Below are positions 1-55,820 of a stretch of DNA of 55,820 bases, piece by piece. The position numbers were made by a program, and so were the translations under genes. Under the pieces are notes generated by a model. The model was not told the DNA's origin. It did not search any database and was given only the letters and a program-made list of their open reading frames with translations. Position 1 is the stretch's first letter, and each line of letters begins with the position of its first letter. The DNA lies in assembly GCA_016931955.1 (NCBI GenBank), contig JAFGDV010000045.1:1-55820 (forward strand). Reading direction: 5' to 3'. The stretch is from Candidatus Altarchaeota archaeon (lineage in GTDB: Archaea; Altiarchaeota; Altiarchaeia; IMC4; QMZM01).

Positions 1-1
1 C

Positions 2-20
2 CTTTCTTTAGAAAAGAAAG
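2..20. repeat. short perfect inverted repeat
   Basis: Eight-base arms CTTTCTTT and AAAGAAAG are separated by AGA. The repeat lies about 40 bases beyond the argF stop codon. It could be a transcription terminator hairpin or chance in an A/T-rich spacer; the window edge hides what lies on the other side. Confidence 0.3.
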
Positions 21-62
21 TGCTTCACCCCAAAGAAAGACAAAAACATCCATCAAAGCACA

Positions 63-971
63 TCACCCCAACAACCTCAACAAGATAGCCTTATGAGCAT
101 GCAACCTGTTCTCTGCCTGGTCCCATACAATAGATTCACTTCCATCGATGACTTCATCGGTTATCTCCAAGCCTCTATGAGCTGGCAGACAATGCATCAC
201 CCTGCAGTCCTCCCCAGCAACCCCTAGAATTTCTTTATTTATCTGGTAACCTTGAAAAGCCTTAAGCCTGCCCTCTTCCTCAGACTCCTGCCCCATGCTG
301 ACCCAAACATCCGTGTAGAGGAAATCAACGCCCTCAGCAGCCTCTCTGGGATCGTCTACGACCTTGACACTTGACCCGGTTTTCTCCGCTAATTTAACTG
401 CCCTTCCGACAAACTCACCGACGGGCTCGTATCCCTTAGGCGACGCAACAGTGATGTTAACCCCAGTCATCGCACAACCCAAGAGCAGGGAATTGCATAC
501 ATTGTTGCCGTCTCCGATATACGCCAGGTTAACACCCCTAAGCCTTCCCTTGACTTCATAGATCGTGTAGAGGTCTGAGATGATCTGGCAGGGGTGCTCC
601 ATATCCGACAAACCATTTATGACCGGTATCTCCGCGTTTCCTGAAAGCTCTGTTAGAGTATCATGTTCCAAAACCCTCGCAACTATGCAGTCAACGTATC
701 TGCTCAAAACCCTTGCGCTGTCCTTGATCGTCTCCCCCCGCTCAAGCTGCGTCATAGCCTTGTTCACGACTATGACATCTCCGCCGAGCTGCAATATTGA
801 GGTCTCAAACGATATCCTGGTCCTAGTGGAGGGCTTCTCGAACAGCATCAAAACGACCCTATCCTTGAGTCTGCTGCGATACTCCCCTGGTTTCTTCTTT
901 ATCTTCCCTGTCTCCAGGATAACGGATTCAAGCCCCTTGGGGGATAGGTCGCCGACAGAAAGCAGGTGCAT
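63..971 (-). CDS. argF: ornithine carbamoyltransferase
   Basis: Transfers the carbamoyl group of carbamoyl phosphate to ornithine to give citrulline, a cytosolic step of arginine synthesis. Visible motifs are the carbamoyl-phosphate loop STRTRISFE, the HPCQ motif, DVWVSMGQ and the ornithine-binding HCLPAHRG. I start at the ATG at 971 (MHLLSVGDLS), giving 302 residues, the normal family length. The frame stays open to 1139, but that extension would run into the divergent gene and has no family similarity. A TATA-like element (1000-1007, read on this strand) lies about 32 bases upstream, so the mRNA is probably nearly leaderless. argD, at 21.6-22.7 kb, acts earlier in the same pathway. Aspartate carbamoyltransferase is the main alternative but fits the ornithine-loop motifs less well. 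Confidence 0.93.
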   Translation of the reverse strand: MHLLSVGDLSPKGLESVILETGKIKKKPGEYRSRLKDRVVLMLFEKPSTRTRISFETSILQLGGDVIVVNKAMTQLERGETIKDSARVLSRYVDCIVARVLEHDTLTELSGNAEIPVINGLSDMEHPCQIISDLYTIYEVKGRLRGVNLAYIGDGNNVCNSLLLGCAMTGVNITVASPKGYEPVGEFVGRAVKLAEKTGSSVKVVDDPREAAEGVDFLYTDVWVSMGQESEEEGRLKAFQGYQINKEILGVAGEDCRVMHCLPAHRGLEITDEVIDGSESIVWDQAENRLHAHKAILLRLLG

Positions 972-981
972 TTTCTCGGAT

Positions 982-1007
982 GAATATATTTGTTTGTGAC
1001 TTAAATA
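982..1007. promoter_or_regulatory. divergent promoters between argF and the R15P isomerase gene
   Basis: The 43-base gap between the two divergent start codons holds two A/T boxes. GAATATATTT at 982-991 is centred 28 bases before the ATG at 1015. CTTAAATA at 1000-1007 is centred about 32 bases before the argF ATG at 971 on the other strand. The spacing suits archaeal TATA boxes with transcription starting at or next to each ATG. Inferred from position only. Confidence 0.5.
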
Positions 1008-1014
1008 GATAAAT

Positions 1015-1944
1015 ATGGAAGAGATAGTAGATAAAGCATACGAGGACATAAAGACTATGAAAGTGCGGGGTGCATTGGATATAGCCATCTCCGCCGCAGA
1101 AACCCTGAAGAAGGTCGTCTTTTCTGATTCAGAGGACACACAGGAACTACTTCAAAAGCTGAAGTCTTCCGGTGAGAGACTGAAGTCCGCCCGACCTACT
1201 GCGGTTTCTCTTCCAAACGCTGTTGATTATATCCTCCACTTGGCCGGAAAAAACAGTGGTCTTGGACTGAAGGACTTCAGGGGGAAATTGTCTGAAAGCA
1301 TAGATGGATTTATCGAGGAACAGAATCAAGCCCTCAAAAAGATTGCTGAGATAGGCTCACATCTTGTTGAAGACCGCGATGTTATATTAACTCATTGTAA
1401 CTCCGATACTGTGGATATGCTCTTGAAGAGGGCCTGGGATGACGGCAAACGGTTTGAGGTCTTCTGCACCGAGACCCGACCCAGATACCAGGGCCACATC
1501 ACCGCCAGAGAGCTTTCATCTCATGGAATACCTACCACGTTGGTCGTTGACTCTGCCGTCCACCTGCTCATGAAGGAGATGAAGGTCGACAAAGTGGTGG
1601 TCGGAGCCGACACCGTCTACGCGAACGGCGACATGATAAACAAGATAGGGACCTCACAGATCGCACTCTGCGCTAAGGAGATGGACGTTGACTTCATCGT
1701 AGCCACGGAGTCCCTGAAGCTCTGCCCGCAGTCTCTCCTCGGCTCCAAGAGGGAGATAGAGTATAGGGATCCGTCTGAGATCATCTCCCCAGATAAGCTG
1801 CCCGGCGTCAAGATTCTGAACCCCGCATTCGACATAACGAATGCAGACTACATCACCGTCTTCGTAACCGAGTTCGGCGTGATACCTCCAGAAGCCGTAT
1901 ACCATCTTCTCAGGGAGAAATTCGGCTGGGAGCTGAAGCTCTGA
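1015..1944 (+). CDS. ribose 1,5-bisphosphate isomerase / eIF2B-like protein
   Basis: A 309-residue member of the eIF2B alpha/beta/delta-MtnA isomerase superfamily. In archaea such proteins include ribose 1,5-bisphosphate isomerase, which makes ribulose 1,5-bisphosphate in the AMP phosphorylase / form III RuBisCO route. The helical N-terminal half (about 1-110) is followed by a Rossmann-like half with THCNS (Cys128), ETRPRYQGH (153-161), VVVGADT (Asp199) and KILNPAFDIT. Cys128 and Asp199 match the catalytic Cys/Asp pair known for the archaeal enzyme. Neither AMP phosphorylase nor RuBisCO is in the window, so the pathway is not shown. A regulatory or translation-factor-like role is the alternative, but the kept Cys/Asp pair favours the enzyme. 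Confidence 0.8.
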   Translation: MEEIVDKAYEDIKTMKVRGALDIAISAAETLKKVVFSDSEDTQELLQKLKSSGERLKSARPTAVSLPNAVDYILHLAGKNSGLGLKDFRGKLSESIDGFIEEQNQALKKIAEIGSHLVEDRDVILTHCNSDTVDMLLKRAWDDGKRFEVFCTETRPRYQGHITARELSSHGIPTTLVVDSAVHLLMKEMKVDKVVVGADTVYANGDMINKIGTSQIALCAKEMDVDFIVATESLKLCPQSLLGSKREIEYRDPSEIISPDKLPGVKILNPAFDITNADYITVFVTEFGVIPPEAVYHLLREKFGWELKL

Positions 1945-2038
1945 CGGAACTTCTCTAAGACAAACAAAAGTTCAGACCCAGAAAAGCGCTGACGTAAAAG
2001 AAAGGGAATTTCCTTCGGCAGATTCCTGTTTTCGCCAG

Positions 2039-2053
2039 CCTTTTCCTAAAAGG
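2039..2053 (-). terminator. possible hairpin at the end of the pilus platform operon
   Basis: Arms CCTTTT and AAAAGG are separated by CCT, three bases beyond the stop codon of the minus-strand platform gene. The stem is short and no clear T tract follows, so this is a weak candidate. The rest of the 112-base convergent gap (1945-2056) shows nothing I recognise. Confidence 0.25.
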
Positions 2054-2056
2054 TTG

Positions 2057-3043
2057 CTATATATCCATCATGCCTCCGAAGATGGTGTCCATCGCGTAGC
2101 TTCCTAGCAGGAATAGGCCTACTGCTATTATTAGGAGCGCTGGCAGGTATTTGAAGCCGCTTTTGTTGTCTCCTTTGAGGATTAAGCCCATGATTATTGA
2201 GCCGAACAGCGAGGTCACTACTAGGGATATTATCGAGAAGCTGTTGATGAATCCTGGGTCCAGGCTTGTTGTTGTGAGGGATATCGGGGCTCCGGCCATT
2301 GCTTCCCCTGATGGCATTCCCTCCGAGATCATCGCCATGTTCTTTGTCAGCAGTTTAACCAGGAAAGACGACATCGCAAACAGTAGGGGTGCGCCTAAGG
2401 CTATGGCGACGAATATGAATATTACGTACATTAAAACCCCGGCGCTTATCTCTTTCTTTATCATCTCCTGGTCTCTGAGGTCGTTTGCTGTCTGGTCCAG
2501 GAGGTCGGCGAGTTTGCCGCCTGATTTGAGGCTGTTTATGATCAAGTCGATGGTCCTGTTCAGATTCTCGGATTTTATCCTCTTGGTTGTCTTCATGAGG
2601 GCGTAGGCGAAGTTTCTACCAGTCATTGTTTCTCTCCCGACCCTTCTGAGTTCGTCTGATAGTGGTCCGAACTCGGGTCTCGCTGCAAGCAGTAATGCTT
2701 TGTCTGTTGTCAGACCTGCCCTGATGTTGGATGACATGAGCTGCAGCGCATCTGGTAGGGCCTCTTCCACTGCCTTCGTCTTCGAGTCTATGGAAAAGGA
2801 AACGAATAGATAGAAGAAGAACTCCAGGGCTAGGAATGATCCCATGAAGCCGATGATGGGGTGTGTTAGCTCAAGCGCGTATGTTATGTAAGCAGAAATG
2901 CAGCTGAAGATGAAACCGAATGTGACGATAAAGCCTAAAAAGTCGTCTGCTTCGGCTTGTATGCTGGAGTAGTCTATCATCTGCTTGAAGTTCTGTCTCA
3001 CCTTCTTTGGGAGGAACCTGATCGCAAATGTGTAGTACGCCAT
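2057..3043 (-). CDS. type IV pilus/Tad-like inner-membrane platform protein (TadC-like)
   Basis: A 328-residue membrane protein with one T2SSF (GspF/TadC) domain. A short N-terminal cytoplasmic part is followed by paired membrane helices (about 40-90), a cytoplasmic helical domain with the typical stretch ALQLMSSNIRAGLTTDKAL, and two more helices near the C-terminus. I start at ATG 3043 (MAYYTFAIRF), 8 bases after the preceding gene; the longer open frame to 3373 only overlaps that gene. With its neighbour it gives two single-domain platform proteins in a row, as in TadB/TadC and the archaeal Epd-type pili. The likely partner ATPase is at 27.6-29.0 kb. No prepilin or prepilin peptidase is seen here. 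Confidence 0.82.
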   Translation of the reverse strand: MAYYTFAIRFLPKKVRQNFKQMIDYSSIQAEADDFLGFIVTFGFIFSCISAYITYALELTHPIIGFMGSFLALEFFFYLFVSFSIDSKTKAVEEALPDALQLMSSNIRAGLTTDKALLLAARPEFGPLSDELRRVGRETMTGRNFAYALMKTTKRIKSENLNRTIDLIINSLKSGGKLADLLDQTANDLRDQEMIKKEISAGVLMYVIFIFVAIALGAPLLFAMSSFLVKLLTKNMAMISEGMPSGEAMAGAPISLTTTSLDPGFINSFSIISLVVTSLFGSIIMGLILKGDNKSGFKYLPALLIIAVGLFLLGSYAMDTIFGGMMDI

Positions 3044-3051
3044 TTTGTTTC

Positions 3052-4002
3052 TTAGCCCATAAGGTTGGGTCTCTTTGACTTTATCACGCTCATGAACATG
3101 AACTGCATGAATGATACTCCAATCAGTAATCCCCAGAAGGTGTTTTCGTTTCCTATCATCTCCATTCCAGGGAAAGTGGATAAGACTATCATGACTGTGA
3201 TTCCAAGTGAGGGGGCTATGACTGCGATCATCATGTACATCATGGCCAGTGGATTCAGCGTTGACTGGTATCTTCTTATCTCCACCAGCTGCTCCTTGGA
3301 AAGGGCTTTTATGACGTTCTCTAGGTTGTCGGCTACGTCGCTCCCTGATTTGAGGGCGTTGACGAGCTGCCATAGGGCTCTTCTGAAATAGATTGATGGG
3401 TTTCTTACGGTGAGCTCTTCAAGGCTTTCGATGACCGGCCTTCCTGCGCGTACCTTCTCTATAACCCCCTTGAATTCTTGGGATATTTCTCCGTAGTCCC
3501 CTGCTGCAATGGAAACAAAGGTGTCGAAGATGGGAACGCCTGACCTTATCTGAACCAGTATTGTCCTCAGAACGAAGAGCAGATTCCTGTCTATGTTTTT
3601 CACTCTCTTGTTCACGATCATATTTGGGTAGGATATGTTCTGAAAAAACATGAAGAAGCCTATGACGCCCCCTATCAAGGGTCCTAGTGCAACGTCCATT
3701 GGCAGTTTTGTCTCCCCCATGACTATTTCACCTTTTAGAACAGGGTTCTTCGCTCCTACGAAGATCATCAAACCTGATATCACAATGGATACTATGATGA
3801 GGGTAAACACGAAGAGGAATAAGCATATTGACATGTACTCTCTCGCATTGACTTTATACTCTGTCGCAATGCCGGACTGCTTCAGGTTCACCCCCATCTT
3901 AGGGAAGACACTGAGAAGTAGGTCTCCGAAGCTTATGAAGAACCTTGCGCCCTCTCTTATGAACCTCGACCTAAGGAATCCTATCTGCTTCCTTTTTGGC
4001 AT
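3052..4002 (-). CDS. type IV pilus/Tad-like inner-membrane platform protein (TadB-like)
   Basis: A 316-residue T2SSF-domain membrane protein and the first gene of the platform pair. Two helices near residues 45-75 and 95-120 are followed by the cytoplasmic bundle containing LLFVLRTILVQIRSGVPIFD and a second stretch ending NALKSGSDVADNLENVI, then two C-terminal helices. The start MPKRKQIGF is basic and precedes the first helix. Platform proteins convert ATPase motion into pilin polymerisation or extraction at the membrane. The gene is 36 bases beyond the stop of the upstream metalloprotease gene on the same strand, so the two may share a transcript. The exact appendage type cannot be told from these two genes. 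Confidence 0.82.
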   Translation of the reverse strand: MPKRKQIGFLRSRFIREGARFFISFGDLLLSVFPKMGVNLKQSGIATEYKVNAREYMSICLFLFVFTLIIVSIVISGLMIFVGAKNPVLKGEIVMGETKLPMDVALGPLIGGVIGFFMFFQNISYPNMIVNKRVKNIDRNLLFVLRTILVQIRSGVPIFDTFVSIAAGDYGEISQEFKGVIEKVRAGRPVIESLEELTVRNPSIYFRRALWQLVNALKSGSDVADNLENVIKALSKEQLVEIRRYQSTLNPLAMMYMMIAVIAPSLGITVMIVLSTFPGMEMIGNENTFWGLLIGVSFMQFMFMSVIKSKRPNLMG

Positions 4003-4038
4003 TATAGTGAAATTATTTAACGCCGTCCAATAAAAACT

Positions 4039-6585
4039 TTATGGCGTCATGTCCTCACAGATCAGGGACAGTTCTTTAGGACTCGGGCAGACACAGTCAG
4101 TACATATTTGGGAGTAGACTTGTCTACAACAGCAGCTGAAGCTATTCTCAGGCCACTCCCAGCCATACCAGTGAGCATACTCACATGAAAATCCACAATC
4201 TACTGGCCCCACATCCGGAGGGGTACATTCTTCTTTAGGAGAACCTTCAACTGGCGGGAATTCGTAGCCTTCACTCACACAAAAGTCTAAGCAGTTCACA
4301 GGCACTGGATCGCAGTGATCCCCCACCCCATCAAGATCCAGATCAGATTGGAGAGGATTATATTGCATCGGACAATTATCCTCTGAGTCAGGTATTCCGT
4401 CAACGTCTTCGTCCTGTACTTTCAGGATACAACCATGTTCGTCCGACTCCGGCTTATCTGGATCGCAGACGTATTCTTCGCCGCAGTCGCAGTCTGAGCA
4501 CGTGCATATCTCGCCCACTTCGCAGACTCCGTCACCGCAGACAGAACCTTCATAAATGCAACCCCTATTGTCCGCTTCCTCATCCGATGGATTGCATCTC
4601 CATCCCCCTCTGCAACTGCAGTCACCGCAGGTATCGCACTTCTCCCATGGATCACATAATCCGTCGCCACAGTAGCCTTCAGCGCATCCTCGCTCATCTG
4701 AGCCAGGATAGTTGAGAACACATGAATTCCCGGGAGTACACTCACAGTCTATGTGACAGGAATAACATTTTTCTCCTTGACTGCAGACCCCATCTCCACA
4801 TGTAGTGGCTCCAGGTTCCGGCTGGGGGGGCTCTACGGTGTCAGGTATTCCTGGAATAGGCTTCTCTGATGGGATGCACACGCATGTTTCAGTGCATGTC
4901 TCATCTTCCTCGCAGCCCGTTGGCTCTGCCTTAGGATCGCATTCCTCTCCTGCGATCCCTGGCTGGCCCCAGTTAGGCGGCTGGTATATTAAGCCGTCTC
5001 CGCACCTGGGCGTTATCTTCTGGCACTTGCATTCCTTGGTGCATAATTCCTCTTCACCTACGTTGCATCCTGTTGGATTAGCCTTTGGATCGCACTCTTC
5101 TCCTCGGTTCCTATCAACCACGCCATTGCCGCAACAGCATTTTTCTGGGCATTCTGCATCATCTCCTTCGCAGTTGTTTTCAACCACCTTATCTATTTGG
5201 CCTTGTGTTGGCTTAGCGTCCGGACCTGATGTTGTGCCCATTATGTTTCTCCCATATATTTTTTTATCCTTATCGTAGTCGTCTTCCAGACCCATCATAT
5301 GCCCTGCCTCATGGGCTGCATCGTTGTAGTTCGCTGGAGGATCGCTTCCAGGTATTGCTCTGCTGGTCTGCGTAGACCACCATCCATTAACTCCATTACC
5401 GCCTTTTGATATACCATACATGTAGGCGACGTATTCATTCCCTGAGGTGTCTTTGGGAAGCTGTGTCGTTACATGGACGCAGTGATGATTATCAGGTGGG
5501 GGATTACAGTCTTTGGTCTTGGTTGTTTTAACCTCGAAGTGCACTGGACACTTGCACTCCCCATAGGTTTGGTGGCTGTTTTTCCCGCCATTCCACACGT
5601 CCTCTATCTCAGTCTTCCACTTGTTTATCATATCGTCTGTAGCCTCTCCAGCGAAGGCAATACTTATTGTGATGGTTATATCGCATTCATCCCTTGAGCA
5701 GGAGGTTGCGTCTGCCCCCCCGGATGGGGGTAAGGCTCCTGGCTGCGGCTGAGTGGTTGTGGTTGAGCCGATTGGACGAACCGTAGTTGTGGTTGTGGTA
5801 GTAGTGGTTGATGTGGTCGTATTAGCCAAAGTAGTAGCGATTGTTGTCGCTACCTTATCTGCAGTCCGGCAGCAGCAGACGTAATTCAATGAACATTTAT
5901 CTGAGCCGATGTTTTCCTCCCATGATGAACACACCAGCCTGCAGTCTCCTGTCGAGTATCCCTGCTCCATGCAATTTCGAGTGCACTCCATCCCCGGCTG
6001 GTTTCTATTCCACCAGCTGTTCCATTCTTCCTTGTCAAAGCCATGGTTCTGGCCTGTATAGGATGTTAGGATCACATATGCATAGTCTTTTACCTGCATC
6101 GGCGGCTCGCTTGGTTTTTTCATCCCCTCAGAGGATAATGAGTCCATCAAGACGGTTGTCCCTGATGAATCTCCGAGGGCTAATGCAAGCTGCGCCGCTG
6201 TTACCTTTATTGTAGCATCCGGATCATTGAATCTTGTCTTCAAGTATTCTGTGACTTCTTTTTTTGTCTCCTCATCTGAGCTGCGGGCTATCGCGCTCAA
6301 GGATGAGAGGGCAGCCCATCTCTCAGATTCTGTTCCTTTCTCGGCTAATTCCTTGAGTGTGGGAATCGCAGGCTTTCCCAGGTCCATGACCTCTGACACA
6401 TCAAGGGTTTTTATGTCGACGCCATCAAATTCCCTTATTGAGGATAACACAGCATCCCTCACGTACTCTGTTTCCTCAGCTTCTTCCCCAGCAGGCGGTG
6501 ACTGAACCTTAGGGATAAGAGAATACGCTGCTATGAATCCAAGAACTACGACAATTACTGTCAATGTAATAATTCGCTTATCCAT
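4039..6585 (-). CDS. modular secreted or membrane-anchored metzincin-type metalloprotease with Cys-rich repeats
   Basis: An 848-residue extracellular protein. Layout: N-terminal hydrophobic helix (about 5-26), helical HEAT-like region (about 40-170), Cys-rich module ending CCCR (about 201-240), Thr-rich linker (about 247-280), catalytic domain (about 295-470), two GEECDPKA-type Cys modules (about 486-571), three tandem CGDG modules (about 597-724), a thrombospondin type 3-like calcium segment (about 726-761), and a second CCCR module (about 766-822). The zinc site is [12 protein letters not shown] at about 426-437, followed by NIMGTT, a likely Met-turn; the third ligand would be Asp, as in some metzincins. 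A TATA-like box (6606-6614) is centred 25 bases before the ATG. Substrate unknown; it may process surface proteins or act in contact with other cells. Confidence 0.8.
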
Positions 6586-6607
6586 CAGGTTAGATTATTG
6601 GATGATT

Positions 6608-7219
6608 TTATAATAAGACACACCCTAGGTCAACGACCTTGTCGACTTTTTCTATGATTATGCTATCAGTCGATATCGTGATCTCATTCATTTCAGTTAT
6701 TTCCTTGTCGGCGCTTCTGCTTGTTTTAGCATCCCCTGAAAGCGAGTGCTCCTTAAGCTTGCGTCTTACGTAGGCTGCTAGTTCTCCGCTCTTGGATATC
6801 TGTGAGTCGAAGATGAACAGGACATTCTTTGGTTTGTATTCCTTCAATTTGTAGATTATTTTCTTCAACGCCTTTTTTGTGTCTTCGCCGAATACGTATT
6901 TTGAGAATACCCCTGAGTTGTCTCTCAAGAAGCCGTCCATACCCTCAATAATCTCTTTATCATTCAGAATTGCTTCAACGGTAATCAGAACGTTATAGCC
7001 ATCAACCACAACAGTCTTTCCCTCTATCTTCTCTATTGGTATACTCCTCGACCTATGCAGCCGTATATCCTTCTCAGAGAAAACATACCTCTGCAGGAAA
7101 TTCCTCCCTTTTTTATCCAGCACATAGTGGTCTACAACAAGGTTGAGGGAGGTCCTCTTGTTGTATCCTCTGTCAAGTAGATACTTCAGATCCGATGCTG
7201 CTTCTCTTGTGTTTGACAT
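6608..7219 (-). CDS. DUF434-family protein (COG2454-like)
   Basis: A 203-residue cytosolic protein of unknown function, resembling the archaeal DUF434 / DUF5616 family. The N-terminal part (about 1-60) is helical and basic, including DLKYLLDRGYNKRTSLNLVV. The rest looks like a nuclease-type alpha/beta fold: KTVVVDGYNVLITVE (about 69-83), with an Asp and Asn at the strand end, and NVLFIFDSQISKSGE with a second Asp. These acidic residues resemble a PIN-like metal site, but activity is inferred only. It starts one base after the citramalate synthase stop codon and so is almost certainly cotranscribed with it; no functional link is known to me. Confidence 0.65.
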   Translation of the reverse strand: MSNTREAASDLKYLLDRGYNKRTSLNLVVDHYVLDKKGRNFLQRYVFSEKDIRLHRSRSIPIEKIEGKTVVVDGYNVLITVEAILNDKEIIEGMDGFLRDNSGVFSKYVFGEDTKKALKKIIYKLKEYKPKNVLFIFDSQISKSGELAAYVRRKLKEHSLSGDAKTSRSADKEITEMNEITISTDSIIIEKVDKVVDLGCVLL

Positions 7220-7220
7220 A

Positions 7221-8696
7221 TCATGAAATGTGCCTTATGATCAGGTTTATCCCGTTTACGAAGGCTTCGACACTGGCGAGGACTATGTCGCTTCCAACAC
7301 CCTGTGCAGTGATTATCTTATCCTTTGACTTCAGTTTGACCATGACCTCTACTACTGCATCCGTTCCCCCGCTTATCGAGTCCACGTGGTATTCTGCAAG
7401 CTCGAAGGGTACCTCCTTGGTCGCGTTCCTTATGGCATTTATGGCGGCGTCCACGGGACCTGTCCCAGTTGCGGATTCGATGACCTCCTTGCCGTTGAGC
7501 CTTATCTTCACGGACGCTGTGGGCGTTAACTTATTGCCTGCGACTGCAACCAGTTCGTCCACCTCTATAGCTCGTCTCACGTCTATGCCCATCACCGAGT
7601 GCGCGATCGCCTCCAAGTCCACGTTAGTTACCCTCTTGCCTTTGTCGCCCAGATACTTGACCTGATCGAATACCGCCCTGAGTTGCTCGTCATCCACTGA
7701 GATACTAAGATCCTGCAGCATCACTTTTACGGATTTCATGCCCACGTGCTTTCCTAAGACGAACCTCCTCTTGAATCCGACTGATTCGGGCTTTATGGCT
7801 TCATAGGTTTCCGGCTTCTTTAGGATGCCATCAACGTGGATTCCAGCTTCGTGAGTGAACGCATTCTCTCCGACGATGGCTTTGTTTGGCGCAACCGGAA
7901 TCTCGCACAACTTCTCCACCAGCTTGGAGACACTAGCTATCTTCTGCGTGTCTATGTTGGTCTCAAAATTGTAAACCAACTTCAGCGCCATGACTACCTC
8001 TTCCAGTGACGCGTTCCCCGCCCTCTCCCCAAGACCGTTGACTGTGACATCAACCACTGAAGCGCCGGCTTTTACTGCCGCCAGCGTGTTCGCAGTAGCG
8101 AGTCCAAGGTCGTCATGGCAGTGCACTCCCAACGGAACCTTGGCCTTTTTTATCAGCTGGGAGAACATCTCTGACATCTTTTCTGGAATCATTATTCCAA
8201 CGGTGTCCGCTAAAGTGAACCTGTCTATCCCATATCCATTAGCTGAGTCAATAAGCTTGGCCAGGAATTTAACGTCCGACCTGGAGCCGTCTTCGGCGCA
8301 TAAATCAACTATGAGACCGTGATCCTTACAGTACTGTATTGCATCTAGGGTCTTCTCAACAAGACCATCCCTTGTGGTCCCCAGCTTGTATTTTATGTGG
8401 AGGTCTGATGTCGGCGCGACCAAGAATATAGAGTCAACATCACAGGACATGGCAGAGTCTATGTCACCTCTCAGGATCCTACAGTAGGTGGATATCTCAG
8501 CCTTCAAGCCCTCGTTTGCTATGAGCTTTATACCTTCCCGTTCACCCTCGCTGGTTATCGCCGAACCCGCTTCGATAACGTCAACACCTAAGTCGTCTAA
8601 GGCCTTCGCTATCCTCAGCTTCTCATCAGGGGTAAGCGAAACACCCGGCGTCTGCTCCCCATCCCTTAGCGTCGTATCAAATACCTTTATCTTCAT
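7221..8696 (-). CDS. cimA: (R)-citramalate synthase (LeuA/CimA family)
   Basis: Condenses acetyl-CoA with pyruvate to citramalate, the first step of the threonine-independent isoleucine route. The TIM-barrel catalytic domain (about 1-270) carries DTTLRDGEQTPGVSL (catalytic Arg/Asp), HCHDDLGLA and VNGLGERAGNASLEE. A linker with HEAGIHVDGI follows, then a C-terminal LeuA regulatory domain (about 385-491) expected to bind the feedback inhibitor. The stretch VIEAGSAITSEGEREGIKL resembles methanogen CimA more than 2-isopropylmalate synthase, and the ATG at 8696 gives 491 residues, the length I recall for that enzyme. A TTG four codons upstream is less likely. Isopropylmalate synthase remains possible, since the two are hard to tell apart without a tree. 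Confidence 0.8.
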   Translation of the reverse strand: MKIKVFDTTLRDGEQTPGVSLTPDEKLRIAKALDDLGVDVIEAGSAITSEGEREGIKLIANEGLKAEISTYCRILRGDIDSAMSCDVDSIFLVAPTSDLHIKYKLGTTRDGLVEKTLDAIQYCKDHGLIVDLCAEDGSRSDVKFLAKLIDSANGYGIDRFTLADTVGIMIPEKMSEMFSQLIKKAKVPLGVHCHDDLGLATANTLAAVKAGASVVDVTVNGLGERAGNASLEEVVMALKLVYNFETNIDTQKIASVSKLVEKLCEIPVAPNKAIVGENAFTHEAGIHVDGILKKPETYEAIKPESVGFKRRFVLGKHVGMKSVKVMLQDLSISVDDEQLRAVFDQVKYLGDKGKRVTNVDLEAIAHSVMGIDVRRAIEVDELVAVAGNKLTPTASVKIRLNGKEVIESATGTGPVDAAINAIRNATKEVPFELAEYHVDSISGGTDAVVEVMVKLKSKDKIITAQGVGSDIVLASVEAFVNGINLIIRHIS

Positions 8697-8751
8697 TTCA
8701 CTATTCAAGGATATATATCTAAGTTAACATAATTAAAATAGGGAGTAATAA

Positions 8752-9504
8752 ATGACGACTAAGAGGTCCAAATCGCGCAAAGGCAAAAAAACCAAAGTTG
8801 GATCTGCAGACTCTTCAAGGGTGGATAGGCTAGAGGGAGAACTGAGAAAACTCGAAGAAGAGGAGAAATCACTCGAGAATAGGTTGACCGAACTCGAGGA
8901 AAAAGAGGTCGAGCTTGCAAAGACTGTAAGCGAGCTTGCGCAGGTGAAGAAGCGCAGACCTGATTTTCTGATAAACTATATGTCCTCTAAGAATAAAGGA
9001 CTCGTCGCAGAGGTGAAACCCACCTCAACTGTCATGATAACAGAAGAAAGGAGGGAAAAAACAAAGGAGTTAATAGAGGACATCTCACTCTCACATCCCA
9101 CCAAAAAGATCGAGGAACCTAAGACAGAAGAGAAGATAACCGAAGTGGACAGAAAACAACTTTTGGAGGCGCATATAAAGAAGGTGTTAGAGAATCAAGA
9201 GCTTAGGAAGATGAGAGAACAGGAAAAACAGGAGATACTTAACTCAAAAATACCTGTAAAAGAGCTTAAGATGAACAAGCAACAATCTGATGCAAGCCAC
9301 CTCTTCCAAGCACTTATGGTGGAGGGTGTGTTGACAGTAGACGAAGCCTCAAGACTTCTTAGAACCGACAAAGACATCATAAACACGTGGGCTAAGGATC
9401 TGGAGAGCTCAGGCATCATAGAAGTGAGCAGACCACTCTATGGGTCTCCGAAACTTAAACTGAAAAGGCTTCCCGCCCAGATGAAGAAAACCCTGATCAA
9501 ATAA
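8752..9504 (+). CDS. coiled-coil protein with C-terminal winged-helix-like domain
   Basis: Not recognised as a named family. The 250 residues begin with a very basic tail (KRSKSRKGKKTK) and a strong heptad-type coiled coil (about 24-66, RLEGELRKLEEEEKSLENRL). A charged, probably disordered middle contains a second helix (about 135-165). The C-terminal 70 residues look like a winged helix: LFQALMVEGVLTVDEASRLL, then DIINTWAKDLESSGIIEV. The design suggests a nucleic-acid-associated or scaffold protein. GGGAG at 8741-8745 lies 6 bases before the ATG as a ribosome binding site. It stands alone, divergent from cimA and convergent with mtnA. Confidence 0.6.
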   Translation: MTTKRSKSRKGKKTKVGSADSSRVDRLEGELRKLEEEEKSLENRLTELEEKEVELAKTVSELAQVKKRRPDFLINYMSSKNKGLVAEVKPTSTVMITEERREKTKELIEDISLSHPTKKIEEPKTEEKITEVDRKQLLEAHIKKVLENQELRKMREQEKQEILNSKIPVKELKMNKQQSDASHLFQALMVEGVLTVDEASRLLRTDKDIINTWAKDLESSGIIEVSRPLYGSPKLKLKRLPAQMKKTLIK

Positions 9505-9507
9505 AGC

Positions 9508-10584
9508 CTATCCGAACCTCTTGGATATCTCCTCTGGCTTATAAACCCCTTCCTCGGTTATGATCTTTGACACGTACTCTGTAGGGGTTATGTCGAATGC
9601 TGGATTTCTCGCCCCAGATTCCTTGGGTGCAATCCTCACCCTGCCTAACTCATTGCTGGGATCAAGCCCCCACATGTACAACACCTCGTCCTCGTCTCTC
9701 TCCTCTATTTCCACATCATCCACTGTCTTGCAATGAAAGTCGAATGTGCTCTCTGGGGCGGCTACATAGAACGGTATGCTGTTTTCACGGGCGAGAACCG
9801 CTTTTTCGTACGTTCCTATCTTGTTCACAACATCGCCATTGCTGTTAATCCTGTCGGCTCCCACGATCACGAGATCGATTTCCCCTTTTCTCATGAGATA
9901 CCCTGCTGCATTGTCGACTATGATGCAGTGCTTTATATCCTCCTGCACAAGCTCCCACGCAGTCAACCTAGAACCCTGACATCTTGGCCTTGTCTCGTCT
10001 ATGAAAACGAACGGATTTTTGCCATCATACTCAGCCGCCCTTATGGGGGCGAGAGCCGTTCCATGGTCCACGCAACCTAAGGCGCCAGCATTACAGTGCG
10101 TCAGTACTCTGGCAGAATCCTTGATCAGAGGTTCACCGTTTAAGCCGATCAGCCTGCATCTTCCAGCGCTTTCGTCCGCATACTTCTGCGAAGCCTTACG
10201 CAGAATTGATTGGGCCTCGTCCACGGAGCCTGCAATCCTCATCTCATCCATCATCTTCTTAACTGCGTAAAACAGGTCGTAGGCTGTGGGTCTTGTATTC
10301 TTAATCGTCTTCTCTGCTTTCTCCATATGCCTCAGGAAATCCCTGAAGTCTTTGCCCTTGAACTCCAACGCCGCCTGAGCTACCCCAAATGCTGCAGTAG
10401 CCCCTATTGCAGGAGCCCCCCTCACCACCATGTTTTTGATGGCTGCAACAGTTTCTCTATAATCCTTCGATCCATATGTCTCAAACCGATGAGGCAGTTT
10501 CGGTTGATCAATCATATACACTACTGAGCCTTCCATCCAGACCGTCCTGTAATCCCTCACTTCGGAGTTAAACTTCACCTTCAT
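9508..10584 (-). CDS. mtnA: methylthioribose-1-phosphate isomerase family protein
   Basis: Converts 5-methylthioribose 1-phosphate, and in methanogens probably 5-deoxyribose 1-phosphate, from the aldose to the ketose form. The 358 residues carry RGAPAIG (55-61), NTRPT, THCNAGALG with catalytic Cys164, ETRPRCQGSRLTAWEL, and VGADRI with catalytic Asp244, then RNPAFDITP near the end. The start overlaps the end of the upstream aldolase gene by 17 bases, so translation is coupled and the two are likely successive enzymes: isomerase, then aldolase cleaving to DHAP and an aldehyde. The divergent SAH hydrolase gene nearby supports a role in clearing by-products of S-adenosylmethionine use. It is a distant paralogue of the protein at 1.0-1.9 kb. 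Confidence 0.88.
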   Translation of the reverse strand: MKVKFNSEVRDYRTVWMEGSVVYMIDQPKLPHRFETYGSKDYRETVAAIKNMVVRGAPAIGATAAFGVAQAALEFKGKDFRDFLRHMEKAEKTIKNTRPTAYDLFYAVKKMMDEMRIAGSVDEAQSILRKASQKYADESAGRCRLIGLNGEPLIKDSARVLTHCNAGALGCVDHGTALAPIRAAEYDGKNPFVFIDETRPRCQGSRLTAWELVQEDIKHCIIVDNAAGYLMRKGEIDLVIVGADRINSNGDVVNKIGTYEKAVLARENSIPFYVAAPESTFDFHCKTVDDVEIEERDEDEVLYMWGLDPSNELGRVRIAPKESGARNPAFDITPTEYVSKIITEEGVYKPEEISKRFG

Positions 10585-11164
10585 CCTCGAACCTCCTATG
10601 CACCTTCATCAGCTCATCCAATGCCTCCCCCAGATTTCTGCCAACTGAGACGCTCCCATGGTCTCGGATCAACACGTAATCTGACTTTCTAAGAGCTTCA
10701 ACCACCTCCCTCGCCTGCTCCAATGTGCCGTATGATACCTTTTTCTTTGTTATCGTAATACCTAATTCACCCGCAAGCCCCTGTTTTTTAAGAACCAGCT
10801 GATCGTGTGCATGCACTACGGCGTTCACTTCAGGGAACTCCTGATAGATCATCCAGTGCATGGGTGTCTCAGAAGAAGGCTCAACTCTGCCGCAAACCTT
10901 TGCCGTGTTTGTCTTCTCATCGTAGTCAACCACCTTCACTATATCCTCCCTCATAAGTTCTTTGAATGACCTGCCCCCTGCCTTGATAAGCATTCCTTCA
11001 CTCTCCCTGACACTTATGTTGCCCGCATTAGCCTCAGCCATATCCTCTGAAGCCAAAGCCCTGCTCACACGCAGAAACTCCTTCAAGGTTGATTCATCCA
11101 ACCTGAGATCTCTCTCAAGAAACACGGTCCTGAACTTCCTGCCCACATACTCCTCCCCATCCAT
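10568..11164 (-). CDS. class II aldolase (fuculose-phosphate/5-deoxyribulose-phosphate aldolase type)
   Basis: A 198-residue zinc-dependent class II aldolase/adducin fold protein. Motifs are ANAGNISVR (phosphate loop), SSETPMHWMIYQ (carrying the catalytic Glu), VVHAHD with two zinc His residues, and RDHGSVSVGRNLGEA with the third His. Given the coupled mtnA, the likely substrate is 5-deoxyribulose 1-phosphate or methylthioribulose 1-phosphate, cleaved to DHAP and an aldehyde, as in the DHAP shunt and the methanogen 5-deoxyadenosine route. An ordinary fuculose or ribulose phosphate aldolase cannot be excluded. CTTATTTATC (read on this strand, 11186-11195) is centred 26 bases before the ATG. 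Confidence 0.82.
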   Translation of the reverse strand: MDGEEYVGRKFRTVFLERDLRLDESTLKEFLRVSRALASEDMAEANAGNISVRESEGMLIKAGGRSFKELMREDIVKVVDYDEKTNTAKVCGRVEPSSETPMHWMIYQEFPEVNAVVHAHDQLVLKKQGLAGELGITITKKKVSYGTLEQAREVVEALRKSDYVLIRDHGSVSVGRNLGEALDELMKVHRRFEDEGEV

Positions 11165-11185
11165 TGTTATTTATTCTCCTAAACC

Positions 11186-11195
11186 GATAAATAAG
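11186..11195 (-). promoter_or_regulatory. TATA-like box of the aldolase-mtnA operon
   Basis: Read on the minus strand this is CTTATTTATC, centred 26 bases before the aldolase ATG at 11164, which would give a leaderless mRNA. The 42-base gap also serves the divergent ahcY gene, for which TTATTTATT at about 11167-11175 is a candidate. Confidence 0.4.
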
Positions 11196-11206
11196 TCGAG
11201 CCTAAA

Positions 11207-12454
11207 ATGGATTATAACGTGAAAGACATCAAGCTCGCAGGTGCGGGAAAACTGAAGATCGAATGGGCTGAGGAGCATATGCCCGTCCTGATGGAGATCA
11301 AGAAGGAGTTCCAGAAAACCAAACCAATGAGGAGCATACGGGTAGGGTTTGCACTGCATGTCACAAAGGAGACTGCTGTGTTGGTGAAGACCCTGATAGC
11401 CGGCGGAGCGGATGTTGCAATAGCTGGATGCAATCCCCTGTCGACTCAGGATGACGTCGCAGCCGCCCTGGCAGAAGACGGAGTAAAGGTCTACGCCTGG
11501 CGCGGCGAAACAAAAGAGGAATACTATGAGAACATAAACAGGGTATTGGACTTCAAGCCTGAGATAACGATAGATGATGGGGGAGACCTTGTCTTCACAG
11601 TACACAAGGAAAGGCAGGATCTGATAAAAGACATCCGAGGAGGATGCGAGGAAACCACTACTGGAATAATAAGGCTTAAGGCGATGGAAAAAGACGGTGC
11701 ATTAAGGTATCCCGTCATGGACGTCAACGATGCGAAGACGAAGCACTTCTTTGATAACAGGTACGGCACAGGTCAGTCCACAATAGACGGCATCCTCAGA
11801 GCCACTAATGTGTTGCTTGCTGGGAAAAACTTCGTCGTCGCAGGCTACGGATTCTGCGGGAGAGGCGTTGCAACGCGTGCAAAAGGCATGGGCTCCAACG
11901 TCATAGTCGCCGAAACAGATCCTACGAGGGCGCTTGAGGCAGTGATGGATGGCTTCAGGGTGATGCCATTGAAAGAGGCCTCAAGGATAGGGGACATCTT
12001 CCTCACAGTTACGGGGAACATGGCCGTCCTGGGGAAGGAACACTTTAAGCTGATGAAGAACGGCGCAATACTTGCGAACTCCGGCCACTTTAATGTTGAG
12101 ATAAACATCCCAGAGCTTGAAGGGCTTTCAATGGAGAAAAAGAGGATTAGAGAAAACGTGGAAAAATACACTTTAAAGGATGGACGACACCTTTATCTGC
12201 TGACCGAAGGCAGGCTTGTGAACCTGGCAGCCGCGGAAGGCCACCCCTCCGAGGTCATGGATATGAGCTTCGCGAACCAAGCGATGGCGGTTAAATATCT
12301 CCTGGAGAACAGGCTTGAGGCCGGCCTCTACAAGATTCCTAAGGAAGTGGATGACATGATAGCCGCCTTGAAGCTGAAGACGATGGATGTTGGAATAGAC
12401 CTTCTCAGCGAGAAACAGAGGAAGTACTTGGAGAGTTGGGAGGAGGGAACATAA
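11207..12454 (+). CDS. ahcY: adenosylhomocysteinase (S-adenosyl- or S-inosylhomocysteine hydrolase)
   Basis: Hydrolyses S-adenosylhomocysteine, the product of methyltransferases, to adenosine and homocysteine; in some methanogens the homologue instead uses S-inosylhomocysteine. The 415 residues show EWAEEHMPVL, GCNPLSTQDDVAAAL, GGCEETTTGIIRL, the NAD-binding loop VAGYGFCGRG (211-220), ANSGHFNVEI and AEGHPSEVMDMSFANQA. The length matches the shorter archaeal form that lacks the insertion of eukaryotic enzymes. The gene is divergent from the mtnA-aldolase pair, together giving a small S-adenosyl salvage neighbourhood. The exact purine preference cannot be read from sequence. Confidence 0.93.
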   Translation: MDYNVKDIKLAGAGKLKIEWAEEHMPVLMEIKKEFQKTKPMRSIRVGFALHVTKETAVLVKTLIAGGADVAIAGCNPLSTQDDVAAALAEDGVKVYAWRGETKEEYYENINRVLDFKPEITIDDGGDLVFTVHKERQDLIKDIRGGCEETTTGIIRLKAMEKDGALRYPVMDVNDAKTKHFFDNRYGTGQSTIDGILRATNVLLAGKNFVVAGYGFCGRGVATRAKGMGSNVIVAETDPTRALEAVMDGFRVMPLKEASRIGDIFLTVTGNMAVLGKEHFKLMKNGAILANSGHFNVEINIPELEGLSMEKKRIRENVEKYTLKDGRHLYLLTEGRLVNLAAAEGHPSEVMDMSFANQAMAVKYLLENRLEAGLYKIPKEVDDMIAALKLKTMDVGIDLLSEKQRKYLESWEEGT

Positions 12455-12487
12455 TAACCTGTAATCACAGATATTAACGAGGAGAAA

Positions 12488-13048
12488 ATGAGTGAAAAGA
12501 TTAAGTTGATAGGAGACTATCTTGGGACGATAGAGGAGTTTGTTCCCTGTGAGGGAACCTACTCGGATGATGGAAAGATCTATGCGTCAAACATAGGTAA
12601 AGCAGTCCTCGACCAAGAAAACCACATAGCTAGGATAGAGGCTAAGATGCCTTCTGAGATGAAGGTTGGACAGGTAATCTTCGGAGACGTCATGGGTATG
12701 AGGAAGAACACCGTCACAGTTATTGCGAGAAAGATTCAAGGCATTAAGGGAGATATCGACGTGAAGACAGGCCTCTACGTCTCAAACATTGCAAAAAACT
12801 ATGTGGAAAAACCCGAGGACTTTTTTGGTATAGGGGACATCATCAAAGCCAAGGTTTTGAAGATAGAGCATGGATTGATAGACATAACAACCAAGGAAGA
12901 TGATTTTGGCGTAGTAAAGGCCTTCTGTAAGCGCTGCAGATACCCTTTGGAGAAGGCAGATGACCAAAATAGGTTGACCTGTCCCAGTTGCGGCCACCGC
13001 GAGAACCGCAAGCTTTCCAAGGACTTCGGTAATGTCGAAACAATCTGA
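12488..13048 (+). CDS. csl4: archaeal exosome RNA-binding subunit Csl4
   Basis: Cap subunit of the archaeal exosome, which degrades or tails RNA 3' ends in the cytosol. The 186 residues show the three expected parts: an N-terminal beta domain (about 1-45, GDYLGTIEEFVPCEGTY), an S1 RNA-binding domain (about 58-140) and a C-terminal zinc ribbon with Cys147, Cys150, Cys165 and Cys168. GAGGAG immediately before the ATG is a good ribosome binding site. The gene follows ahcY by 33 bases and precedes fen by two bases, so the three are probably cotranscribed. The catalytic exosome subunits Rrp41/Rrp42 are not in the window. Confidence 0.93.
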   Translation: MSEKIKLIGDYLGTIEEFVPCEGTYSDDGKIYASNIGKAVLDQENHIARIEAKMPSEMKVGQVIFGDVMGMRKNTVTVIARKIQGIKGDIDVKTGLYVSNIAKNYVEKPEDFFGIGDIIKAKVLKIEHGLIDITTKEDDFGVVKAFCKRCRYPLEKADDQNRLTCPSCGHRENRKLSKDFGNVETI

Positions 13049-13050
13049 AA

Positions 13051-14019
13051 ATGGGGGTAAATCTCAAGGATATTGTACCACATGAGCCCTTGGACTTTCA
13101 GGATCTGAGGGGGAGGGTGATCGCTATCGATGCGTTAAACTCCCTCTACCAGTTTCTCTCGATCATCAGGCAACCTGACGGCACCCCTCTGATGGATTCC
13201 CATGGCAGAATAACGTCCCATCTATCAGGTCTGCTCTATAGGACAACCCGCCTTCTCGAGTACGGAATCAAGCCACTGTATGTCTTCGACGGCACACCTC
13301 CGGTCTTAAAGAAGAAGACCATCGAGGAGAGAAGAGAATCAAAGAAAAAAGCTGGGGAAGAATGGAAGAAGGCTCAAGAGGAAGGCAGACTCGAGGATGC
13401 TCGGAGATTTGCAAGCCGCACCTCTCGCTTCACTGACGAAATGTTGTCCGATTCCAAGAAACTTCTTGGTTTCATGGGTATTCCATTCATCCAAGCCCCA
13501 TCCGAGGGTGAAGCTCAATGCGCTCACCTTTGCAGGAAAGATGATGCTTGGGGTGTCGGCAGCCAGGACTACGACGCCCTACTGTTCGGAGCGCCTCACC
13601 TGGTGAAGGGTCTCACATTGAGCGGCAAATTCGAATTAAGCATCGTGCACTTGGAGAATCTCTTGAAGGGCCTGGATGTCACAAGAGAGCAGCTTATCGA
13701 TGTCGCAATTTTAGTGGGAACAGACTTCAATGAGGGCGTTAAGGGTATAGGCCCGAAGAAGGCACTTAAGGCAGTTAAGGAGGGCAGATTAGGTGGACTT
13801 GATCTGGACTTCGACATCGACGAGGTCAGGGAAATATTCCTCAATCCTAACACGACGGACGACTACAACATAGAATGGAGGAATCCCCTCGGGGATTCTC
13901 TGATCGAGTTCCTCTGCGAGGAGCATGAATTCTCCACTGAACGGATCGAAAAAGCCACTAGCAACCTTGAGAAATCACTGAAGGAATTCACTCAGAGAGA
14001 CCTGAGCGCCTGGTTCTGA
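13051..14019 (+). CDS. fen: flap endonuclease 1
   Basis: Structure-specific nuclease that removes 5' flaps in Okazaki fragment maturation and repair. Metal-binding acids stand at family positions: Asp27 (IAIDALN), Asp80 (YVFDGTPP), Glu152 and Glu154 (PSEGEAQCA), Asp173 and Asp175 (SQDYDALLFG) and Asp225 (VGTDFNEGVKGIG), the last followed by the helix-hairpin-helix DNA contact. The final residues, QRDLSAWF, form a PCNA-interacting PIP box. The length of 322 is slightly shorter than many archaeal homologues. The start lies two bases after the csl4 stop, so the pair is cotranscribed. Confidence 0.96.
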   Translation: MGVNLKDIVPHEPLDFQDLRGRVIAIDALNSLYQFLSIIRQPDGTPLMDSHGRITSHLSGLLYRTTRLLEYGIKPLYVFDGTPPVLKKKTIEERRESKKKAGEEWKKAQEEGRLEDARRFASRTSRFTDEMLSDSKKLLGFMGIPFIQAPSEGEAQCAHLCRKDDAWGVGSQDYDALLFGAPHLVKGLTLSGKFELSIVHLENLLKGLDVTREQLIDVAILVGTDFNEGVKGIGPKKALKAVKEGRLGGLDLDFDIDEVREIFLNPNTTDDYNIEWRNPLGDSLIEFLCEEHEFSTERIEKATSNLEKSLKEFTQRDLSAWF

Positions 14020-14051
14020 AGGTTTTTAATCAGAGCGTAAAAGAATATAAC

Positions 14052-14822
14052 ATGCAGGACGGTTTCGAGTTTTTTACGGCTATGACGGCGGGTTTTGTCG
14101 GCGGCTTCATTGTCTTCCTTAATGGTTTTCTACTCCTCTTGAAGAAGAGGCTTATCGAGAACCTGCCTGCTTCTAAGATCCGCTCCCTTGCAATGGGTTT
14201 GGTCAAGTTGTGCGGTGAGGTCGAATCTGGAACCGAACTGCTGAAGAGCCCCTTCTTCCTCAAAGACTGTATTTATTATAGATACGTTATTGAACGTCGG
14301 ACTAAAGGAGGCAGATCTGAGAAGTGGGAGACCCTGAAGACTGAATCAGAGTCTGTGAGATTCCTCCTGCGGGATGAGACAGGGTCCATCCTCGTGGATC
14401 CCGCAGGAGCTGAAATTAACACAAACAAGGGCCTTGAGTGGTCTATCGGAGGAGAACACAAGCCTTCCAATCAGGAGGAGGAGTTCCTAGCCTTCCATGG
14501 CATAGAAACCAAGGATCTGTTTGGTCTTGGATACAAGATGAGGTACCGAGAATATTTTATTGAGCCAAGTGATGCATTATACATCCTGGGGACTGCTGCA
14601 GACAATCCCTCTGCCGAGGACGGGAGCTTCCAGGAGAATGTGGAGGATATCATGATCCAGAAGGGTGGGAAAAATAAGCCTTACATCATCTCAGAAAGAG
14701 AGGAGAGTGAATTCCTCAGAAGGTTGAGCAGAGAATCCAGGATACGGATAATCGGCGGAGCACTGATATCAATATTCTGCCTGATTATGTTGTTCTACTT
14801 CACGTATTATATCCCAAGTTGA
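14052..14822 (+). CDS. GIDE-domain membrane protein (MUL1-like, no RING)
   Basis: A 256-residue protein with a membrane helix at about 8-30, a soluble domain, and a second helix at about 236-254. The middle resembles the GIDE domain known from eukaryotic MUL1/MULAN and many prokaryotic membrane proteins: SPFFLKDCIYYRYVIE, then a Trp-containing turn (EKWETLK), VRFLLRDETGSILVDPAGAE, and YREYFIEPSDALYILGTA. No RING finger is present, so it is not an E3 ligase; its molecular role is unknown. TTTTTAATC at 14023-14031 is centred 25 bases before the ATG, giving it its own promoter after fen. Confidence 0.7.
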   Translation: MQDGFEFFTAMTAGFVGGFIVFLNGFLLLLKKRLIENLPASKIRSLAMGLVKLCGEVESGTELLKSPFFLKDCIYYRYVIERRTKGGRSEKWETLKTESESVRFLLRDETGSILVDPAGAEINTNKGLEWSIGGEHKPSNQEEEFLAFHGIETKDLFGLGYKMRYREYFIEPSDALYILGTAADNPSAEDGSFQENVEDIMIQKGGKNKPYIISEREESEFLRRLSRESRIRIIGGALISIFCLIMLFYFTYYIPS

Positions 14823-14923
14823 TGAGCTTTATTGTCGTTTGGTATATTGACCTATTGCCGATTCATAATAGTTACAACATTCATGTGATGCTGAGGAAAA
14901 ACATAAAGAGGTCTTAGAAGCAG

Positions 14924-16315
14924 TTAAGCCCTCGACTCCGGTCTGTCTTTTCTTTTCACATGTTGCAGAGACCTTTGGATTTCCGTCACCGCCTTATAGG
15001 TTAGACCTATGATCGGTCCGGTGCCGTTGTACCTTATGAAAAAGTCTCTCGAGCTTATCTCTTCTACACTACGTCTCTCCTTTAGCCTGGGGAGAAACAG
15101 TAGGGATGCAATACCCCGCACCAGCCCGGATATGAGGAATATCACCTGCAGGCTTGAGTAGAAGATCCAAGACGAGGTTATCGTAAAAGCCAGTAAACCC
15201 CCGACCATCGATCCCATGAAGAGGGACACTCCAGCAAGAACGTTGTGGTAGGCGAAAACCCTCGTCCTGTTTTCTGGCTTTACGTTGTCGTATACGAAGT
15301 TCATCGATGAAAGGTTGAATCCAGCCCAGACGAAACCCGAAACAACCTGAGCGAATATCAGGTATATGATATCCTTAGAGAAGAGCCACAGTATGGGTAC
15401 TACGACGATAGACATCCCAGAGAAGCTCAGTATCCTCCTGTTCCCAAACCTGTCGGCGAGGTTTCCCCAATGGGTCATAGCCAAGAAAGAGGTTAATGCT
15501 GCACTGGCTGTTACTATAGTGTACTCCAGGTAGGGCATCTGCAGGTCCCTTAGCATATAGACTGTAAAGAACGGAGACGCTATGTAGACGCTGAAGTTCA
15601 TAAGAGCAAAGTACAGGGCGAATCTGCCATAGTTTGTCTCCTTAAGCCTTCTGAGATACTGGATGAATGAGAATTCATTTTCTTTGTCTGATTTCATCGG
15701 AGGGTCTTCGCTCTTCTTAAGGTAGTGCCATGAAACCAGCCTCGCTATGAATGCAATGGAAAAGATTAAAACGAAGCCTTGCATGATTTCTTCCTTCGGA
15801 AAAAGGCTGAGCAGAAAGCCTGCAATGAACAAGGATATGAACGCTGTTGCACCATTTATCCTGTTCCTCATACCAAAGAATCTGCCCCTGACTCCTTCAC
15901 TGACGAGGTCGCCTATGAGGCTGTTCCATACAGGTACTATGAAATGGCCGAATACGAAATACAATGTCACGAGTAGGATCAACAGCAAAATCTTGTTCTC
16001 AAATAGGAGCAGGGTTATCGACATCAGCGGAAGCCACGTCAAGGCCTGCAGTAATACAAAGAGGGTTATTGTCTTCTTCCTGCTCTTTAGGTATGATGTC
16101 ACCCTTGACGTGTATAGTTGAAGCAATGCTGCAATGAATTGTGGAGTGGAGACGAGCATCCCTATCTCAAGGTTTGATGCCCCCAGTTCAATAGCGAGGG
16201 GGCTGAAGTATTGTTCCCCAAAGCCGGTCATCGCAGAAAACGCTGCGCCGTCTTTTATCGAGTACTTAAGGCTTTTCCCGTTCTTATCCTTCAAAACATC
16301 CCCGTCCAAGAGCAT
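14924..16315 (-). CDS. major facilitator superfamily transporter
   Basis: A 463-residue polytopic membrane protein with about twelve hydrophobic segments in two six-helix halves. After a soluble N-terminus with GAAFSAMTGFGEQYFSPLAI come helices, a conserved loop VRGRFFGMRNRINGA between helices 4 and 5, a charged central loop (about 205-220), then the second half with the motif HWGNLADRFGNRR. This resembles permeases of unknown substrate found in many archaea; no substrate can be assigned. The neighbours do not indicate a cargo. The 101-base gap before the next gene (14823-14923) holds nothing I recognise. Confidence 0.8.
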   Translation of the reverse strand: MLLDGDVLKDKNGKSLKYSIKDGAAFSAMTGFGEQYFSPLAIELGASNLEIGMLVSTPQFIAALLQLYTSRVTSYLKSRKKTITLFVLLQALTWLPLMSITLLLFENKILLLILLVTLYFVFGHFIVPVWNSLIGDLVSEGVRGRFFGMRNRINGATAFISLFIAGFLLSLFPKEEIMQGFVLIFSIAFIARLVSWHYLKKSEDPPMKSDKENEFSFIQYLRRLKETNYGRFALYFALMNFSVYIASPFFTVYMLRDLQMPYLEYTIVTASAALTSFLAMTHWGNLADRFGNRRILSFSGMSIVVVPILWLFSKDIIYLIFAQVVSGFVWAGFNLSSMNFVYDNVKPENRTRVFAYHNVLAGVSLFMGSMVGGLLAFTITSSWIFYSSLQVIFLISGLVRGIASLLFLPRLKERRSVEEISSRDFFIRYNGTGPIIGLTYKAVTEIQRSLQHVKRKDRPESRA

Positions 16316-16374
16316 TTTAGCTGAACCAATACTACTAATATACAGATAACGCTTTTGTTATGTAAATCTATGAA

Positions 16375-16851
16375 ATGTCTTCATATGAACTCGAAGCCAG
16401 AATTCTGGCAGACTTGTGCATGAAATGCGGTGGCAGGTGTTGCCGCAATCATTTCATCTTTCTCTCCGAGTTAGAGTATGTTCGGCTTAAAGAATGCCTG
16501 AACTTCAGGGAAGGATCCTTTGATACTCCATATGGCAGTATGAAGGCAATCGACGCCTTACACGGTAGCTGCCCCTTTTTGGGCAGAGAAGGATGTGTCC
16601 TGGATCCAGAGAAGAGGCCCCTCATCTGCAGGCTGTTCCCTCTTAGATTCATCCTAGAGAAGAAGGGGATAGGCTTTCATCTCTCAACGCTCTGCCCCTT
16701 CAGGGATGAAGTCAGAGTGTTGAAGACTTGGCTGGCTAAGACCCGGGAAGACGCCCTAGAAGAGCTGAAACGCGGTTGGCTGAAGAAGGAGATACTATGT
16801 TATGGACACTACCTGAGGGTGAGTGAAGACAAACTATGTGAGATAGATTAA
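16375..16851 (+). CDS. YkgJ-family cysteine cluster protein
   Basis: A 158-residue soluble protein with the family Cys pattern: CMKCGGRCC (15-23), then CPFL, GCVLDPEKRPLICRLFPL and a later TLCPF. These Cys residues probably bind a metal ion or iron-sulphur cluster. Function is unknown; members occur widely in archaea and bacteria, sometimes annotated as Fe-S oxidoreductases without proof. The gene stands alone, divergent from the MFS gene and convergent with htpX, with a four-base gap to the htpX stop. Confidence 0.82.
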   Translation: MSSYELEARILADLCMKCGGRCCRNHFIFLSELEYVRLKECLNFREGSFDTPYGSMKAIDALHGSCPFLGREGCVLDPEKRPLICRLFPLRFILEKKGIGFHLSTLCPFRDEVRVLKTWLAKTREDALEELKRGWLKKEILCYGHYLRVSEDKLCEID

Positions 16852-16855
16852 CGGC

Positions 16856-17746
16856 CTACATAGCTTCCAGTGCTTTGATTCTCTTCTCAGCCGGCGGGTG
16901 TGTGCTGAAGAGGTTGTCGAAGAATCCCTCCCTGAAGGGGTTTGCTATATACAGCGGCGCTGAATCTGGGTTCGCCTTCGTCATCGGTATCTTGTTGGCT
17001 GAGATCTTCCGCAGGGCAGAAGCAAGCCCGGGAGGATAACGTGTAAGCAGAGCACCTGATGCGTCAGCCAAGTACTCCCTCTTACGGGAAATAGCGAACC
17101 TGACCATCTGCGCGATGATGGGTGCGATAATAGCAAACAGTATGCCTATTAGGATAATCACGGCTCCTCCTTTTCCCCCACCCCGTCTATTGCCCCTGCC
17201 ATGGAGGAACATCCTGACCAATATATTACTTAGGATTCCTATCAAGCCTATCATGACCATGACGAGGGTCATATACCGTATGTCATAGTTTTTTATATGC
17301 GACAGTTCATGGGCTAAGACGCCCTCCAATTCCTGCCTATTCATTATGTCAAGCAAGCCCTTGGTCACTGCAACTGAGGAATGCCTTGGATCCCGTCCCG
17401 TCGCGAACGCGTTAGGTGAGGGATCATCTATCACATAAATCTTAGGCATCGGTATGCCTGCTGCGATGCTCAAACCCTCCACGGTGTTGTACAGGTGGGG
17501 GTATTCCTGCTTCCGAACCTCCTTTGCATGGTTTATCGCCAGAATCGCCTTATCGCCGAGGTAGTAGCTGAAGAGCATCCATATGACGGCGAAGATAAGG
17601 ATCGCCCCAATTCCAATATATCCTCCCCCAAAGTATGCGCTGATTATGTAGGAGAGGATGAAGGCTATGATAAAGAATATGATGAAGAGGATGTATGACA
17701 TCCTCTTGTTGCCTGAAATCTGGTCGTAGATGTTTACGCGCTCCAT
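16856..17746 (-). CDS. htpX: HtpX-like membrane zinc metalloprotease
   Basis: An M48-family membrane protease for quality control of membrane proteins. The 296 residues have two N-terminal helices (about 17-62), the zinc motif HELSH (146-150), a third pair of helices (about 157-215, split by a Gly/Arg-rich loop), and EYLADA, which supplies the third zinc ligand. STHPPAEKRI near the end is typical. It lies three bases after lemA on the same strand; lemA-htpX pairs are common in archaea and bacteria, and the LemA partner may help at the membrane. Confidence 0.93.
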   Translation of the reverse strand: MERVNIYDQISGNKRMSYILFIIFFIIAFILSYIISAYFGGGYIGIGAILIFAVIWMLFSYYLGDKAILAINHAKEVRKQEYPHLYNTVEGLSIAAGIPMPKIYVIDDPSPNAFATGRDPRHSSVAVTKGLLDIMNRQELEGVLAHELSHIKNYDIRYMTLVMVMIGLIGILSNILVRMFLHGRGNRRGGGKGGAVIILIGILFAIIAPIIAQMVRFAISRKREYLADASGALLTRYPPGLASALRKISANKIPMTKANPDSAPLYIANPFREGFFDNLFSTHPPAEKRIKALEAM

Positions 17747-17749
17747 CTC

Positions 17750-18304
17750 CTAGAACCGTACCTTTGGCGCCTCCCTCTCTGTCTCCAGTTTGACCTCGAA
17801 CAATTGTTCTTTATGGAAGCCGAACATTCCCGCGATAACGTTGTAGGGAATCTTCTGTATCCTGATGTTGTATTCCATCACTGAGTCGTTGTAGAATTGC
17901 CGTGAATAGGCTATCTTGTTCTCTGTTCCAGATAGCTCCTCCTGTAGCATCATGAAGTTTTGCGAAGCCTTCAGGTCGGGATAATTCTCTGCCACAGCGA
18001 ACAGGCTCTTCAGTGCCCCTGAGAGCATGTTCTCTGCCTGAGCCTGGGCCTCGACGCCTGAGGCATTTATTGCAGCAGCCCTCGCTTTGGTCACATTCTC
18101 AAATACTTCCCTTTCATGCTTCGCATAGCCTTTAACCGTCTCCACCAGATTGGGGATCAAGTCATACCTCCTCTTAAGCTGCACGTCTATCTGAGCCCAG
18201 GCATTCCTGACCCTGGCTCTCAGCGTTACAAGACCGTTATATATCACAACAAATACTATTGCTATAAAAACCAATATCCCCAAAATCAACAATAAAGAAT
18301 CCAT
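17750..18304 (-). CDS. lemA: LemA family protein
   Basis: A 184-residue protein with one N-terminal membrane helix (about 3-23) and a long helical body. Signature stretches are [40 protein letters not shown] and a conserved end with [10 protein letters not shown]. LemA proteins are widespread and their molecular function is unclear; they often accompany HtpX or TPM-domain proteins, as here. It is first in the two-gene operon. The divergent SemiSWEET gene starts 61 bases away. Confidence 0.93.
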
Positions 18305-18365
18305 TTAATCACCTCACCAAGCCTATGCTTTAATATAGACTTAGGTGAATAAATATAGAACTGAG

Positions 18366-18626
18366 ATGGACGTCAACTGGGAGCTTGTCGGTTTAGCTGC
18401 TGCGATACTTACCTCTATGGGTTTCGTGCCGCAGATCGTCAAGGGTTTTAGGACAAAGAGGATGGATGATGTCTCCAGTGAGATGCTGCTGGTCCTCATG
18501 TTGGGGATGCTTCTCTGGTTTCTCTATGGAATGCATCTGCAGGATAGGATAATAGTCGGCGCCAACCTCTTCGGTGTTTTCTCGCTTCTCTTAACATTTG
18601 TATTGAAGAGGCGTTACTCAAAGTAG
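18366..18626 (+). CDS. SemiSWEET-like PQ-loop membrane protein
   Basis: An 86-residue protein with three predicted helices forming one half-transporter: residues about 7-27 with GFVPQIVKGFRTKR (the PQ motif after helix 1), about 38-57, and about 61-80. SemiSWEETs dimerise to move sugars across the membrane; the sugar here is unknown. I choose ATG 18366; a GTG seven codons earlier is possible, but TTTAATATA at 18329-18337 is centred 33 bases before the ATG and would put transcription start close to it. The 3' end overlaps the convergent DUF89 gene by nine bases. Confidence 0.8.
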   Translation: MDVNWELVGLAAAILTSMGFVPQIVKGFRTKRMDDVSSEMLLVLMLGMLLWFLYGMHLQDRIIVGANLFGVFSLLLTFVLKRRYSK

Positions 18627-19490
18627 TTTAATGATGGCTGAACCTAATGGAACGTTGATGTTTTTAGCTACTGGAACGCATTTCGCCTTCATCAGTAACC
18701 CGATTCTGCCCGTAAGTTTCTCAGGATAATCCATGAGGGTTTCATAGCAGCCCATGCCTTTGGCGATTATGAAATCCGCTTCACCGAATTTTTTCAGGAA
18801 CCTTGGAGTGCACTTCTCAAACCATAGGCCCAGGAAATCCCCCCGAGGGATTACCTCACATATTCTGTCTAAACCTGCTTTCTTTATCTCCTCGATGGTC
18901 GCGTCATCCTGCACCGGCCTTGAGAGGGGGCATACGCAGACCTTCGCGTACTTGGTAAGCTCCTCTATCAATACTCTGTCGAACACTATCTCGGCTGCGT
19001 TGTCTGTGACATAGAGTATCTCCTTTGACTTCCTTATCTTCTCGTAGATCCTGTCTGAGTCGTCTACTGCCAGACTTCCATTGATCACCGCAGATGTCTG
19101 CTCATCCAGCTTATCCAAGTCCACCTTATGGTCTTGGGCGCCGAATTCTATGATGTTTCCTGCGAGGGCGATCTTTAATGCAAGCTTGAACCTCTTGCTG
19201 TCGTCTTTTTCTTTGTCTACAATACCTTTCAGTTTTGGGTAGAGTTTTATCGCAGCATCAAAGCTTCTTTTCTTTAGATCCTTCATTGGGTCGCTGTTTT
19301 TTATCACGCCTTCGATGACCTTGTTTCTCTCGTAGGCTAACCCCGTCGTTGTAATGTCCTCTGATATCAATTCAGAGCAAAGCCTGCAGAGTTTCCTCAG
19401 CACTTCTCTCCTTGTTTTTTCGTCTTCTCCTTCGCAGAAAAGAAGCGCCCGCTGAAGCATGCATGGAACGCATTCAGGGTACAGTCTCAT
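18618..19490 (-). CDS. DUF89 / ARMT1-like metal-dependent phosphatase
   Basis: A 290-residue archaeal DUF89 (COG1578) protein. Family members are metal-dependent phosphatases thought to remove damaged or excess sugar phosphates. The N-terminal helical part begins MRLYPECVPCMLQRA with the usual Cys pair. The core has ILYVTDNAAEIVFDRVLIEEL, where the Asp/Asn and Glu bind metal, followed by ADDxxT-like QDDATIEEIKKAGL and DFIIAKGMGCYETL. Substrate unknown. It is transcribed alone and its stop overlaps the SemiSWEET stop on the other strand. Confidence 0.85.
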   Translation of the reverse strand: MRLYPECVPCMLQRALLFCEGEDEKTRREVLRKLCRLCSELISEDITTTGLAYERNKVIEGVIKNSDPMKDLKKRSFDAAIKLYPKLKGIVDKEKDDSKRFKLALKIALAGNIIEFGAQDHKVDLDKLDEQTSAVINGSLAVDDSDRIYEKIRKSKEILYVTDNAAEIVFDRVLIEELTKYAKVCVCPLSRPVQDDATIEEIKKAGLDRICEVIPRGDFLGLWFEKCTPRFLKKFGEADFIIAKGMGCYETLMDYPEKLTGRIGLLMKAKCVPVAKNINVPLGSAIIKLL

Positions 19491-19563
19491 CTTATCCTAT
19501 TCCGATTCAACGGTTAAATTAGGCCATATTTATAAGCCCCTTCCATATATTTATCTTACCAAG

Positions 19564-19830
19564 ATGGAAGTCAAATTCATCCAGAAAAAAAAGAAGATCA
19601 TCGAGTTGGAATTCGACGACAAGACCCTGCCGAATGCCTTGGCTGAAGCCCTGTCAGAGAATGAGGTGGATTCCTACGTCTACGAGCCACACCCACTCAT
19701 AAAGGGATACCGGCTGCACGTAGAGGCTGATGACGCCATGAAGGAGCTGAAGTCTGCCGTGTCGAAGGTCGAGAAGAGGTGGGATGGATTCAGCGAGCTT
19801 CTTAGAAAAGGGCTTGTATCTGAGAAATAA
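19564..19830 (+). CDS. rpoL: DNA-directed RNA polymerase subunit L (Rpo11)
   Basis: Small assembly subunit that pairs with subunit D to nucleate archaeal RNA polymerase. The 88 residues from ATG 19564 contain IELEFDDKTLPNALAEALSE and YEPHPLIKGYRLHVEADD, the dimerisation and signature segments of RPB11/RpoL. The frame is open back to 19459, but that part crosses the promoter: TTTATAAG at about 19529-19536 is centred 32 bases before the chosen ATG. The divergent neighbour is the DUF89 gene. Confidence 0.93.
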   Translation: MEVKFIQKKKKIIELEFDDKTLPNALAEALSENEVDSYVYEPHPLIKGYRLHVEADDAMKELKSAVSKVEKRWDGFSELLRKGLVSEK

Positions 19831-19850
19831 TCCTGATCCGACTTTTATTC

Positions 19851-19865
19851 TTTAAGATATATATG
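19851..19865 (+). promoter_or_regulatory. TATA-like box of the winged-helix/KaiC pair
   Basis: TTTAAGATATATATG is centred about 27 bases before the ATG at 19885, consistent with a leaderless transcript. It begins only 20 bases after the rpoL stop codon and may double as the transcription end region for rpoL. Confidence 0.45.
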
Positions 19866-19884
19866 ATATAAAGGATTTATTATA

Positions 19885-20223
19885 ATGGTGAATTCAATGG
19901 AAGACAAACACAGGATGCTGAACCTCTTCCTGCACGACAAACCTACTCGCATCATCCTGAGCCTGAAGGATTCGGAGGGAAAATACACATCCATACTATC
20001 TAAGGAGACTGACTGCACCTACACCCATGCACTGAAGATACTCAGCCAGATGAAGGAACTCGGCATGGTCGAATTCGAAAAAAAAGGCAGGATAAAATTC
20101 GTCAAACTAACGCCTATCGGTTCTGATACCGCCCACGAGATCGAAGGCTTGGTAAGACAGCTTGAACGGCTTTCCGAGGAAAAACCAGGCGAAAAGAAAT
20201 CCTCCAAAAAAACAAAAAAATAA
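19885..20223 (+). CDS. winged-helix DNA-binding protein
   Basis: A 112-residue MarR/ArsR-like winged helix. The helix-turn-helix is ILSKETDCTYTHALKILSQM followed by ELGMVEFEKKGRIKFVKLTPIG, the recognition helix and wing. A helix rich in Lys and Glu (about 84-112, ending KKSSKKTKK) follows. Likely a DNA-binding protein; target unknown. A second ATG four codons in is an alternative start. The KaiC-like ATPase gene begins 26 bases downstream on the same strand, suggesting the two work together in regulation or signalling. Confidence 0.75.
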   Translation: MVNSMEDKHRMLNLFLHDKPTRIILSLKDSEGKYTSILSKETDCTYTHALKILSQMKELGMVEFEKKGRIKFVKLTPIGSDTAHEIEGLVRQLERLSEEKPGEKKSSKKTKK

Positions 20224-20249
20224 ATACCCGTATATGTAAAATTTAATAG

Positions 20250-21095
20250 ATGCCTATGGCAATCGATAGAATATCAACTGGTATCCTTGGACTGGATAAA
20301 CTGATACAAAGCGGATTTCCGAAGAGCTCCTGCGTTCTGATATCCGGGCCACCTGGAACAGGTAAAAGCATTACTGCCCTGCATTTTCTATGCGAAGGAG
20401 CGTTGAATAACGAGGTCGGGATCTATGTCAGCTTCGACGAACCGCGGGATAGCATACTGCTAAGCGGGGAAGAGCTAGGTTTTAAACTCCAGCAACTGGA
20501 AAAGGAAAACAAGATCATAATACTTGAGTATTTCACCATAGAAAGCAACCTCTACCTTGGAGAGAGGAGCAGGATAGAGGATGAGATGAAGCTTTTGGTG
20601 GAGAAGAAAAAGCGCATGGAGAAGGAGGGTAGAGCAACCAACGAGTTGGATAACAGGATAGAGATGCTCAAGGACAGGATCATAGAGATCGAAAAGGCTA
20701 TCAGGGAAAGCAGATACAAGATAACGCAACATGAGCGGGAGGAGATATTCTTCAGCAGATTGAATGAGATCATTCCATTGGTTAAGGCTAAACGGTTGGT
20801 TGTTGACTCATTGTCTGCTTACATGATATACGGCGTCAGTAAGGATGCATTGCACATGTTCATCCATAGACTGCGAGACTTGGGCACCACAACCATACTT
20901 ATCTCGGAGGCTGCCGAGGACATCAAGGCCTTGGAGAAGACAGCTGAGTACCTGGTTGATGGCGTCATCGAATTCCACCATACTGATGACGGGAAAGACT
21001 CCATGAACCTCAACGTCAAGAAGATGAGGTGGACTAAGCAGAAGAAAGGCAGCACGCCCTACGAGATAACCCCCTCAGGCATAGTAGTCAAGTAG
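20250..21095 (+). CDS. KaiC-like RecA-superfamily ATPase with coiled-coil insertion
   Basis: A 281-residue single-domain KaiC-family ATPase of a kind common in archaea. DRISTGILGLDKLI opens the domain, with Walker A GPPGTGKS at 33-40, YVSFDEP at about 60-66, Walker B RLVVDSLSAY at 182-191 and a KMRWTKQ segment near the end. Between about 104 and 165 lies a long charged helical insertion (RMEKEGRATNELDNRIEMLK) predicted to form a coiled coil, longer than the corresponding region in standard KaiC domains. It may mediate oligomer or partner contact. The winged-helix gene precedes it. Its stop overlaps the convergent gene by eight bases. Confidence 0.8.
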   Translation: MPMAIDRISTGILGLDKLIQSGFPKSSCVLISGPPGTGKSITALHFLCEGALNNEVGIYVSFDEPRDSILLSGEELGFKLQQLEKENKIIILEYFTIESNLYLGERSRIEDEMKLLVEKKKRMEKEGRATNELDNRIEMLKDRIIEIEKAIRESRYKITQHEREEIFFSRLNEIIPLVKAKRLVVDSLSAYMIYGVSKDALHMFIHRLRDLGTTTILISEAAEDIKALEKTAEYLVDGVIEFHHTDDGKDSMNLNVKKMRWTKQKKGSTPYEITPSGIVVK

Positions 21096-21582
21096 CTGGC
21101 TTCTTTCTTCTCGCTGTGGAGACCAGTGAATTCCAGGCGAATGCTATCCTCTCCAGATAGTTCGTAAACGTCAATGATTCGGACAATATAAGAGAACGTC
21201 CCTTTTTTAATGCACCCTCAAGCTCTCTCTCCCTTTTTATCAGGCCAAAGCGGACCAGCTTGGGTATGACCTTGTTCTCCAATGTGGACCTCGAGTACCT
21301 CTTTTCTTTAAGGAATTCCGAGATCTCCTTTTTCGTCAACACCTCGTTCTTCAGCAGCAGGTCTATGAAGTCTGAAGCCACCTGAAAGTACCTAGGTTGA
21401 TACCTCCTAGGAAAGACAAAGTCTACAACATCCTCGATACCCCAGATCACTGCCTTATCTAGGCCGCCTTTATCCCTGATCTCTTTACCGTAGTGGCGTG
21501 GGATCCACATGCTCTCATCTGCCGGTATGCCCCTCGTAGGGGGTAGCTTCGGTTCCGGGTTTCCGGGCTTCTTTTTCGCCAT
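21088..21582 (-). CDS. winged-helix-like protein of unknown function
   Basis: A 164-residue basic protein I cannot place in a named family. A Pro/Lys-rich N-terminus (about 1-25) leads to RHYGKEIRDKGGLDKAVIWG and a helical part. A likely winged helix at about 75-125 contains NEVLTKKEISEFLKEKRYSR and NKVIPKLVRFGLIKRERELE. The end is basic (STARRKK). It starts one base after the argD stop codon as the last gene of the aspC-DUF116-argD operon, so it may be cotranscribed with amino acid genes; whether it regulates them is not known. Confidence 0.6.
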   Translation of the reverse strand: MAKKKPGNPEPKLPPTRGIPADESMWIPRHYGKEIRDKGGLDKAVIWGIEDVVDFVFPRRYQPRYFQVASDFIDLLLKNEVLTKKEISEFLKEKRYSRSTLENKVIPKLVRFGLIKRERELEGALKKGRSLILSESLTFTNYLERIAFAWNSLVSTARRKKPAT

Positions 21583-21583
21583 C

Positions 21584-22717
21584 TTAGTGTTTCAATGAAT
21601 CGAACGCAGTTAAAAATTCGTCCACATGTTTTCTTTCGATGATTAAAGGCGGCAGAATCCTGAGGGTATTCCCTGAGTAGATAGTCAACACACCCTTTTC
21701 TATGAGATCCAAAACGGTCCTCTTCCCGTCTTCTACTTCAACCCCTACCATGAGTCCCCTCCCACGAGCCCCCATACCCCTTTTCTTCAATTCATTCAAC
21801 AGGTAATCACCCATCCTGCTGGCGTTTTCCGCGAGCCTTTCTCTCACGATCACGTTGATGACGGTGTTTGCGACCTCACAAGCTAGGGGGTTGCCTATGA
21901 AGGTTCCTCCATGCTCTCCCGGCTTGAAGTCGCCGCAGTCGAAGACTGTCGCACCTATTGGAAAACCCCCACCCATGCCCTTAGCCAGGCAGATTATATC
22001 GGGTTTTATACCTGAGTGTTGGAAGGCGAACATCTCCCCTGTTCTGCCGAACCCCGTCTGGACCTCGTCGAGGATTAACAGGATGTTTTTTTCTACTGTT
22101 ATCTCTCTCACTTCCTCCAGATAGCCATCGTCTGGTATTATCACACCGGCTTCGCCTTGTATCGGTTCAACGATCACGGCTGCGGTCTCTCCTGTAATCT
22201 TCTCTCTTAGAGCATCTACATCATTGTATTCTGCGAACTTGATCCCTGGAAGCAGGGGCATGAACGGTTTCCTGTATTTCTCTCCCCACGTCAGGCTTAA
22301 GGCCCCTAAAGTCCGCCCGTGGAAGGCATTCTTCATCGCAATTATCTCCTTCTTCCCTGTTGCTTTCCGCGCAAGCTTTATGGCTGTTTCAACTGCCTCA
22401 GTACCATCATTTGTTATGAACGCCTTCTCTAGGCCGGTTAACTTCACCAGCAGTTGAGCCAGCCTCAGTTGTGGAAGCGTATAATACCAGTTGGATGTAT
22501 GCATGAGGAGCCCTGACTGCTTTCTTATCGTGGACACGACCTCAGGATGTGAATGACCGAGGGAGTCTACTGCTATGCCGGCGAACATGTCAAGGTATCT
22601 CCTATCCTCTACGTCATAGACGTACATCCCCTCTCCCCTGGTTATCGCGACCGGCAGCCGCGAGAACGTGTTCGCATAGTATCTTTCTTCAGTCTCCTGT
22701 ATCTTTCTTAGATCCAT
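21584..22717 (-). CDS. argD: acetylornithine aminotransferase family (class III, PLP)
   Basis: PLP-dependent class III aminotransferase acting on acetylornithine in arginine synthesis; the related LysW-aminoadipate semialdehyde or other omega-amino substrates are possible. The 377 residues show MFAGIAVDSLGHSHPEV, TNDGTEAVETAIKLAR, AFHGRTLGALSLT, LILDEVQTGFGRTG, the PLP-lysine segment CLAKGMGGG, and GGTFIGNPLACEVA. The ATG at 22717 puts the start 29 bases inside the DUF116 gene, indicating coupled translation. argF at the window start fits the same pathway. Confidence 0.9.
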   Translation of the reverse strand: MDLRKIQETEERYYANTFSRLPVAITRGEGMYVYDVEDRRYLDMFAGIAVDSLGHSHPEVVSTIRKQSGLLMHTSNWYYTLPQLRLAQLLVKLTGLEKAFITNDGTEAVETAIKLARKATGKKEIIAMKNAFHGRTLGALSLTWGEKYRKPFMPLLPGIKFAEYNDVDALREKITGETAAVIVEPIQGEAGVIIPDDGYLEEVREITVEKNILLILDEVQTGFGRTGEMFAFQHSGIKPDIICLAKGMGGGFPIGATVFDCGDFKPGEHGGTFIGNPLACEVANTVINVIVRERLAENASRMGDYLLNELKKRGMGARGRGLMVGVEVEDGKRTVLDLIEKGVLTIYSGNTLRILPPLIIERKHVDEFLTAFDSLKH

Positions 22718-23402
22718 CTTGACGCATCTCCATTACATTAAATAATTCCTCCATGTTGACGTCTGTTTCAACGCAGCCGTCTCGGAGCAAGACAACCCCC
22801 TGACTGGGGATACCCTTATTTGATAATTCAAGCATCCCCCAGTAGACTTCAACGGGACAACCTATCCCGATAGCCGCTCTTGGTTTGATCTTACCGATAA
22901 TCCTTCTAACGAACCCACCGCCTGGAGCTATATACACCCCTTTATACCCAAGGCTCTCTGCTTTCTTTGTGACCTCAAATACCTTACATCTACCGCATTT
23001 AGCACACTGAGCCCCCTCTATGGAGCTGAATTTGGCCGGACACTCTAAGGATCTGAGACACTGTGGGACTATAACAACCCTGTTTCCATACGGAACCTCT
23101 GAAAATCTCTTCTTTAATAGCATGTTCCTCATCTCTACATTAACTATGTCAATCATCTTCTCGTTTCCTCCAAGGAGAGAGATGATCTTCCTTGAAGGCA
23201 GGTAGAGTGAATCCATTAGGAATAGGAGCACCTTGATTACAACGGAACCGAATTTTGAGGACACGAACCTTATAACCCCTCTGTTTTTGAATGATATGTA
23301 CACGAAGACTAGACCAAGGGACAGTAGGATGGCAAAGATTATGGCTAGTACTATTGCAGCCATGCCTATGTTTGCAAGTATTTCCTGGGAGAATAGTTCC
23401 AT
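22689..23402 (-). CDS. DUF116 membrane protein
   Basis: A 237-residue archaeal protein of the DUF116 (COG1852) family. One or two hydrophobic segments (about 9-37) anchor it, then comes a soluble Cys-rich part: VIVPQCLRSLECPAKFSS, CAKCGRCKVFEVTKKA, VYIAPGGGFVRRII and IGIGCPVEVYWGM. The Cys pattern suggests a metal centre or iron-sulphur cluster, but no function is established to my knowledge. It begins one base after the aspC stop and ends inside the argD start. Confidence 0.82.
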   Translation of the reverse strand: MELFSQEILANIGMAAIVLAIIFAILLSLGLVFVYISFKNRGVIRFVSSKFGSVVIKVLLFLMDSLYLPSRKIISLLGGNEKMIDIVNVEMRNMLLKKRFSEVPYGNRVVIVPQCLRSLECPAKFSSIEGAQCAKCGRCKVFEVTKKAESLGYKGVYIAPGGGFVRRIIGKIKPRAAIGIGCPVEVYWGMLELSNKGIPSQGVVLLRDGCVETDVNMEELFNVMEMRQDGSKKDTGD

Positions 23403-23403
23403 C

Positions 23404-24534
23404 TTATATTATTCCCTTTAGTATATCAACGGCCTTCCTTAGGTCTTCTATTTCGGCGTCGCCGTAGCTCATCCTCAAACAGCCGTGTCCTGCTGAGCCG
23501 AAGGGGCTTCCAGGTATCACACCTACGCCCTCATCCATCAACTTATCTGCAAGTTCTATGTCGTCCGCTCCCTCGAAGAACGGGAAAACATAGAACGCCC
23601 CTGAAGGCTTCTCCATGACCGCCCTGGTTTTTTTCATTCCATCTATGAGGCAGTCCCTCCTCTTCTTTAGGATCGCTATCATCTTCATGACATCCCTTCT
23701 GGCTTCCTCCGTGAAGGCTTTTAACGCCCCGTATTGTATGAATGACACAGCGCAGGATACCGTCTGCGCCTGTATTATATCCATTTTTTCGATGATCTCC
23801 TTGTTCTGGGATGCTGCATAGGCCAGCCTCCAGCCTGTCATGGAGAACTCCTTCGAGAATCCGTTTACGGTTATAGTGTCCTCGTATATGCTGCCTGCGC
23901 TGAAGTGCTTTCCTTCATAGATGATCCGCTCATAGATCTCATCTGATAGTATGATTGACTCGTTCCTCTCCGCTATGTCCACCACCTTCCTTATCGCCTT
24001 CTCGGGGTAGACTGCCCCAGTAGGGTTATTGGGCGAGTTGATTAGTATCATCCTTGGTTTTGAGTCCTCCAACACAGCGTAGAAGTCATCGTCTGGTATG
24101 AAGCCGTTTTCTGGTTTTAGTGGGATCCATGCCGTCCTTCCCTCTGAAAGTCTCGCGATGGATTCATAGCTCACCCAGGAGGGATTTGAAATGGCCACAA
24201 CATCCCCCCTCTGGATTATGCTCATGACTGCTTCGTAGATTACATGCTTCGCGCCCACACTCACGAGAACGTGTTCTTCGTCCAGGTTCTGGATCTTGTT
24301 CTCTTCTACCAGTTTCCTCGCTATCGCCTTCCGAAGCTCTGGTATTCCCTTCGTCGGCGTGTAGTGGACTTTGCCCTCGTCCAAGGCCTTCTTGGTCGCC
24401 TCCTTTATGATTGGAGGCGTGTCGAAGCCGGTCCTCCCTATGGTCAGGTTTATCATCTTCCGCTCTTTCGCAAGCCGTGAGTACTTGAAGGTTGCTGACT
24501 CATCCACTCCCTTAAGCCTAGAAGAGAACCTCAT
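23404..24534 (-). CDS. class I aminotransferase (aspartate/alanine aminotransferase family)
   Basis: A 376-residue PLP-dependent fold-type I transaminase. Visible are YTPTKGIPELRKAIARKL, LINSPNNPTGAVYPEKAI, IILSDEIYERIIYEG, the PLP-lysine segment VNGFSKEFSMTGWRLAY, and GCLRMSYGD with the carboxylate-binding Arg near the end. It resembles archaeal AspC-type enzymes moving amino groups between aspartate or alanine and 2-oxoglutarate; exact substrates cannot be read. First gene of a four-gene operon. A box TTTATAAA at about 24545-24552 lies only about 15 bases before the ATG, so the promoter position is uncertain. Confidence 0.87.
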   Translation of the reverse strand: MRFSSRLKGVDESATFKYSRLAKERKMINLTIGRTGFDTPPIIKEATKKALDEGKVHYTPTKGIPELRKAIARKLVEENKIQNLDEEHVLVSVGAKHVIYEAVMSIIQRGDVVAISNPSWVSYESIARLSEGRTAWIPLKPENGFIPDDDFYAVLEDSKPRMILINSPNNPTGAVYPEKAIRKVVDIAERNESIILSDEIYERIIYEGKHFSAGSIYEDTITVNGFSKEFSMTGWRLAYAASQNKEIIEKMDIIQAQTVSCAVSFIQYGALKAFTEEARRDVMKMIAILKKRRDCLIDGMKKTRAVMEKPSGAFYVFPFFEGADDIELADKLMDEGVGVIPGSPFGSAGHGCLRMSYGDAEIEDLRKAVDILKGII

Positions 24535-24586
24535 TTTGCGGGTTTTATAAATTTATCTTCTAATTAATATATTTCAGTTGATCTAG

Positions 24587-25288
24587 ATGAATGTTGATCC
24601 TAAAATCAAGGGATGGATTCGGGACATCTGTGAAGTCATTGTAGTACTGGCTTTGATAATAATCCTGTCGAAGCTGCTGTTGGGGCCTAAGATGCTCATA
24701 CCCTTGGTGGCGGTTACCTCTGAGAGCATGCTCCATACCAGCGATGACTGGCAAAGATGGCTTCTCTCGCATAACATATCAGAGGATATGATAGCATCTT
24801 TCCCCATCGGGGGTGGCTTTGCCAAGGGGGATATGATTGTGACAATAACTCCAGATGGTGGAGGAACCCTTCACGGCTTCTTTTCTGACACACGGGTTGG
24901 TGATGTCGTGATCTATGAGAGGGATAAACAGCACAGCTTCGGTGCTCCGCCCATCATCCACCGTGTCGTTGGCGTCGTCGAGGTGAAGGATTGGAGTTTA
25001 TACTCGACTGAGGGCTCCCTGGACTGTCTTACCGTGGAGGGCTTCCTGCTGGAGTATATCCCCCACGTGAAGGGCTGTTCTGAGGGCGAGAGATGCTCCT
25101 ACGCCCGCTTCCCGAAGAGCGGGGATTTCAGTTTTTATGTGACAAAGGGCGACAATAACCGGGAAAGTGATCAATGCAGTAACATAGCCCTCCCAGTGAC
25201 TGATGCACAGCTCACTGCCCGGGGCTGGATCGTCATACCCTATCTGGGTTGGCTTAAGTTGATCCTGAACGTGTTCATCCCCCTATAG
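24587..25288 (+). CDS. signal peptidase I, archaeal S26B type, with large insertion
   Basis: Cleaves signal peptides on the outer face of the membrane. One helix (about 15-40) is followed by VAVTSESMLH with nucleophile Ser47, PPIIHRVVGVV with His125, and FYVTKGDNN with Asp189; the Ser/His/Asp pattern is that of archaeal and ER enzymes rather than bacterial Ser/Lys. Between His125 and Asp189 there are about 55 residues, including Cys147, Cys164 and Cys170, much more than the compact form; another insertion (about 51-95) lies after the Ser. C-terminal helix at about 218-232. These inserts may tune substrate choice. Convergent with the next gene, overlapping by six bases. Confidence 0.82.
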   Translation: MNVDPKIKGWIRDICEVIVVLALIIILSKLLLGPKMLIPLVAVTSESMLHTSDDWQRWLLSHNISEDMIASFPIGGGFAKGDMIVTITPDGGGTLHGFFSDTRVGDVVIYERDKQHSFGAPPIIHRVVGVVEVKDWSLYSTEGSLDCLTVEGFLLEYIPHVKGCSEGERCSYARFPKSGDFSFYVTKGDNNRESDQCSNIALPVTDAQLTARGWIVIPYLGWLKLILNVFIPL

Positions 25289-25660
25289 CCTTAGGTAGTT
25301 ATCCCAGACCTCAGCCATCTTGGAGAGTGTTTCTGAGAACCTATCCACTAACCTTACTTCATGAGCTTTTCTACCTTTGTTGTAGACCTTTTCTATCATC
25401 CCTGAATTCTTGAGCCTCTTCAGCATGTTGTGGTATCTGCTCTGCGATATCCCCCCCCTGATGCAATAGTTCTTCCACTCTGCTGTTGTGTAGGGTGCTC
25501 CTGACCTGCTCCACTCCTTCACGTGTTCCAGGAATTCCCTGGCATCGTCTACCAGCTCTGGTTCCTTCCAGAAGAGTTGTGTTAGAAGCTCTTCTATGTT
25601 CTGAGGGCTCTCTCTGGGTACGCCTATCTTGACTTCAAAATTTTCCCTTCTGGATTTCAT
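25283..25660 (-). CDS. small winged-helix transcriptional regulator
   Basis: About 125 residues from the ATG at 25660. The middle is a helix-turn-helix: TTAEWKNYCIRGGISQSRYH, then NMLKRLKNSGMIEKVYNKGR with a basic wing. A C-terminal helix (RFSETLSKMAEVWDNYLRL) could dimerise. The frame is open to 25678, but those codons lie inside a 21-base palindrome, so the later ATG is preferred. A perfect palindromic TATA box and two related operator-like palindromes lie just upstream, which strongly suggests autoregulation. No named family recognised. Confidence 0.72.
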   Translation of the reverse strand: MKSRRENFEVKIGVPRESPQNIEELLTQLFWKEPELVDDAREFLEHVKEWSRSGAPYTTAEWKNYCIRGGISQSRYHNMLKRLKNSGMIEKVYNKGRKAHEVRLVDRFSETLSKMAEVWDNYLRL

Positions 25661-25680
25661 ATTGTATATTATATACAATA
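25660..25680. promoter_or_regulatory. operator-like 21-base palindrome 1
   Basis: Arms TATTGTATAT and ATATACAATA are perfect inverted copies around one central T. It touches the first base of the regulator ATG and covers the expected transcription start, so a protein bound here would block the promoter. It matches palindrome 2 at 16 of 21 positions. Confidence 0.65.
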
Positions 25681-25684
25681 ATAG

Positions 25685-25694
25685 ATTTATAAAT
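25685..25694 (-). promoter_or_regulatory. TATA box between the two operators
   Basis: ATTTATAAAT is centred about 29 bases before the regulator ATG at 25660, in the normal position for a leaderless archaeal gene. It lies between the two palindromes, whose centres are 44 bases apart. Because the box is itself palindromic it could in principle also work towards the M50-like gene. Confidence 0.55.
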
Positions 25695-25703
25695 ATAATT
25701 TAT

Positions 25704-25724
25704 CATTGCATATAACACACAATA
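25704..25724. promoter_or_regulatory. operator-like palindrome 2 (diverged copy)
   Basis: CATTGCATAT and ACACACAATA flank a central A. The outer ATTG/CAAT ends and most inner positions match palindrome 1 (16 of 21). The separation of 44 bases, about four helical turns, would put both sites on nearly the same DNA face around the TATA box. From here to 25822 the spacer is A-rich with no other signal I recognise. Confidence 0.55.
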
Positions 25725-25837
25725 ATATAAAACATCCCTGGAATGTATCACCATTTCCATCAAGTGGCTGCATCAACAACCACACCCCAAAAAAAAGAAG
25801 ACACAAGATCAGTTATTCCAAGTCAATTATTAAAGTG

Positions 25838-25853
25838 AGTGCATATATACACT
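25838..25853. promoter_or_regulatory. imperfect palindrome at the M50-like gene start
   Basis: AGTGCATATATACACT has arms AGTG/CACT and one mismatched pair. It ends six bases before the ATG at 25860 and contains a TATA-like core, but that core is too close to the ATG to act as its TATA box. AATTATTAAAG at about 25824-25834 has better spacing. It may be an operator over the transcription start. Confidence 0.3.
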
Positions 25854-25859
25854 TAAGAC

Positions 25860-26543
25860 ATGGAATCCAGTGTTGAGAAGCCAAAGCCCTTGGATGATAT
25901 GAGCGCATTCCTGCGCGTACTCTTCTACCCGGCAGCCTTTTCAGTGATATTCCCAGGGAGCATCTTCGGGCTTGCTGAATTTCTGGCCTCTCCTTTCATA
26001 ACAGCACTGCATGAAGTAGGCCACCTCCTATTCATCATATTTGGATTCTTCATCCAGTTTACTGGAGTGAATCTATTCAAATACCCCTCCTATAATTTTC
26101 TCGTCACAATAGGTGGTACCCTTGGACAGACCCTGGTGCCAATTGCCCTCATCCTGTACTATCTGAGGAAAAACAAGGTCTCAATTGTAAACAGTTACCT
26201 GGCGTTTTTAAGTGTCTCCCTCAAGCATGCTGGATTCTACTGCAGTACCGCAGTCAGCAATGGATCCTTTATCGGAATCAATTCTTTTTTCATACCGACC
26301 ATCTTTGAAGCCCAAGAGGGTGACTGGTATATAATCCTGAGTTACCTGGGCATATTGGATCACGCCCTGGCAGTAACTGAACTACTCTACAACCTAGCCT
26401 ATCTGGTGGCGTTGTTAGCCGTTACATCCATTATCCTTGATTACTTCATGCGAGCACTTAAGATCGAGTTGAGTATCATATGCCTCTATGCAATAAGCAT
26501 TGCACTCTCCCTCATCATGATGGTGTTAACCCTCTTTTTCTGA
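25860..26543 (+). CDS. M50-like membrane zinc protease or related HExxH membrane protein
   Basis: A 227-residue polytopic protein with about five to six hydrophobic segments. ALHEVGHLLF places HEVGH at 51-55 within or next to a helix, and a glycine-rich segment GGTLGQTLVPI (about 80-90) follows, a pattern seen in site-2-protease-like M50 families. A later Asp (GILDHALAV, about 170) could be the third zinc ligand. Substrate unknown; such enzymes cut membrane-bound regulators or signal peptide remnants. An internal ATG at 25899 is an alternative start. It is divergent from the winged-helix regulator and shares its control region, suggesting joint regulation. Confidence 0.62.
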   Translation: MESSVEKPKPLDDMSAFLRVLFYPAAFSVIFPGSIFGLAEFLASPFITALHEVGHLLFIIFGFFIQFTGVNLFKYPSYNFLVTIGGTLGQTLVPIALILYYLRKNKVSIVNSYLAFLSVSLKHAGFYCSTAVSNGSFIGINSFFIPTIFEAQEGDWYIILSYLGILDHALAVTELLYNLAYLVALLAVTSIILDYFMRALKIELSIICLYAISIALSLIMMVLTLFF

Positions 26544-27647
26544 TTAACTCCGGAGAGTATCGTAGACGTCTTGGGCTCTGGCGTCTGTTCTGACCCCTAT
26601 GGGTGAAAAGTGGGTTCTTGTCGCTTTAAATCCACAACCTTTTAGCCTCTCCATTACCTTTCCCATAGGAGCTACTATAACACCTAGTTTCCCGTAGACC
26701 TTATGGACATCATAGTAGGGCACAAACACCTGCTGCTCCGCACCAACAATAGACACAAGCCTGAGGGACTCATCCAGTGTCCTAAAATTCTCCTCTAAGA
26801 GCTGCTGTTCCAGCCTCTTGCAGAATTCAGGATCCGCGAAACAAGAGACCCAGAGGGGTCCCGCCGTTCTAAGAGGGCTTCCGCAATCACATCTAGTTTT
26901 TAACTCCTCAAGGCCTGAAAACCCGCGGTAGAGGCACCTAAAGCAGTGCTGTATATATCCCATGCTCTGCAGTGATTTATTCGCGCTCTTCCTTGACCTC
27001 TTAACCCTGACATAGACCCTCAGATAGTGCCTAGTGCAGTGCGAAAACAACGGCTGAATGCATAGGTCATACTTCAAACCAGCCCTCCCGACATAGCCAA
27101 GGAGTATCCTTAACCCGAGCTCGTTGTAGTAGTCGGTCCTCAATGGCGATGAATCATATTTTCTTCTGCAGGCTTGGGGATATGTCCCACAGAGTGCTGA
27201 GGTGTCTGTCGCTGTTACGGCCAATACGCCCTCGTTTCTTATCGACCTGACGGCGGAATCAATAAACCTTACAGGGGTCCCGAAGGGGTCTATGTCGATG
27301 GAATCGAACCTCCCCTGGCTCATTAACAGATTAGCGTCCAAGTTGGTTGCGTTAACGGCTACGGAATTCAGTTCGGCATTTTTCCTGATAGATTCAACCG
27401 CTTTGGGGTTTGAGTCATTCGCCGTGACCTGGCAGCCCACTTCATTAGCCATCCTCACACCCCTGGCTCCAGAACCAGACAAAGCATCACAGAAGTGCTC
27501 TGGTTTAGTGAGTTTAGCGACTGCGACTGAGATGTCCCTGTTAAGCTCCATCTGGGGGTTAAAGAAAACGATATTTTTCCTAGTTAATCTCTCTACAACC
27601 GGTACAATCAGCCTCGTCTTTCCCTCATTCACCCCTCTGAGATCCAT
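26544..27647 (-). CDS. trm1: tRNA (guanine(26)-N2)-dimethyltransferase
   Basis: Methylates the N2 of guanosine 26 in tRNA using S-adenosylmethionine. The 367 residues begin NEGKTRLIVPVVERL and VFFNPQMELNRD, then the SAM-binding CDALSGSGARGVRMA, FDSIDIDPFGTPVRFIDSAV and a C-terminal RNA-binding part with CFRCLY and a CDCG metal site around residues 235-260. The start overlaps the end of the TadA-type ATPase gene by 23 bases, so it is translated behind it, although the two functions are unrelated. Its stop abuts the stop of the convergent M50-like gene with no gap. Confidence 0.93.
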   Translation of the reverse strand: MDLRGVNEGKTRLIVPVVERLTRKNIVFFNPQMELNRDISVAVAKLTKPEHFCDALSGSGARGVRMANEVGCQVTANDSNPKAVESIRKNAELNSVAVNATNLDANLLMSQGRFDSIDIDPFGTPVRFIDSAVRSIRNEGVLAVTATDTSALCGTYPQACRRKYDSSPLRTDYYNELGLRILLGYVGRAGLKYDLCIQPLFSHCTRHYLRVYVRVKRSRKSANKSLQSMGYIQHCFRCLYRGFSGLEELKTRCDCGSPLRTAGPLWVSCFADPEFCKRLEQQLLEENFRTLDESLRLVSIVGAEQQVFVPYYDVHKVYGKLGVIVAPMGKVMERLKGCGFKATRTHFSPIGVRTDARAQDVYDTLRS

Positions 27648-29034
27648 TTGTCTCCGACATCTTCTTAACCATCCTTTTCTCCAGCATTATCATGTTTAAG
27701 ACCTTCTGCGGTTCCTCATAGTAGCTCCTGATAAAGTTTATGAAATCGCCGAGATCTGTGATGTCCTTAGCAACAAGATACTTGAGGACCATCTCCCTCT
27801 TCCTTATCTCGTCTATTACATCCTTAGGAGTTAGACCTGCTATCTCCGACATCTTGTTTATGGTGACTGCAGGAAACCTCGAGAAATCTGTCTTCTTTGA
27901 CTTAGCATTGTATCGGTAGACTGATCCAAGCTGGATCTGGCTCTCCATGATACCACCGACCTCGTCTATGTGCGTGATCATCCTCTTGCTGGTCTTGCCT
28001 TCATGGAATCTTGTTAAGACAATAATCAAGTCAAGGACAACCAGCATCCGAGGGTCAACATTCATCGGAGGGGATGTCAGCTTGAGTATGGCGTCCCTCG
28101 CACTGTCGGCATGTATGGTGCCCATCCCCGTATGACCCAGATTCATCGCGTTGATCAGGTTGAAGGCTTCTTTGCCCCTTACCTCGCCGACTACGACCCT
28201 ATCAGGCCTCAACCTCAGGCTGTTTTCCACCAACTTTTCCATGTCAGCGTATTCGCTGGTGGTCGTCCTCACCCAGTCATCGCAATACTCGAGGTCCAAC
28301 TCCATTGTGTCCTCTATCGAGACAAGCCGCTCATACTCTCTCACGAAGGGTATTATCGAGTTTAGCAATGTCGTCTTGCCGCAGCTTGTCCCCCCGCTTA
28401 TGAGTATGTTCCTCGGCGCAAGCCCGAAGCCTTCAACGCAGACCCATATGAGGGATGCCATGTCAGCAGTCATCGTGCCATTCTTTATGAGGTCTATTAT
28501 GGTAGGCGGATTCTCAAGGTACTTTCTTATTGTAACGACTGAGCTATCGAATGATACTGGCGGGAGGGTGCAGTTTATCCTGGGACCATCTGGCAGCACT
28601 GCATCGATGATTGGCTTCTTGCTGCTGAGGCCGCAGAATATCAGTATCTTCTCAATGAGCTTGTTAAGTTCATCCTTGTTCTTGAACTGGATATTTGTCT
28701 TACATTTTCCGAGGGTCCGGTGATAGATCATCACAGGCACGTCCGCCCCATTGATGAGTATCTCCTCGATGGCGTCCTCTGTTATCAGAGAATCAATGAC
28801 ATTATACCCAGATATATATGAGAGCATTTCATTGATTTCCTTGTCAGATATCTCCTTCTTCATGTGCTTTACCTCATCCATGAGGATTTCCTTCGCCCGT
28901 TCAGTCCTCTCCTCTCTGCTGATGCGGGAGAGGCGCGCACTGTACTTCATCAAGAACTTGTTTTCTAACTGGGATAGCAGCTCCACTTCCTGTGGAGTGA
29001 ACTTCGGCAGCTTTACGTTATAGTTGGCTAGCAT
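27625..29034 (-). CDS. TadA/VirB11-type secretion or pilus ATPase
   Basis: A 469-residue cytoplasmic hexameric ATPase of the type II/IV secretion superfamily. The N-terminal domain (about 1-180) has the conserved LPDGPRINCTLPP and VTIRKYLENPPTI. The ATPase core has Walker A GGTSCGKTT (214-222), the Asp box VSIEDTMELDL, Walker B RVVVGEVRGKEA (279-290) and the His box GHTGMGTIHADS. It should power pilus assembly or secretion through platform proteins such as the two at 2.0-4.0 kb. Its separation from them by 23 kb is unusual. An archaellum FlaI role is less likely because no flagellin or FlaH genes are nearby. Confidence 0.88.
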   Translation of the reverse strand: MLANYNVKLPKFTPQEVELLSQLENKFLMKYSARLSRISREERTERAKEILMDEVKHMKKEISDKEINEMLSYISGYNVIDSLITEDAIEEILINGADVPVMIYHRTLGKCKTNIQFKNKDELNKLIEKILIFCGLSSKKPIIDAVLPDGPRINCTLPPVSFDSSVVTIRKYLENPPTIIDLIKNGTMTADMASLIWVCVEGFGLAPRNILISGGTSCGKTTLLNSIIPFVREYERLVSIEDTMELDLEYCDDWVRTTTSEYADMEKLVENSLRLRPDRVVVGEVRGKEAFNLINAMNLGHTGMGTIHADSARDAILKLTSPPMNVDPRMLVVLDLIIVLTRFHEGKTSKRMITHIDEVGGIMESQIQLGSVYRYNAKSKKTDFSRFPAVTINKMSEIAGLTPKDVIDEIRKREMVLKYLVAKDITDLGDFINFIRSYYEEPQKVLNMIMLEKRMVKKMSETNGSQRGE

Positions 29035-29094
29035 TTTGGGATAAATGTCTTAAATGTATTATATTAGATGGATTCACCTTAAAAATATTATACC

Positions 29095-29652
29095 ATGAAG
29101 ATTATAGTAGCCGTAACCGGGACCTCTGGGGTGATATTGGCTGGAAGGCTTCTGGATAGCCTGAAAAAACATGAGACCTTTCTCGTGGTCTCCGAGACGG
29201 CTAGGAAGGTCGCTGAATACGAGGATGTGAGCATCGAGGCCATGGAAAGACTGGCAAACCACGTCTATGCGGAGGGCGAGCTTGATGCGGACATCGCCAG
29301 CTCCTCTAATCCAGTGGATGCCATGGTGGTGATACCTTGTTCTATGAAGACCTTGTCCGCTATAGCCAACGGATTCTCCAGTAACCTGATAACGAGGTCG
29401 GCGGAAAACGTCTTGAAGACGGGCAGGAAGCTGGTTGTTGTTCCAAGGGACACCCCTCTGAGCCTTGCAGCGATCAACAACATGAGAAAGCTTAGGCTTG
29501 CCGGCGCCTTGATCGTTCCGCCGAACATGGCATACTACTTCAAGCCCAAGAAGCTGGACGACGTTACCAACTTCTTTGTCGGAAAGGTCCTGGATTCATT
29601 GGGTTTAGAGCATGATCTATATAGGAGATGGGTGGTTGAGGATGAGCCTTAG
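29095..29652 (+). CDS. ubiX: UbiX-type flavin prenyltransferase
   Basis: Joins a dimethylallyl group to FMN to make prenyl-FMN, the cofactor of UbiD-type decarboxylases. The 185 residues show IIVAVTGTSGVILAGRLLD, VVSETARKVAEYE, VVIPCSMKTLSAIANGFSSN, VVVPRDTPLSLAAINNM and VPPNMAYY, all characteristic of the family. First gene of the archaeal mevalonate operon; the UbiD-like gene starts 11 bases before its end. Dimethylallyl phosphate, the usual donor, is close to the products made by this same operon, so cofactor and pathway are linked. An A/T-rich box (CTTAAAAATATTATA) lies directly upstream. Confidence 0.93.
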   Translation: MKIIVAVTGTSGVILAGRLLDSLKKHETFLVVSETARKVAEYEDVSIEAMERLANHVYAEGELDADIASSSNPVDAMVVIPCSMKTLSAIANGFSSNLITRSAENVLKTGRKLVVVPRDTPLSLAAINNMRKLRLAGALIVPPNMAYYFKPKKLDDVTNFFVGKVLDSLGLEHDLYRRWVVEDEP

Positions 29653-30898
29653 GGAATTCTTGGATGAGGTGAAACCCCTTGTCATCAATGACGAGGTTGA
29701 TCCCTATCTGGAGGTGGCGAGTATTCTCCATAGAAATGAAGACTGCGTGGTTTTATTTAAGCGTGTCAAGGGTTCAAGATACTCTATTGTTGGTAACGTA
29801 TGCAGCTCGCGTGAGAATTTCAGCCGAGCCATCGGCGTAGAGAACAAAAAACTGCTGGAAAAGATCAGCGAAGCCATGGAGCGGATAGGAGAAATAGACG
29901 TCATCAAAAAGGGCGCATGTCAGGAGGTGGTCGAGAAAAGCGTTGATCTCTCAGAGATCCCGATTCCGACCTATACGAGCAAGGACATGGGGCCCTACAT
30001 CACCTCGGGTGTTTTTATCGTCGAAGACCCTGAATACGGGTTAAACGCAAGCTTCCATCGAGCTTCTCCAATATCACAGAACCAACTTGTTGCGAGGATC
30101 TGTCAGAGAAACCTCTTCAGGTATCTCAGGCGAGCCGGCGGCGAACTGGATGTGGCAATATGCATTGGACTACATCCCTCTGTGCTGTTGTCTGCTGCCA
30201 TCTCAACGGACATAACCGTTAACGAGCTCTCAATAGCTAACAACCTGAGAAAACTGGGGCTGGTGAAGTGCAAGACCAATGACCTGCTGGTTCCTGCTGA
30301 TTCAGAGATCATATTGGAGGGCCGGATAACGAAGGAAAAACACGCTGAAGGCCCATTCCCTGACATAACCCGGACCCTTGACATCATAAGGGATGAGCCC
30401 GTGATCGAGATAGACTGCGTAACCCATAGAAAGGACCCCATCTATCAGGCCCTCCTCCCCGCATCCAGGGAACACGAGCTCTTGATGGGCATGCCCCGTG
30501 AGCCCGTAATCTACAAAGAGGTGAACAAGGTCTGCTCCTGTAAGGATGTTTTATTGACCCATGGGGGTTGCTCGTGGCTTCACGGCATAGTCCAGATAGT
30601 GAAGAGATCTCCTGAAGACGGTAAAGCAGCTATCGAAGCTGCTTTAAGGGCTCACCCCAGCATGAAACACGTGGTTGTGGTAGACGAAGACATAGACATA
30701 CATAATCCAGATGAGGTGGAGTGGGCTGTTGCGACAAGATTCCAAGCAGGTGAGGGCTTGATCAGAAAACATGAGCATGGAAGCAGCCTTGACCCCAGCA
30801 GTTCAGAGGATAGGATGACCTATAAGCTGGGCCTTGATGCAACCATCCCATTCAATAAACCCAGGGATAAGTTCAAAAAGATATCCATAGGCGAATAG
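29642..30898 (+). CDS. UbiD-family decarboxylase, probable anhydromevalonate phosphate decarboxylase
   Basis: Decarboxylates trans-anhydromevalonate 5-phosphate to isopentenyl phosphate with prenyl-FMN. The 418-residue frame from ATG 29642 carries YTSKDMGPYITSGVFIVEDP, NASFHRASPIS (flavin/metal region), KHAEGPFPDITRT with the conserved Glu, and a C-terminal VVVVDEDIDIHNPDEVEWA. A GTG or other start up to 30 bases earlier is possible but overlaps ubiX more. UbiD homologues act on many aromatic or unsaturated acids; the assignment rests on direct coupling to ubiX and to the AcnX, IPK and IDI-2 genes, the known archaeal mevalonate arrangement. Confidence 0.88.
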   Translation: MSLREFLDEVKPLVINDEVDPYLEVASILHRNEDCVVLFKRVKGSRYSIVGNVCSSRENFSRAIGVENKKLLEKISEAMERIGEIDVIKKGACQEVVEKSVDLSEIPIPTYTSKDMGPYITSGVFIVEDPEYGLNASFHRASPISQNQLVARICQRNLFRYLRRAGGELDVAICIGLHPSVLLSAAISTDITVNELSIANNLRKLGLVKCKTNDLLVPADSEIILEGRITKEKHAEGPFPDITRTLDIIRDEPVIEIDCVTHRKDPIYQALLPASREHELLMGMPREPVIYKEVNKVCSCKDVLLTHGGCSWLHGIVQIVKRSPEDGKAAIEAALRAHPSMKHVVVVDEDIDIHNPDEVEWAVATRFQAGEGLIRKHEHGSSLDPSSSEDRMTYKLGLDATIPFNKPRDKFKKISIGE

Positions 30899-32101
30899 AT
30901 GGAATTAAGCAAAGAAGAGAAACTGATGTTTGAGGGTGTGAGGGGTGAAGGAGCCCGTAAGGCTATGGAGATCCTCGTCGCCTTGGCTGAGATATACAAT
31001 GCTGAACGCATGATTGAGGTAAAGAGCGCACAGATAGCTGGTGTGAGTTATAGGAACCTCGGCGATGCCGGCTTGGAATTCCTTGAGGAGTGGGCTGCTC
31101 AGGGGGCTAAGGTCAGGGTTCCATCAACATTGAATCCCGCTGGCATGGATTTACGGAACTGGAGGATTCTGGGCTTTCCTGAGGGGTTCGCTGAGAAACA
31201 GTTGAGGATCATCAAAGCCTACGAAAAAATGGGTGTGGATCCAACATGTACTTGTACTCCCTACCTGGCAGGCAATCTTCCAAGGTTTGGAGACCACATC
31301 GCCTGGAGCGAGTCTTCCGCTGTTTCTTTCGCTAACTCTGTCATCGGTGCTAGAACCAACAGGGAGGGCGGTCCTTCGGCTCTCGCAGCAGCCGTCGCTG
31401 GTAGAACCCCACTCTATGGCCTCCACCTTGACGAGAACCGTCTTGCCGACTTCATCGTTGAAGTTCGCTGTCCCCTCAAATCACTCTCTGATTTCGGCGC
31501 CCTCGGCTATCTTGTAGGTAAAAAGATCAGCGGCGGTGTTCCATTCTTCAGGGGAGTCAAGAAACCTAGTACGGATCGGCTTAAGGCCTTGGGCGCCGCC
31601 ATGGCCGCTTCTGGTTCTGTAGCCTTGTTTCACGTGGACGGCGTCACACCGGAAGCCCAGAAAAAGAACATGCTCTCTGAAAACGCCAAAGTCCTTGTCA
31701 TCGATGACCTAAGTGGAGGCTATGATGCATTGAATTCTCAGGGAGAAGTGATCGATTTTGTGGCATTGGGCTGTCCTCACGCATCCATAGATGAGATTGA
31801 GGTGATTGCTGATCTTCTGAGGGGTAAAAGGGTTAAGTCCACGTTGTGGATTACCACCTCCTCTGCGGTGAAGGACCTCGCTGAGAAGAGGGGTCTCCTC
31901 AACATGATAGAGGAAAGCGGCGCCCATGTTGTGGCTGACACGTGCATGATCGTCGCCCCTATAGAGGAGCTCGGCTTTAAAAAGATGGCGACAAATGCTG
32001 CTAAAGCGGCTTTCTATGCGCCCTCCCACTGTAAAACCGATGTTCGATTTGGTTCGCTTGAGAAATGCATTAATGCTGCGGTAAGCGGCAGGTGGGAGTG
32101 A
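30899..32101 (+). CDS. phosphomevalonate dehydratase large subunit (AcnX family)
   Basis: Large subunit of the Fe-S enzyme dehydrating mevalonate 5-phosphate to anhydromevalonate phosphate. The 400 residues belong to the AcnX branch of the aconitase superfamily: VSYRNLGDAGLEFL, RVPSTLNPAGMD, PTCTCTPYLAGNLPRFGDHI (Cys117, Cys119), ESSAVSFANSVIGARTNREG, ALGCPHASIDEI (Cys292) and VADTCMIVAP (Cys349). Three of these Cys probably hold the iron-sulphur cluster. It follows the UbiD gene with no gap and overlaps the small subunit start by one base (TGATG). It was once annotated as a predicted aconitase or hydroxyproline-related enzyme; the operon argues for the mevalonate role. Confidence 0.9.
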   Translation: MELSKEEKLMFEGVRGEGARKAMEILVALAEIYNAERMIEVKSAQIAGVSYRNLGDAGLEFLEEWAAQGAKVRVPSTLNPAGMDLRNWRILGFPEGFAEKQLRIIKAYEKMGVDPTCTCTPYLAGNLPRFGDHIAWSESSAVSFANSVIGARTNREGGPSALAAAVAGRTPLYGLHLDENRLADFIVEVRCPLKSLSDFGALGYLVGKKISGGVPFFRGVKKPSTDRLKALGAAMAASGSVALFHVDGVTPEAQKKNMLSENAKVLVIDDLSGGYDALNSQGEVIDFVALGCPHASIDEIEVIADLLRGKRVKSTLWITTSSAVKDLAEKRGLLNMIEESGAHVVADTCMIVAPIEELGFKKMATNAAKAAFYAPSHCKTDVRFGSLEKCINAAVSGRWE

Positions 32102-32484
32102 TGGAGCTCATCGGCAGGGTGATAAAGGACGGTAGAGTGGATGGAACCGCTTTAGTATCTTCAGAACCGATTTCCTTCTTCGGCTGCGTTGATCCTGAAA
32201 CAGGGGTTGTCACAGAGAAGGGCCACGTCCTTGAAGGCTTAAGCATCAGGGACTCAATCCTTGTGTTCCCGCATGGTAAGGGCTCTACTGTGGGTTCATA
32301 TGCGCTCTACAGATTAAAGAAGAATGGTGTGGCGCCTAAAGCCATCATAAACCAGGAATGTGAGCCTATTGTAGCTGTGGGCGCCATAATCTCTGACATA
32401 CCTTGCGTTGACAAAGTAGATATCTCGAAGATTAAGACAGGTGACAGCCTGCAGATCGAGGGTAATAAGGTCAGGATATTATAA
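32101..32484 (+). CDS. phosphomevalonate dehydratase small subunit (AcnX swivel domain)
   Basis: A 127-residue swivel-domain partner of the AcnX large subunit, together forming the active dehydratase. Conserved stretches are VSSEPISFFGCVDPETG, GKGSTVGSYALYRLKKNG with the substrate-binding Ser, and INQECEPIVAVGAIISDIPC. Two-subunit AcnX enzymes are usual in archaea, while some bacteria have the two parts fused. I choose ATG 32101, which overlaps the large-subunit stop by one base; a GTG three codons earlier is possible. The IPK gene starts eight bases after it ends. Confidence 0.92.
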   Translation: MELIGRVIKDGRVDGTALVSSEPISFFGCVDPETGVVTEKGHVLEGLSIRDSILVFPHGKGSTVGSYALYRLKKNGVAPKAIINQECEPIVAVGAIISDIPCVDKVDISKIKTGDSLQIEGNKVRIL

Positions 32485-32491
32485 AGTAACG

Positions 32492-33289
32492 ATGGACGAA
32501 CTAGTAATATTGAAGCTGGGCGGCTCGGTCATAACCAAAAAGAGCGACAACAAACGTGAGGTAGACCGCGTAAATCTGAGGAGGCTTTGCCAGGAGATCG
32601 CTGAAGCCATCGATGAGAAAAGATTCAGGCTCTTAGTAGTGCACGGCGCCGGCCCATTCGGCCACGTGCCCGCCCAAGAATATGGATTAGATAAGGGTTT
32701 AAGATCTGGAAAACAGTTGAAGGGTTTCTCTTTAACCCGTCAGTCGATGGAGGAACTGAACTCTTATGTAGTGGATGCCTTGCTCGAAGCCGGAATTAAT
32801 GCGATCAGTTATCAGCCTTCAGCAGTAGGTGTCCTTAGTGGGGGGAAACTCATATATTTTCCAACAAAGGTGTTAGCGTATCTCTTAGAGATGGACATGG
32901 TCCCCGTTTCCTATGGGGATGTTCTCGTCGATGAAAAAACCGGCGTCGGTATCCTATCAGGAGACCATCTAGTCCCCTATCTAGCGAGGAAGCTGCATGC
33001 CAGTAGAGTGATCATAACAACTGATGTTGACGGCATCTTCGACGTGGATCCTAAGGGTGGGGGTAGCTCTGAACTGATCAAGGAGATCACTCAGAGAAAC
33101 ATGGCTTCACTGAGTGTCGGCAAATCTCGTGGGACTGACGTTACGGGCGGCATGAAGAGGAAGCTTGATGAACTACTCAGGCTTGCTGGAGAAGGCATCA
33201 ACTCAGAGGTCATCTCTGGTGTGAAACCAGGGATCCTGAAGAGAAGCCTTCTCGGGGAAAAAAACCTGGGGACATTAATTAGGGAGTAA
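32492..33289 (+). CDS. ipk: isopentenyl phosphate kinase
   Basis: Phosphorylates isopentenyl phosphate to isopentenyl diphosphate with ATP. The 265-residue amino acid kinase fold protein has LKLGGSVITKK (ATP phosphate loop), VVHGAGPFGH with the His58 that marks IPK and contacts the substrate phosphate, SYGDVLVDEKTGVGILSGD, and TTDVDGIFDVDP. The frame is open to 32441, but ATG 32492 gives the proper family N-terminus and lies just after the small-subunit gene. Fourth enzymatic step of the operon and specific to the archaeal-type mevalonate route. Confidence 0.93.
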   Translation: MDELVILKLGGSVITKKSDNKREVDRVNLRRLCQEIAEAIDEKRFRLLVVHGAGPFGHVPAQEYGLDKGLRSGKQLKGFSLTRQSMEELNSYVVDALLEAGINAISYQPSAVGVLSGGKLIYFPTKVLAYLLEMDMVPVSYGDVLVDEKTGVGILSGDHLVPYLARKLHASRVIITTDVDGIFDVDPKGGGSSELIKEITQRNMASLSVGKSRGTDVTGGMKRKLDELLRLAGEGINSEVISGVKPGILKRSLLGEKNLGTLIRE

Positions 33290-33305
33290 TCGCATACTAT
33301 CTAAC

Positions 33306-34295
33306 ATGACAGACGAAAGGAAGAAAGACCATCTCAGGATCTGCGTGGAAGAGGATGTTGAATCCGGTAGCACAGGCTTAGAAGATGTAAGGCTCACCCA
33401 TATGGCCCTTCCGGAATTAGACTTTGATGACATCTCCATGGAGACCAGATTCTTGGGGAAAGCCCTAAAGTATCCCCTGATCCTGGAGGCTATCACTGGG
33501 GGTGTTTCTAAGGCGAAAAAGATAAACCATGACATTGCCGGTATTGCAGAGGAATTTGGCATCGGCTTTGGTGTTGGAAGCCAGAGGATGGCATTAGTAG
33601 ATCCTGAACTGGCTGACACCTACAGGGTTAGGAATTTTGCCCCGGATATTTTCTTGATCGCGAACCTTGGCGCAGTTCAGCTGAACTACGGTTTTGGTCT
33701 TGATGAATGCAGGAAAGCGGTTGATATGATCGAAGCCGACGCTCTCGCATTACATATTAATCCATTGCAGGAGGCCGTTCAACCTGAGGGTGACAGAAAC
33801 TTCTCCGGCCTGATCGAGAAGATCAACTCTGTTTCAGAAAAACTTGGGAAACCGGTCATAGCCAAATGCGTCGGCTCAGGCATCTCCTATGAGACCGCGA
33901 AGAGGCTCAGGATTTCTGCAATCGACGTCGGCGGCTCTGGGGGCACCTCTTGGAGCCTCATAGAAGGCCTCCGCGGTGATAGTAAGACTAAGAAGATCGG
34001 GGAAACATTCGCTGGGTGGGGGATTCCAACTGCCGAATCGATCAGGGAGGTATCCAGGCTTAATGTTCCAGTCATCGGCTCGGGCGGGATCCGCACGGGT
34101 TTGGATGCAGCCAAAGCTATTGCATTGGGTGCGGATTGTGTTGGCATCGCGTTACCCGTACTAAGGGCTTGGTCTTCTGGTGGTAAAAAAGAAGTGAGAA
34201 AATTCCTGGATCGATTCATAACGGAGTTGAGGATCGCCATGTTCCTCTCAGGTTCTAAGAATATTAAGGAACTGAGGGGGAAGATCAAAGGGTAG
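33306..34295 (+). CDS. fni: isopentenyl-diphosphate delta-isomerase, type 2
   Basis: FMN- and NAD(P)H-dependent enzyme interconverting IPP and DMAPP. The 329 residues show RKKDHLRIC at the start, RLTHMALPELDFDDI, ITGGVSKAKKINHDIAGIA, FGIGFGVGSQRMAL, HINPLQEAVQPEGD, DVGGSGGTSW and IGSGGIRTGLDAAKAIALGA, the standard FMN and substrate segments. It closes the pathway that began with AcnX. It ends with a TAG stop; the same frame stays open behind the stop and runs into a short membrane peptide (34341-34505), treated as a separate gene because TAG is also the normal stop of several neighbours. Confidence 0.95.
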   Translation: MTDERKKDHLRICVEEDVESGSTGLEDVRLTHMALPELDFDDISMETRFLGKALKYPLILEAITGGVSKAKKINHDIAGIAEEFGIGFGVGSQRMALVDPELADTYRVRNFAPDIFLIANLGAVQLNYGFGLDECRKAVDMIEADALALHINPLQEAVQPEGDRNFSGLIEKINSVSEKLGKPVIAKCVGSGISYETAKRLRISAIDVGGSGGTSWSLIEGLRGDSKTKKIGETFAGWGIPTAESIREVSRLNVPVIGSGGIRTGLDAAKAIALGADCVGIALPVLRAWSSGGKKEVRKFLDRFITELRIAMFLSGSKNIKELRGKIKG

Positions 34296-34340
34296 AATGA
34301 AAAACAGGGACTTATCAAAGCAAAGCATGATGGGGTTGGA

Positions 34341-34505
34341 ATGATGCTTATCGGGATGATCATGCTAGTCGACAACGCAACAAAATATCTTGCAGGGGGA
34401 AAAGCAACAACAAGCGTACTAGTCATAGGCATAGTATTGATAGCTATCGGAGAAACCATATTACACAATATACACAAAAAAGACAAAACAACGATTATCA
34501 AATAA
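34341..34505 (+). CDS. small membrane protein, 54 residues
   Basis: A short open frame that fills most of the 212-base gap after idi-2. It begins MMLIGMIMLVDNATKYLAGG, continues with a clear hydrophobic segment TTSVLVIGIVLIAIGE and ends in a basic tail with HKKDKTTIIK. This gives one sure and one possible short membrane helix with a charged cytoplasmic end, a reasonable small membrane protein. Codons are richer in A (ACA, ATA, AAA) than in the flanking genes. It ends two bases before the lipoprotein ATG. No family recognised; a non-coding spacer is the alternative. Confidence 0.45.
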   Translation: MMLIGMIMLVDNATKYLAGGKATTSVLVIGIVLIAIGETILHNIHKKDKTTIIK

Positions 34506-34507
34506 AA

Positions 34508-34957
34508 ATGCGGTCTAGTTATTTCTTTGTATTCTTGGTCTCTGTTGTATTTTTCTGCGGCTGCGTTGACTTGGATGCGCACTTGACTGGCATCCCCGTA
34601 GTCGAACAGAATCAAACTACTGGTTGGCAGCCGGAGCCGGGTAACGGATCTAATGTCTACTTCTTCTACAGTCCCTCATGCCCTTACTGCATAAAGGAGA
34701 AGGCGTTTCTTGAGGAACTTGAGGGCAGATACCCTGATGTCAGGATAGACTACATAATAGCTTCTGAGAACTGGGATCTCTTCGCTGAGGTGTGTGAGTG
34801 TTATAACACTACTACTTCAGGCGTTCCGAGAACCTTCATAGGGGATAAGGCATTCATCGGGTTTTCATCCCAAGACTGCGACCTCAGGTTTAATGAAGCC
34901 TATAGGGCCTATATCGGCTGCCCGAACCAGATTGAGAATGCAGTAAATGAAATTTGA
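34508..34957 (+). CDS. thioredoxin-fold lipoprotein
   Basis: A 149-residue exported protein. The signal segment FFVFLVSVVFFCGC (about 6-19) ends in a lipobox-like Cys19, so it is probably lipid-anchored outside the cell. After a short linker comes a thioredoxin fold with VYFFYSPSCPYCIKEKAFLE (redox pair Cys58/Cys61) and the cis-proline loop TTSGVPRTFIGD (Pro107). Additional Cys at 96, 98, 125 and 139 may form disulphides. Probably a thiol oxidoreductase handling disulphides of surface proteins, which would suit the Cys-rich protease at 4.0-6.6 kb. Its end overlaps the next gene by 11 bases. Confidence 0.75.
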   Translation: MRSSYFFVFLVSVVFFCGCVDLDAHLTGIPVVEQNQTTGWQPEPGNGSNVYFFYSPSCPYCIKEKAFLEELEGRYPDVRIDYIIASENWDLFAEVCECYNTTTSGVPRTFIGDKAFIGFSSQDCDLRFNEAYRAYIGCPNQIENAVNEI

Positions 34958-36203
34958 CTTCTTTGACAGGTTCTTCGGTAAGGAGACAAGGACTGAGGAG
35001 GTTATCGACTCAATCAGGCTGCGAGCCTGGCTTGAGAAAAAGATCAGCTCAAGGAAGCATGAAGTCTTTAGTGGATCCAAGCAGCTGATAGAGGATGTTT
35101 TCCGTAACATTGAGGGGGTGCGGAACACAACCCTTGGTCTTGAAAAACTGGAATGCCATGAGGGGATGCACCGGAAAGCCCGGAAGATAATCTCCTCCTC
35201 TAAGCCGAGGTTTATCCGAGGGGTGTTGGATATTCTCTCTACTTTGGAAAAGAAGCCTCAAGGCTATGAGGAACTTATCGTGTTTAATGAGAATCTTCTA
35301 GCCGCTATTTCTTCGTTGGCTAAGTTGAGTACTGGAGAGGGCAGGTATCTTCCGATGGCCTTTGGTGAGGAAATAGATGCCATGAAGAGGGAATCCAAGA
35401 GGCTGGTTGAGAACGCTGGGGAACTGAAGAACCGAATAGGTTCCGACGTGGCCCTGCTCTCAAAGGCTATGGATTCACTGAATGAGTTTGATGGCCTTGG
35501 AGATGAACTGATGGACTTGGATTCCCAGAAGTCTGAAGTGCTGGAAAAGATCAATACATGCCTAGGTGAGGTGTCCGAGCTTGAGAATGAACTTGATTCG
35601 CTCCGTGTGGGAGAGGAGTTCAAGGAACTGGGGAAAACAGAGGGGGAACTAGAGAACGTTGGTGAGGAATTGGAGGGTATGGAATCCTTAGTCTATAACA
35701 GCCTTAACCCGTTGAAGAGGCCTTTGAGGAAGTTCAGGAAGTCCGCAGAGGTTGGGGAGTGCACTGAAATGCTTAAATTGATTGATTCCTTCCTGCAGGA
35801 TCCTGTAGACTTTTTTCTCTCAGAGGATTCAGGCAGCTTAGAGAAAATGCTTTCTGGAGTCAAAGGGTTAGAATTTAGGCCGAAGGACAGGGATAAGATT
35901 CTTTCTAGGATAGAGTCTGCTTCGAGGATTGACCGAGGTGATCTGCGGGATAGGTATTCTAGGCTTTCTTCTGTAAGGGAAGAACTGAAGAAAAAGATAG
36001 CGTCTTTCTCGATTTTGGAGAAAGAGAAGAAGATTGTTGAAGACATAGAAACCGTTGAGAGGAGGATTAAGGATATGGAGGAGGAACTTCACAGGATAGA
36101 CAGGAAGGGTGAGGAGGTCAAGGATAGGATATCCTCGCTCAGAGAGGAAATAGAAGATATAATCAACGAAACCAAAGACTGCAGGATAAAGATAAGATGG
36201 TAA
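34947..36203 (+). CDS. coiled-coil protein of unknown function
   Basis: A 418-residue soluble, highly charged protein with no recognised family. An N-terminal part (about 1-140) is helical but not obviously coiled coil (FDFFDRFFGKETRTEEVIDS). Residues about 150-250 and 330-410 have heptad-like patterns, e.g. VSELENELDSLRVGEEFKEL and ETVERRIKDMEEELHRIDRK. No membrane segment or signal. It starts 11 bases before the end of the thioredoxin-fold lipoprotein gene and so is translationally coupled to it. Perhaps a structural or membrane-associated scaffold; that is a guess from architecture. Confidence 0.6.
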   Translation: MKFDFFDRFFGKETRTEEVIDSIRLRAWLEKKISSRKHEVFSGSKQLIEDVFRNIEGVRNTTLGLEKLECHEGMHRKARKIISSSKPRFIRGVLDILSTLEKKPQGYEELIVFNENLLAAISSLAKLSTGEGRYLPMAFGEEIDAMKRESKRLVENAGELKNRIGSDVALLSKAMDSLNEFDGLGDELMDLDSQKSEVLEKINTCLGEVSELENELDSLRVGEEFKELGKTEGELENVGEELEGMESLVYNSLNPLKRPLRKFRKSAEVGECTEMLKLIDSFLQDPVDFFLSEDSGSLEKMLSGVKGLEFRPKDRDKILSRIESASRIDRGDLRDRYSRLSSVREELKKKIASFSILEKEKKIVEDIETVERRIKDMEEELHRIDRKGEEVKDRISSLREEIEDIINETKDCRIKIRW

Positions 36204-36211
36204 GTCAGTTA

Positions 36212-36919
36212 TTACTTTCCTATCTTCTTTGTCGCTTTCCTGAATAATCCTGTGAGGTTGAATGATTCTTTTCCTGAGATGAATGCTCTTCCTATGAGTT
36301 GCCTGAATGTTTTTTTCGCCATTTTGGCGTCCTGTTCTCTCTCAAGCACTGAGTCAGTGAATGAGTCGAATTTCTCCAACAAGACTTTTTTCTCGACCTT
36401 GTCTGCGTGCCTGAGTTTTTTCATCCTCTTTCTCTTTTTCTCGAAACCCTGCCTTGAAAGTTCATACAGGATCACTGCAACTGAATGTGATAGATTCAGT
36501 GTGGGATATCCTGGGCTTGCAGGGATAGAAACAAGTAGGTCGCAGAGCCCTATTTCCTCATTCAGCAGGCCTTGATCCTCTCTACCGAATACTAGCCCGA
36601 TTTTGCCTTCAATGTCTGACGCCTCTGCTAGCTCAGAAGGTGACACTGGAGTCCTCAACTTGTTTTTGTCTGTCGCTATGACCGCTGATGTCGCTATCAG
36701 GAAGTCGAATTCGTCCTTCAAGGAACTGAAGTCATCAAAGACCTTTGCGTTGTCCAGTATGTCTCTGCCGTGCATTGCCATAGCCCTCGCCTCCTTCCCA
36801 AGCATGGGAGGCTCTACCAGCACAAGCTCGCTGAAGCCGAAGTTCTTCATAACCCGGGCAACCGAGCCAACATTGCCCTCATACTTCGGTTCCACCAAGA
36901 TAACTGAAAAAGACGCCAT
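36212..36919 (-). CDS. trmJ: TrmJ-like tRNA 2'-O-methyltransferase (SpoU/SPOUT family)
   Basis: Methylates ribose 2'-OH, probably at tRNA position 32 as in archaeal TrmJ. From ATG 36919 the 235 residues start FSVILVEPKYEGNVGSVARV (SPOUT motif 1 with the conserved Asn), then VFGREDQGLLNEEIGLCD (motif 2) and IPASPGYPTLNLSHSVAVIL (motif 3, the knot). A C-terminal helical tail (about 165-235) is typical of TrmJ. A GTG at 36937 would overlap the upstream gene; the later ATG leaves a one-base gap to the endonuclease V stop. The two form an operon. Confidence 0.87.
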   Translation of the reverse strand: MASFSVILVEPKYEGNVGSVARVMKNFGFSELVLVEPPMLGKEARAMAMHGRDILDNAKVFDDFSSLKDEFDFLIATSAVIATDKNKLRTPVSPSELAEASDIEGKIGLVFGREDQGLLNEEIGLCDLLVSIPASPGYPTLNLSHSVAVILYELSRQGFEKKRKRMKKLRHADKVEKKVLLEKFDSFTDSVLEREQDAKMAKKTFRQLIGRAFISGKESFNLTGLFRKATKKIGK

Positions 36920-36920
36920 C

Positions 36921-37550
36921 CTATATTTCGTTGACACACATGTGTGCGATCCTTGTTGGTTCAGGTAGCCTGTATCCCCTCAAGCATTTTTCAACCAAGA
37001 GCATGCTCGTATATAATGAAATCATATGTCCGGGAGAGATGAATATCGGCTTACAGCCTTTCCTGGACTTGTATGCGAAGCCCAGTATTTCTTCACTGTC
37101 GCGGAGGATGGAGAAGTCGCCTTCCTCCTCTGGTGGGGTGTATTCTCCTACGAGTTTTTTCTTCGCCACCCCGATAGTTGGCGTATCCAGTAGTACTCCA
37201 ACGTGGGTTGCTATCCCCATCCGCTTGGGATGGGCTATGCCGTGTCCGTCCACCATGAGAACATCTGGTTTCTTCCTCAGCTTTTCATATGCTTCAATTA
37301 TGCTTGGAGCCTCCCTGAACGCCAGCAAACCAGGTATGTAAGGAAAATCCTCTGCCACCTCGGCTGAGGCTTTCTCCTTTTCCTCCAGCTCAGGGAAACC
37401 AAGTACGACGACACAAGACCTCACTCGGTCTCTTCTGGGAAAGGATTGGTCGACTCCAGCTATTGTCTTTATCTCCTCAGGTAGATTGTCCTCTAAGACA
37501 GCCTTCTTCCTCAGCCCCTCCCGTATCTGTACGTACTTTCCTGTATCCAC
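36921..37550 (-). CDS. nfi: endonuclease V
   Basis: Nicks DNA or RNA one base beyond deoxyinosine or inosine, starting repair of deaminated adenine. The 209 residues carry IAGVDQSFP (metal Asp34), DFPYIPGLLAFREAP, VLMVDGHGIAHPKRMGIATH with the second metal Asp, and PTIGVAKKKLVG. The family length is normal (about 200-230). It is the first gene of the pair with trmJ and is divergent from herA with a 44-base gap containing A/T-rich boxes. Confidence 0.92.
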   Translation of the reverse strand: MDTGKYVQIREGLRKKAVLEDNLPEEIKTIAGVDQSFPRRDRVRSCVVVLGFPELEEKEKASAEVAEDFPYIPGLLAFREAPSIIEAYEKLRKKPDVLMVDGHGIAHPKRMGIATHVGVLLDTPTIGVAKKKLVGEYTPPEEEGDFSILRDSEEILGFAYKSRKGCKPIFISPGHMISLYTSMLLVEKCLRGYRLPEPTRIAHMCVNEI

Positions 37551-37594
37551 TGTAATACATATTTAACTGAACGCATATAATGTAATACCTTGAA

Positions 37595-39172
37595 ATGAAA
37601 CTCATTGGTGTTATCTCCGGCGAGGTGAAGCCTACGGAATTCAACATACTGCTTTCCGCAACGGATGCTGAGAAGGGCAGCTTCGTTAAGGTGAACCATG
37701 AAAGCTATGGCTGGGTTCTGGCCAGAGTCGACAACCTGAAGAGGTACCTTAACCCAAACGGGGAGGAGACGCTCCTGGCGAAGGCCTACACAATAGGCTA
37801 CAAACAAGACAACCAGATTCTTTTCCCTAAGACGCCCTTCAGGCCTGAGGAGAGGGTCTACTCCGCAGACACGGAACTCATAAGGGGCGTGATAGGCTTG
37901 AAGAGATCCGGCCAGGACAGCATCTACCTAGGCCTCCTGGAGGGACATGCTATCCCCGTCTACTTGGACATAAAGAAGAGCATAGGAAAACATATGTTGA
38001 TTCTCGCAAAGACCGGGGCAGGGAAAAGCTACACTGTAGCAGTAATCATCGAGGAATTGTTGAAGAATAAGATCCCATGCCTGATCGTAGACCCGCACGG
38101 GGAATACTCTTCACTGAAGTACGAAAACGACGACTATGATGCAATGCTCCAATTCGGGGTGAAGCCGAGGTCTTATGAAAGAGATGTGACAGAATACGCT
38201 GCGAACATCATAGCTAATCCTAGCGCTGAAAGACTTACCCTGAAGCCCAGGTTTTCCTTAGAGGAGTTGATAGAGATCATGCCTTTGAAGCTCAACGACA
38301 ACCAGAAGTCGATCCTCTACAACGTGATGCGTCGATTGGAGAGCATGGACTACACACTCCAGGACATCATAAACCAGGTCAAGTTGGAGGAGAGCAAGAC
38401 CAAGTGGAAGGTGATAAACGGCTTAGAGACCCTGAGAAATAGCGGCATCTTTGAGGGGAAACCCATACCCCCTAATAAGCTGGTGAAGGAAGGCAGGGCT
38501 TCGGTGATAAACCTGAAGGGTGTGGAGCCAAACATCCAGGAACTGATTGTGACAAAGCTGGCTAAAGACCTCTTCAATGCGTCAAAGCTTCGCGAGATTC
38601 AGCCGTTCTTTTTCTTGGTCGAGGAGGCGCACAACTTTTGCCCGGAGCGGGGTTTCGGCGATGCTTTGTCTTCGCCTATACTGAGGACGGTGGCATCTGA
38701 GGGCAGGAAATTCGACTTCTATCTCTGCGTCGTAAGCCAGAGGCCTGCAAGGGTGGATAAGAACGTCTTGTCGCAGTGTAATACTCAGATCATATTAAAG
38801 GTTACTAACCCGAATGACCTCCGCGCAATAGGTCAGTCTATTGAGGGCTTCACCCCAGGCATGGAAGACGACATAAAGCAGTTGTCTGTTGGACAGGCCC
38901 TCGTAGTTGGAGAATGCGTCGAGCAGCCGATTACCGTGAACGTGAGGGCCAGGGAGACGAAACACCACGGCGCGGCTCGGATTGAATCGGAGATGGAAAC
39001 CAAGGATAAATCCATAGTGGAGAAGATAAAGCCCGTCTTCATCAGGGAGGATGATGGGGGGGAGAAGGCTAAGATGAAGATAAAGGAGGATAAGAAGCCT
39101 GAGAAGAAGAAAAGAGGGAAAAAGAAGACCAAGTTTTCACGGCTTAAGTCTCTCTTCCTTAGGGATGAATGA
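37595..39172 (+). CDS. herA: HerA-family DNA helicase/translocase
   Basis: Hexameric FtsK-like ATPase that in archaea works with the nuclease NurA in DNA end resection. The 525 residues have an N-terminal HAS barrel (about 1-105), Walker A KTGAGKSY (139-146), PCLIVDPHGEYSSL, Walker B FFFLVEEAHNFCPE, and the conserved SEGRKFDFYLCVVSQRPARV and CNTQIILKV segments. The C-terminal 45 residues are very Lys/Glu-rich and probably disordered. No nurA, mre11 or rad50 gene is visible around it, unlike the usual cluster. Its TGA overlaps the next ATG (ATGA). Confidence 0.9.
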   Translation: MKLIGVISGEVKPTEFNILLSATDAEKGSFVKVNHESYGWVLARVDNLKRYLNPNGEETLLAKAYTIGYKQDNQILFPKTPFRPEERVYSADTELIRGVIGLKRSGQDSIYLGLLEGHAIPVYLDIKKSIGKHMLILAKTGAGKSYTVAVIIEELLKNKIPCLIVDPHGEYSSLKYENDDYDAMLQFGVKPRSYERDVTEYAANIIANPSAERLTLKPRFSLEELIEIMPLKLNDNQKSILYNVMRRLESMDYTLQDIINQVKLEESKTKWKVINGLETLRNSGIFEGKPIPPNKLVKEGRASVINLKGVEPNIQELIVTKLAKDLFNASKLREIQPFFFLVEEAHNFCPERGFGDALSSPILRTVASEGRKFDFYLCVVSQRPARVDKNVLSQCNTQIILKVTNPNDLRAIGQSIEGFTPGMEDDIKQLSVGQALVVGECVEQPITVNVRARETKHHGAARIESEMETKDKSIVEKIKPVFIREDDGGEKAKMKIKEDKKPEKKKRGKKKTKFSRLKSLFLRDE

Positions 39173-40362
39173 GTATGGATATGCTCACAAAAGCCGAGAA
39201 AAAGGGGCTTAAGAGGATATACAAGACCAGTCTTGAGGTCATCGATTCTGTGACTCTGAAGAATGGGGCCTTGATGGCTTCCCCGCCAGGAACACGATAT
39301 CCCTATATGTATCCCAGAGATACGGCCCTCATCCTCCTCGCCCTCCTTGAGGAAGGCAGGTTAAATGACGTTAAGAGAATCCTCTCTTTTTTGATGACGG
39401 CTCAGAAGGAGACCGGGGAATGGGCTCAACGCTACGACGTAAGTGGTAATCCCGCATCTTATAGGCCGCCTCAGGTGGACTGTAATGGGCTTGTGCTCTA
39501 CGCCATGCGTAAATACTATGACAGCACTGAGGATAAGAGGTTCCTGGAAAAACACTGGCGATCCATCACATTGGGTGTGGAGTTCATCAAGGAGCATTAT
39601 CTGCCGGAGAACAGGCTGCTGTTCTCCCTTAACAGCATCCATGAGTGGCCGCCCATGGAGGCCGGCTTTGATATATGGACTAACGTGACCTGCTATGCAG
39701 GCCTCCGCGGAAGCTATAAGATGGCTCAGGTTCTCGGCAAATTGGACGAAGCTGAGAGGATGAGGAATCTTGCACGCGACCTGTGGATTGGGATAAGCAA
39801 GAAACTGATAAAGGATCACAGGTTCATAAAGGTTAGCGGGCACAGCATAATAACGGATCCAGATGTCAGCGAGATGGCGCCGTACATAACAAGATCGATA
39901 GGTGTTGACGATACCATAATGAGGAACACGGTCGACAAGATAATGAAGGTTCTCTGGGATACTGAACTTACTGGAATAAACAGATATGTTGAGAAATACG
40001 GCGAACCTGGGAGAAACAACGGAGGCTATGGACCCTATTCCATGTATACCGCGTGGGTGGCTCAGTACTACCTAGACGTTAGGGAGTATGATAAAGCGAA
40101 GGAGTGCATCAAGTGGTTCCTGAGGTACAGTAAAGACGGCCTCATACCTGAACATGTTTCTACAAGAGAACGCTTTGACCGGTGGAGGAGGCAGGCTAAA
40201 GAGGTTGGCCGATACAGGGAGCATGGCAGGAAAGAGGAAGCAGAGAAGGTGATGAATACTCCAGAATACAAGAGGAAGGGTCTTGTCTACTGGGTTCTTC
40301 CGCTGACGTGGGGTCACGCTGAATACATTAGGATGTACTCTAAGCTAGAGGAGCATCTCTAA
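39169..40362 (+). CDS. GH15-like (alpha/alpha)6-barrel glycoside hydrolase
   Basis: A 397-residue intracellular protein consisting only of an (alpha/alpha)6 catalytic barrel, without signal peptide or the N-terminal beta domain of classical glucoamylases. Helix-rich segments contain YPYMYPRDTALILLALLEEG, SIHEWPPMEAGFDIWT (Glu159 as possible acid) and KDGLIPEHVSTRERFD (Glu328 as possible base), positions comparable to GH15. Substrate could be a short alpha-glucan, trehalose, or, given the convergent solute genes, glucosyl- or mannosylglycerate. It overlaps herA by four bases and the convergent phosphatase gene by 18. Confidence 0.68.
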   Translation: MSMDMLTKAEKKGLKRIYKTSLEVIDSVTLKNGALMASPPGTRYPYMYPRDTALILLALLEEGRLNDVKRILSFLMTAQKETGEWAQRYDVSGNPASYRPPQVDCNGLVLYAMRKYYDSTEDKRFLEKHWRSITLGVEFIKEHYLPENRLLFSLNSIHEWPPMEAGFDIWTNVTCYAGLRGSYKMAQVLGKLDEAERMRNLARDLWIGISKKLIKDHRFIKVSGHSIITDPDVSEMAPYITRSIGVDDTIMRNTVDKIMKVLWDTELTGINRYVEKYGEPGRNNGGYGPYSMYTAWVAQYYLDVREYDKAKECIKWFLRYSKDGLIPEHVSTRERFDRWRRQAKEVGRYREHGRKEEAEKVMNTPEYKRKGLVYWVLPLTWGHAEYIRMYSKLEEHL

Positions 40363-41139
40363 CATGACCTGATTCCAGCCCGCGGGTCCTGGAAGCTTCG
40401 ACCTTTTCGCCTTTTTACCGTAATCTGCGAAGCTGCCGTCGGATTTCTTTATCAGGATGGGCACATCTACGTTGTCCAGCATGGGGAAATCGTTCTCGCT
40501 ATCCCCTAAGCCGACTGTCTCGATGTCCGGATCCTTTGATCTAGATAATCCAGTTAAAGTCCTCACGGCCTTGCCTTTGTCGTTCTCGCCTAGGATGTGG
40601 TAGTATCTGCCTCCCTTCGTATGGTTCAGTCCGTGGGCTTCTATGACGTTGAGGGCTTTCTCCTTCTGCTCATCTGTTCCCTCCATCCTGAAAGGCTCAT
40701 CGTATTCCCGCATCTTTGCCAGCTCTGCAGTTTTCAGAGTTAGACCTGAATCCTTTGACAGCTCTTCCACACTCATGTCTCCAAAACCCATTATCTTGCA
40801 TCCGCTGGCTTTCCTTGCTCTATCAAGGACCTCCCTCAGCCCCGGGTATGGGGCTCCCAACTCTATCATCTCATATCCCTCTTTTATCTTTTCCCCGACC
40901 TTCCGGCAGAAATAGCCCTCTGGGATGAATACTGCGCCGCCATTTTCGGATATGAAGGGGTCCATTACTCCCAGTTCCTCTCGGTAGACTTCGATCTCTG
41001 CTCTGGTCTTGCTGGTGCAGAATATCAGGGGTATTTTTTTCTTTTTTATTGATTCCATGGCAGGCAGGGCCTTCTTATAGGAGTAGTCTTCGTCGATTAG
41101 TGTTCCGTCTAAGTCGGTGAATACAATGATGGGGGACAT
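40345..41139 (-). CDS. mannosyl-/glucosyl-3-phosphoglycerate phosphatase (HAD family)
   Basis: HAD phosphatase that removes the phosphate from the sugar phosphoglycerate made by the upstream gene, giving the solute. The 264 residues have IVFTDLDGTLID (nucleophile and acid Asp), PLIFCTSKTRAEIEVYRE, FISENGGAVFIPEG, RYYHILGENDKGKAVRTL and VGLGDSENDFPMLDNVDVPI, the arrangement of the MPGP branch. It begins one base after the synthase stop codon. Whether the sugar is glucose or mannose depends on the synthase; the same phosphatase family can serve both. Confidence 0.87.
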   Translation of the reverse strand: MSPIIVFTDLDGTLIDEDYSYKKALPAMESIKKKKIPLIFCTSKTRAEIEVYREELGVMDPFISENGGAVFIPEGYFCRKVGEKIKEGYEMIELGAPYPGLREVLDRARKASGCKIMGFGDMSVEELSKDSGLTLKTAELAKMREYDEPFRMEGTDEQKEKALNVIEAHGLNHTKGGRYYHILGENDKGKAVRTLTGLSRSKDPDIETVGLGDSENDFPMLDNVDVPILIKKSDGSFADYGKKAKRSKLPGPAGWNQVMLEMLL

Positions 41140-41140
41140 T

Positions 41141-42559
41141 TTATGTGAACCTGTCTATTATCTCCTCGGACAGGTCTATGTATATCCTTATATATGACAG
41201 GATCGTGTTGGATGTGAACTTGTTGACCCTGTTCTGGAGAACGGCCTTTAGTCCATGATAGCTGTAACCGATGCGAGAGTCCATCTGTTTTTTTATATCG
41301 GACCAGGGGCGAAGCAGCTTTGGTTTATTTGTCTTAGAGAGCTCATAGCCCTCTATGATGATCTTCTTGTACCTATCTATCCTATCCCTGTCCCTCCTTC
41401 TATCCCCCTCATCGTAGGTTATTGGCGGGTTTTCTTCCACTATCTTTTCGTAGACGCTGAGCATGTCATTCGCTGTTTTCTCGTATTCTTCTAAGAGCGT
41501 CTCCATGTCAGGCAGCCTGTTCTCCAGACCATACTCCCTTATCCAGTAGAACATGGCCATGGATATCTCACGAAGCATGTCGTCTGCGTGTTTCTCGCCC
41601 CCTGGCAGGTGCTGGAAGACGCCGCAGTCATATTGGGCTATCCTCTCTATGCCATAATTTTTCCACAGCTGACATAGTATTGAGATTTCGATGTCATAGC
41701 CGTTCGAGAACTGAAGCTCGTTCAGCTTTCTCCGGGTTATGGCGCATTCTCCGCTGAATGGGTAAGACAACGAATCCAGACCGTTGAATATTCCGTGCTT
41801 GGCCAATAGATTGAACATCGGGATACCAAAGAGACGAGAAACCCTGCCTCCGAGGGTGTATTTTCCATCTGTTTTATGGCGTCTCACATAGGTCGCCTTC
41901 GTGTAGAGTATGGATGACCTGTCTCCTCCGACGCCTTCGCCTGAATACCATCCCTGCAGTATCGGCCTGCAGAGTCCTTTAACGTAGTGCTTCTTGAAGG
42001 AGACTATGTCAGAGTCTATGAAGCATATTATGTCTCCATATGTTACAGGTACTGAAAACCACATATTAGCCCCCTTGCCTTGTTTCAGATTCTCGAGTTC
42101 CTCCTCGGTCAGAATCTTGTTCCTTACATAGATACTGTGCAGTTCCTGGTCGACCTGATTCAGTATCCTGAACGAGAAATCGTATCTGCCCTGCAGAGCC
42201 CTCTGCTTTCCCTCGGGCAGGGAGCGGACGAATTCCACCTCCCTTTCAAAGGTCTTCGAAGCCCTTATGGCGCAGGCCAGCAGGAACTCCATGAAATCGA
42301 AGTCTGGTTTTCCTTCTGGGGTTCTTGAGCCTTCGGCGATAACCACTTCGTCCACTACCCCGGCATCTATTAAAGAACCCAGCTCATCGATTATGTTATG
42401 CACTGTCCGATTGTATGTTTTGTCGTGTTTGTTGAATGTTGGCATCACGACTGATATCACGATCGGCCTCTTCCCTGATTCATCGACAACATAGTTCTCT
42501 AGCTTCAGCCTCTCTATCTCCTTCACCAGTATCTTCCTTTTGGAGTGCACGGCAGACAT
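41141..42559 (-). CDS. glucosyl-3-phosphoglycerate synthase-like glycosyltransferase (GT81-like)
   Basis: Transfers a sugar from a nucleotide sugar to 3-phosphoglycerate, first step of glucosylglycerate synthesis. The 472 residues show a GT-A fold: VISVVMPTFNKHDKTYNR (36-51), LKQGKGANMWFSVPV (158-172), DIICFIDSDIVSFKKHYV with the metal-binding DSD (182-184), GGRVSRLFGIPMFNLL, PFSGECAITRRKLNEL and GYDIEISILCQLWKNYGI. These segments look closer to GpgS (GT81) than to mannosyl-3-phosphoglycerate synthase (GT55/GT78). The C-terminal 150 residues are helical and longer than in many GpgS proteins. The adjacent phosphatase supports the role. Donor sugar not proven. Confidence 0.8.
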   Translation of the reverse strand: MSAVHSKRKILVKEIERLKLENYVVDESGKRPIVISVVMPTFNKHDKTYNRTVHNIIDELGSLIDAGVVDEVVIAEGSRTPEGKPDFDFMEFLLACAIRASKTFEREVEFVRSLPEGKQRALQGRYDFSFRILNQVDQELHSIYVRNKILTEEELENLKQGKGANMWFSVPVTYGDIICFIDSDIVSFKKHYVKGLCRPILQGWYSGEGVGGDRSSILYTKATYVRRHKTDGKYTLGGRVSRLFGIPMFNLLAKHGIFNGLDSLSYPFSGECAITRRKLNELQFSNGYDIEISILCQLWKNYGIERIAQYDCGVFQHLPGGEKHADDMLREISMAMFYWIREYGLENRLPDMETLLEEYEKTANDMLSVYEKIVEENPPITYDEGDRRRDRDRIDRYKKIIIEGYELSKTNKPKLLRPWSDIKKQMDSRIGYSYHGLKAVLQNRVNKFTSNTILSYIRIYIDLSEEIIDRFT

Positions 42560-42594
42560 CTTATTATCTATTAGACTTCAACAAAAAAGACTCG

Positions 42595-42604
42595 AATAAT
42601 TAAG
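42595..42604 (+). promoter_or_regulatory. TATA-like box of alaS
   Basis: AATAATTAAG is centred about 25 bases before the alaS ATG at 42625, fitting a leaderless transcript. The 65-base divergent gap also has to serve the glycosyltransferase operon on the other strand, for which I see no clear box. Confidence 0.4.
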
Positions 42605-42624
42605 ATGAATACTTAGTATAATAC

Positions 42625-45474
42625 ATGTCTGAGTACGAAGTAGAGCTTTTCCGTGAGCAGGGTTTCGACAGGAGACGCTGTCAACTATGCAATAAATTCT
42701 TCTGGACCCTTGGGGGGAGGGAGACATGCGGTGAACCGCCCTGCGAGGAATACTCTTTCATAGGAGACCCTCCGACAAAGAAGAGCATGGACCTCTCTGA
42801 GATGCGTGAATCCTATCTCTCGTTCTTCGAGAAACACGGCCACAAGAGGGTTCCACGTTATCCTATTGTTGCGCGCTGGAGGGACGACATATTCTTCACC
42901 ATCGCTTCGATATCCTGTTTTCAGCCCTGGGTATTGAATCGGACAATTGAGCCGCCTGCTAATCCTTTGGTGATTAGCCAGACCTGTCTGCGCTTTAATG
43001 ACATAGACAATGTGGGGAAAACTGGGAGGCACTTAACTGAGTTTGAGATGATGGCTCACCACGCCTTCAACAGTGAAGAAAAATTTGTCTACTTCAAGGA
43101 TAGGACGGTGGAATTATGCCATAAACTCCTGCTTGATTTAGGGATTAACGCTGATGAGATTCAGTACATTGAGGCGGAGTGGTCTGGTGGCGGAAACTCT
43201 GGTCCCTGCTTTGAGGTAATCGTCCGCGGAGTTGAGTTGGCAACTCTAGTCTTCATGATGTACAGGGACACGCCCTCCGGGAGGGGGGAGATGGACATGC
43301 AGGTGGTGGACACAGGCTATGGATTGGAGAGGTTTGTCTGGATCTCTCAGGGCACCCCTAACGCCTATGAAGCAATCTTCGGCGACGTACTTGTAAGGCT
43401 TAAGGGGGAGGCGGATATTCAGGCGGATGACGGTCTTATGGCGGAGTACTCCAAGCTTGCTGGTATGATGAACGTTGAATCCAATGCGGATCTCAGGGTT
43501 CTGAGGGAGAAAGTGGCTAAACGCATGCAAGTGCCCTTGAAGGAGATCATAGAGAGGATCACTCCATTAGAGCACATCTATGCTGTATGCGACCATACCA
43601 GGGCGCTCATGTTTATGTTGAATGATGGCGGCATTGTCCCATCCAATGCCAAAGCCGGATACTTTGCAAGGCTTCTCGCAAGGAAAACCCTCCGCTCCCT
43701 GGATTCCTTAGGGCTCAGTTTTCCTCTGAGTGAAATCCTTGGCATGCAGATAGACTACTCCGGGAGAGACTTTCCCGAGCTGGCTGAGAACCGGGAAGAC
43801 GTCCTCAACCTAGTGGACGTGGAAGAGAAGAAATACAGGAAGACCATGGATAGGGGTAAAGGCATCGTCGGCAGGATCGATGCTGAATTGGGGGATAAAG
43901 GAGAAAATAGGATCAACACTGAGGAATTGATCCATCTCTATGACTCCCACGGCATCACCCCTGAGATCGTTGCAGAATTTTCCATGCTGAAGGTGGATAT
44001 CCCAGACGACTTCTATATCCAGGTTGCTGGTAGACACGAGAAACCTGAGCGAGAAGATGGGGTTGAGGGGGTAAGGGTTCCCAGGGTCGAGCCCACAGAG
44101 CTTGGCTTCTATGAGGATGCCTACGTCAGGGAGTTTAAGGCAAATGTTCTGAGGAAATTCAATAACAACATAATCTTGGATAAGACCTACTTCTATGCAG
44201 AGGGCGGAGGCCAGGAAGCAGATCATGGATGGATTGGCCCTCTTAAAGTGGTGGATGTTCAGAAGCATGGAAACGTGGTCCTCCATGGAGTGGAGGGCGA
44301 CCTGGGCAGGATAGGGGAGGGCGAGACGGTGGAGTGCAGCATAGACTGGAATAGAAGGCTTCAGTTAATGCAGCATCATACTGTGACCCATATAATAAAC
44401 GGCGCCGCTAGGAGGGTCCTTGGTAACCATGCTTGGCAGGCCGGCGCCCACAAGAGCGAGGAGCTTGGAAGGCTTGATCTAACGCATCATTCTAGGATTA
44501 CAGGAGAGGAGAGGGAGCAGATCGAAACCTTATCTAATAAAGTGATCGCAGAGAAGAGGCCTGTACAGATAAGCTTCATGGAGAGGGACAAGGCCGAAAA
44601 AAAATACGGCTTCAGGATCTATCAAGGCGGCGCTGTCCCTGGAGGGATCATCCGAATAGTGGACATCGTGGACTGGGATGTTGAAGCATGCGGTGGTATG
44701 CATTTCAAGAACACATCCGAGGTTGGTTATATAAGGATAACAGACATCAAGAGGATCCAGGACGGCGTCGTGAGGATAGAATACAAAGCAGGTGTAGCAT
44801 TGAAAGACCATGTGGCTGGGAGGGAGAAGCTTGCTGGAGAGATCGGCTTAGAACTCTCTGAGAGGGAGCTTCAAGAAATCGCAGAGATCTTCTCGGTCCA
44901 GGTTGCACAGCTCCCCAAGACGATAGAGCGTTTCAGGGGAGAATGGATCTCGCAGAAGGAGGAGTTGGAGGGGCTTTATGTAGCACTATCAAAGCTCATA
45001 GATGAGAGAAAAGAATCCATTCATGTTTATGGGGAGATGCCTTCAGGCGAGCCGGTGCAAGCGCATAAAAAACTCTTTGATGAGTGGAAGACTCAGAGAA
45101 AGGAGATAGAGGGTCTGAAATGTAAGATCCGGGAGGCGCTTAGTAGAAGACTGGATAGGAGATTTCAGTTAGATTACGTGGAGAAAGACGGCGTGAAAAT
45201 CGTCAAAGAATTGGTCTCCGGCTTGGACGTGAAGAACCTCATTGAGCTGGCTAAATCCACAACCAGGGAGAATTCCCTGCTTATTATCGCTAACACAGGG
45301 GATGGAAAAGCTAATATACTAGTCTATTCTAAGTCTATATTCAAGGCGGATGAGCTCGCTAAAAAACTATCGGAAAAACTTGGCGGCGGGGCCCACGGCG
45401 ATGCTGTGATGGCTGTTGGCGGCGGCTCTTCTGAGAACGTCGAGAAAATCCTGGAAGAATTTCAACTAGGTTGA
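42625..45474 (+). CDS. alaS: alanyl-tRNA synthetase, archaeal type
   Basis: Charges tRNA-Ala. The 949 residues begin with a metal-binding-like Cys cluster (CQLCNKFF, CGEPPC) typical of archaeal AlaRS, followed by the class II catalytic core with SFFEKHGHKRVPRYPIVARW, SQTCLRFNDIDNVGKTGRH (motif 2 region) and VDTGYGLERFVWI (motif 3). The editing domain has HHTVTHIINGAARRVLG and ACGGMHFKNTSEVG, zinc ligands for clearing Ser-tRNA. A C-terminal dimerisation domain ends with GGGAHGDAVMAVGGGSS. Full length and intact. The GGPP synthase gene starts two bases after its stop. Confidence 0.97.
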   Translation: MSEYEVELFREQGFDRRRCQLCNKFFWTLGGRETCGEPPCEEYSFIGDPPTKKSMDLSEMRESYLSFFEKHGHKRVPRYPIVARWRDDIFFTIASISCFQPWVLNRTIEPPANPLVISQTCLRFNDIDNVGKTGRHLTEFEMMAHHAFNSEEKFVYFKDRTVELCHKLLLDLGINADEIQYIEAEWSGGGNSGPCFEVIVRGVELATLVFMMYRDTPSGRGEMDMQVVDTGYGLERFVWISQGTPNAYEAIFGDVLVRLKGEADIQADDGLMAEYSKLAGMMNVESNADLRVLREKVAKRMQVPLKEIIERITPLEHIYAVCDHTRALMFMLNDGGIVPSNAKAGYFARLLARKTLRSLDSLGLSFPLSEILGMQIDYSGRDFPELAENREDVLNLVDVEEKKYRKTMDRGKGIVGRIDAELGDKGENRINTEELIHLYDSHGITPEIVAEFSMLKVDIPDDFYIQVAGRHEKPEREDGVEGVRVPRVEPTELGFYEDAYVREFKANVLRKFNNNIILDKTYFYAEGGGQEADHGWIGPLKVVDVQKHGNVVLHGVEGDLGRIGEGETVECSIDWNRRLQLMQHHTVTHIINGAARRVLGNHAWQAGAHKSEELGRLDLTHHSRITGEEREQIETLSNKVIAEKRPVQISFMERDKAEKKYGFRIYQGGAVPGGIIRIVDIVDWDVEACGGMHFKNTSEVGYIRITDIKRIQDGVVRIEYKAGVALKDHVAGREKLAGEIGLELSERELQEIAEIFSVQVAQLPKTIERFRGEWISQKEELEGLYVALSKLIDERKESIHVYGEMPSGEPVQAHKKLFDEWKTQRKEIEGLKCKIREALSRRLDRRFQLDYVEKDGVKIVKELVSGLDVKNLIELAKSTTRENSLLIIANTGDGKANILVYSKSIFKADELAKKLSEKLGGGAHGDAVMAVGGGSSENVEKILEEFQLG

Positions 45475-45476
45475 TA

Positions 45477-46427
45477 ATGGACTTCGATAGATTCAAGGAC
45501 AGGTTTCAGTTGATTGATGACCGGATCATGGAATGCCTGAGCGGGGAGCCGAAGAGGCTCTATGAAGCTTCCAGGCATCTGTCGAAGGCTGGCGGTAAGA
45601 GGATCAGGCCGCTCATATGCTTGCTCTCATGTGAAGCTGTTGGTGGAAAAGCGGATGAATGCCTTGAAACTGCTGTCGCAACAGAGCTCATACATACATT
45701 CACGCTAATACACGACGACATCATGGACAACGATGAGCTTCGGAGGGGTGTTCCGTCAGTGCATCAAGTCTACGGGGAAGCTACTGCCATACTCGCCGGG
45801 GATCTGCTCTTCTCCAAGGCCTTCGAAATCAGCAACCCGAAGGCGATGAATGTCCTGGCCAAGGCTGCATCCGACATATGTGAGGGACAGCAGATGGACA
45901 TATCCTTTGCTGAATCCAAGGTGGTGACTGAGGAGGAATATCTTGAGATGGTGCGTAAGAAAACCGCTGTGTTGATTCAGGCTGCCTCAGAATCTGGGGC
46001 GCTGCTGGGGGGAGGCAGCAAGGATGAGGTGAAGGGACTGTCTGTGTACGGTCTGAGCATTGGTATGGCATTTCAGATCCACGACGATGTCCTTGACCTT
46101 CTCGCAGACGAGGAAACACTTGGGAAACCCGTTGGGAGCGATGTCGTCGAGGGTAAGAGGAGCCTTATCGTGATAAAGGCGCTTGATAGCCTCAACAGGG
46201 GGGGGAGAGAAGAACTCTTAGGTATACTCGACAAGGAAACAAACACCCAGGAGGAGATTGCCCGCGCAGTGAGCTTGTTTGATGAAAGCAAGGCAATCAC
46301 TTACTGCAAGAACAAGGCGAAACACTTCATAATGAGTGCAAAAAAAGCCTTAGAACAGCTACCGAAAAGCGACGCAAAGAACGATCTGATGGAGATAGCG
46401 GACTTTATTGTCCAACGAAAGAAGTGA
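45477..46427 (+). CDS. geranylgeranyl diphosphate synthase (polyprenyl synthetase family)
   Basis: Condenses IPP with DMAPP-derived allylic diphosphates to make GGPP for archaeal membrane ether lipids. From ATG 45477 the 316 residues have GGKRIRPLICL (IPP site), the first Asp motif HDDIMD (80-84) and the second DDVLDLL in HDDVLDLLADEETLGKPVG. Phe75 stands five residues before the first Asp, a position where Phe limits products to about C20 in archaeal enzymes. It is the natural consumer of the isoprenoid operon at 29.1-34.3 kb. A TTG start two codons earlier would overlap alaS. Confidence 0.92.
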   Translation: MDFDRFKDRFQLIDDRIMECLSGEPKRLYEASRHLSKAGGKRIRPLICLLSCEAVGGKADECLETAVATELIHTFTLIHDDIMDNDELRRGVPSVHQVYGEATAILAGDLLFSKAFEISNPKAMNVLAKAASDICEGQQMDISFAESKVVTEEEYLEMVRKKTAVLIQAASESGALLGGGSKDEVKGLSVYGLSIGMAFQIHDDVLDLLADEETLGKPVGSDVVEGKRSLIVIKALDSLNRGGREELLGILDKETNTQEEIARAVSLFDESKAITYCKNKAKHFIMSAKKALEQLPKSDAKNDLMEIADFIVQRKK

Positions 46428-46457
46428 TTTATTTCCCCTCACATAGATTAATTTAAG

Positions 46458-47315
46458 ATGAAAGCCGTAATCCCTGCCGCCGGTCTTGGAACAAGGTTTC
46501 TGCCGGCCACCAAGGCTCAACCAAAGGAGATGCTTCCATTGATTGATAAACCCGCGATTCAATTCGTAATCGAGGAGGCTGTTGAATCAGGAATAGACGA
46601 CATCCTCATAATAACAGGCAGGGGTAAGCGGGCTATCGAAGACCACTTCGATAAGTCCTTCGAGTTGGAGGAGGTCTTGAAAGAGAAGAACAAGAGGGAT
46701 CTTCTGAAACAGATTGAGGAGGTATCTGATCTCGCAGACATCCACTACATCAGACAGAGGGAGGCGAAGGGTCTCGGAAACGCCATATACTACGCAAAAA
46801 AACACGTAGGAAACGAACCATTCGCAGTCCTTTTAGGCGACGATGTTGTCTTCTGTGAGAAACCCTGCACAAGGCAGCTCCTAGACATCCACGAGAAGTA
46901 CAAGTCAACAGTTATCGCAGTGGATCAGATTGGTAAGGACATGATACACAATTACGGGGTCATCGACTGTGAGCCTGTTGGGAACTCAATATATCGGATC
47001 AAAGACCTTGTCGAGAAACCCAAGGCAGAGGATGCCCCATCGAACCTTGGAATCATCGGCAGATACATCCTCACACCAGAGATCTTTGACGCGATCAAGA
47101 GGACTGCTACCGGGAGAGGTGGGGAGGTCCAGCTCACGGACGCCCTTAGAATCCTGAACAGGGAACAGGATATGTACGCCTACGACTTTGAGGGTGTAAG
47201 ATACGATCTCGGGAACAAGCTTGACTACATAAGGGCGACGATAAGCTATTCGCTACAGAGGGAGGAATTCAGAGACAGTGTCCTCAAGTATATGAAGGAG
47301 GTTCTGAATGAGTAA
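46458..47315 (+). CDS. galU: UTP-glucose-1-phosphate uridylyltransferase
   Basis: Makes UDP-glucose from UTP and glucose 1-phosphate. The 285 residues show VIPAAGLGTRFLPATKAQPKE (nucleotide loop), PLIDKPAIQFVIEEAVESGI, FAVLLGDDVVF (metal Asp), VEKPKAEDAPSNLGIIGRYI and GGEVQLTDALRIL, all typical of GalU. It overlaps galE by eight bases (ATGAGTAA), so the pair supplies UDP-glucose and UDP-galactose for glycans. UDP-glucose could also feed the GpgS-like enzyme, although many such enzymes prefer GDP- or ADP-glucose. Confidence 0.94.
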   Translation: MKAVIPAAGLGTRFLPATKAQPKEMLPLIDKPAIQFVIEEAVESGIDDILIITGRGKRAIEDHFDKSFELEEVLKEKNKRDLLKQIEEVSDLADIHYIRQREAKGLGNAIYYAKKHVGNEPFAVLLGDDVVFCEKPCTRQLLDIHEKYKSTVIAVDQIGKDMIHNYGVIDCEPVGNSIYRIKDLVEKPKAEDAPSNLGIIGRYILTPEIFDAIKRTATGRGGEVQLTDALRILNREQDMYAYDFEGVRYDLGNKLDYIRATISYSLQREEFRDSVLKYMKEVLNE

Positions 47316-48234
47316 GGTCGCAGTTACTGGAGGCGCAGGTTTCATAGGCTCCCACGTAGTCGACGTCTTATTGAATAGAGGCTACGAGGTCTTAGTCATC
47401 GACGACCTATCCAACGGCATAAAAGAGAACGTGAACCAGGAAGCAAGCTTCTATGAGGTAAACATCTGCGATCCCTTCCTCAGGGAGGTGCTGGGGAAGG
47501 AGGGCCCTGATGCACTCATCCACCTTGCTGCTCAATCCAGCCTGAGGAATTCAACAAAAAACCCGAGATTTGACGCCCAGACTAACATACTGGGTTCAAT
47601 ATGTGTCCTTGAATCATGCAAGGACCTCTGCATTGGAAAGGTCGTGTATTCTTCGTCCGTCGACGTATACGGCGAACCCCAGTATCTCCCCATCGACGAA
47701 AACCACCCCATCAGGCCGATATCCCCTTATGCAGCATCAAAGTATGCTGTGGAGAATTACCTCTACTGCTATAAGAGGAATCACGGAGTAGACTACGTCT
47801 CCCTTAGGTGCTCCAACGTTTATGGTCCGAGACAGGATTCCAACGGCGAAGCAGGATTTGTCGCCGTCTTCCTCGACGGATTCCTGAGAGACCGGAAACC
47901 GACAATAAACGGCGATGGTGGGCAGACCCGTGACTTCATATTTGTGGAGGATGCTGCGAAAGCGATGGTTCTAGCGTTGGAGAAGGAAACAAACAGTAAA
48001 ATATTTAACATAGGCTCTGGTGTCGAGGTATCGATTGGGGGACTCTACAACGAGATGAAGAAGATCTTCGAACGTGATCTTTTCCCAACCTACAGCGACC
48101 CTATTGAAGGCGAAGTAAGGAGGATGTCCATCAACCCGGGTCTGGCTGAGAAGGAGCTTGACTGGAAGCCTGAGACAACACTAGAAGTGGGTCTTAGAAA
48201 GACCATCGAATGCTTCAAGGCAAAAAAGAACTGA
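47308..48234 (+). CDS. galE: UDP-glucose 4-epimerase-type NAD-dependent epimerase
   Basis: Extended short-chain dehydrogenase fold acting on a nucleotide sugar. The 308 residues have the NAD loop VTGGAGFIGSHVVDVL, LIHLAAQSSL, VVYSSSVDVYGEPQY, the catalytic YAASK, and RCSNVYGPRQDSNGEAGFVA with GDGGQTRDFIFVEDAA. It resembles archaeal GalE-like enzymes; dTDP-glucose dehydratase lacks support because the second active-site motif is absent. Coupled to galU. The stop is two bases from the stop of the convergent reductase. Confidence 0.85.
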   Translation: MSKVAVTGGAGFIGSHVVDVLLNRGYEVLVIDDLSNGIKENVNQEASFYEVNICDPFLREVLGKEGPDALIHLAAQSSLRNSTKNPRFDAQTNILGSICVLESCKDLCIGKVVYSSSVDVYGEPQYLPIDENHPIRPISPYAASKYAVENYLYCYKRNHGVDYVSLRCSNVYGPRQDSNGEAGFVAVFLDGFLRDRKPTINGDGGQTRDFIFVEDAAKAMVLALEKETNSKIFNIGSGVEVSIGGLYNEMKKIFERDLFPTYSDPIEGEVRRMSINPGLAEKELDWKPETTLEVGLRKTIECFKAKKN

Positions 48235-48236
48235 CC

Positions 48237-48869
48237 TTACCTCTTCACCAGGTAGTGTAGTACTACTTGGTCGCCGTATTGTAGTATTCCTTCGAGGTCT
48301 AGTTTTATTTCTTTGTCGAGTTGTTTCTCGAATAATTCGTTTCCCCTTCCCATTATCGCTGGAACCACGGTCACATAGAGTTCGTCGACGTAGCCTTCGT
48401 TCAGCATCCTCTTCACGAGGCTCCCCTCCCCCTCAAGTAGCAATGTTCGTATACCCTTGTCATAGAGGCGGTCTAATAATTCATCAAGGTTGACGGCGAA
48501 CTCTCCATAGGTTATTATCTCTAAGCCCTCCAGCTTCCCCAGTTTCTCCAGTTTCCTTGGAGGGGCCTCCTTTGAGACCACCAGTATCTTTTTTCCTCTG
48601 CCTGACAGGACCCTGGCGTCCTCCCTGATCTCGGCTTTCGCGTCCACGATGATCCTGTAGGGTTCCCTCTTACCTTCAGCCATCCTAGCCTCCAGTTCCG
48701 GGTTCTCCAGGATTATCGTGTCGACGTCCACCATCATGGCGTCAACTGAGCCCCTTAGTTCGTGTACCCTGTATTTGTCAAGCCTGCTTAGAAAATCAGC
48801 CTCTACACCCGCCTGCTTTACCCTGCCGTCGAGGCTCATAGCGGAATTGAATACAACCTTTGGTCTCAT
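48237..48869 (-). CDS. 2,5-diamino-6-ribosylaminopyrimidinone 5'-phosphate reductase (RibD C-like)
   Basis: NAD(P)H-dependent reductase of archaeal riboflavin and F420 precursor synthesis. The 210 residues show KVVFNSAMSLDGRVKQAG, VDAMMVDVDTIILENPELEA, PYRIIVDAKAEI, RTLLLEGEGSLVKRML and VTVVPAIMGRG, following the RibD C-terminal (dihydrofolate-reductase-like) pattern. The usual small DAVMVG turn reads DAMMVD here. No other riboflavin gene is adjacent. It is divergent from gltX and appears to share one TATA element with it. Confidence 0.87.
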   Translation of the reverse strand: MRPKVVFNSAMSLDGRVKQAGVEADFLSRLDKYRVHELRGSVDAMMVDVDTIILENPELEARMAEGKREPYRIIVDAKAEIREDARVLSGRGKKILVVSKEAPPRKLEKLGKLEGLEIITYGEFAVNLDELLDRLYDKGIRTLLLEGEGSLVKRMLNEGYVDELYVTVVPAIMGRGNELFEKQLDKEIKLDLEGILQYGDQVVLHYLVKR

Positions 48870-48896
48870 CTTAGGTATTTTTGAGCTCTAATCCCA

Positions 48897-48906
48897 TTAA
48901 TATATG
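48897..48906. promoter_or_regulatory. shared TATA-like element for the reductase gene and gltX
   Basis: TTAATATATG is centred about 24 bases before the gltX ATG at 48925, and about 33 bases before the reductase ATG at 48869 on the other strand. Only one A/T box is visible in the 55-base gap, so both directions may use it. The box overlaps an earlier in-frame ATG (48904), which argues that gltX starts at 48925. Confidence 0.45.
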
Positions 48907-48924
48907 CTTGTTGGATTAAATAAG

Positions 48925-50586
48925 ATGGAAGTGGAGAAAACGATCAGGGAGAGAGCCATCCAGAACAGGCTCCAGTACGGGAGAGCCGATGAGAAGGCTG
49001 TAATCGGGAAAGTGCTCTCAGAGATCCCAGAAGCAAAGAGGGATATGAGGGCACTGATCGAGAAGGTCAAGGCTATCATCTCTGAAGTGAACCAGCTTCC
49101 ATTGGATGAGCTCGACGGCCACGAGCTGCGTATGGGGAAAACGGTGAAGGGCTCCAGCCTGAAGCTGCCGGGTAAGCCAGCTGCCGTAGTGATGAGGTTT
49201 GCCCCCAACCCCAATGGTCCAGCAACATTGGGCTCCGCACGCGGTATTGTTGTGAACTCTGAGCTGGCGAGGAGGTACGGGGGAGAATTCATCCTGAGGT
49301 TTGACGACACCGACCCGAAGACGAAGAAGCCGATGATGGAAGCCTACGGATGGTATCTAGAAGACTGTGAGTGGTTGGATGCGAAGCCGGATGATGTTTA
49401 CTATGCATCAGATAGGATCCAACTATACTACGAACACGCAGAGAAACTGATAACTGGAGGGCATGCATATGTCTGCTTCTGTTCGAAGTCGGACTTCAAA
49501 GCCCTCCGAGACAAAAAGATGAAGTGCCCTCACAGGGACTCTCAGCCAGAGAAAAACATTGGGTTCTGGAGAAAAATGCTTGCTGGAGAATACAATGAAG
49601 GAGAATGCGTCCTTCGGATCAAGACAGACATAGAACACAAGGATCCTGCTCTACGGGATTGGGTAGGGTTCAGGATCATCCAGGAGCCTCATCCCAGGGT
49701 GGGGGACAAGTACGTTGTTTGGCCGATGCTCGACTTCGAGTCCGCGATAGAAGACCATCTCCTAGGGATAACGCACATAATACGCGGGAAGGATCTGATT
49801 GACTCAGAGCACAGGCAGAGGTTCATCTATGGATACCTTGGCTGGGAGTATCCTGTGACGATGCACTGGGGGAGGGTAAGGTTAGTGGAATTCGGGGCAT
49901 TCAGCACAAGCAAGCTGAAGGAGATGATTTCTCGCGGGGAATACTCTGGATGGGATGATCCACGGGTTCCGACGATTCGGGCTTTAAGGCGGCGAGGTGT
50001 TTCCCCGGAGGCGGTCAGGAATCTCATGACCGGTCTGGGGATAAGCGAAGTCGACGTCTCCATAAGCTTAGAGAACCTCTTCGCTGAGAACCGGAAGGTG
50101 ATGGATCCTAAGGCGAACAGGTACTTCTTCATCGAAGACCCTAAGGAGTTGGTCGTCAGAAACGCCCCACAGAAAGAAGTCAGGATACCATTGCATCCCA
50201 GCTTCCGCGAACGGGGTATGCGGGAATTCCAAGTCAATACAGAAGACGGGAATACGAGGCTCTTCATTTCTGCGGCGGATTCTGTGAAACTGAGGGCTGG
50301 GGATGAGGTCAGGCTGATGAATCTCTTCAATGTTAGGATTACTGGAGTGAATGATCCGATAACTGCTGACTACCTTGAAGGTGAGAACCTTAGGGTGAAC
50401 AAGATTCACTGGCTGCAGGATTATCTGCCGGCTGAGGTATTAAGGCCGGAGGGTTGGGTGGGGGGCTTCTGTGAGCCCGCCTGCGGCAGCCTTGACGTCG
50501 GCGAAGTAGTGCAGTTTGAGCGTTTTGGGTTTGTTAGGCTTGACCGTAAGGCTGGATCCCTGGTTTTCTATTTTGGACACCGATGA
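48925..50586 (+). CDS. gltX: glutamyl-tRNA synthetase, archaeal type
   Basis: Charges tRNA-Glu, and possibly tRNA-Gln, with glutamate. The 553-residue protein has an archaeal N-terminal extension (about 1-90), then MRFAPNPNGPATLGSARGIV, LRFDDTDPKTKKP, DFESAIEDHLLGITHIIRGK and FSTSKLKEMI in the place of the KMSKS loop, and a beta-barrel anticodon part. The signature that usually reads HIGH reads TLGS; I recall similar PTLGS variants in some methanogen GluRSs, so this is probably a lineage trait, not inactivation. ATG 48904 is a less likely start because it lies in the TATA box. Confidence 0.94.
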   Translation: MEVEKTIRERAIQNRLQYGRADEKAVIGKVLSEIPEAKRDMRALIEKVKAIISEVNQLPLDELDGHELRMGKTVKGSSLKLPGKPAAVVMRFAPNPNGPATLGSARGIVVNSELARRYGGEFILRFDDTDPKTKKPMMEAYGWYLEDCEWLDAKPDDVYYASDRIQLYYEHAEKLITGGHAYVCFCSKSDFKALRDKKMKCPHRDSQPEKNIGFWRKMLAGEYNEGECVLRIKTDIEHKDPALRDWVGFRIIQEPHPRVGDKYVVWPMLDFESAIEDHLLGITHIIRGKDLIDSEHRQRFIYGYLGWEYPVTMHWGRVRLVEFGAFSTSKLKEMISRGEYSGWDDPRVPTIRALRRRGVSPEAVRNLMTGLGISEVDVSISLENLFAENRKVMDPKANRYFFIEDPKELVVRNAPQKEVRIPLHPSFRERGMREFQVNTEDGNTRLFISAADSVKLRAGDEVRLMNLFNVRITGVNDPITADYLEGENLRVNKIHWLQDYLPAEVLRPEGWVGGFCEPACGSLDVGEVVQFERFGFVRLDRKAGSLVFYFGHR

Positions 50587-50589
50587 AGC

Positions 50590-51363
50590 CTATACCAGCG
50601 AGGGCAGCAGCGTGTCCCTTAAACCTGGACCGAATCCCAGAACGAACAAGAGAAGCTTCATAAACCTGTAGAGGGCTTCGTCTTTTTTCCTGTCTTCCTG
50701 ATACCATTTCTCGGTGTAGTATATCACAACAAGTATAAGTGCAAGCTTTACGGGCACCATGATGAACGCGTTATTGCCTGCGGTTTCTATGAGGTATATC
50801 GGCAGAAGATGCTCCTCCCCGAATCCATAGTAGTTGTATGCTATGAATGTCGCGCAGCCGTCCAAGAGGTGCGAGAATACTATGGCAAGATTCACCCTGT
50901 TCTGGAATATCTCTACCCTGAGATGTCGTGAGACTAAATGCACTAGATAGAGGATCCCAGAGGCCATGATAACCGGGTAGAGTATCCTCTCAGGATCATG
51001 CAGGTGTTGGGATAATGTGTAGGCGATTGGTAGTAGTATGAGGATGCCTAAACCCGATGAAACATACCAGTAGGGTATCCTAAAGAAGTGAGAAGAACAA
51101 AAACCAATAGCGATGGACACGAGAACAAGAACTGCTGTGAGTATGTATACCCCAGGTGTTATGTTCCACCAATGGCTTCTCTCCAGAGCCCTCACATCTA
51201 CAAGAAGCCTTATGAAGATGCCAACAAACATGTAGGGTATAAGAGCATAGATGAGACCCTTGTCCAGTTTAATCCTCGGGAAAAAGTATTTCACGAGAAG
51301 CCATATACTCGCTAGGAGGATCACGATGCACAGAACGTAGTCCTCTGGAGAATAAACACCCAT
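50590..51363 (-). CDS. DUF63 family membrane protein
   Basis: A 257-residue archaeal membrane protein with about seven hydrophobic segments. Conserved signatures are YALIPYMFVGIFIRLLVDVR, VFSHLLDGCATFIAYNYYG with an intramembrane Asp, and the end FVLGFGPGLRDTLL, all typical of DUF63. The function is unknown. I prefer ATG 51363, five bases after the RPA stop codon; ATG 51381 would overlap the RPA gene by 14 bases. Cotranscribed with rpa. Its stop is four bases from that of the convergent gltX. Confidence 0.82.
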   Translation of the reverse strand: MGVYSPEDYVLCIVILLASIWLLVKYFFPRIKLDKGLIYALIPYMFVGIFIRLLVDVRALERSHWWNITPGVYILTAVLVLVSIAIGFCSSHFFRIPYWYVSSGLGILILLPIAYTLSQHLHDPERILYPVIMASGILYLVHLVSRHLRVEIFQNRVNLAIVFSHLLDGCATFIAYNYYGFGEEHLLPIYLIETAGNNAFIMVPVKLALILVVIYYTEKWYQEDRKKDEALYRFMKLLLFVLGFGPGLRDTLLPSLV

Positions 51364-51367
51364 TCCT

Positions 51368-52990
51368 TCACACCACTTCATCCACTATGAATTCAAGCTG
51401 GTCGGAGAAGTCGCTGTATCGGACCCTGCCGATCAGGGTTATCTTCTGGTTGATGAGTCTATCTTTTGCCTCCTTTATGGGCATCGATTCATCCTGTGTC
51501 TCACCTATCACGTTCATAACCTCTTCAACGTCCATGTCGATGATCTTCTCCGCATTTTCTTTGAACGCTATTGCTCTTATATTCCCGCTTTCGTCTTCGA
51601 TAGTGAATGAGAGTATCATGTTCAATACTGGATCGACTTCCTGGCCGCAGTGCTCGCAGAAGTGCCCAAGACCTTGGTTTTCAACCCTCTTATCGCAGTA
51701 TGGGCAGGTCGTATACACCAGCCTCCTCCCTTCGTCGATTTCTACTATGCTGCCATTGATCCTTACATAACGATCCTTGTTTTCGAGGTCTATGATGTTC
51801 TTCTCCTTTATCAGCTTCTTCTCTATGTCTTTCAGTGGGGGCACCTTGAGATCTGGATTTATGTTGACGTCGCCGTATTTTCCAACATAGATTTCGGGCT
51901 CGTTGTTAAGGTTCGGCCGAGAGTATGCATTCCTTATCCTTATCGCGTCACCCTTTTTCAGCTCGTTCGCTATGTTTGACTTCTCATCCCACAAAACAAC
52001 CCTGATTGAGCCGGATTTGTCTCCTATGATAATGGACGACATCATACCCTTCGAGTACGCCCTTGGCTTATAGACCTCGAGAACCCTCCCAATAGTGGAC
52101 AGGTTAGACATGTCTGAGGTTATGTCGCCTATTACAATGTCTTTCTCCGACTCGATAGGGGGTAGCTTCAGCTTCTCTTCTGTCGAGATTAGCCTCCCCC
52201 TGTTTCCGAGCTGTAGTTCAAGCTCCTGGTTCAAGCCCTCACGCATGTATGCGTTCTCCAATCTGATTATGTCGCCATTAGACAGCTTGGTTTTCGCGGC
52301 ATCGTCCCAGAGAACAGCCCTTATCTTCCCGGTCTCGTCTTCTGCGATAAAAGATGCCCTATATCCTACACTGCCATCCGCTCTATTGAACTCAGTCATC
52401 GGGTAGTAGGATGAAACCCTGCAGACTATGTCGACTGAATCCATGTCTTTTTTAAGGTTCTTTATCCTGATCTTTTTTGTTTTTATTTTTGGGATATCGA
52501 CATCCAATTTCGGGTTTATGCTGATGTTCGTGAGCGAGGTAGCATGTAGTTCCACTTCTTTGTTGATGCCTTCCTTCCCGTAGATGTTTTTTGCGGATAT
52601 GACGTCGCCTTTAGAGATATTGTTGGCTAACTCGGAATTACTATCCCATAGTATCATCCTCCTCTCGCCTGAGTCATCAAGCAGGATGAGACTTGAAAGC
52701 CTGCCTTTGCTGCCGTCTTTTCTATCAAAGGCCTTCGGGGGATATACGGCCTTAACCCTTCCCACGATGTTGAATGCCTTCTGAGCCTCTATGTCTGAGA
52801 GTTTGGTGATAACGGATTTCTCGTTGTTGAATCCTATGCCGAATTCCTTCGCCACAGCATATATTGCACCGTAGTCAGACAGGAGTCCATGGGTTGCCTC
52901 CTTTCGTTTTTCCATCATCGCCCTCACTTCCTTTTCTGACTTGCCTGACTCCTTAACGACTTTCTTGATCAGATTCTCTACTTCAGACAT
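51368..52990 (-). CDS. rpa: replication protein A, multi-OB-fold with zinc finger
   Basis: Single-stranded DNA-binding protein for replication and repair. From ATG 52990 the 540 residues contain a short helical start (about 1-60), three similar OB folds (each with a segment such as FNIVGRVKAVYPPKAFDRKD, DIVCRVSSYYPMTEFNRADG and STIGRVLEVYKPRAYSKGMM) and a C-terminal OB fold interrupted by a zinc finger (Cys429, Cys432, Cys444, Cys447). The threefold internal repeat GRV-x-Y-P and SI/RVVLWDE matches euryarchaeal RPA. First gene of an operon with DUF63. Confidence 0.93.
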   Translation of the reverse strand: MSEVENLIKKVVKESGKSEKEVRAMMEKRKEATHGLLSDYGAIYAVAKEFGIGFNNEKSVITKLSDIEAQKAFNIVGRVKAVYPPKAFDRKDGSKGRLSSLILLDDSGERRMILWDSNSELANNISKGDVISAKNIYGKEGINKEVELHATSLTNISINPKLDVDIPKIKTKKIRIKNLKKDMDSVDIVCRVSSYYPMTEFNRADGSVGYRASFIAEDETGKIRAVLWDDAAKTKLSNGDIIRLENAYMREGLNQELELQLGNRGRLISTEEKLKLPPIESEKDIVIGDITSDMSNLSTIGRVLEVYKPRAYSKGMMSSIIIGDKSGSIRVVLWDEKSNIANELKKGDAIRIRNAYSRPNLNNEPEIYVGKYGDVNINPDLKVPPLKDIEKKLIKEKNIIDLENKDRYVRINGSIVEIDEGRRLVYTTCPYCDKRVENQGLGHFCEHCGQEVDPVLNMILSFTIEDESGNIRAIAFKENAEKIIDMDVEEVMNVIGETQDESMPIKEAKDRLINQKITLIGRVRYSDFSDQLEFIVDEVV

Positions 52991-53024
52991 TTTCACTTAA
53001 TCATTTGGATTAAGGGGATAAAAC

Positions 53025-53537
53025 CTACCAACCCTCTTCATGCACATCTATCCTCCTTGTGGGTGGTGTTGGATCTTCAGCCGGGTAACCTATGGGGACT
53101 ATGGCAATCGGTCTCACGCCTTCAGGTATTTCTAAGATCTCTTTCACTTTTTCTTCATCGAAGGCTCCTACCCAGCACGATCCCAGTGCGATGGAATGCG
53201 CCACAAGCAGTATGTTCTGTACCGCGATCGTCGCGTCCTGGATGCTGTAGAGGGATTCTCCCCTGGAGCCGTATTTCTTGGAGGATTTTCTCTTGTTCGC
53301 GCATGCTATGATGACCAGTGGAGCCTCTGAGATGAACCCCTGGTTTAATGCCGCTTTAGCTATTTCTTCTTTTGTCTTCTGTTCCCTGACGAGGATAAAG
53401 TCTCTAGCCTGCATATTCCCTGCAGATGGCGCCCACTTAGCAGCCTCCAATAGTTCATCTAACTTTTGTCCCTCTACGCTGCGGGAACTGAACATTCTGA
53501 TAGAACGCCTACTACGGATCAGATCTAGAATATCCAT
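53025..53537 (-). CDS. nitroreductase family FMN oxidoreductase
   Basis: A 170-residue member of the nitroreductase fold, which uses FMN and NAD(P)H. Segments LIRSRRSIRMFSSRSV (FMN phosphate contacts), AAKWAPSAGNMQARDFILV, IQDATIAVQNILLVAHSIAL and GSCWVGAFDEEKVKEIL, then VPIGYPAEDP, define the family. The physiological substrate is unknown; family members reduce flavins, quinones or nitro compounds, and some act in cofactor synthesis. It stands alone between rpa and the surface protein gene. Confidence 0.88.
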   Translation of the reverse strand: MDILDLIRSRRSIRMFSSRSVEGQKLDELLEAAKWAPSAGNMQARDFILVREQKTKEEIAKAALNQGFISEAPLVIIACANKRKSSKKYGSRGESLYSIQDATIAVQNILLVAHSIALGSCWVGAFDEEKVKEILEIPEGVRPIAIVPIGYPAEDPTPPTRRIDVHEEGW

Positions 53538-53585
53538 AGAATAAGGATATAAAACAGAAAGATAAAAAGAGAAGGAGAGAAGAGA

Positions 53586-54557
53586 TTATATCTCTTCCTC
53601 GGTTGCTGCCTCTGCTGCTGGCGCTTCTTCTTTCGCCGGCGCTTCTTCAGCTCCAGCTCCGCCCTTGCCTTTCATGACGAAGAAGCCTACAACCACTAAT
53701 ATTATCACCACGATAATTGCTATCCACAGCAACGGTAGACCGCCTCCCTCTGAAGGCTGGGTCGTTGGCGTCGTTGGCTGAGTTATTGGAGTCGTTGTCG
53801 GGGTCGTGGTTGGCGTCGTTACCCTGGTAGTCGTCACTCTGGTTGTTGTTGTCCCCTCCATGGTTGTGGTCGTAGCTGCTTGGGTCGTCGTAGTTGCTCT
53901 AGTTGTCGTAGTCGTAGTCGTGGCTGCTGCTTCACCGAATACGGATATCTCTATCTCAGCGTCATGGTAGTTCGTCTTGGCCAACTGCACCAGGTAATCT
54001 CCAGCGGCTGTTGGCTTGAACATGAAAAGCCCGTCGTCGTCGGTCAGACCGTAGGCAACCTTTTTACCCGCGAGGAATACGTCAACTTCCACGTCATCTA
54101 AGGCGTCCTCTCTTGTCTTGTCTACGACGGATACCGTCAACTGCTCGTTGATCAATGGCTCTTCTGGTGTGAATGAAACTACCATGTATCTCCTTGAGCG
54201 CCTTGATGAACCGGCTTGTATTGTCGCCGTATCAAATGTAGTCCCGCTTGACGCATTAACAGCGGTAACAGTTATTTGCCCGGCTACTGTCGCAGTTACA
54301 CCGGGGAAGTTAACCCATGAATTATTTTCGTCACCCTTCCCTACCGATGTTCCCTTCATATCAACGCCCGCACCTACCAGCGTTATGTTTGTGTTGTTGG
54401 CGCCACCGACACCTGTCAACGTTATGTTTATGTCTGTCGGCGTCTGGATGTTTATCTGAGTCAGGGGAAGGGTCATCGTTACTGCAGTTGCGCCTCCTGT
54501 CAGCATTAGAATTCCAAGTACAATCAGTCCATACATAAAAAACCTTGTGGTCTTCAT
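53586..54557 (-). CDS. surface protein with Thr-rich stalk and C-terminal membrane anchor
   Basis: A 323-residue exported protein. A signal helix (about 8-25) is followed by an Asn/Thr-rich beta region with several N-glycosylation-type sites (NIT, NNT, NSS), a carboxypeptidase-regulatory-like or Ig-like domain (about 120-210: VDVFLAGKKVAYGLTDDDGL), a Thr-rich stalk (about 212-273, TTTT runs), a membrane helix (about 278-296) and an acidic Ala/Glu-rich cytoplasmic tail. The stalk is probably O-glycosylated. GGAGGT at 54567-54572 gives an unusually good ribosome binding site for this window. Function is likely structural or adhesive at the cell surface. Confidence 0.75.
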   Translation of the reverse strand: MKTTRFFMYGLIVLGILMLTGGATAVTMTLPLTQINIQTPTDINITLTGVGGANNTNITLVGAGVDMKGTSVGKGDENNSWVNFPGVTATVAGQITVTAVNASSGTTFDTATIQAGSSRRSRRYMVVSFTPEEPLINEQLTVSVVDKTREDALDDVEVDVFLAGKKVAYGLTDDDGLFMFKPTAAGDYLVQLAKTNYHDAEIEISVFGEAAATTTTTTTRATTTTQAATTTTMEGTTTTRVTTTRVTTPTTTPTTTPITQPTTPTTQPSEGGGLPLLWIAIIVVIILVVVGFFVMKGKGGAGAEEAPAKEEAPAAEAATEEEI

Positions 54558-54566
54558 TTTTTAGAT

Positions 54567-54572
54567 ACCTCC
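54567..54572 (-). promoter_or_regulatory. strong Shine-Dalgarno of the surface protein gene
   Basis: On the minus strand this reads GGAGGT, nine bases before the ATG. It shows that this mRNA has a leader, in contrast to the many leaderless candidates elsewhere in the window. Confidence 0.7.
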
Positions 54573-54658
54573 ATTTTTTGGTTTGTGCTTTTAGTTTTTT
54601 TCTTTATTTTAGTTCTGGGTCAGTTCTAAGCCAAGAGTCTCCTATATTAAAAATATGC

Positions 54659-54682
54659 TTAGTTCTTTAAAAATAGAACTAA
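54659..54682. repeat. inverted repeat with AGTTCT half-sites in the 205-base spacer
   Basis: TTAGTTCT and AGAACTAA form perfect eight-base arms around TTAAAAAT. Further direct copies are TTAGTTCT at 54609-54616 and CAGTTCT at 54621-54627. The repeat lies between two minus-strand genes, about 100 bases before the surface protein ATG, close to A/T boxes such as TATTTATATATAG (read on the minus strand, about 54706-54718). It could be an operator set or a leader or terminator hairpin. The rest of the spacer shows nothing I recognise. Confidence 0.4.
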
Positions 54683-54762
54683 AACGTATTGAATATTATA
54701 TTGTCTATATATAAATACTTTTCGGTTTAAGTGACAACTCTTAGTGCCACTTTTCATCTCCA

Positions 54763-55820
54763 CTACCTTGAAACACTCTCCCCGAAATCCCATCGGACCA
54801 CTGCCGGAGGCAGATATTCTACATCCTTGATCCTGTACTCGAGGATGGCTTTTCCGCCGCTCTCCAATGTTCCCACATACATCATAAGCTTGGTGTCTCT
54901 TCTCTCAACCCCGGCTGTTAGGATGTCTACCTCTGCGCCCTCTGTGATCCTGTCCACTATCAAGCAGTTCTTTATCTCCTTCTTCTTTTTGTTCCAGACA
55001 GCGACCTTAACCCTCTCGTCCTCTTTCTCCTTTGTTATCTCCACATCACCCAGTCTTGAGTATGCTTGGATGACGACGAACAGGACTCCTCCGAAGAATA
55101 TCAGGAGTAACGGTATCAGTAGCAGAATCCAGTTCAGGCCCTCGCCCTTCTGGGCCATGCATGCTGCATTATCTACCAGTATCCGTGTTTCTTTTCTGCC
55201 AAGTTCTTTACCGTTGATGTCATACAGTGTTGCAACTACATTAAAGTATGTTGGCGTTATATTCCCCGGCGTCTGCCACCTGAAGGGTACATCCAGTGAT
55301 TCATTATCCATTATCCCAGTGTATTCCCTTTTTGTGTAGACTACTTTGTCTTTTTCGTCTCTGATCTCTAGGTCAAGCTGTCCTTCGTTGCCTGGTTTCC
55401 TGCTTATAACGTCGACCTTTATGATCGCGGTTGATCCTGGACAGTATACGGCTTCAACGTTTTCTGCTGTGACGATCTCCCCTATCCCCAGGTCGCCAGT
55501 GGATATCACTGGTTCGCCGTTTATGTAGCTTGTTGTGATGGTCTTTTTCTCCCCAGAATCCAGTTTTCCGGTTTCATAGTATAGTATCACGGCTGAGTCT
55601 CCTAGGATGGATGTTGTATTGTCTACTCTATAATCCCATGACGAGTATATGCTTTTTTTCCAGTTTGTTATCATGAATCTGTCAGGGTAGCTTTGACCGT
55701 AGAGTATTCCTGTTGCTATGAGTGTGGGTTTGTCTACCGTATTGTATGCCTTCCAGTATCTGAAGTCGAGGCCTTTTCCATAGTACTCTGATTCCTTCGA
55801 CTTCAATCCGTCGCCTGGTA
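54763..55820 (-). CDS. C-terminal part of a large secreted, membrane-anchored protein (cut by window edge)
   Basis: The frame is open through the window end (first whole codon at 55818), so the N-terminus is missing; about 351 residues are visible. Outer part: beta-rich (GEKKTITTSYINGEPVISTG; IIKVDVISRKPGNEGQLDLE; RWQTPGNITPTYFNVVATLY), like stacked Ig-type or CARDB-like domains. A membrane helix at about 223-247 of the visible TTG-based numbering (ILLLIPLLLIFFGGVLFVV) is followed by a soluble tail of about 100 residues that is again beta-rich. Probably a surface receptor or S-layer-associated protein; no named family recognised. Confidence 0.6.
   Translation of the reverse strand, partial: PGDGLKSKESEYYGKGLDFRYWKAYNTVDKPTLIATGILYGQSYPDRFMITNWKKSIYSSWDYRVDNTTSILGDSAVILYYETGKLDSGEKKTITTSYINGEPVISTGDLGIGEIVTAENVEAVYCPGSTAIIKVDVISRKPGNEGQLDLEIRDEKDKVVYTKREYTGIMDNESLDVPFRWQTPGNITPTYFNVVATLYDINGKELGRKETRILVDNAACMAQKGEGLNWILLLIPLLLIFFGGVLFVVIQAYSRLGDVEITKEKEDERVKVAVWNKKKKEIKNCLIVDRITEGAEVDILTAGVERRDTKLMMYVGTLESGGKAILEYRIKDVEYLPPAVVRWDFGESVSR

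Follow-up and report, generated by a model that had tools for sequence, protein, structure and literature searches.

The question raised by this locus is whether six neighbouring genes in a genome of the Altiarchaeota provide, as a unit, the lower mevalonate (MVA) pathway, and whether the cofactor enzyme at their head belongs to that unit in function as well as in position. The window, by which we mean the whole stretch of 55,820 nucleotides of Candidatus Altarchaeota archaeon that was analysed, contains six adjacent open reading frames at 29095-34295, all on the + strand, which encode UbiX, a UbiD-type decarboxylase, the large and small subunits of aconitase X (AcnX-L and AcnX-S), isopentenyl phosphate kinase (IPK) and type 2 isopentenyl-diphosphate isomerase (IDI-2). 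As read from the DNA, ubiX (29095-29652), the gene of the flavin prenyltransferase of prenylated FMN (prFMN) synthesis, overlaps ubiD (29642-30898, ATG start at 29642) by 11 bases, and there is no gap between ubiD and acnX-L (30899-32101). The gene of the small (swivel) subunit, acnX-S (32101-32484), overlaps acnX-L by one base when its ATG at 32101 is taken, an alternative start being the GTG at 32092, and ipk (32492-33289) follows after 7 bases when it is started at the ATG at 32492 (the mechanical reading frame begins at the GTG at 32441). The last gene, idi2 (33306-34295), is separated from ipk by 16 bases. The first-pass annotation, which had described six genes in a row with overlaps of up to 11 bases and gaps of at most 16, was correct in this respect. 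Directly 5' of ubiX, at 29035-29094 (+ strand), an AT-rich divergent intergenic region of 60 bases with a TATA-like sequence is presumed to be the promoter, and it resembles the corresponding stretch in several family members. From contiguity, strand and conservation we infer that the six genes form one probable transcription unit. Downstream of it lie a glutaredoxin-like gene (34508-34957) and a gene for a coiled-coil protein (34947-36203) that is kept in this place across the family, and a short-chain isoprenyl (GGPP-type) diphosphate synthase is encoded outside the operon, 11 kb downstream (45471-46427).

We are highly confident that the locus, as one probable transcription unit, codes for the lower steps of the archaeal (modified) mevalonate pathway, a known route. 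In the proposed route, PMDh (AcnX-L and AcnX-S with a [4Fe-4S] cluster) would dehydrate mevalonate 5-phosphate to trans-anhydromevalonate 5-phosphate, which AMPD, i.e., the UbiD protein with prFMN, would turn into isopentenyl phosphate; IPK would then yield IPP, and IDI-2 would convert IPP into DMAPP. The enzyme identities and this dehydratase/decarboxylase route, both proposed at first pass, are supported at the level of sequence by curated families and PDB matches. IPK scored 250.7 bits against the archaeal equivalog model NF040647 (IPPK_Arch, cut-off 120), matched PDB 3ll9 with E=1e-51 and has a conserved HGAGxFGH motif, and IDI-2 reached 409 bits against TIGR02151 (cut-off 281) and matched the isomerase 2zru with E=6e-78. 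The operon lies on contig C19 of a host genome (G000) of 1.55 Mb that is 92% complete. Mevalonate kinase (MVK) and HMG-CoA reductase (HMGR) are encoded on another contig (C23) and, therefore, the operon comprises the lower pathway only. The five GHMP matches in the genome were MVK, two shikimate-kinase-like and two beta-RFAP-synthase-like proteins; PMK, DMD, PMD and MBD were not among them, and because the genome is 92% complete, a classical enzyme could sit in the missing part. A check suggested along with the first reading thus returned a mevalonate kinase and neither a recognised diphosphomevalonate decarboxylase nor a full classical pathway. A second tight cluster was seen on C23 (5531-8852), in which the genes of HMG-CoA reductase, an isopropylmalate/tartrate dehydrogenase-like protein and mevalonate kinase abut.

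The UbiX protein itself is well defined, with 194.5 bits against TIGR00421 (cut-off 108.9), 201 bits against NF004685 and a match to the UbiX structure 6m8v (E=9e-50). Its residues E43 and S11, which correspond to the catalytic E49 and to S15 of the Pseudomonas enzyme (PaUbiX), are invariant among 21 homologues, and D119 (in PRDTPL) takes the position of PaUbiX Glu140, the proposed proton donor; Asp is found here in most Altiarchaeota relatives and Glu elsewhere, which, judged from the alignment, is a conservative change. F160 falls on the position of PaUbiX F181 (aligned to H164 of 1sbz and Q203 of 6qlg), and Phe occupies it in 19 of the 21 UbiX sequences collected. In PaUbiX, which is specific for DMAP, F181 appears to block DMAPP, and the use of DMAPP goes along with Gln or His in its place, even though F181 by itself is not fully decisive (PMC6541611). 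Because F160 matches F181, the UbiX of the operon is predicted to be probably a DMAP-using enzyme. It is the only UbiX over the cut-off in the genome, in which two further weak flavoprotein matches scored 19-20 bits, one of them being closest to the dihydromethanopterin reductase family. According to the genome search, the UbiD of the operon is likewise the only one, to which UbiX would supply prFMN, and with this UbiD as its single client, UbiX most likely serves AMPD alone. The proposal that the operon makes its own cofactor is reasonable and gains some weight from the finding that the genome has no second UbiD and no second true UbiX; for the rest, we infer a plausible loop, in which UbiX would form prFMN for AMPD from dimethylallyl phosphate that probably stems from what the pathway itself produces, which in turn would lead to IPP and DMAPP, so that the pathway's own C5 product would prime its decarboxylase. 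IPK acting in reverse, or a phosphatase, is a candidate source of the DMAP.

The position of UbiX might also have no functional meaning, the gene order being a frozen neighbourhood in which UbiX was simply inherited beside UbiD. The wider neighbourhood of the operon is also conserved in the family (Trm1, a TadA-like ATPase, the coiled-coil protein, TrmJ and a HerA-like protein), which means that synteny is slow to change here, and in one family member (G018) UbiX is located elsewhere. Against this, UbiX joins the cluster at differing positions in Micrarchaeota and Aenigmatarchaeota, downstream of AcnX-S in one locus (L025) and upstream of UbiD in two (L037 and L020), which suggests that linkage was selected for repeatedly or has been retained for long. 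We consider mere inheritance unlikely, although it is the alternative that retains the most weight. The comparison covered the neighbourhoods of 80 AcnX relatives in named genomes and of 20 more within the phylum, and because this sample was picked by similarity to the AcnX of the window, it surveys the Archaea unevenly. An identical six-gene order was found in L117 (68-76% identity), L119 (56-72%) and L120 (47-75%), and, on this comparative evidence, the arrangement is not due to chance. The full order is present in four genomes (G000, G016, G007 and G010), several other family members being cut by contig ends; UbiX lies beside UbiD in 11 of the 13 genomes of the window's family, was found in 9 of 13 DPANN loci and adjoins UbiD in several DPANN archaea.

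The view expressed at first pass that these genes are usually scattered in archaea did not hold. Clusters of UbiD, AcnX-L and AcnX-S, with or without IPK and IDI-2, are frequent and widespread among the loci compared, and in Bathyarchaeota UbiD, AcnX-L, AcnX-S, IPK and IDI-2 occurred together in all 22 loci counted, with MVK included in 21 and a GGPP synthase following in nearly all. The resulting cluster, MVK-UbiD-AcnX-L-AcnX-S-IPK-IDI2-GGPPS, has its five central genes in the same order as the operon of the window and, unlike that operon, contains MVK and GGPP synthase and lacks UbiX. This aligns well with the report that MVA genes usually occur in gene clusters and that the archaea-type route is dominant in Archaea, including most DPANN (PMC11052028). 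Aeropyrum pernix and Thermococcus kodakarensis do fit the scattered impression. They use the same key enzymes of the archaeal (modified) mevalonate pathway, with conserved PMDh ligands (PMC8184944, PMC10040528), but the locus tags of their AMPD and UbiX are distant from each other (APE_RS06980 and APE_RS05555; TK_RS04575 and TK_RS02520; PMC8184944), whereas in the window both genes are clustered with those of PMDh, IPK and IDI-2. According to Kanno et al. (2024), as cited in PMC13001223, the archaeal-type pathway also occurs in the Chloroflexota (Ca. Promineifilum breve). Like the window, Chloroflexota have archaeal-type MVA genes, three loci labelled as such having the order MVK-UbiD-AcnL-AcnS-IPK. 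The pathway is thus known and such clusters are common, and it is the inclusion of UbiX that is a feature of the lineage. Four genomes of the same class from another family (G001-G004, family f6) have UbiX, no AcnX over the cut-off, and a UbiD that is absent or only divergent; another MVA variant may be in use there. Thermoplasma-type genes have been mentioned for Altiarchaeota (PMC11052028).

The assignment of the UbiD protein to AMPD has to be weighed against the alternative that it forms with UbiX a decarboxylase pair for aromatic acids or other substrates, which only happens to neighbour AcnX, IPK and IDI-2. It scored 368 bits against TIGR00148 (cut-off 245), and its residues R156, E236 and D241 (CQR and EGPFxD motifs), which we take to be equivalent to the catalytic set of Fdc1, are kept in 74-75 of 75 UbiDs, mostly AcnX-linked. 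Its best PDB match is 6h6v/6h6x, presumably HmfF, a furan-dicarboxylate decarboxylase, and in the tree HmfF (6h6v) is sister to the AcnX-linked clade, which is what speaks for such a pair. The protein itself, however, falls inside the clade of AcnX-linked archaeal UbiDs (FastTree support 0.98) and not among the aromatic decarboxylases tested, a grouping that had been considered from the outset; AnInD, ShdC, E. coli UbiD and four archaeal paralogues branch further out. UbiD also adjoins AcnX-L in Bathyarchaeota, DPANN, Hadesarchaea and some Chloroflexota loci, and because the genome has a single UbiD, the pathway would have no decarboxylase if this one were taken out. The aromatic reading is rejected on the tree, and overall we regard a pair unrelated to its neighbours as very improbable. 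The solved UbiDs used as references in the tree are all non-AMPD enzymes, and the assignment as AMPD is made by linkage to PMDh and by clade.

The AcnX subunits scored 538 bits against PF04412 (large subunit, cut-off 31.5) and 179 bits against NF003046 (small subunit, cut-off 163). The closest solved structure to AcnX-L is the AcnX/PMDh of T. kodakarensis (7cnr_A, E=4e-118), and AcnX-S matches 7cnr_B (TK1248) with E=6e-39. As in that enzyme (TkPMDh, AcnX type IIb), the large and small (swivel) subunits are separate, which is a heterodimer architecture. C119, C292, C349, E138 and K369 correspond to Cys110, Cys283, Cys342, Glu129 and Lys361 of TkAcnX, which have been named as its Fe-S ligands and active-site residues (PMC8184944, PMC10040528), and they are kept in nearly all of 99 sequences. 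TkAcnX is treated as a mevalonate 5-phosphate dehydratase (PMC8184944), and mutagenesis of the A. pernix PMDh supports the holding of the [4Fe-4S] cluster by three cysteines (PMC10040528). This residue set is necessary and insufficient, because AcnX homologues outside pathway clusters carry it too; likewise, AcnX similarity alone does not prove function, because some Chloroflexota homologues with 54-63% identity sit in loci where other pathway genes were not found. Together with the match of both subunits to the NCBIfam hydroxyproline dehydratase model, which is far too weak for its cut-off (345 and 71 bits, where 700 are required), this would leave room for a hydroxyproline enzyme in place of PMDh, the proline-pathway case raised at first pass, but the nearest structure agrees in heterodimer and ligands, unlike the fused proline enzyme, and AcnX is linked to UbiD, IPK and IDI-2, so that we reject this reading on the structure matches as very improbable.

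With PMDh and AMPD retained as the preferred assignments, the comparison exposed a gap elsewhere. An archaeon that relies on AMPD would be expected to require prFMN. UbiX was not found in 20 of the 23 cluster-carrying Bathyarchaeota genomes, including the chromosome records CP070714.1 and CP070730.1, and was present in the remaining three (G052, G057 and G058). In a wider draw of 101 Bathyarchaeia genomes (the class of G057) that were at least 90% complete, a recognisable UbiX was absent in 70 and over the cut-off in 31. UbiD was detected in 56 of the 65 UbiX-less genomes listed, i.e., in at least 56 of the 70, and its catalytic residues are intact in the UbiX-less loci too. UbiX has been reported in Bathyarchaeia genomes from an estuary, where it was read in terms of aromatic degradation (PMC8329499), and its occurrence therefore varies by lineage; we found no statement of a UbiX gap in Bathyarchaeia in the literature. 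In the genomes of three Chloroflexota loci (L011, L015 and L017), which have UbiD in the MVA cluster, a genome-wide search gave no UbiX over the cut-off, in contrast to the genome of the window, and yielded CoaBC-like matches only, plus AfpA in one. AfpA, a UbiX-like flavoprotein, was over the cut-off in 31 of 56 UbiX-less and 6 of 24 UbiX-bearing Bathyarchaeia genomes (Fisher p = 0.015, relatedness ignored). As a general replacement for UbiX in Bathyarchaeia it was rejected, because no AfpA over the cut-off was seen in 25 of the UbiX-less genomes. An extra gene of the cluster was considered as well, and the conserved downstream neighbours (GGPP synthase, glutamyl-tRNA synthetase, SRP19 and ribosomal S8e) included no candidate. 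It is possible, and we suggest it tentatively, that the UbiX-less lineages make prFMN with a synthase not yet recognised, have an AMPD that works without prFMN, or take the cofactor up.

The operon itself is of modest interest, and the UbiX gap that its comparison exposed is of more. The operon offers a compact, clonable gene set from which the lower archaeal mevalonate route could be rebuilt along with the enzyme that makes its cofactor, and no assay of the pathway from this lineage was found in the open literature searched. It also provides a reference point, a UbiX with exactly one possible UbiD client, as opposed to Bathyarchaeia that have the client without UbiX; this contrast in UbiX and UbiD content makes the supply of prFMN in archaea directly testable.

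The trees of the PMDh large subunit and of UbiD do not agree. In the AcnX-L tree, the family of the window groups with Chloroflexota (support 0.82) and the other Altiarchaeota group with Bathyarchaeota (midpoint root; L010-L018 and L123-L133). Conflicting with this, members of both Altiarchaeota groups fall into one clade of 20 with a support of 1.0 in the UbiD tree. These topologies hint, with moderate support, that PMDh may have been exchanged between lineages. Two contigs labelled as Culexarchaeum (L008) and Planctomycetota (L009) have an AcnX near the Altiarchaeota/Chloroflexota group, for which misbinning or transfer is possible.
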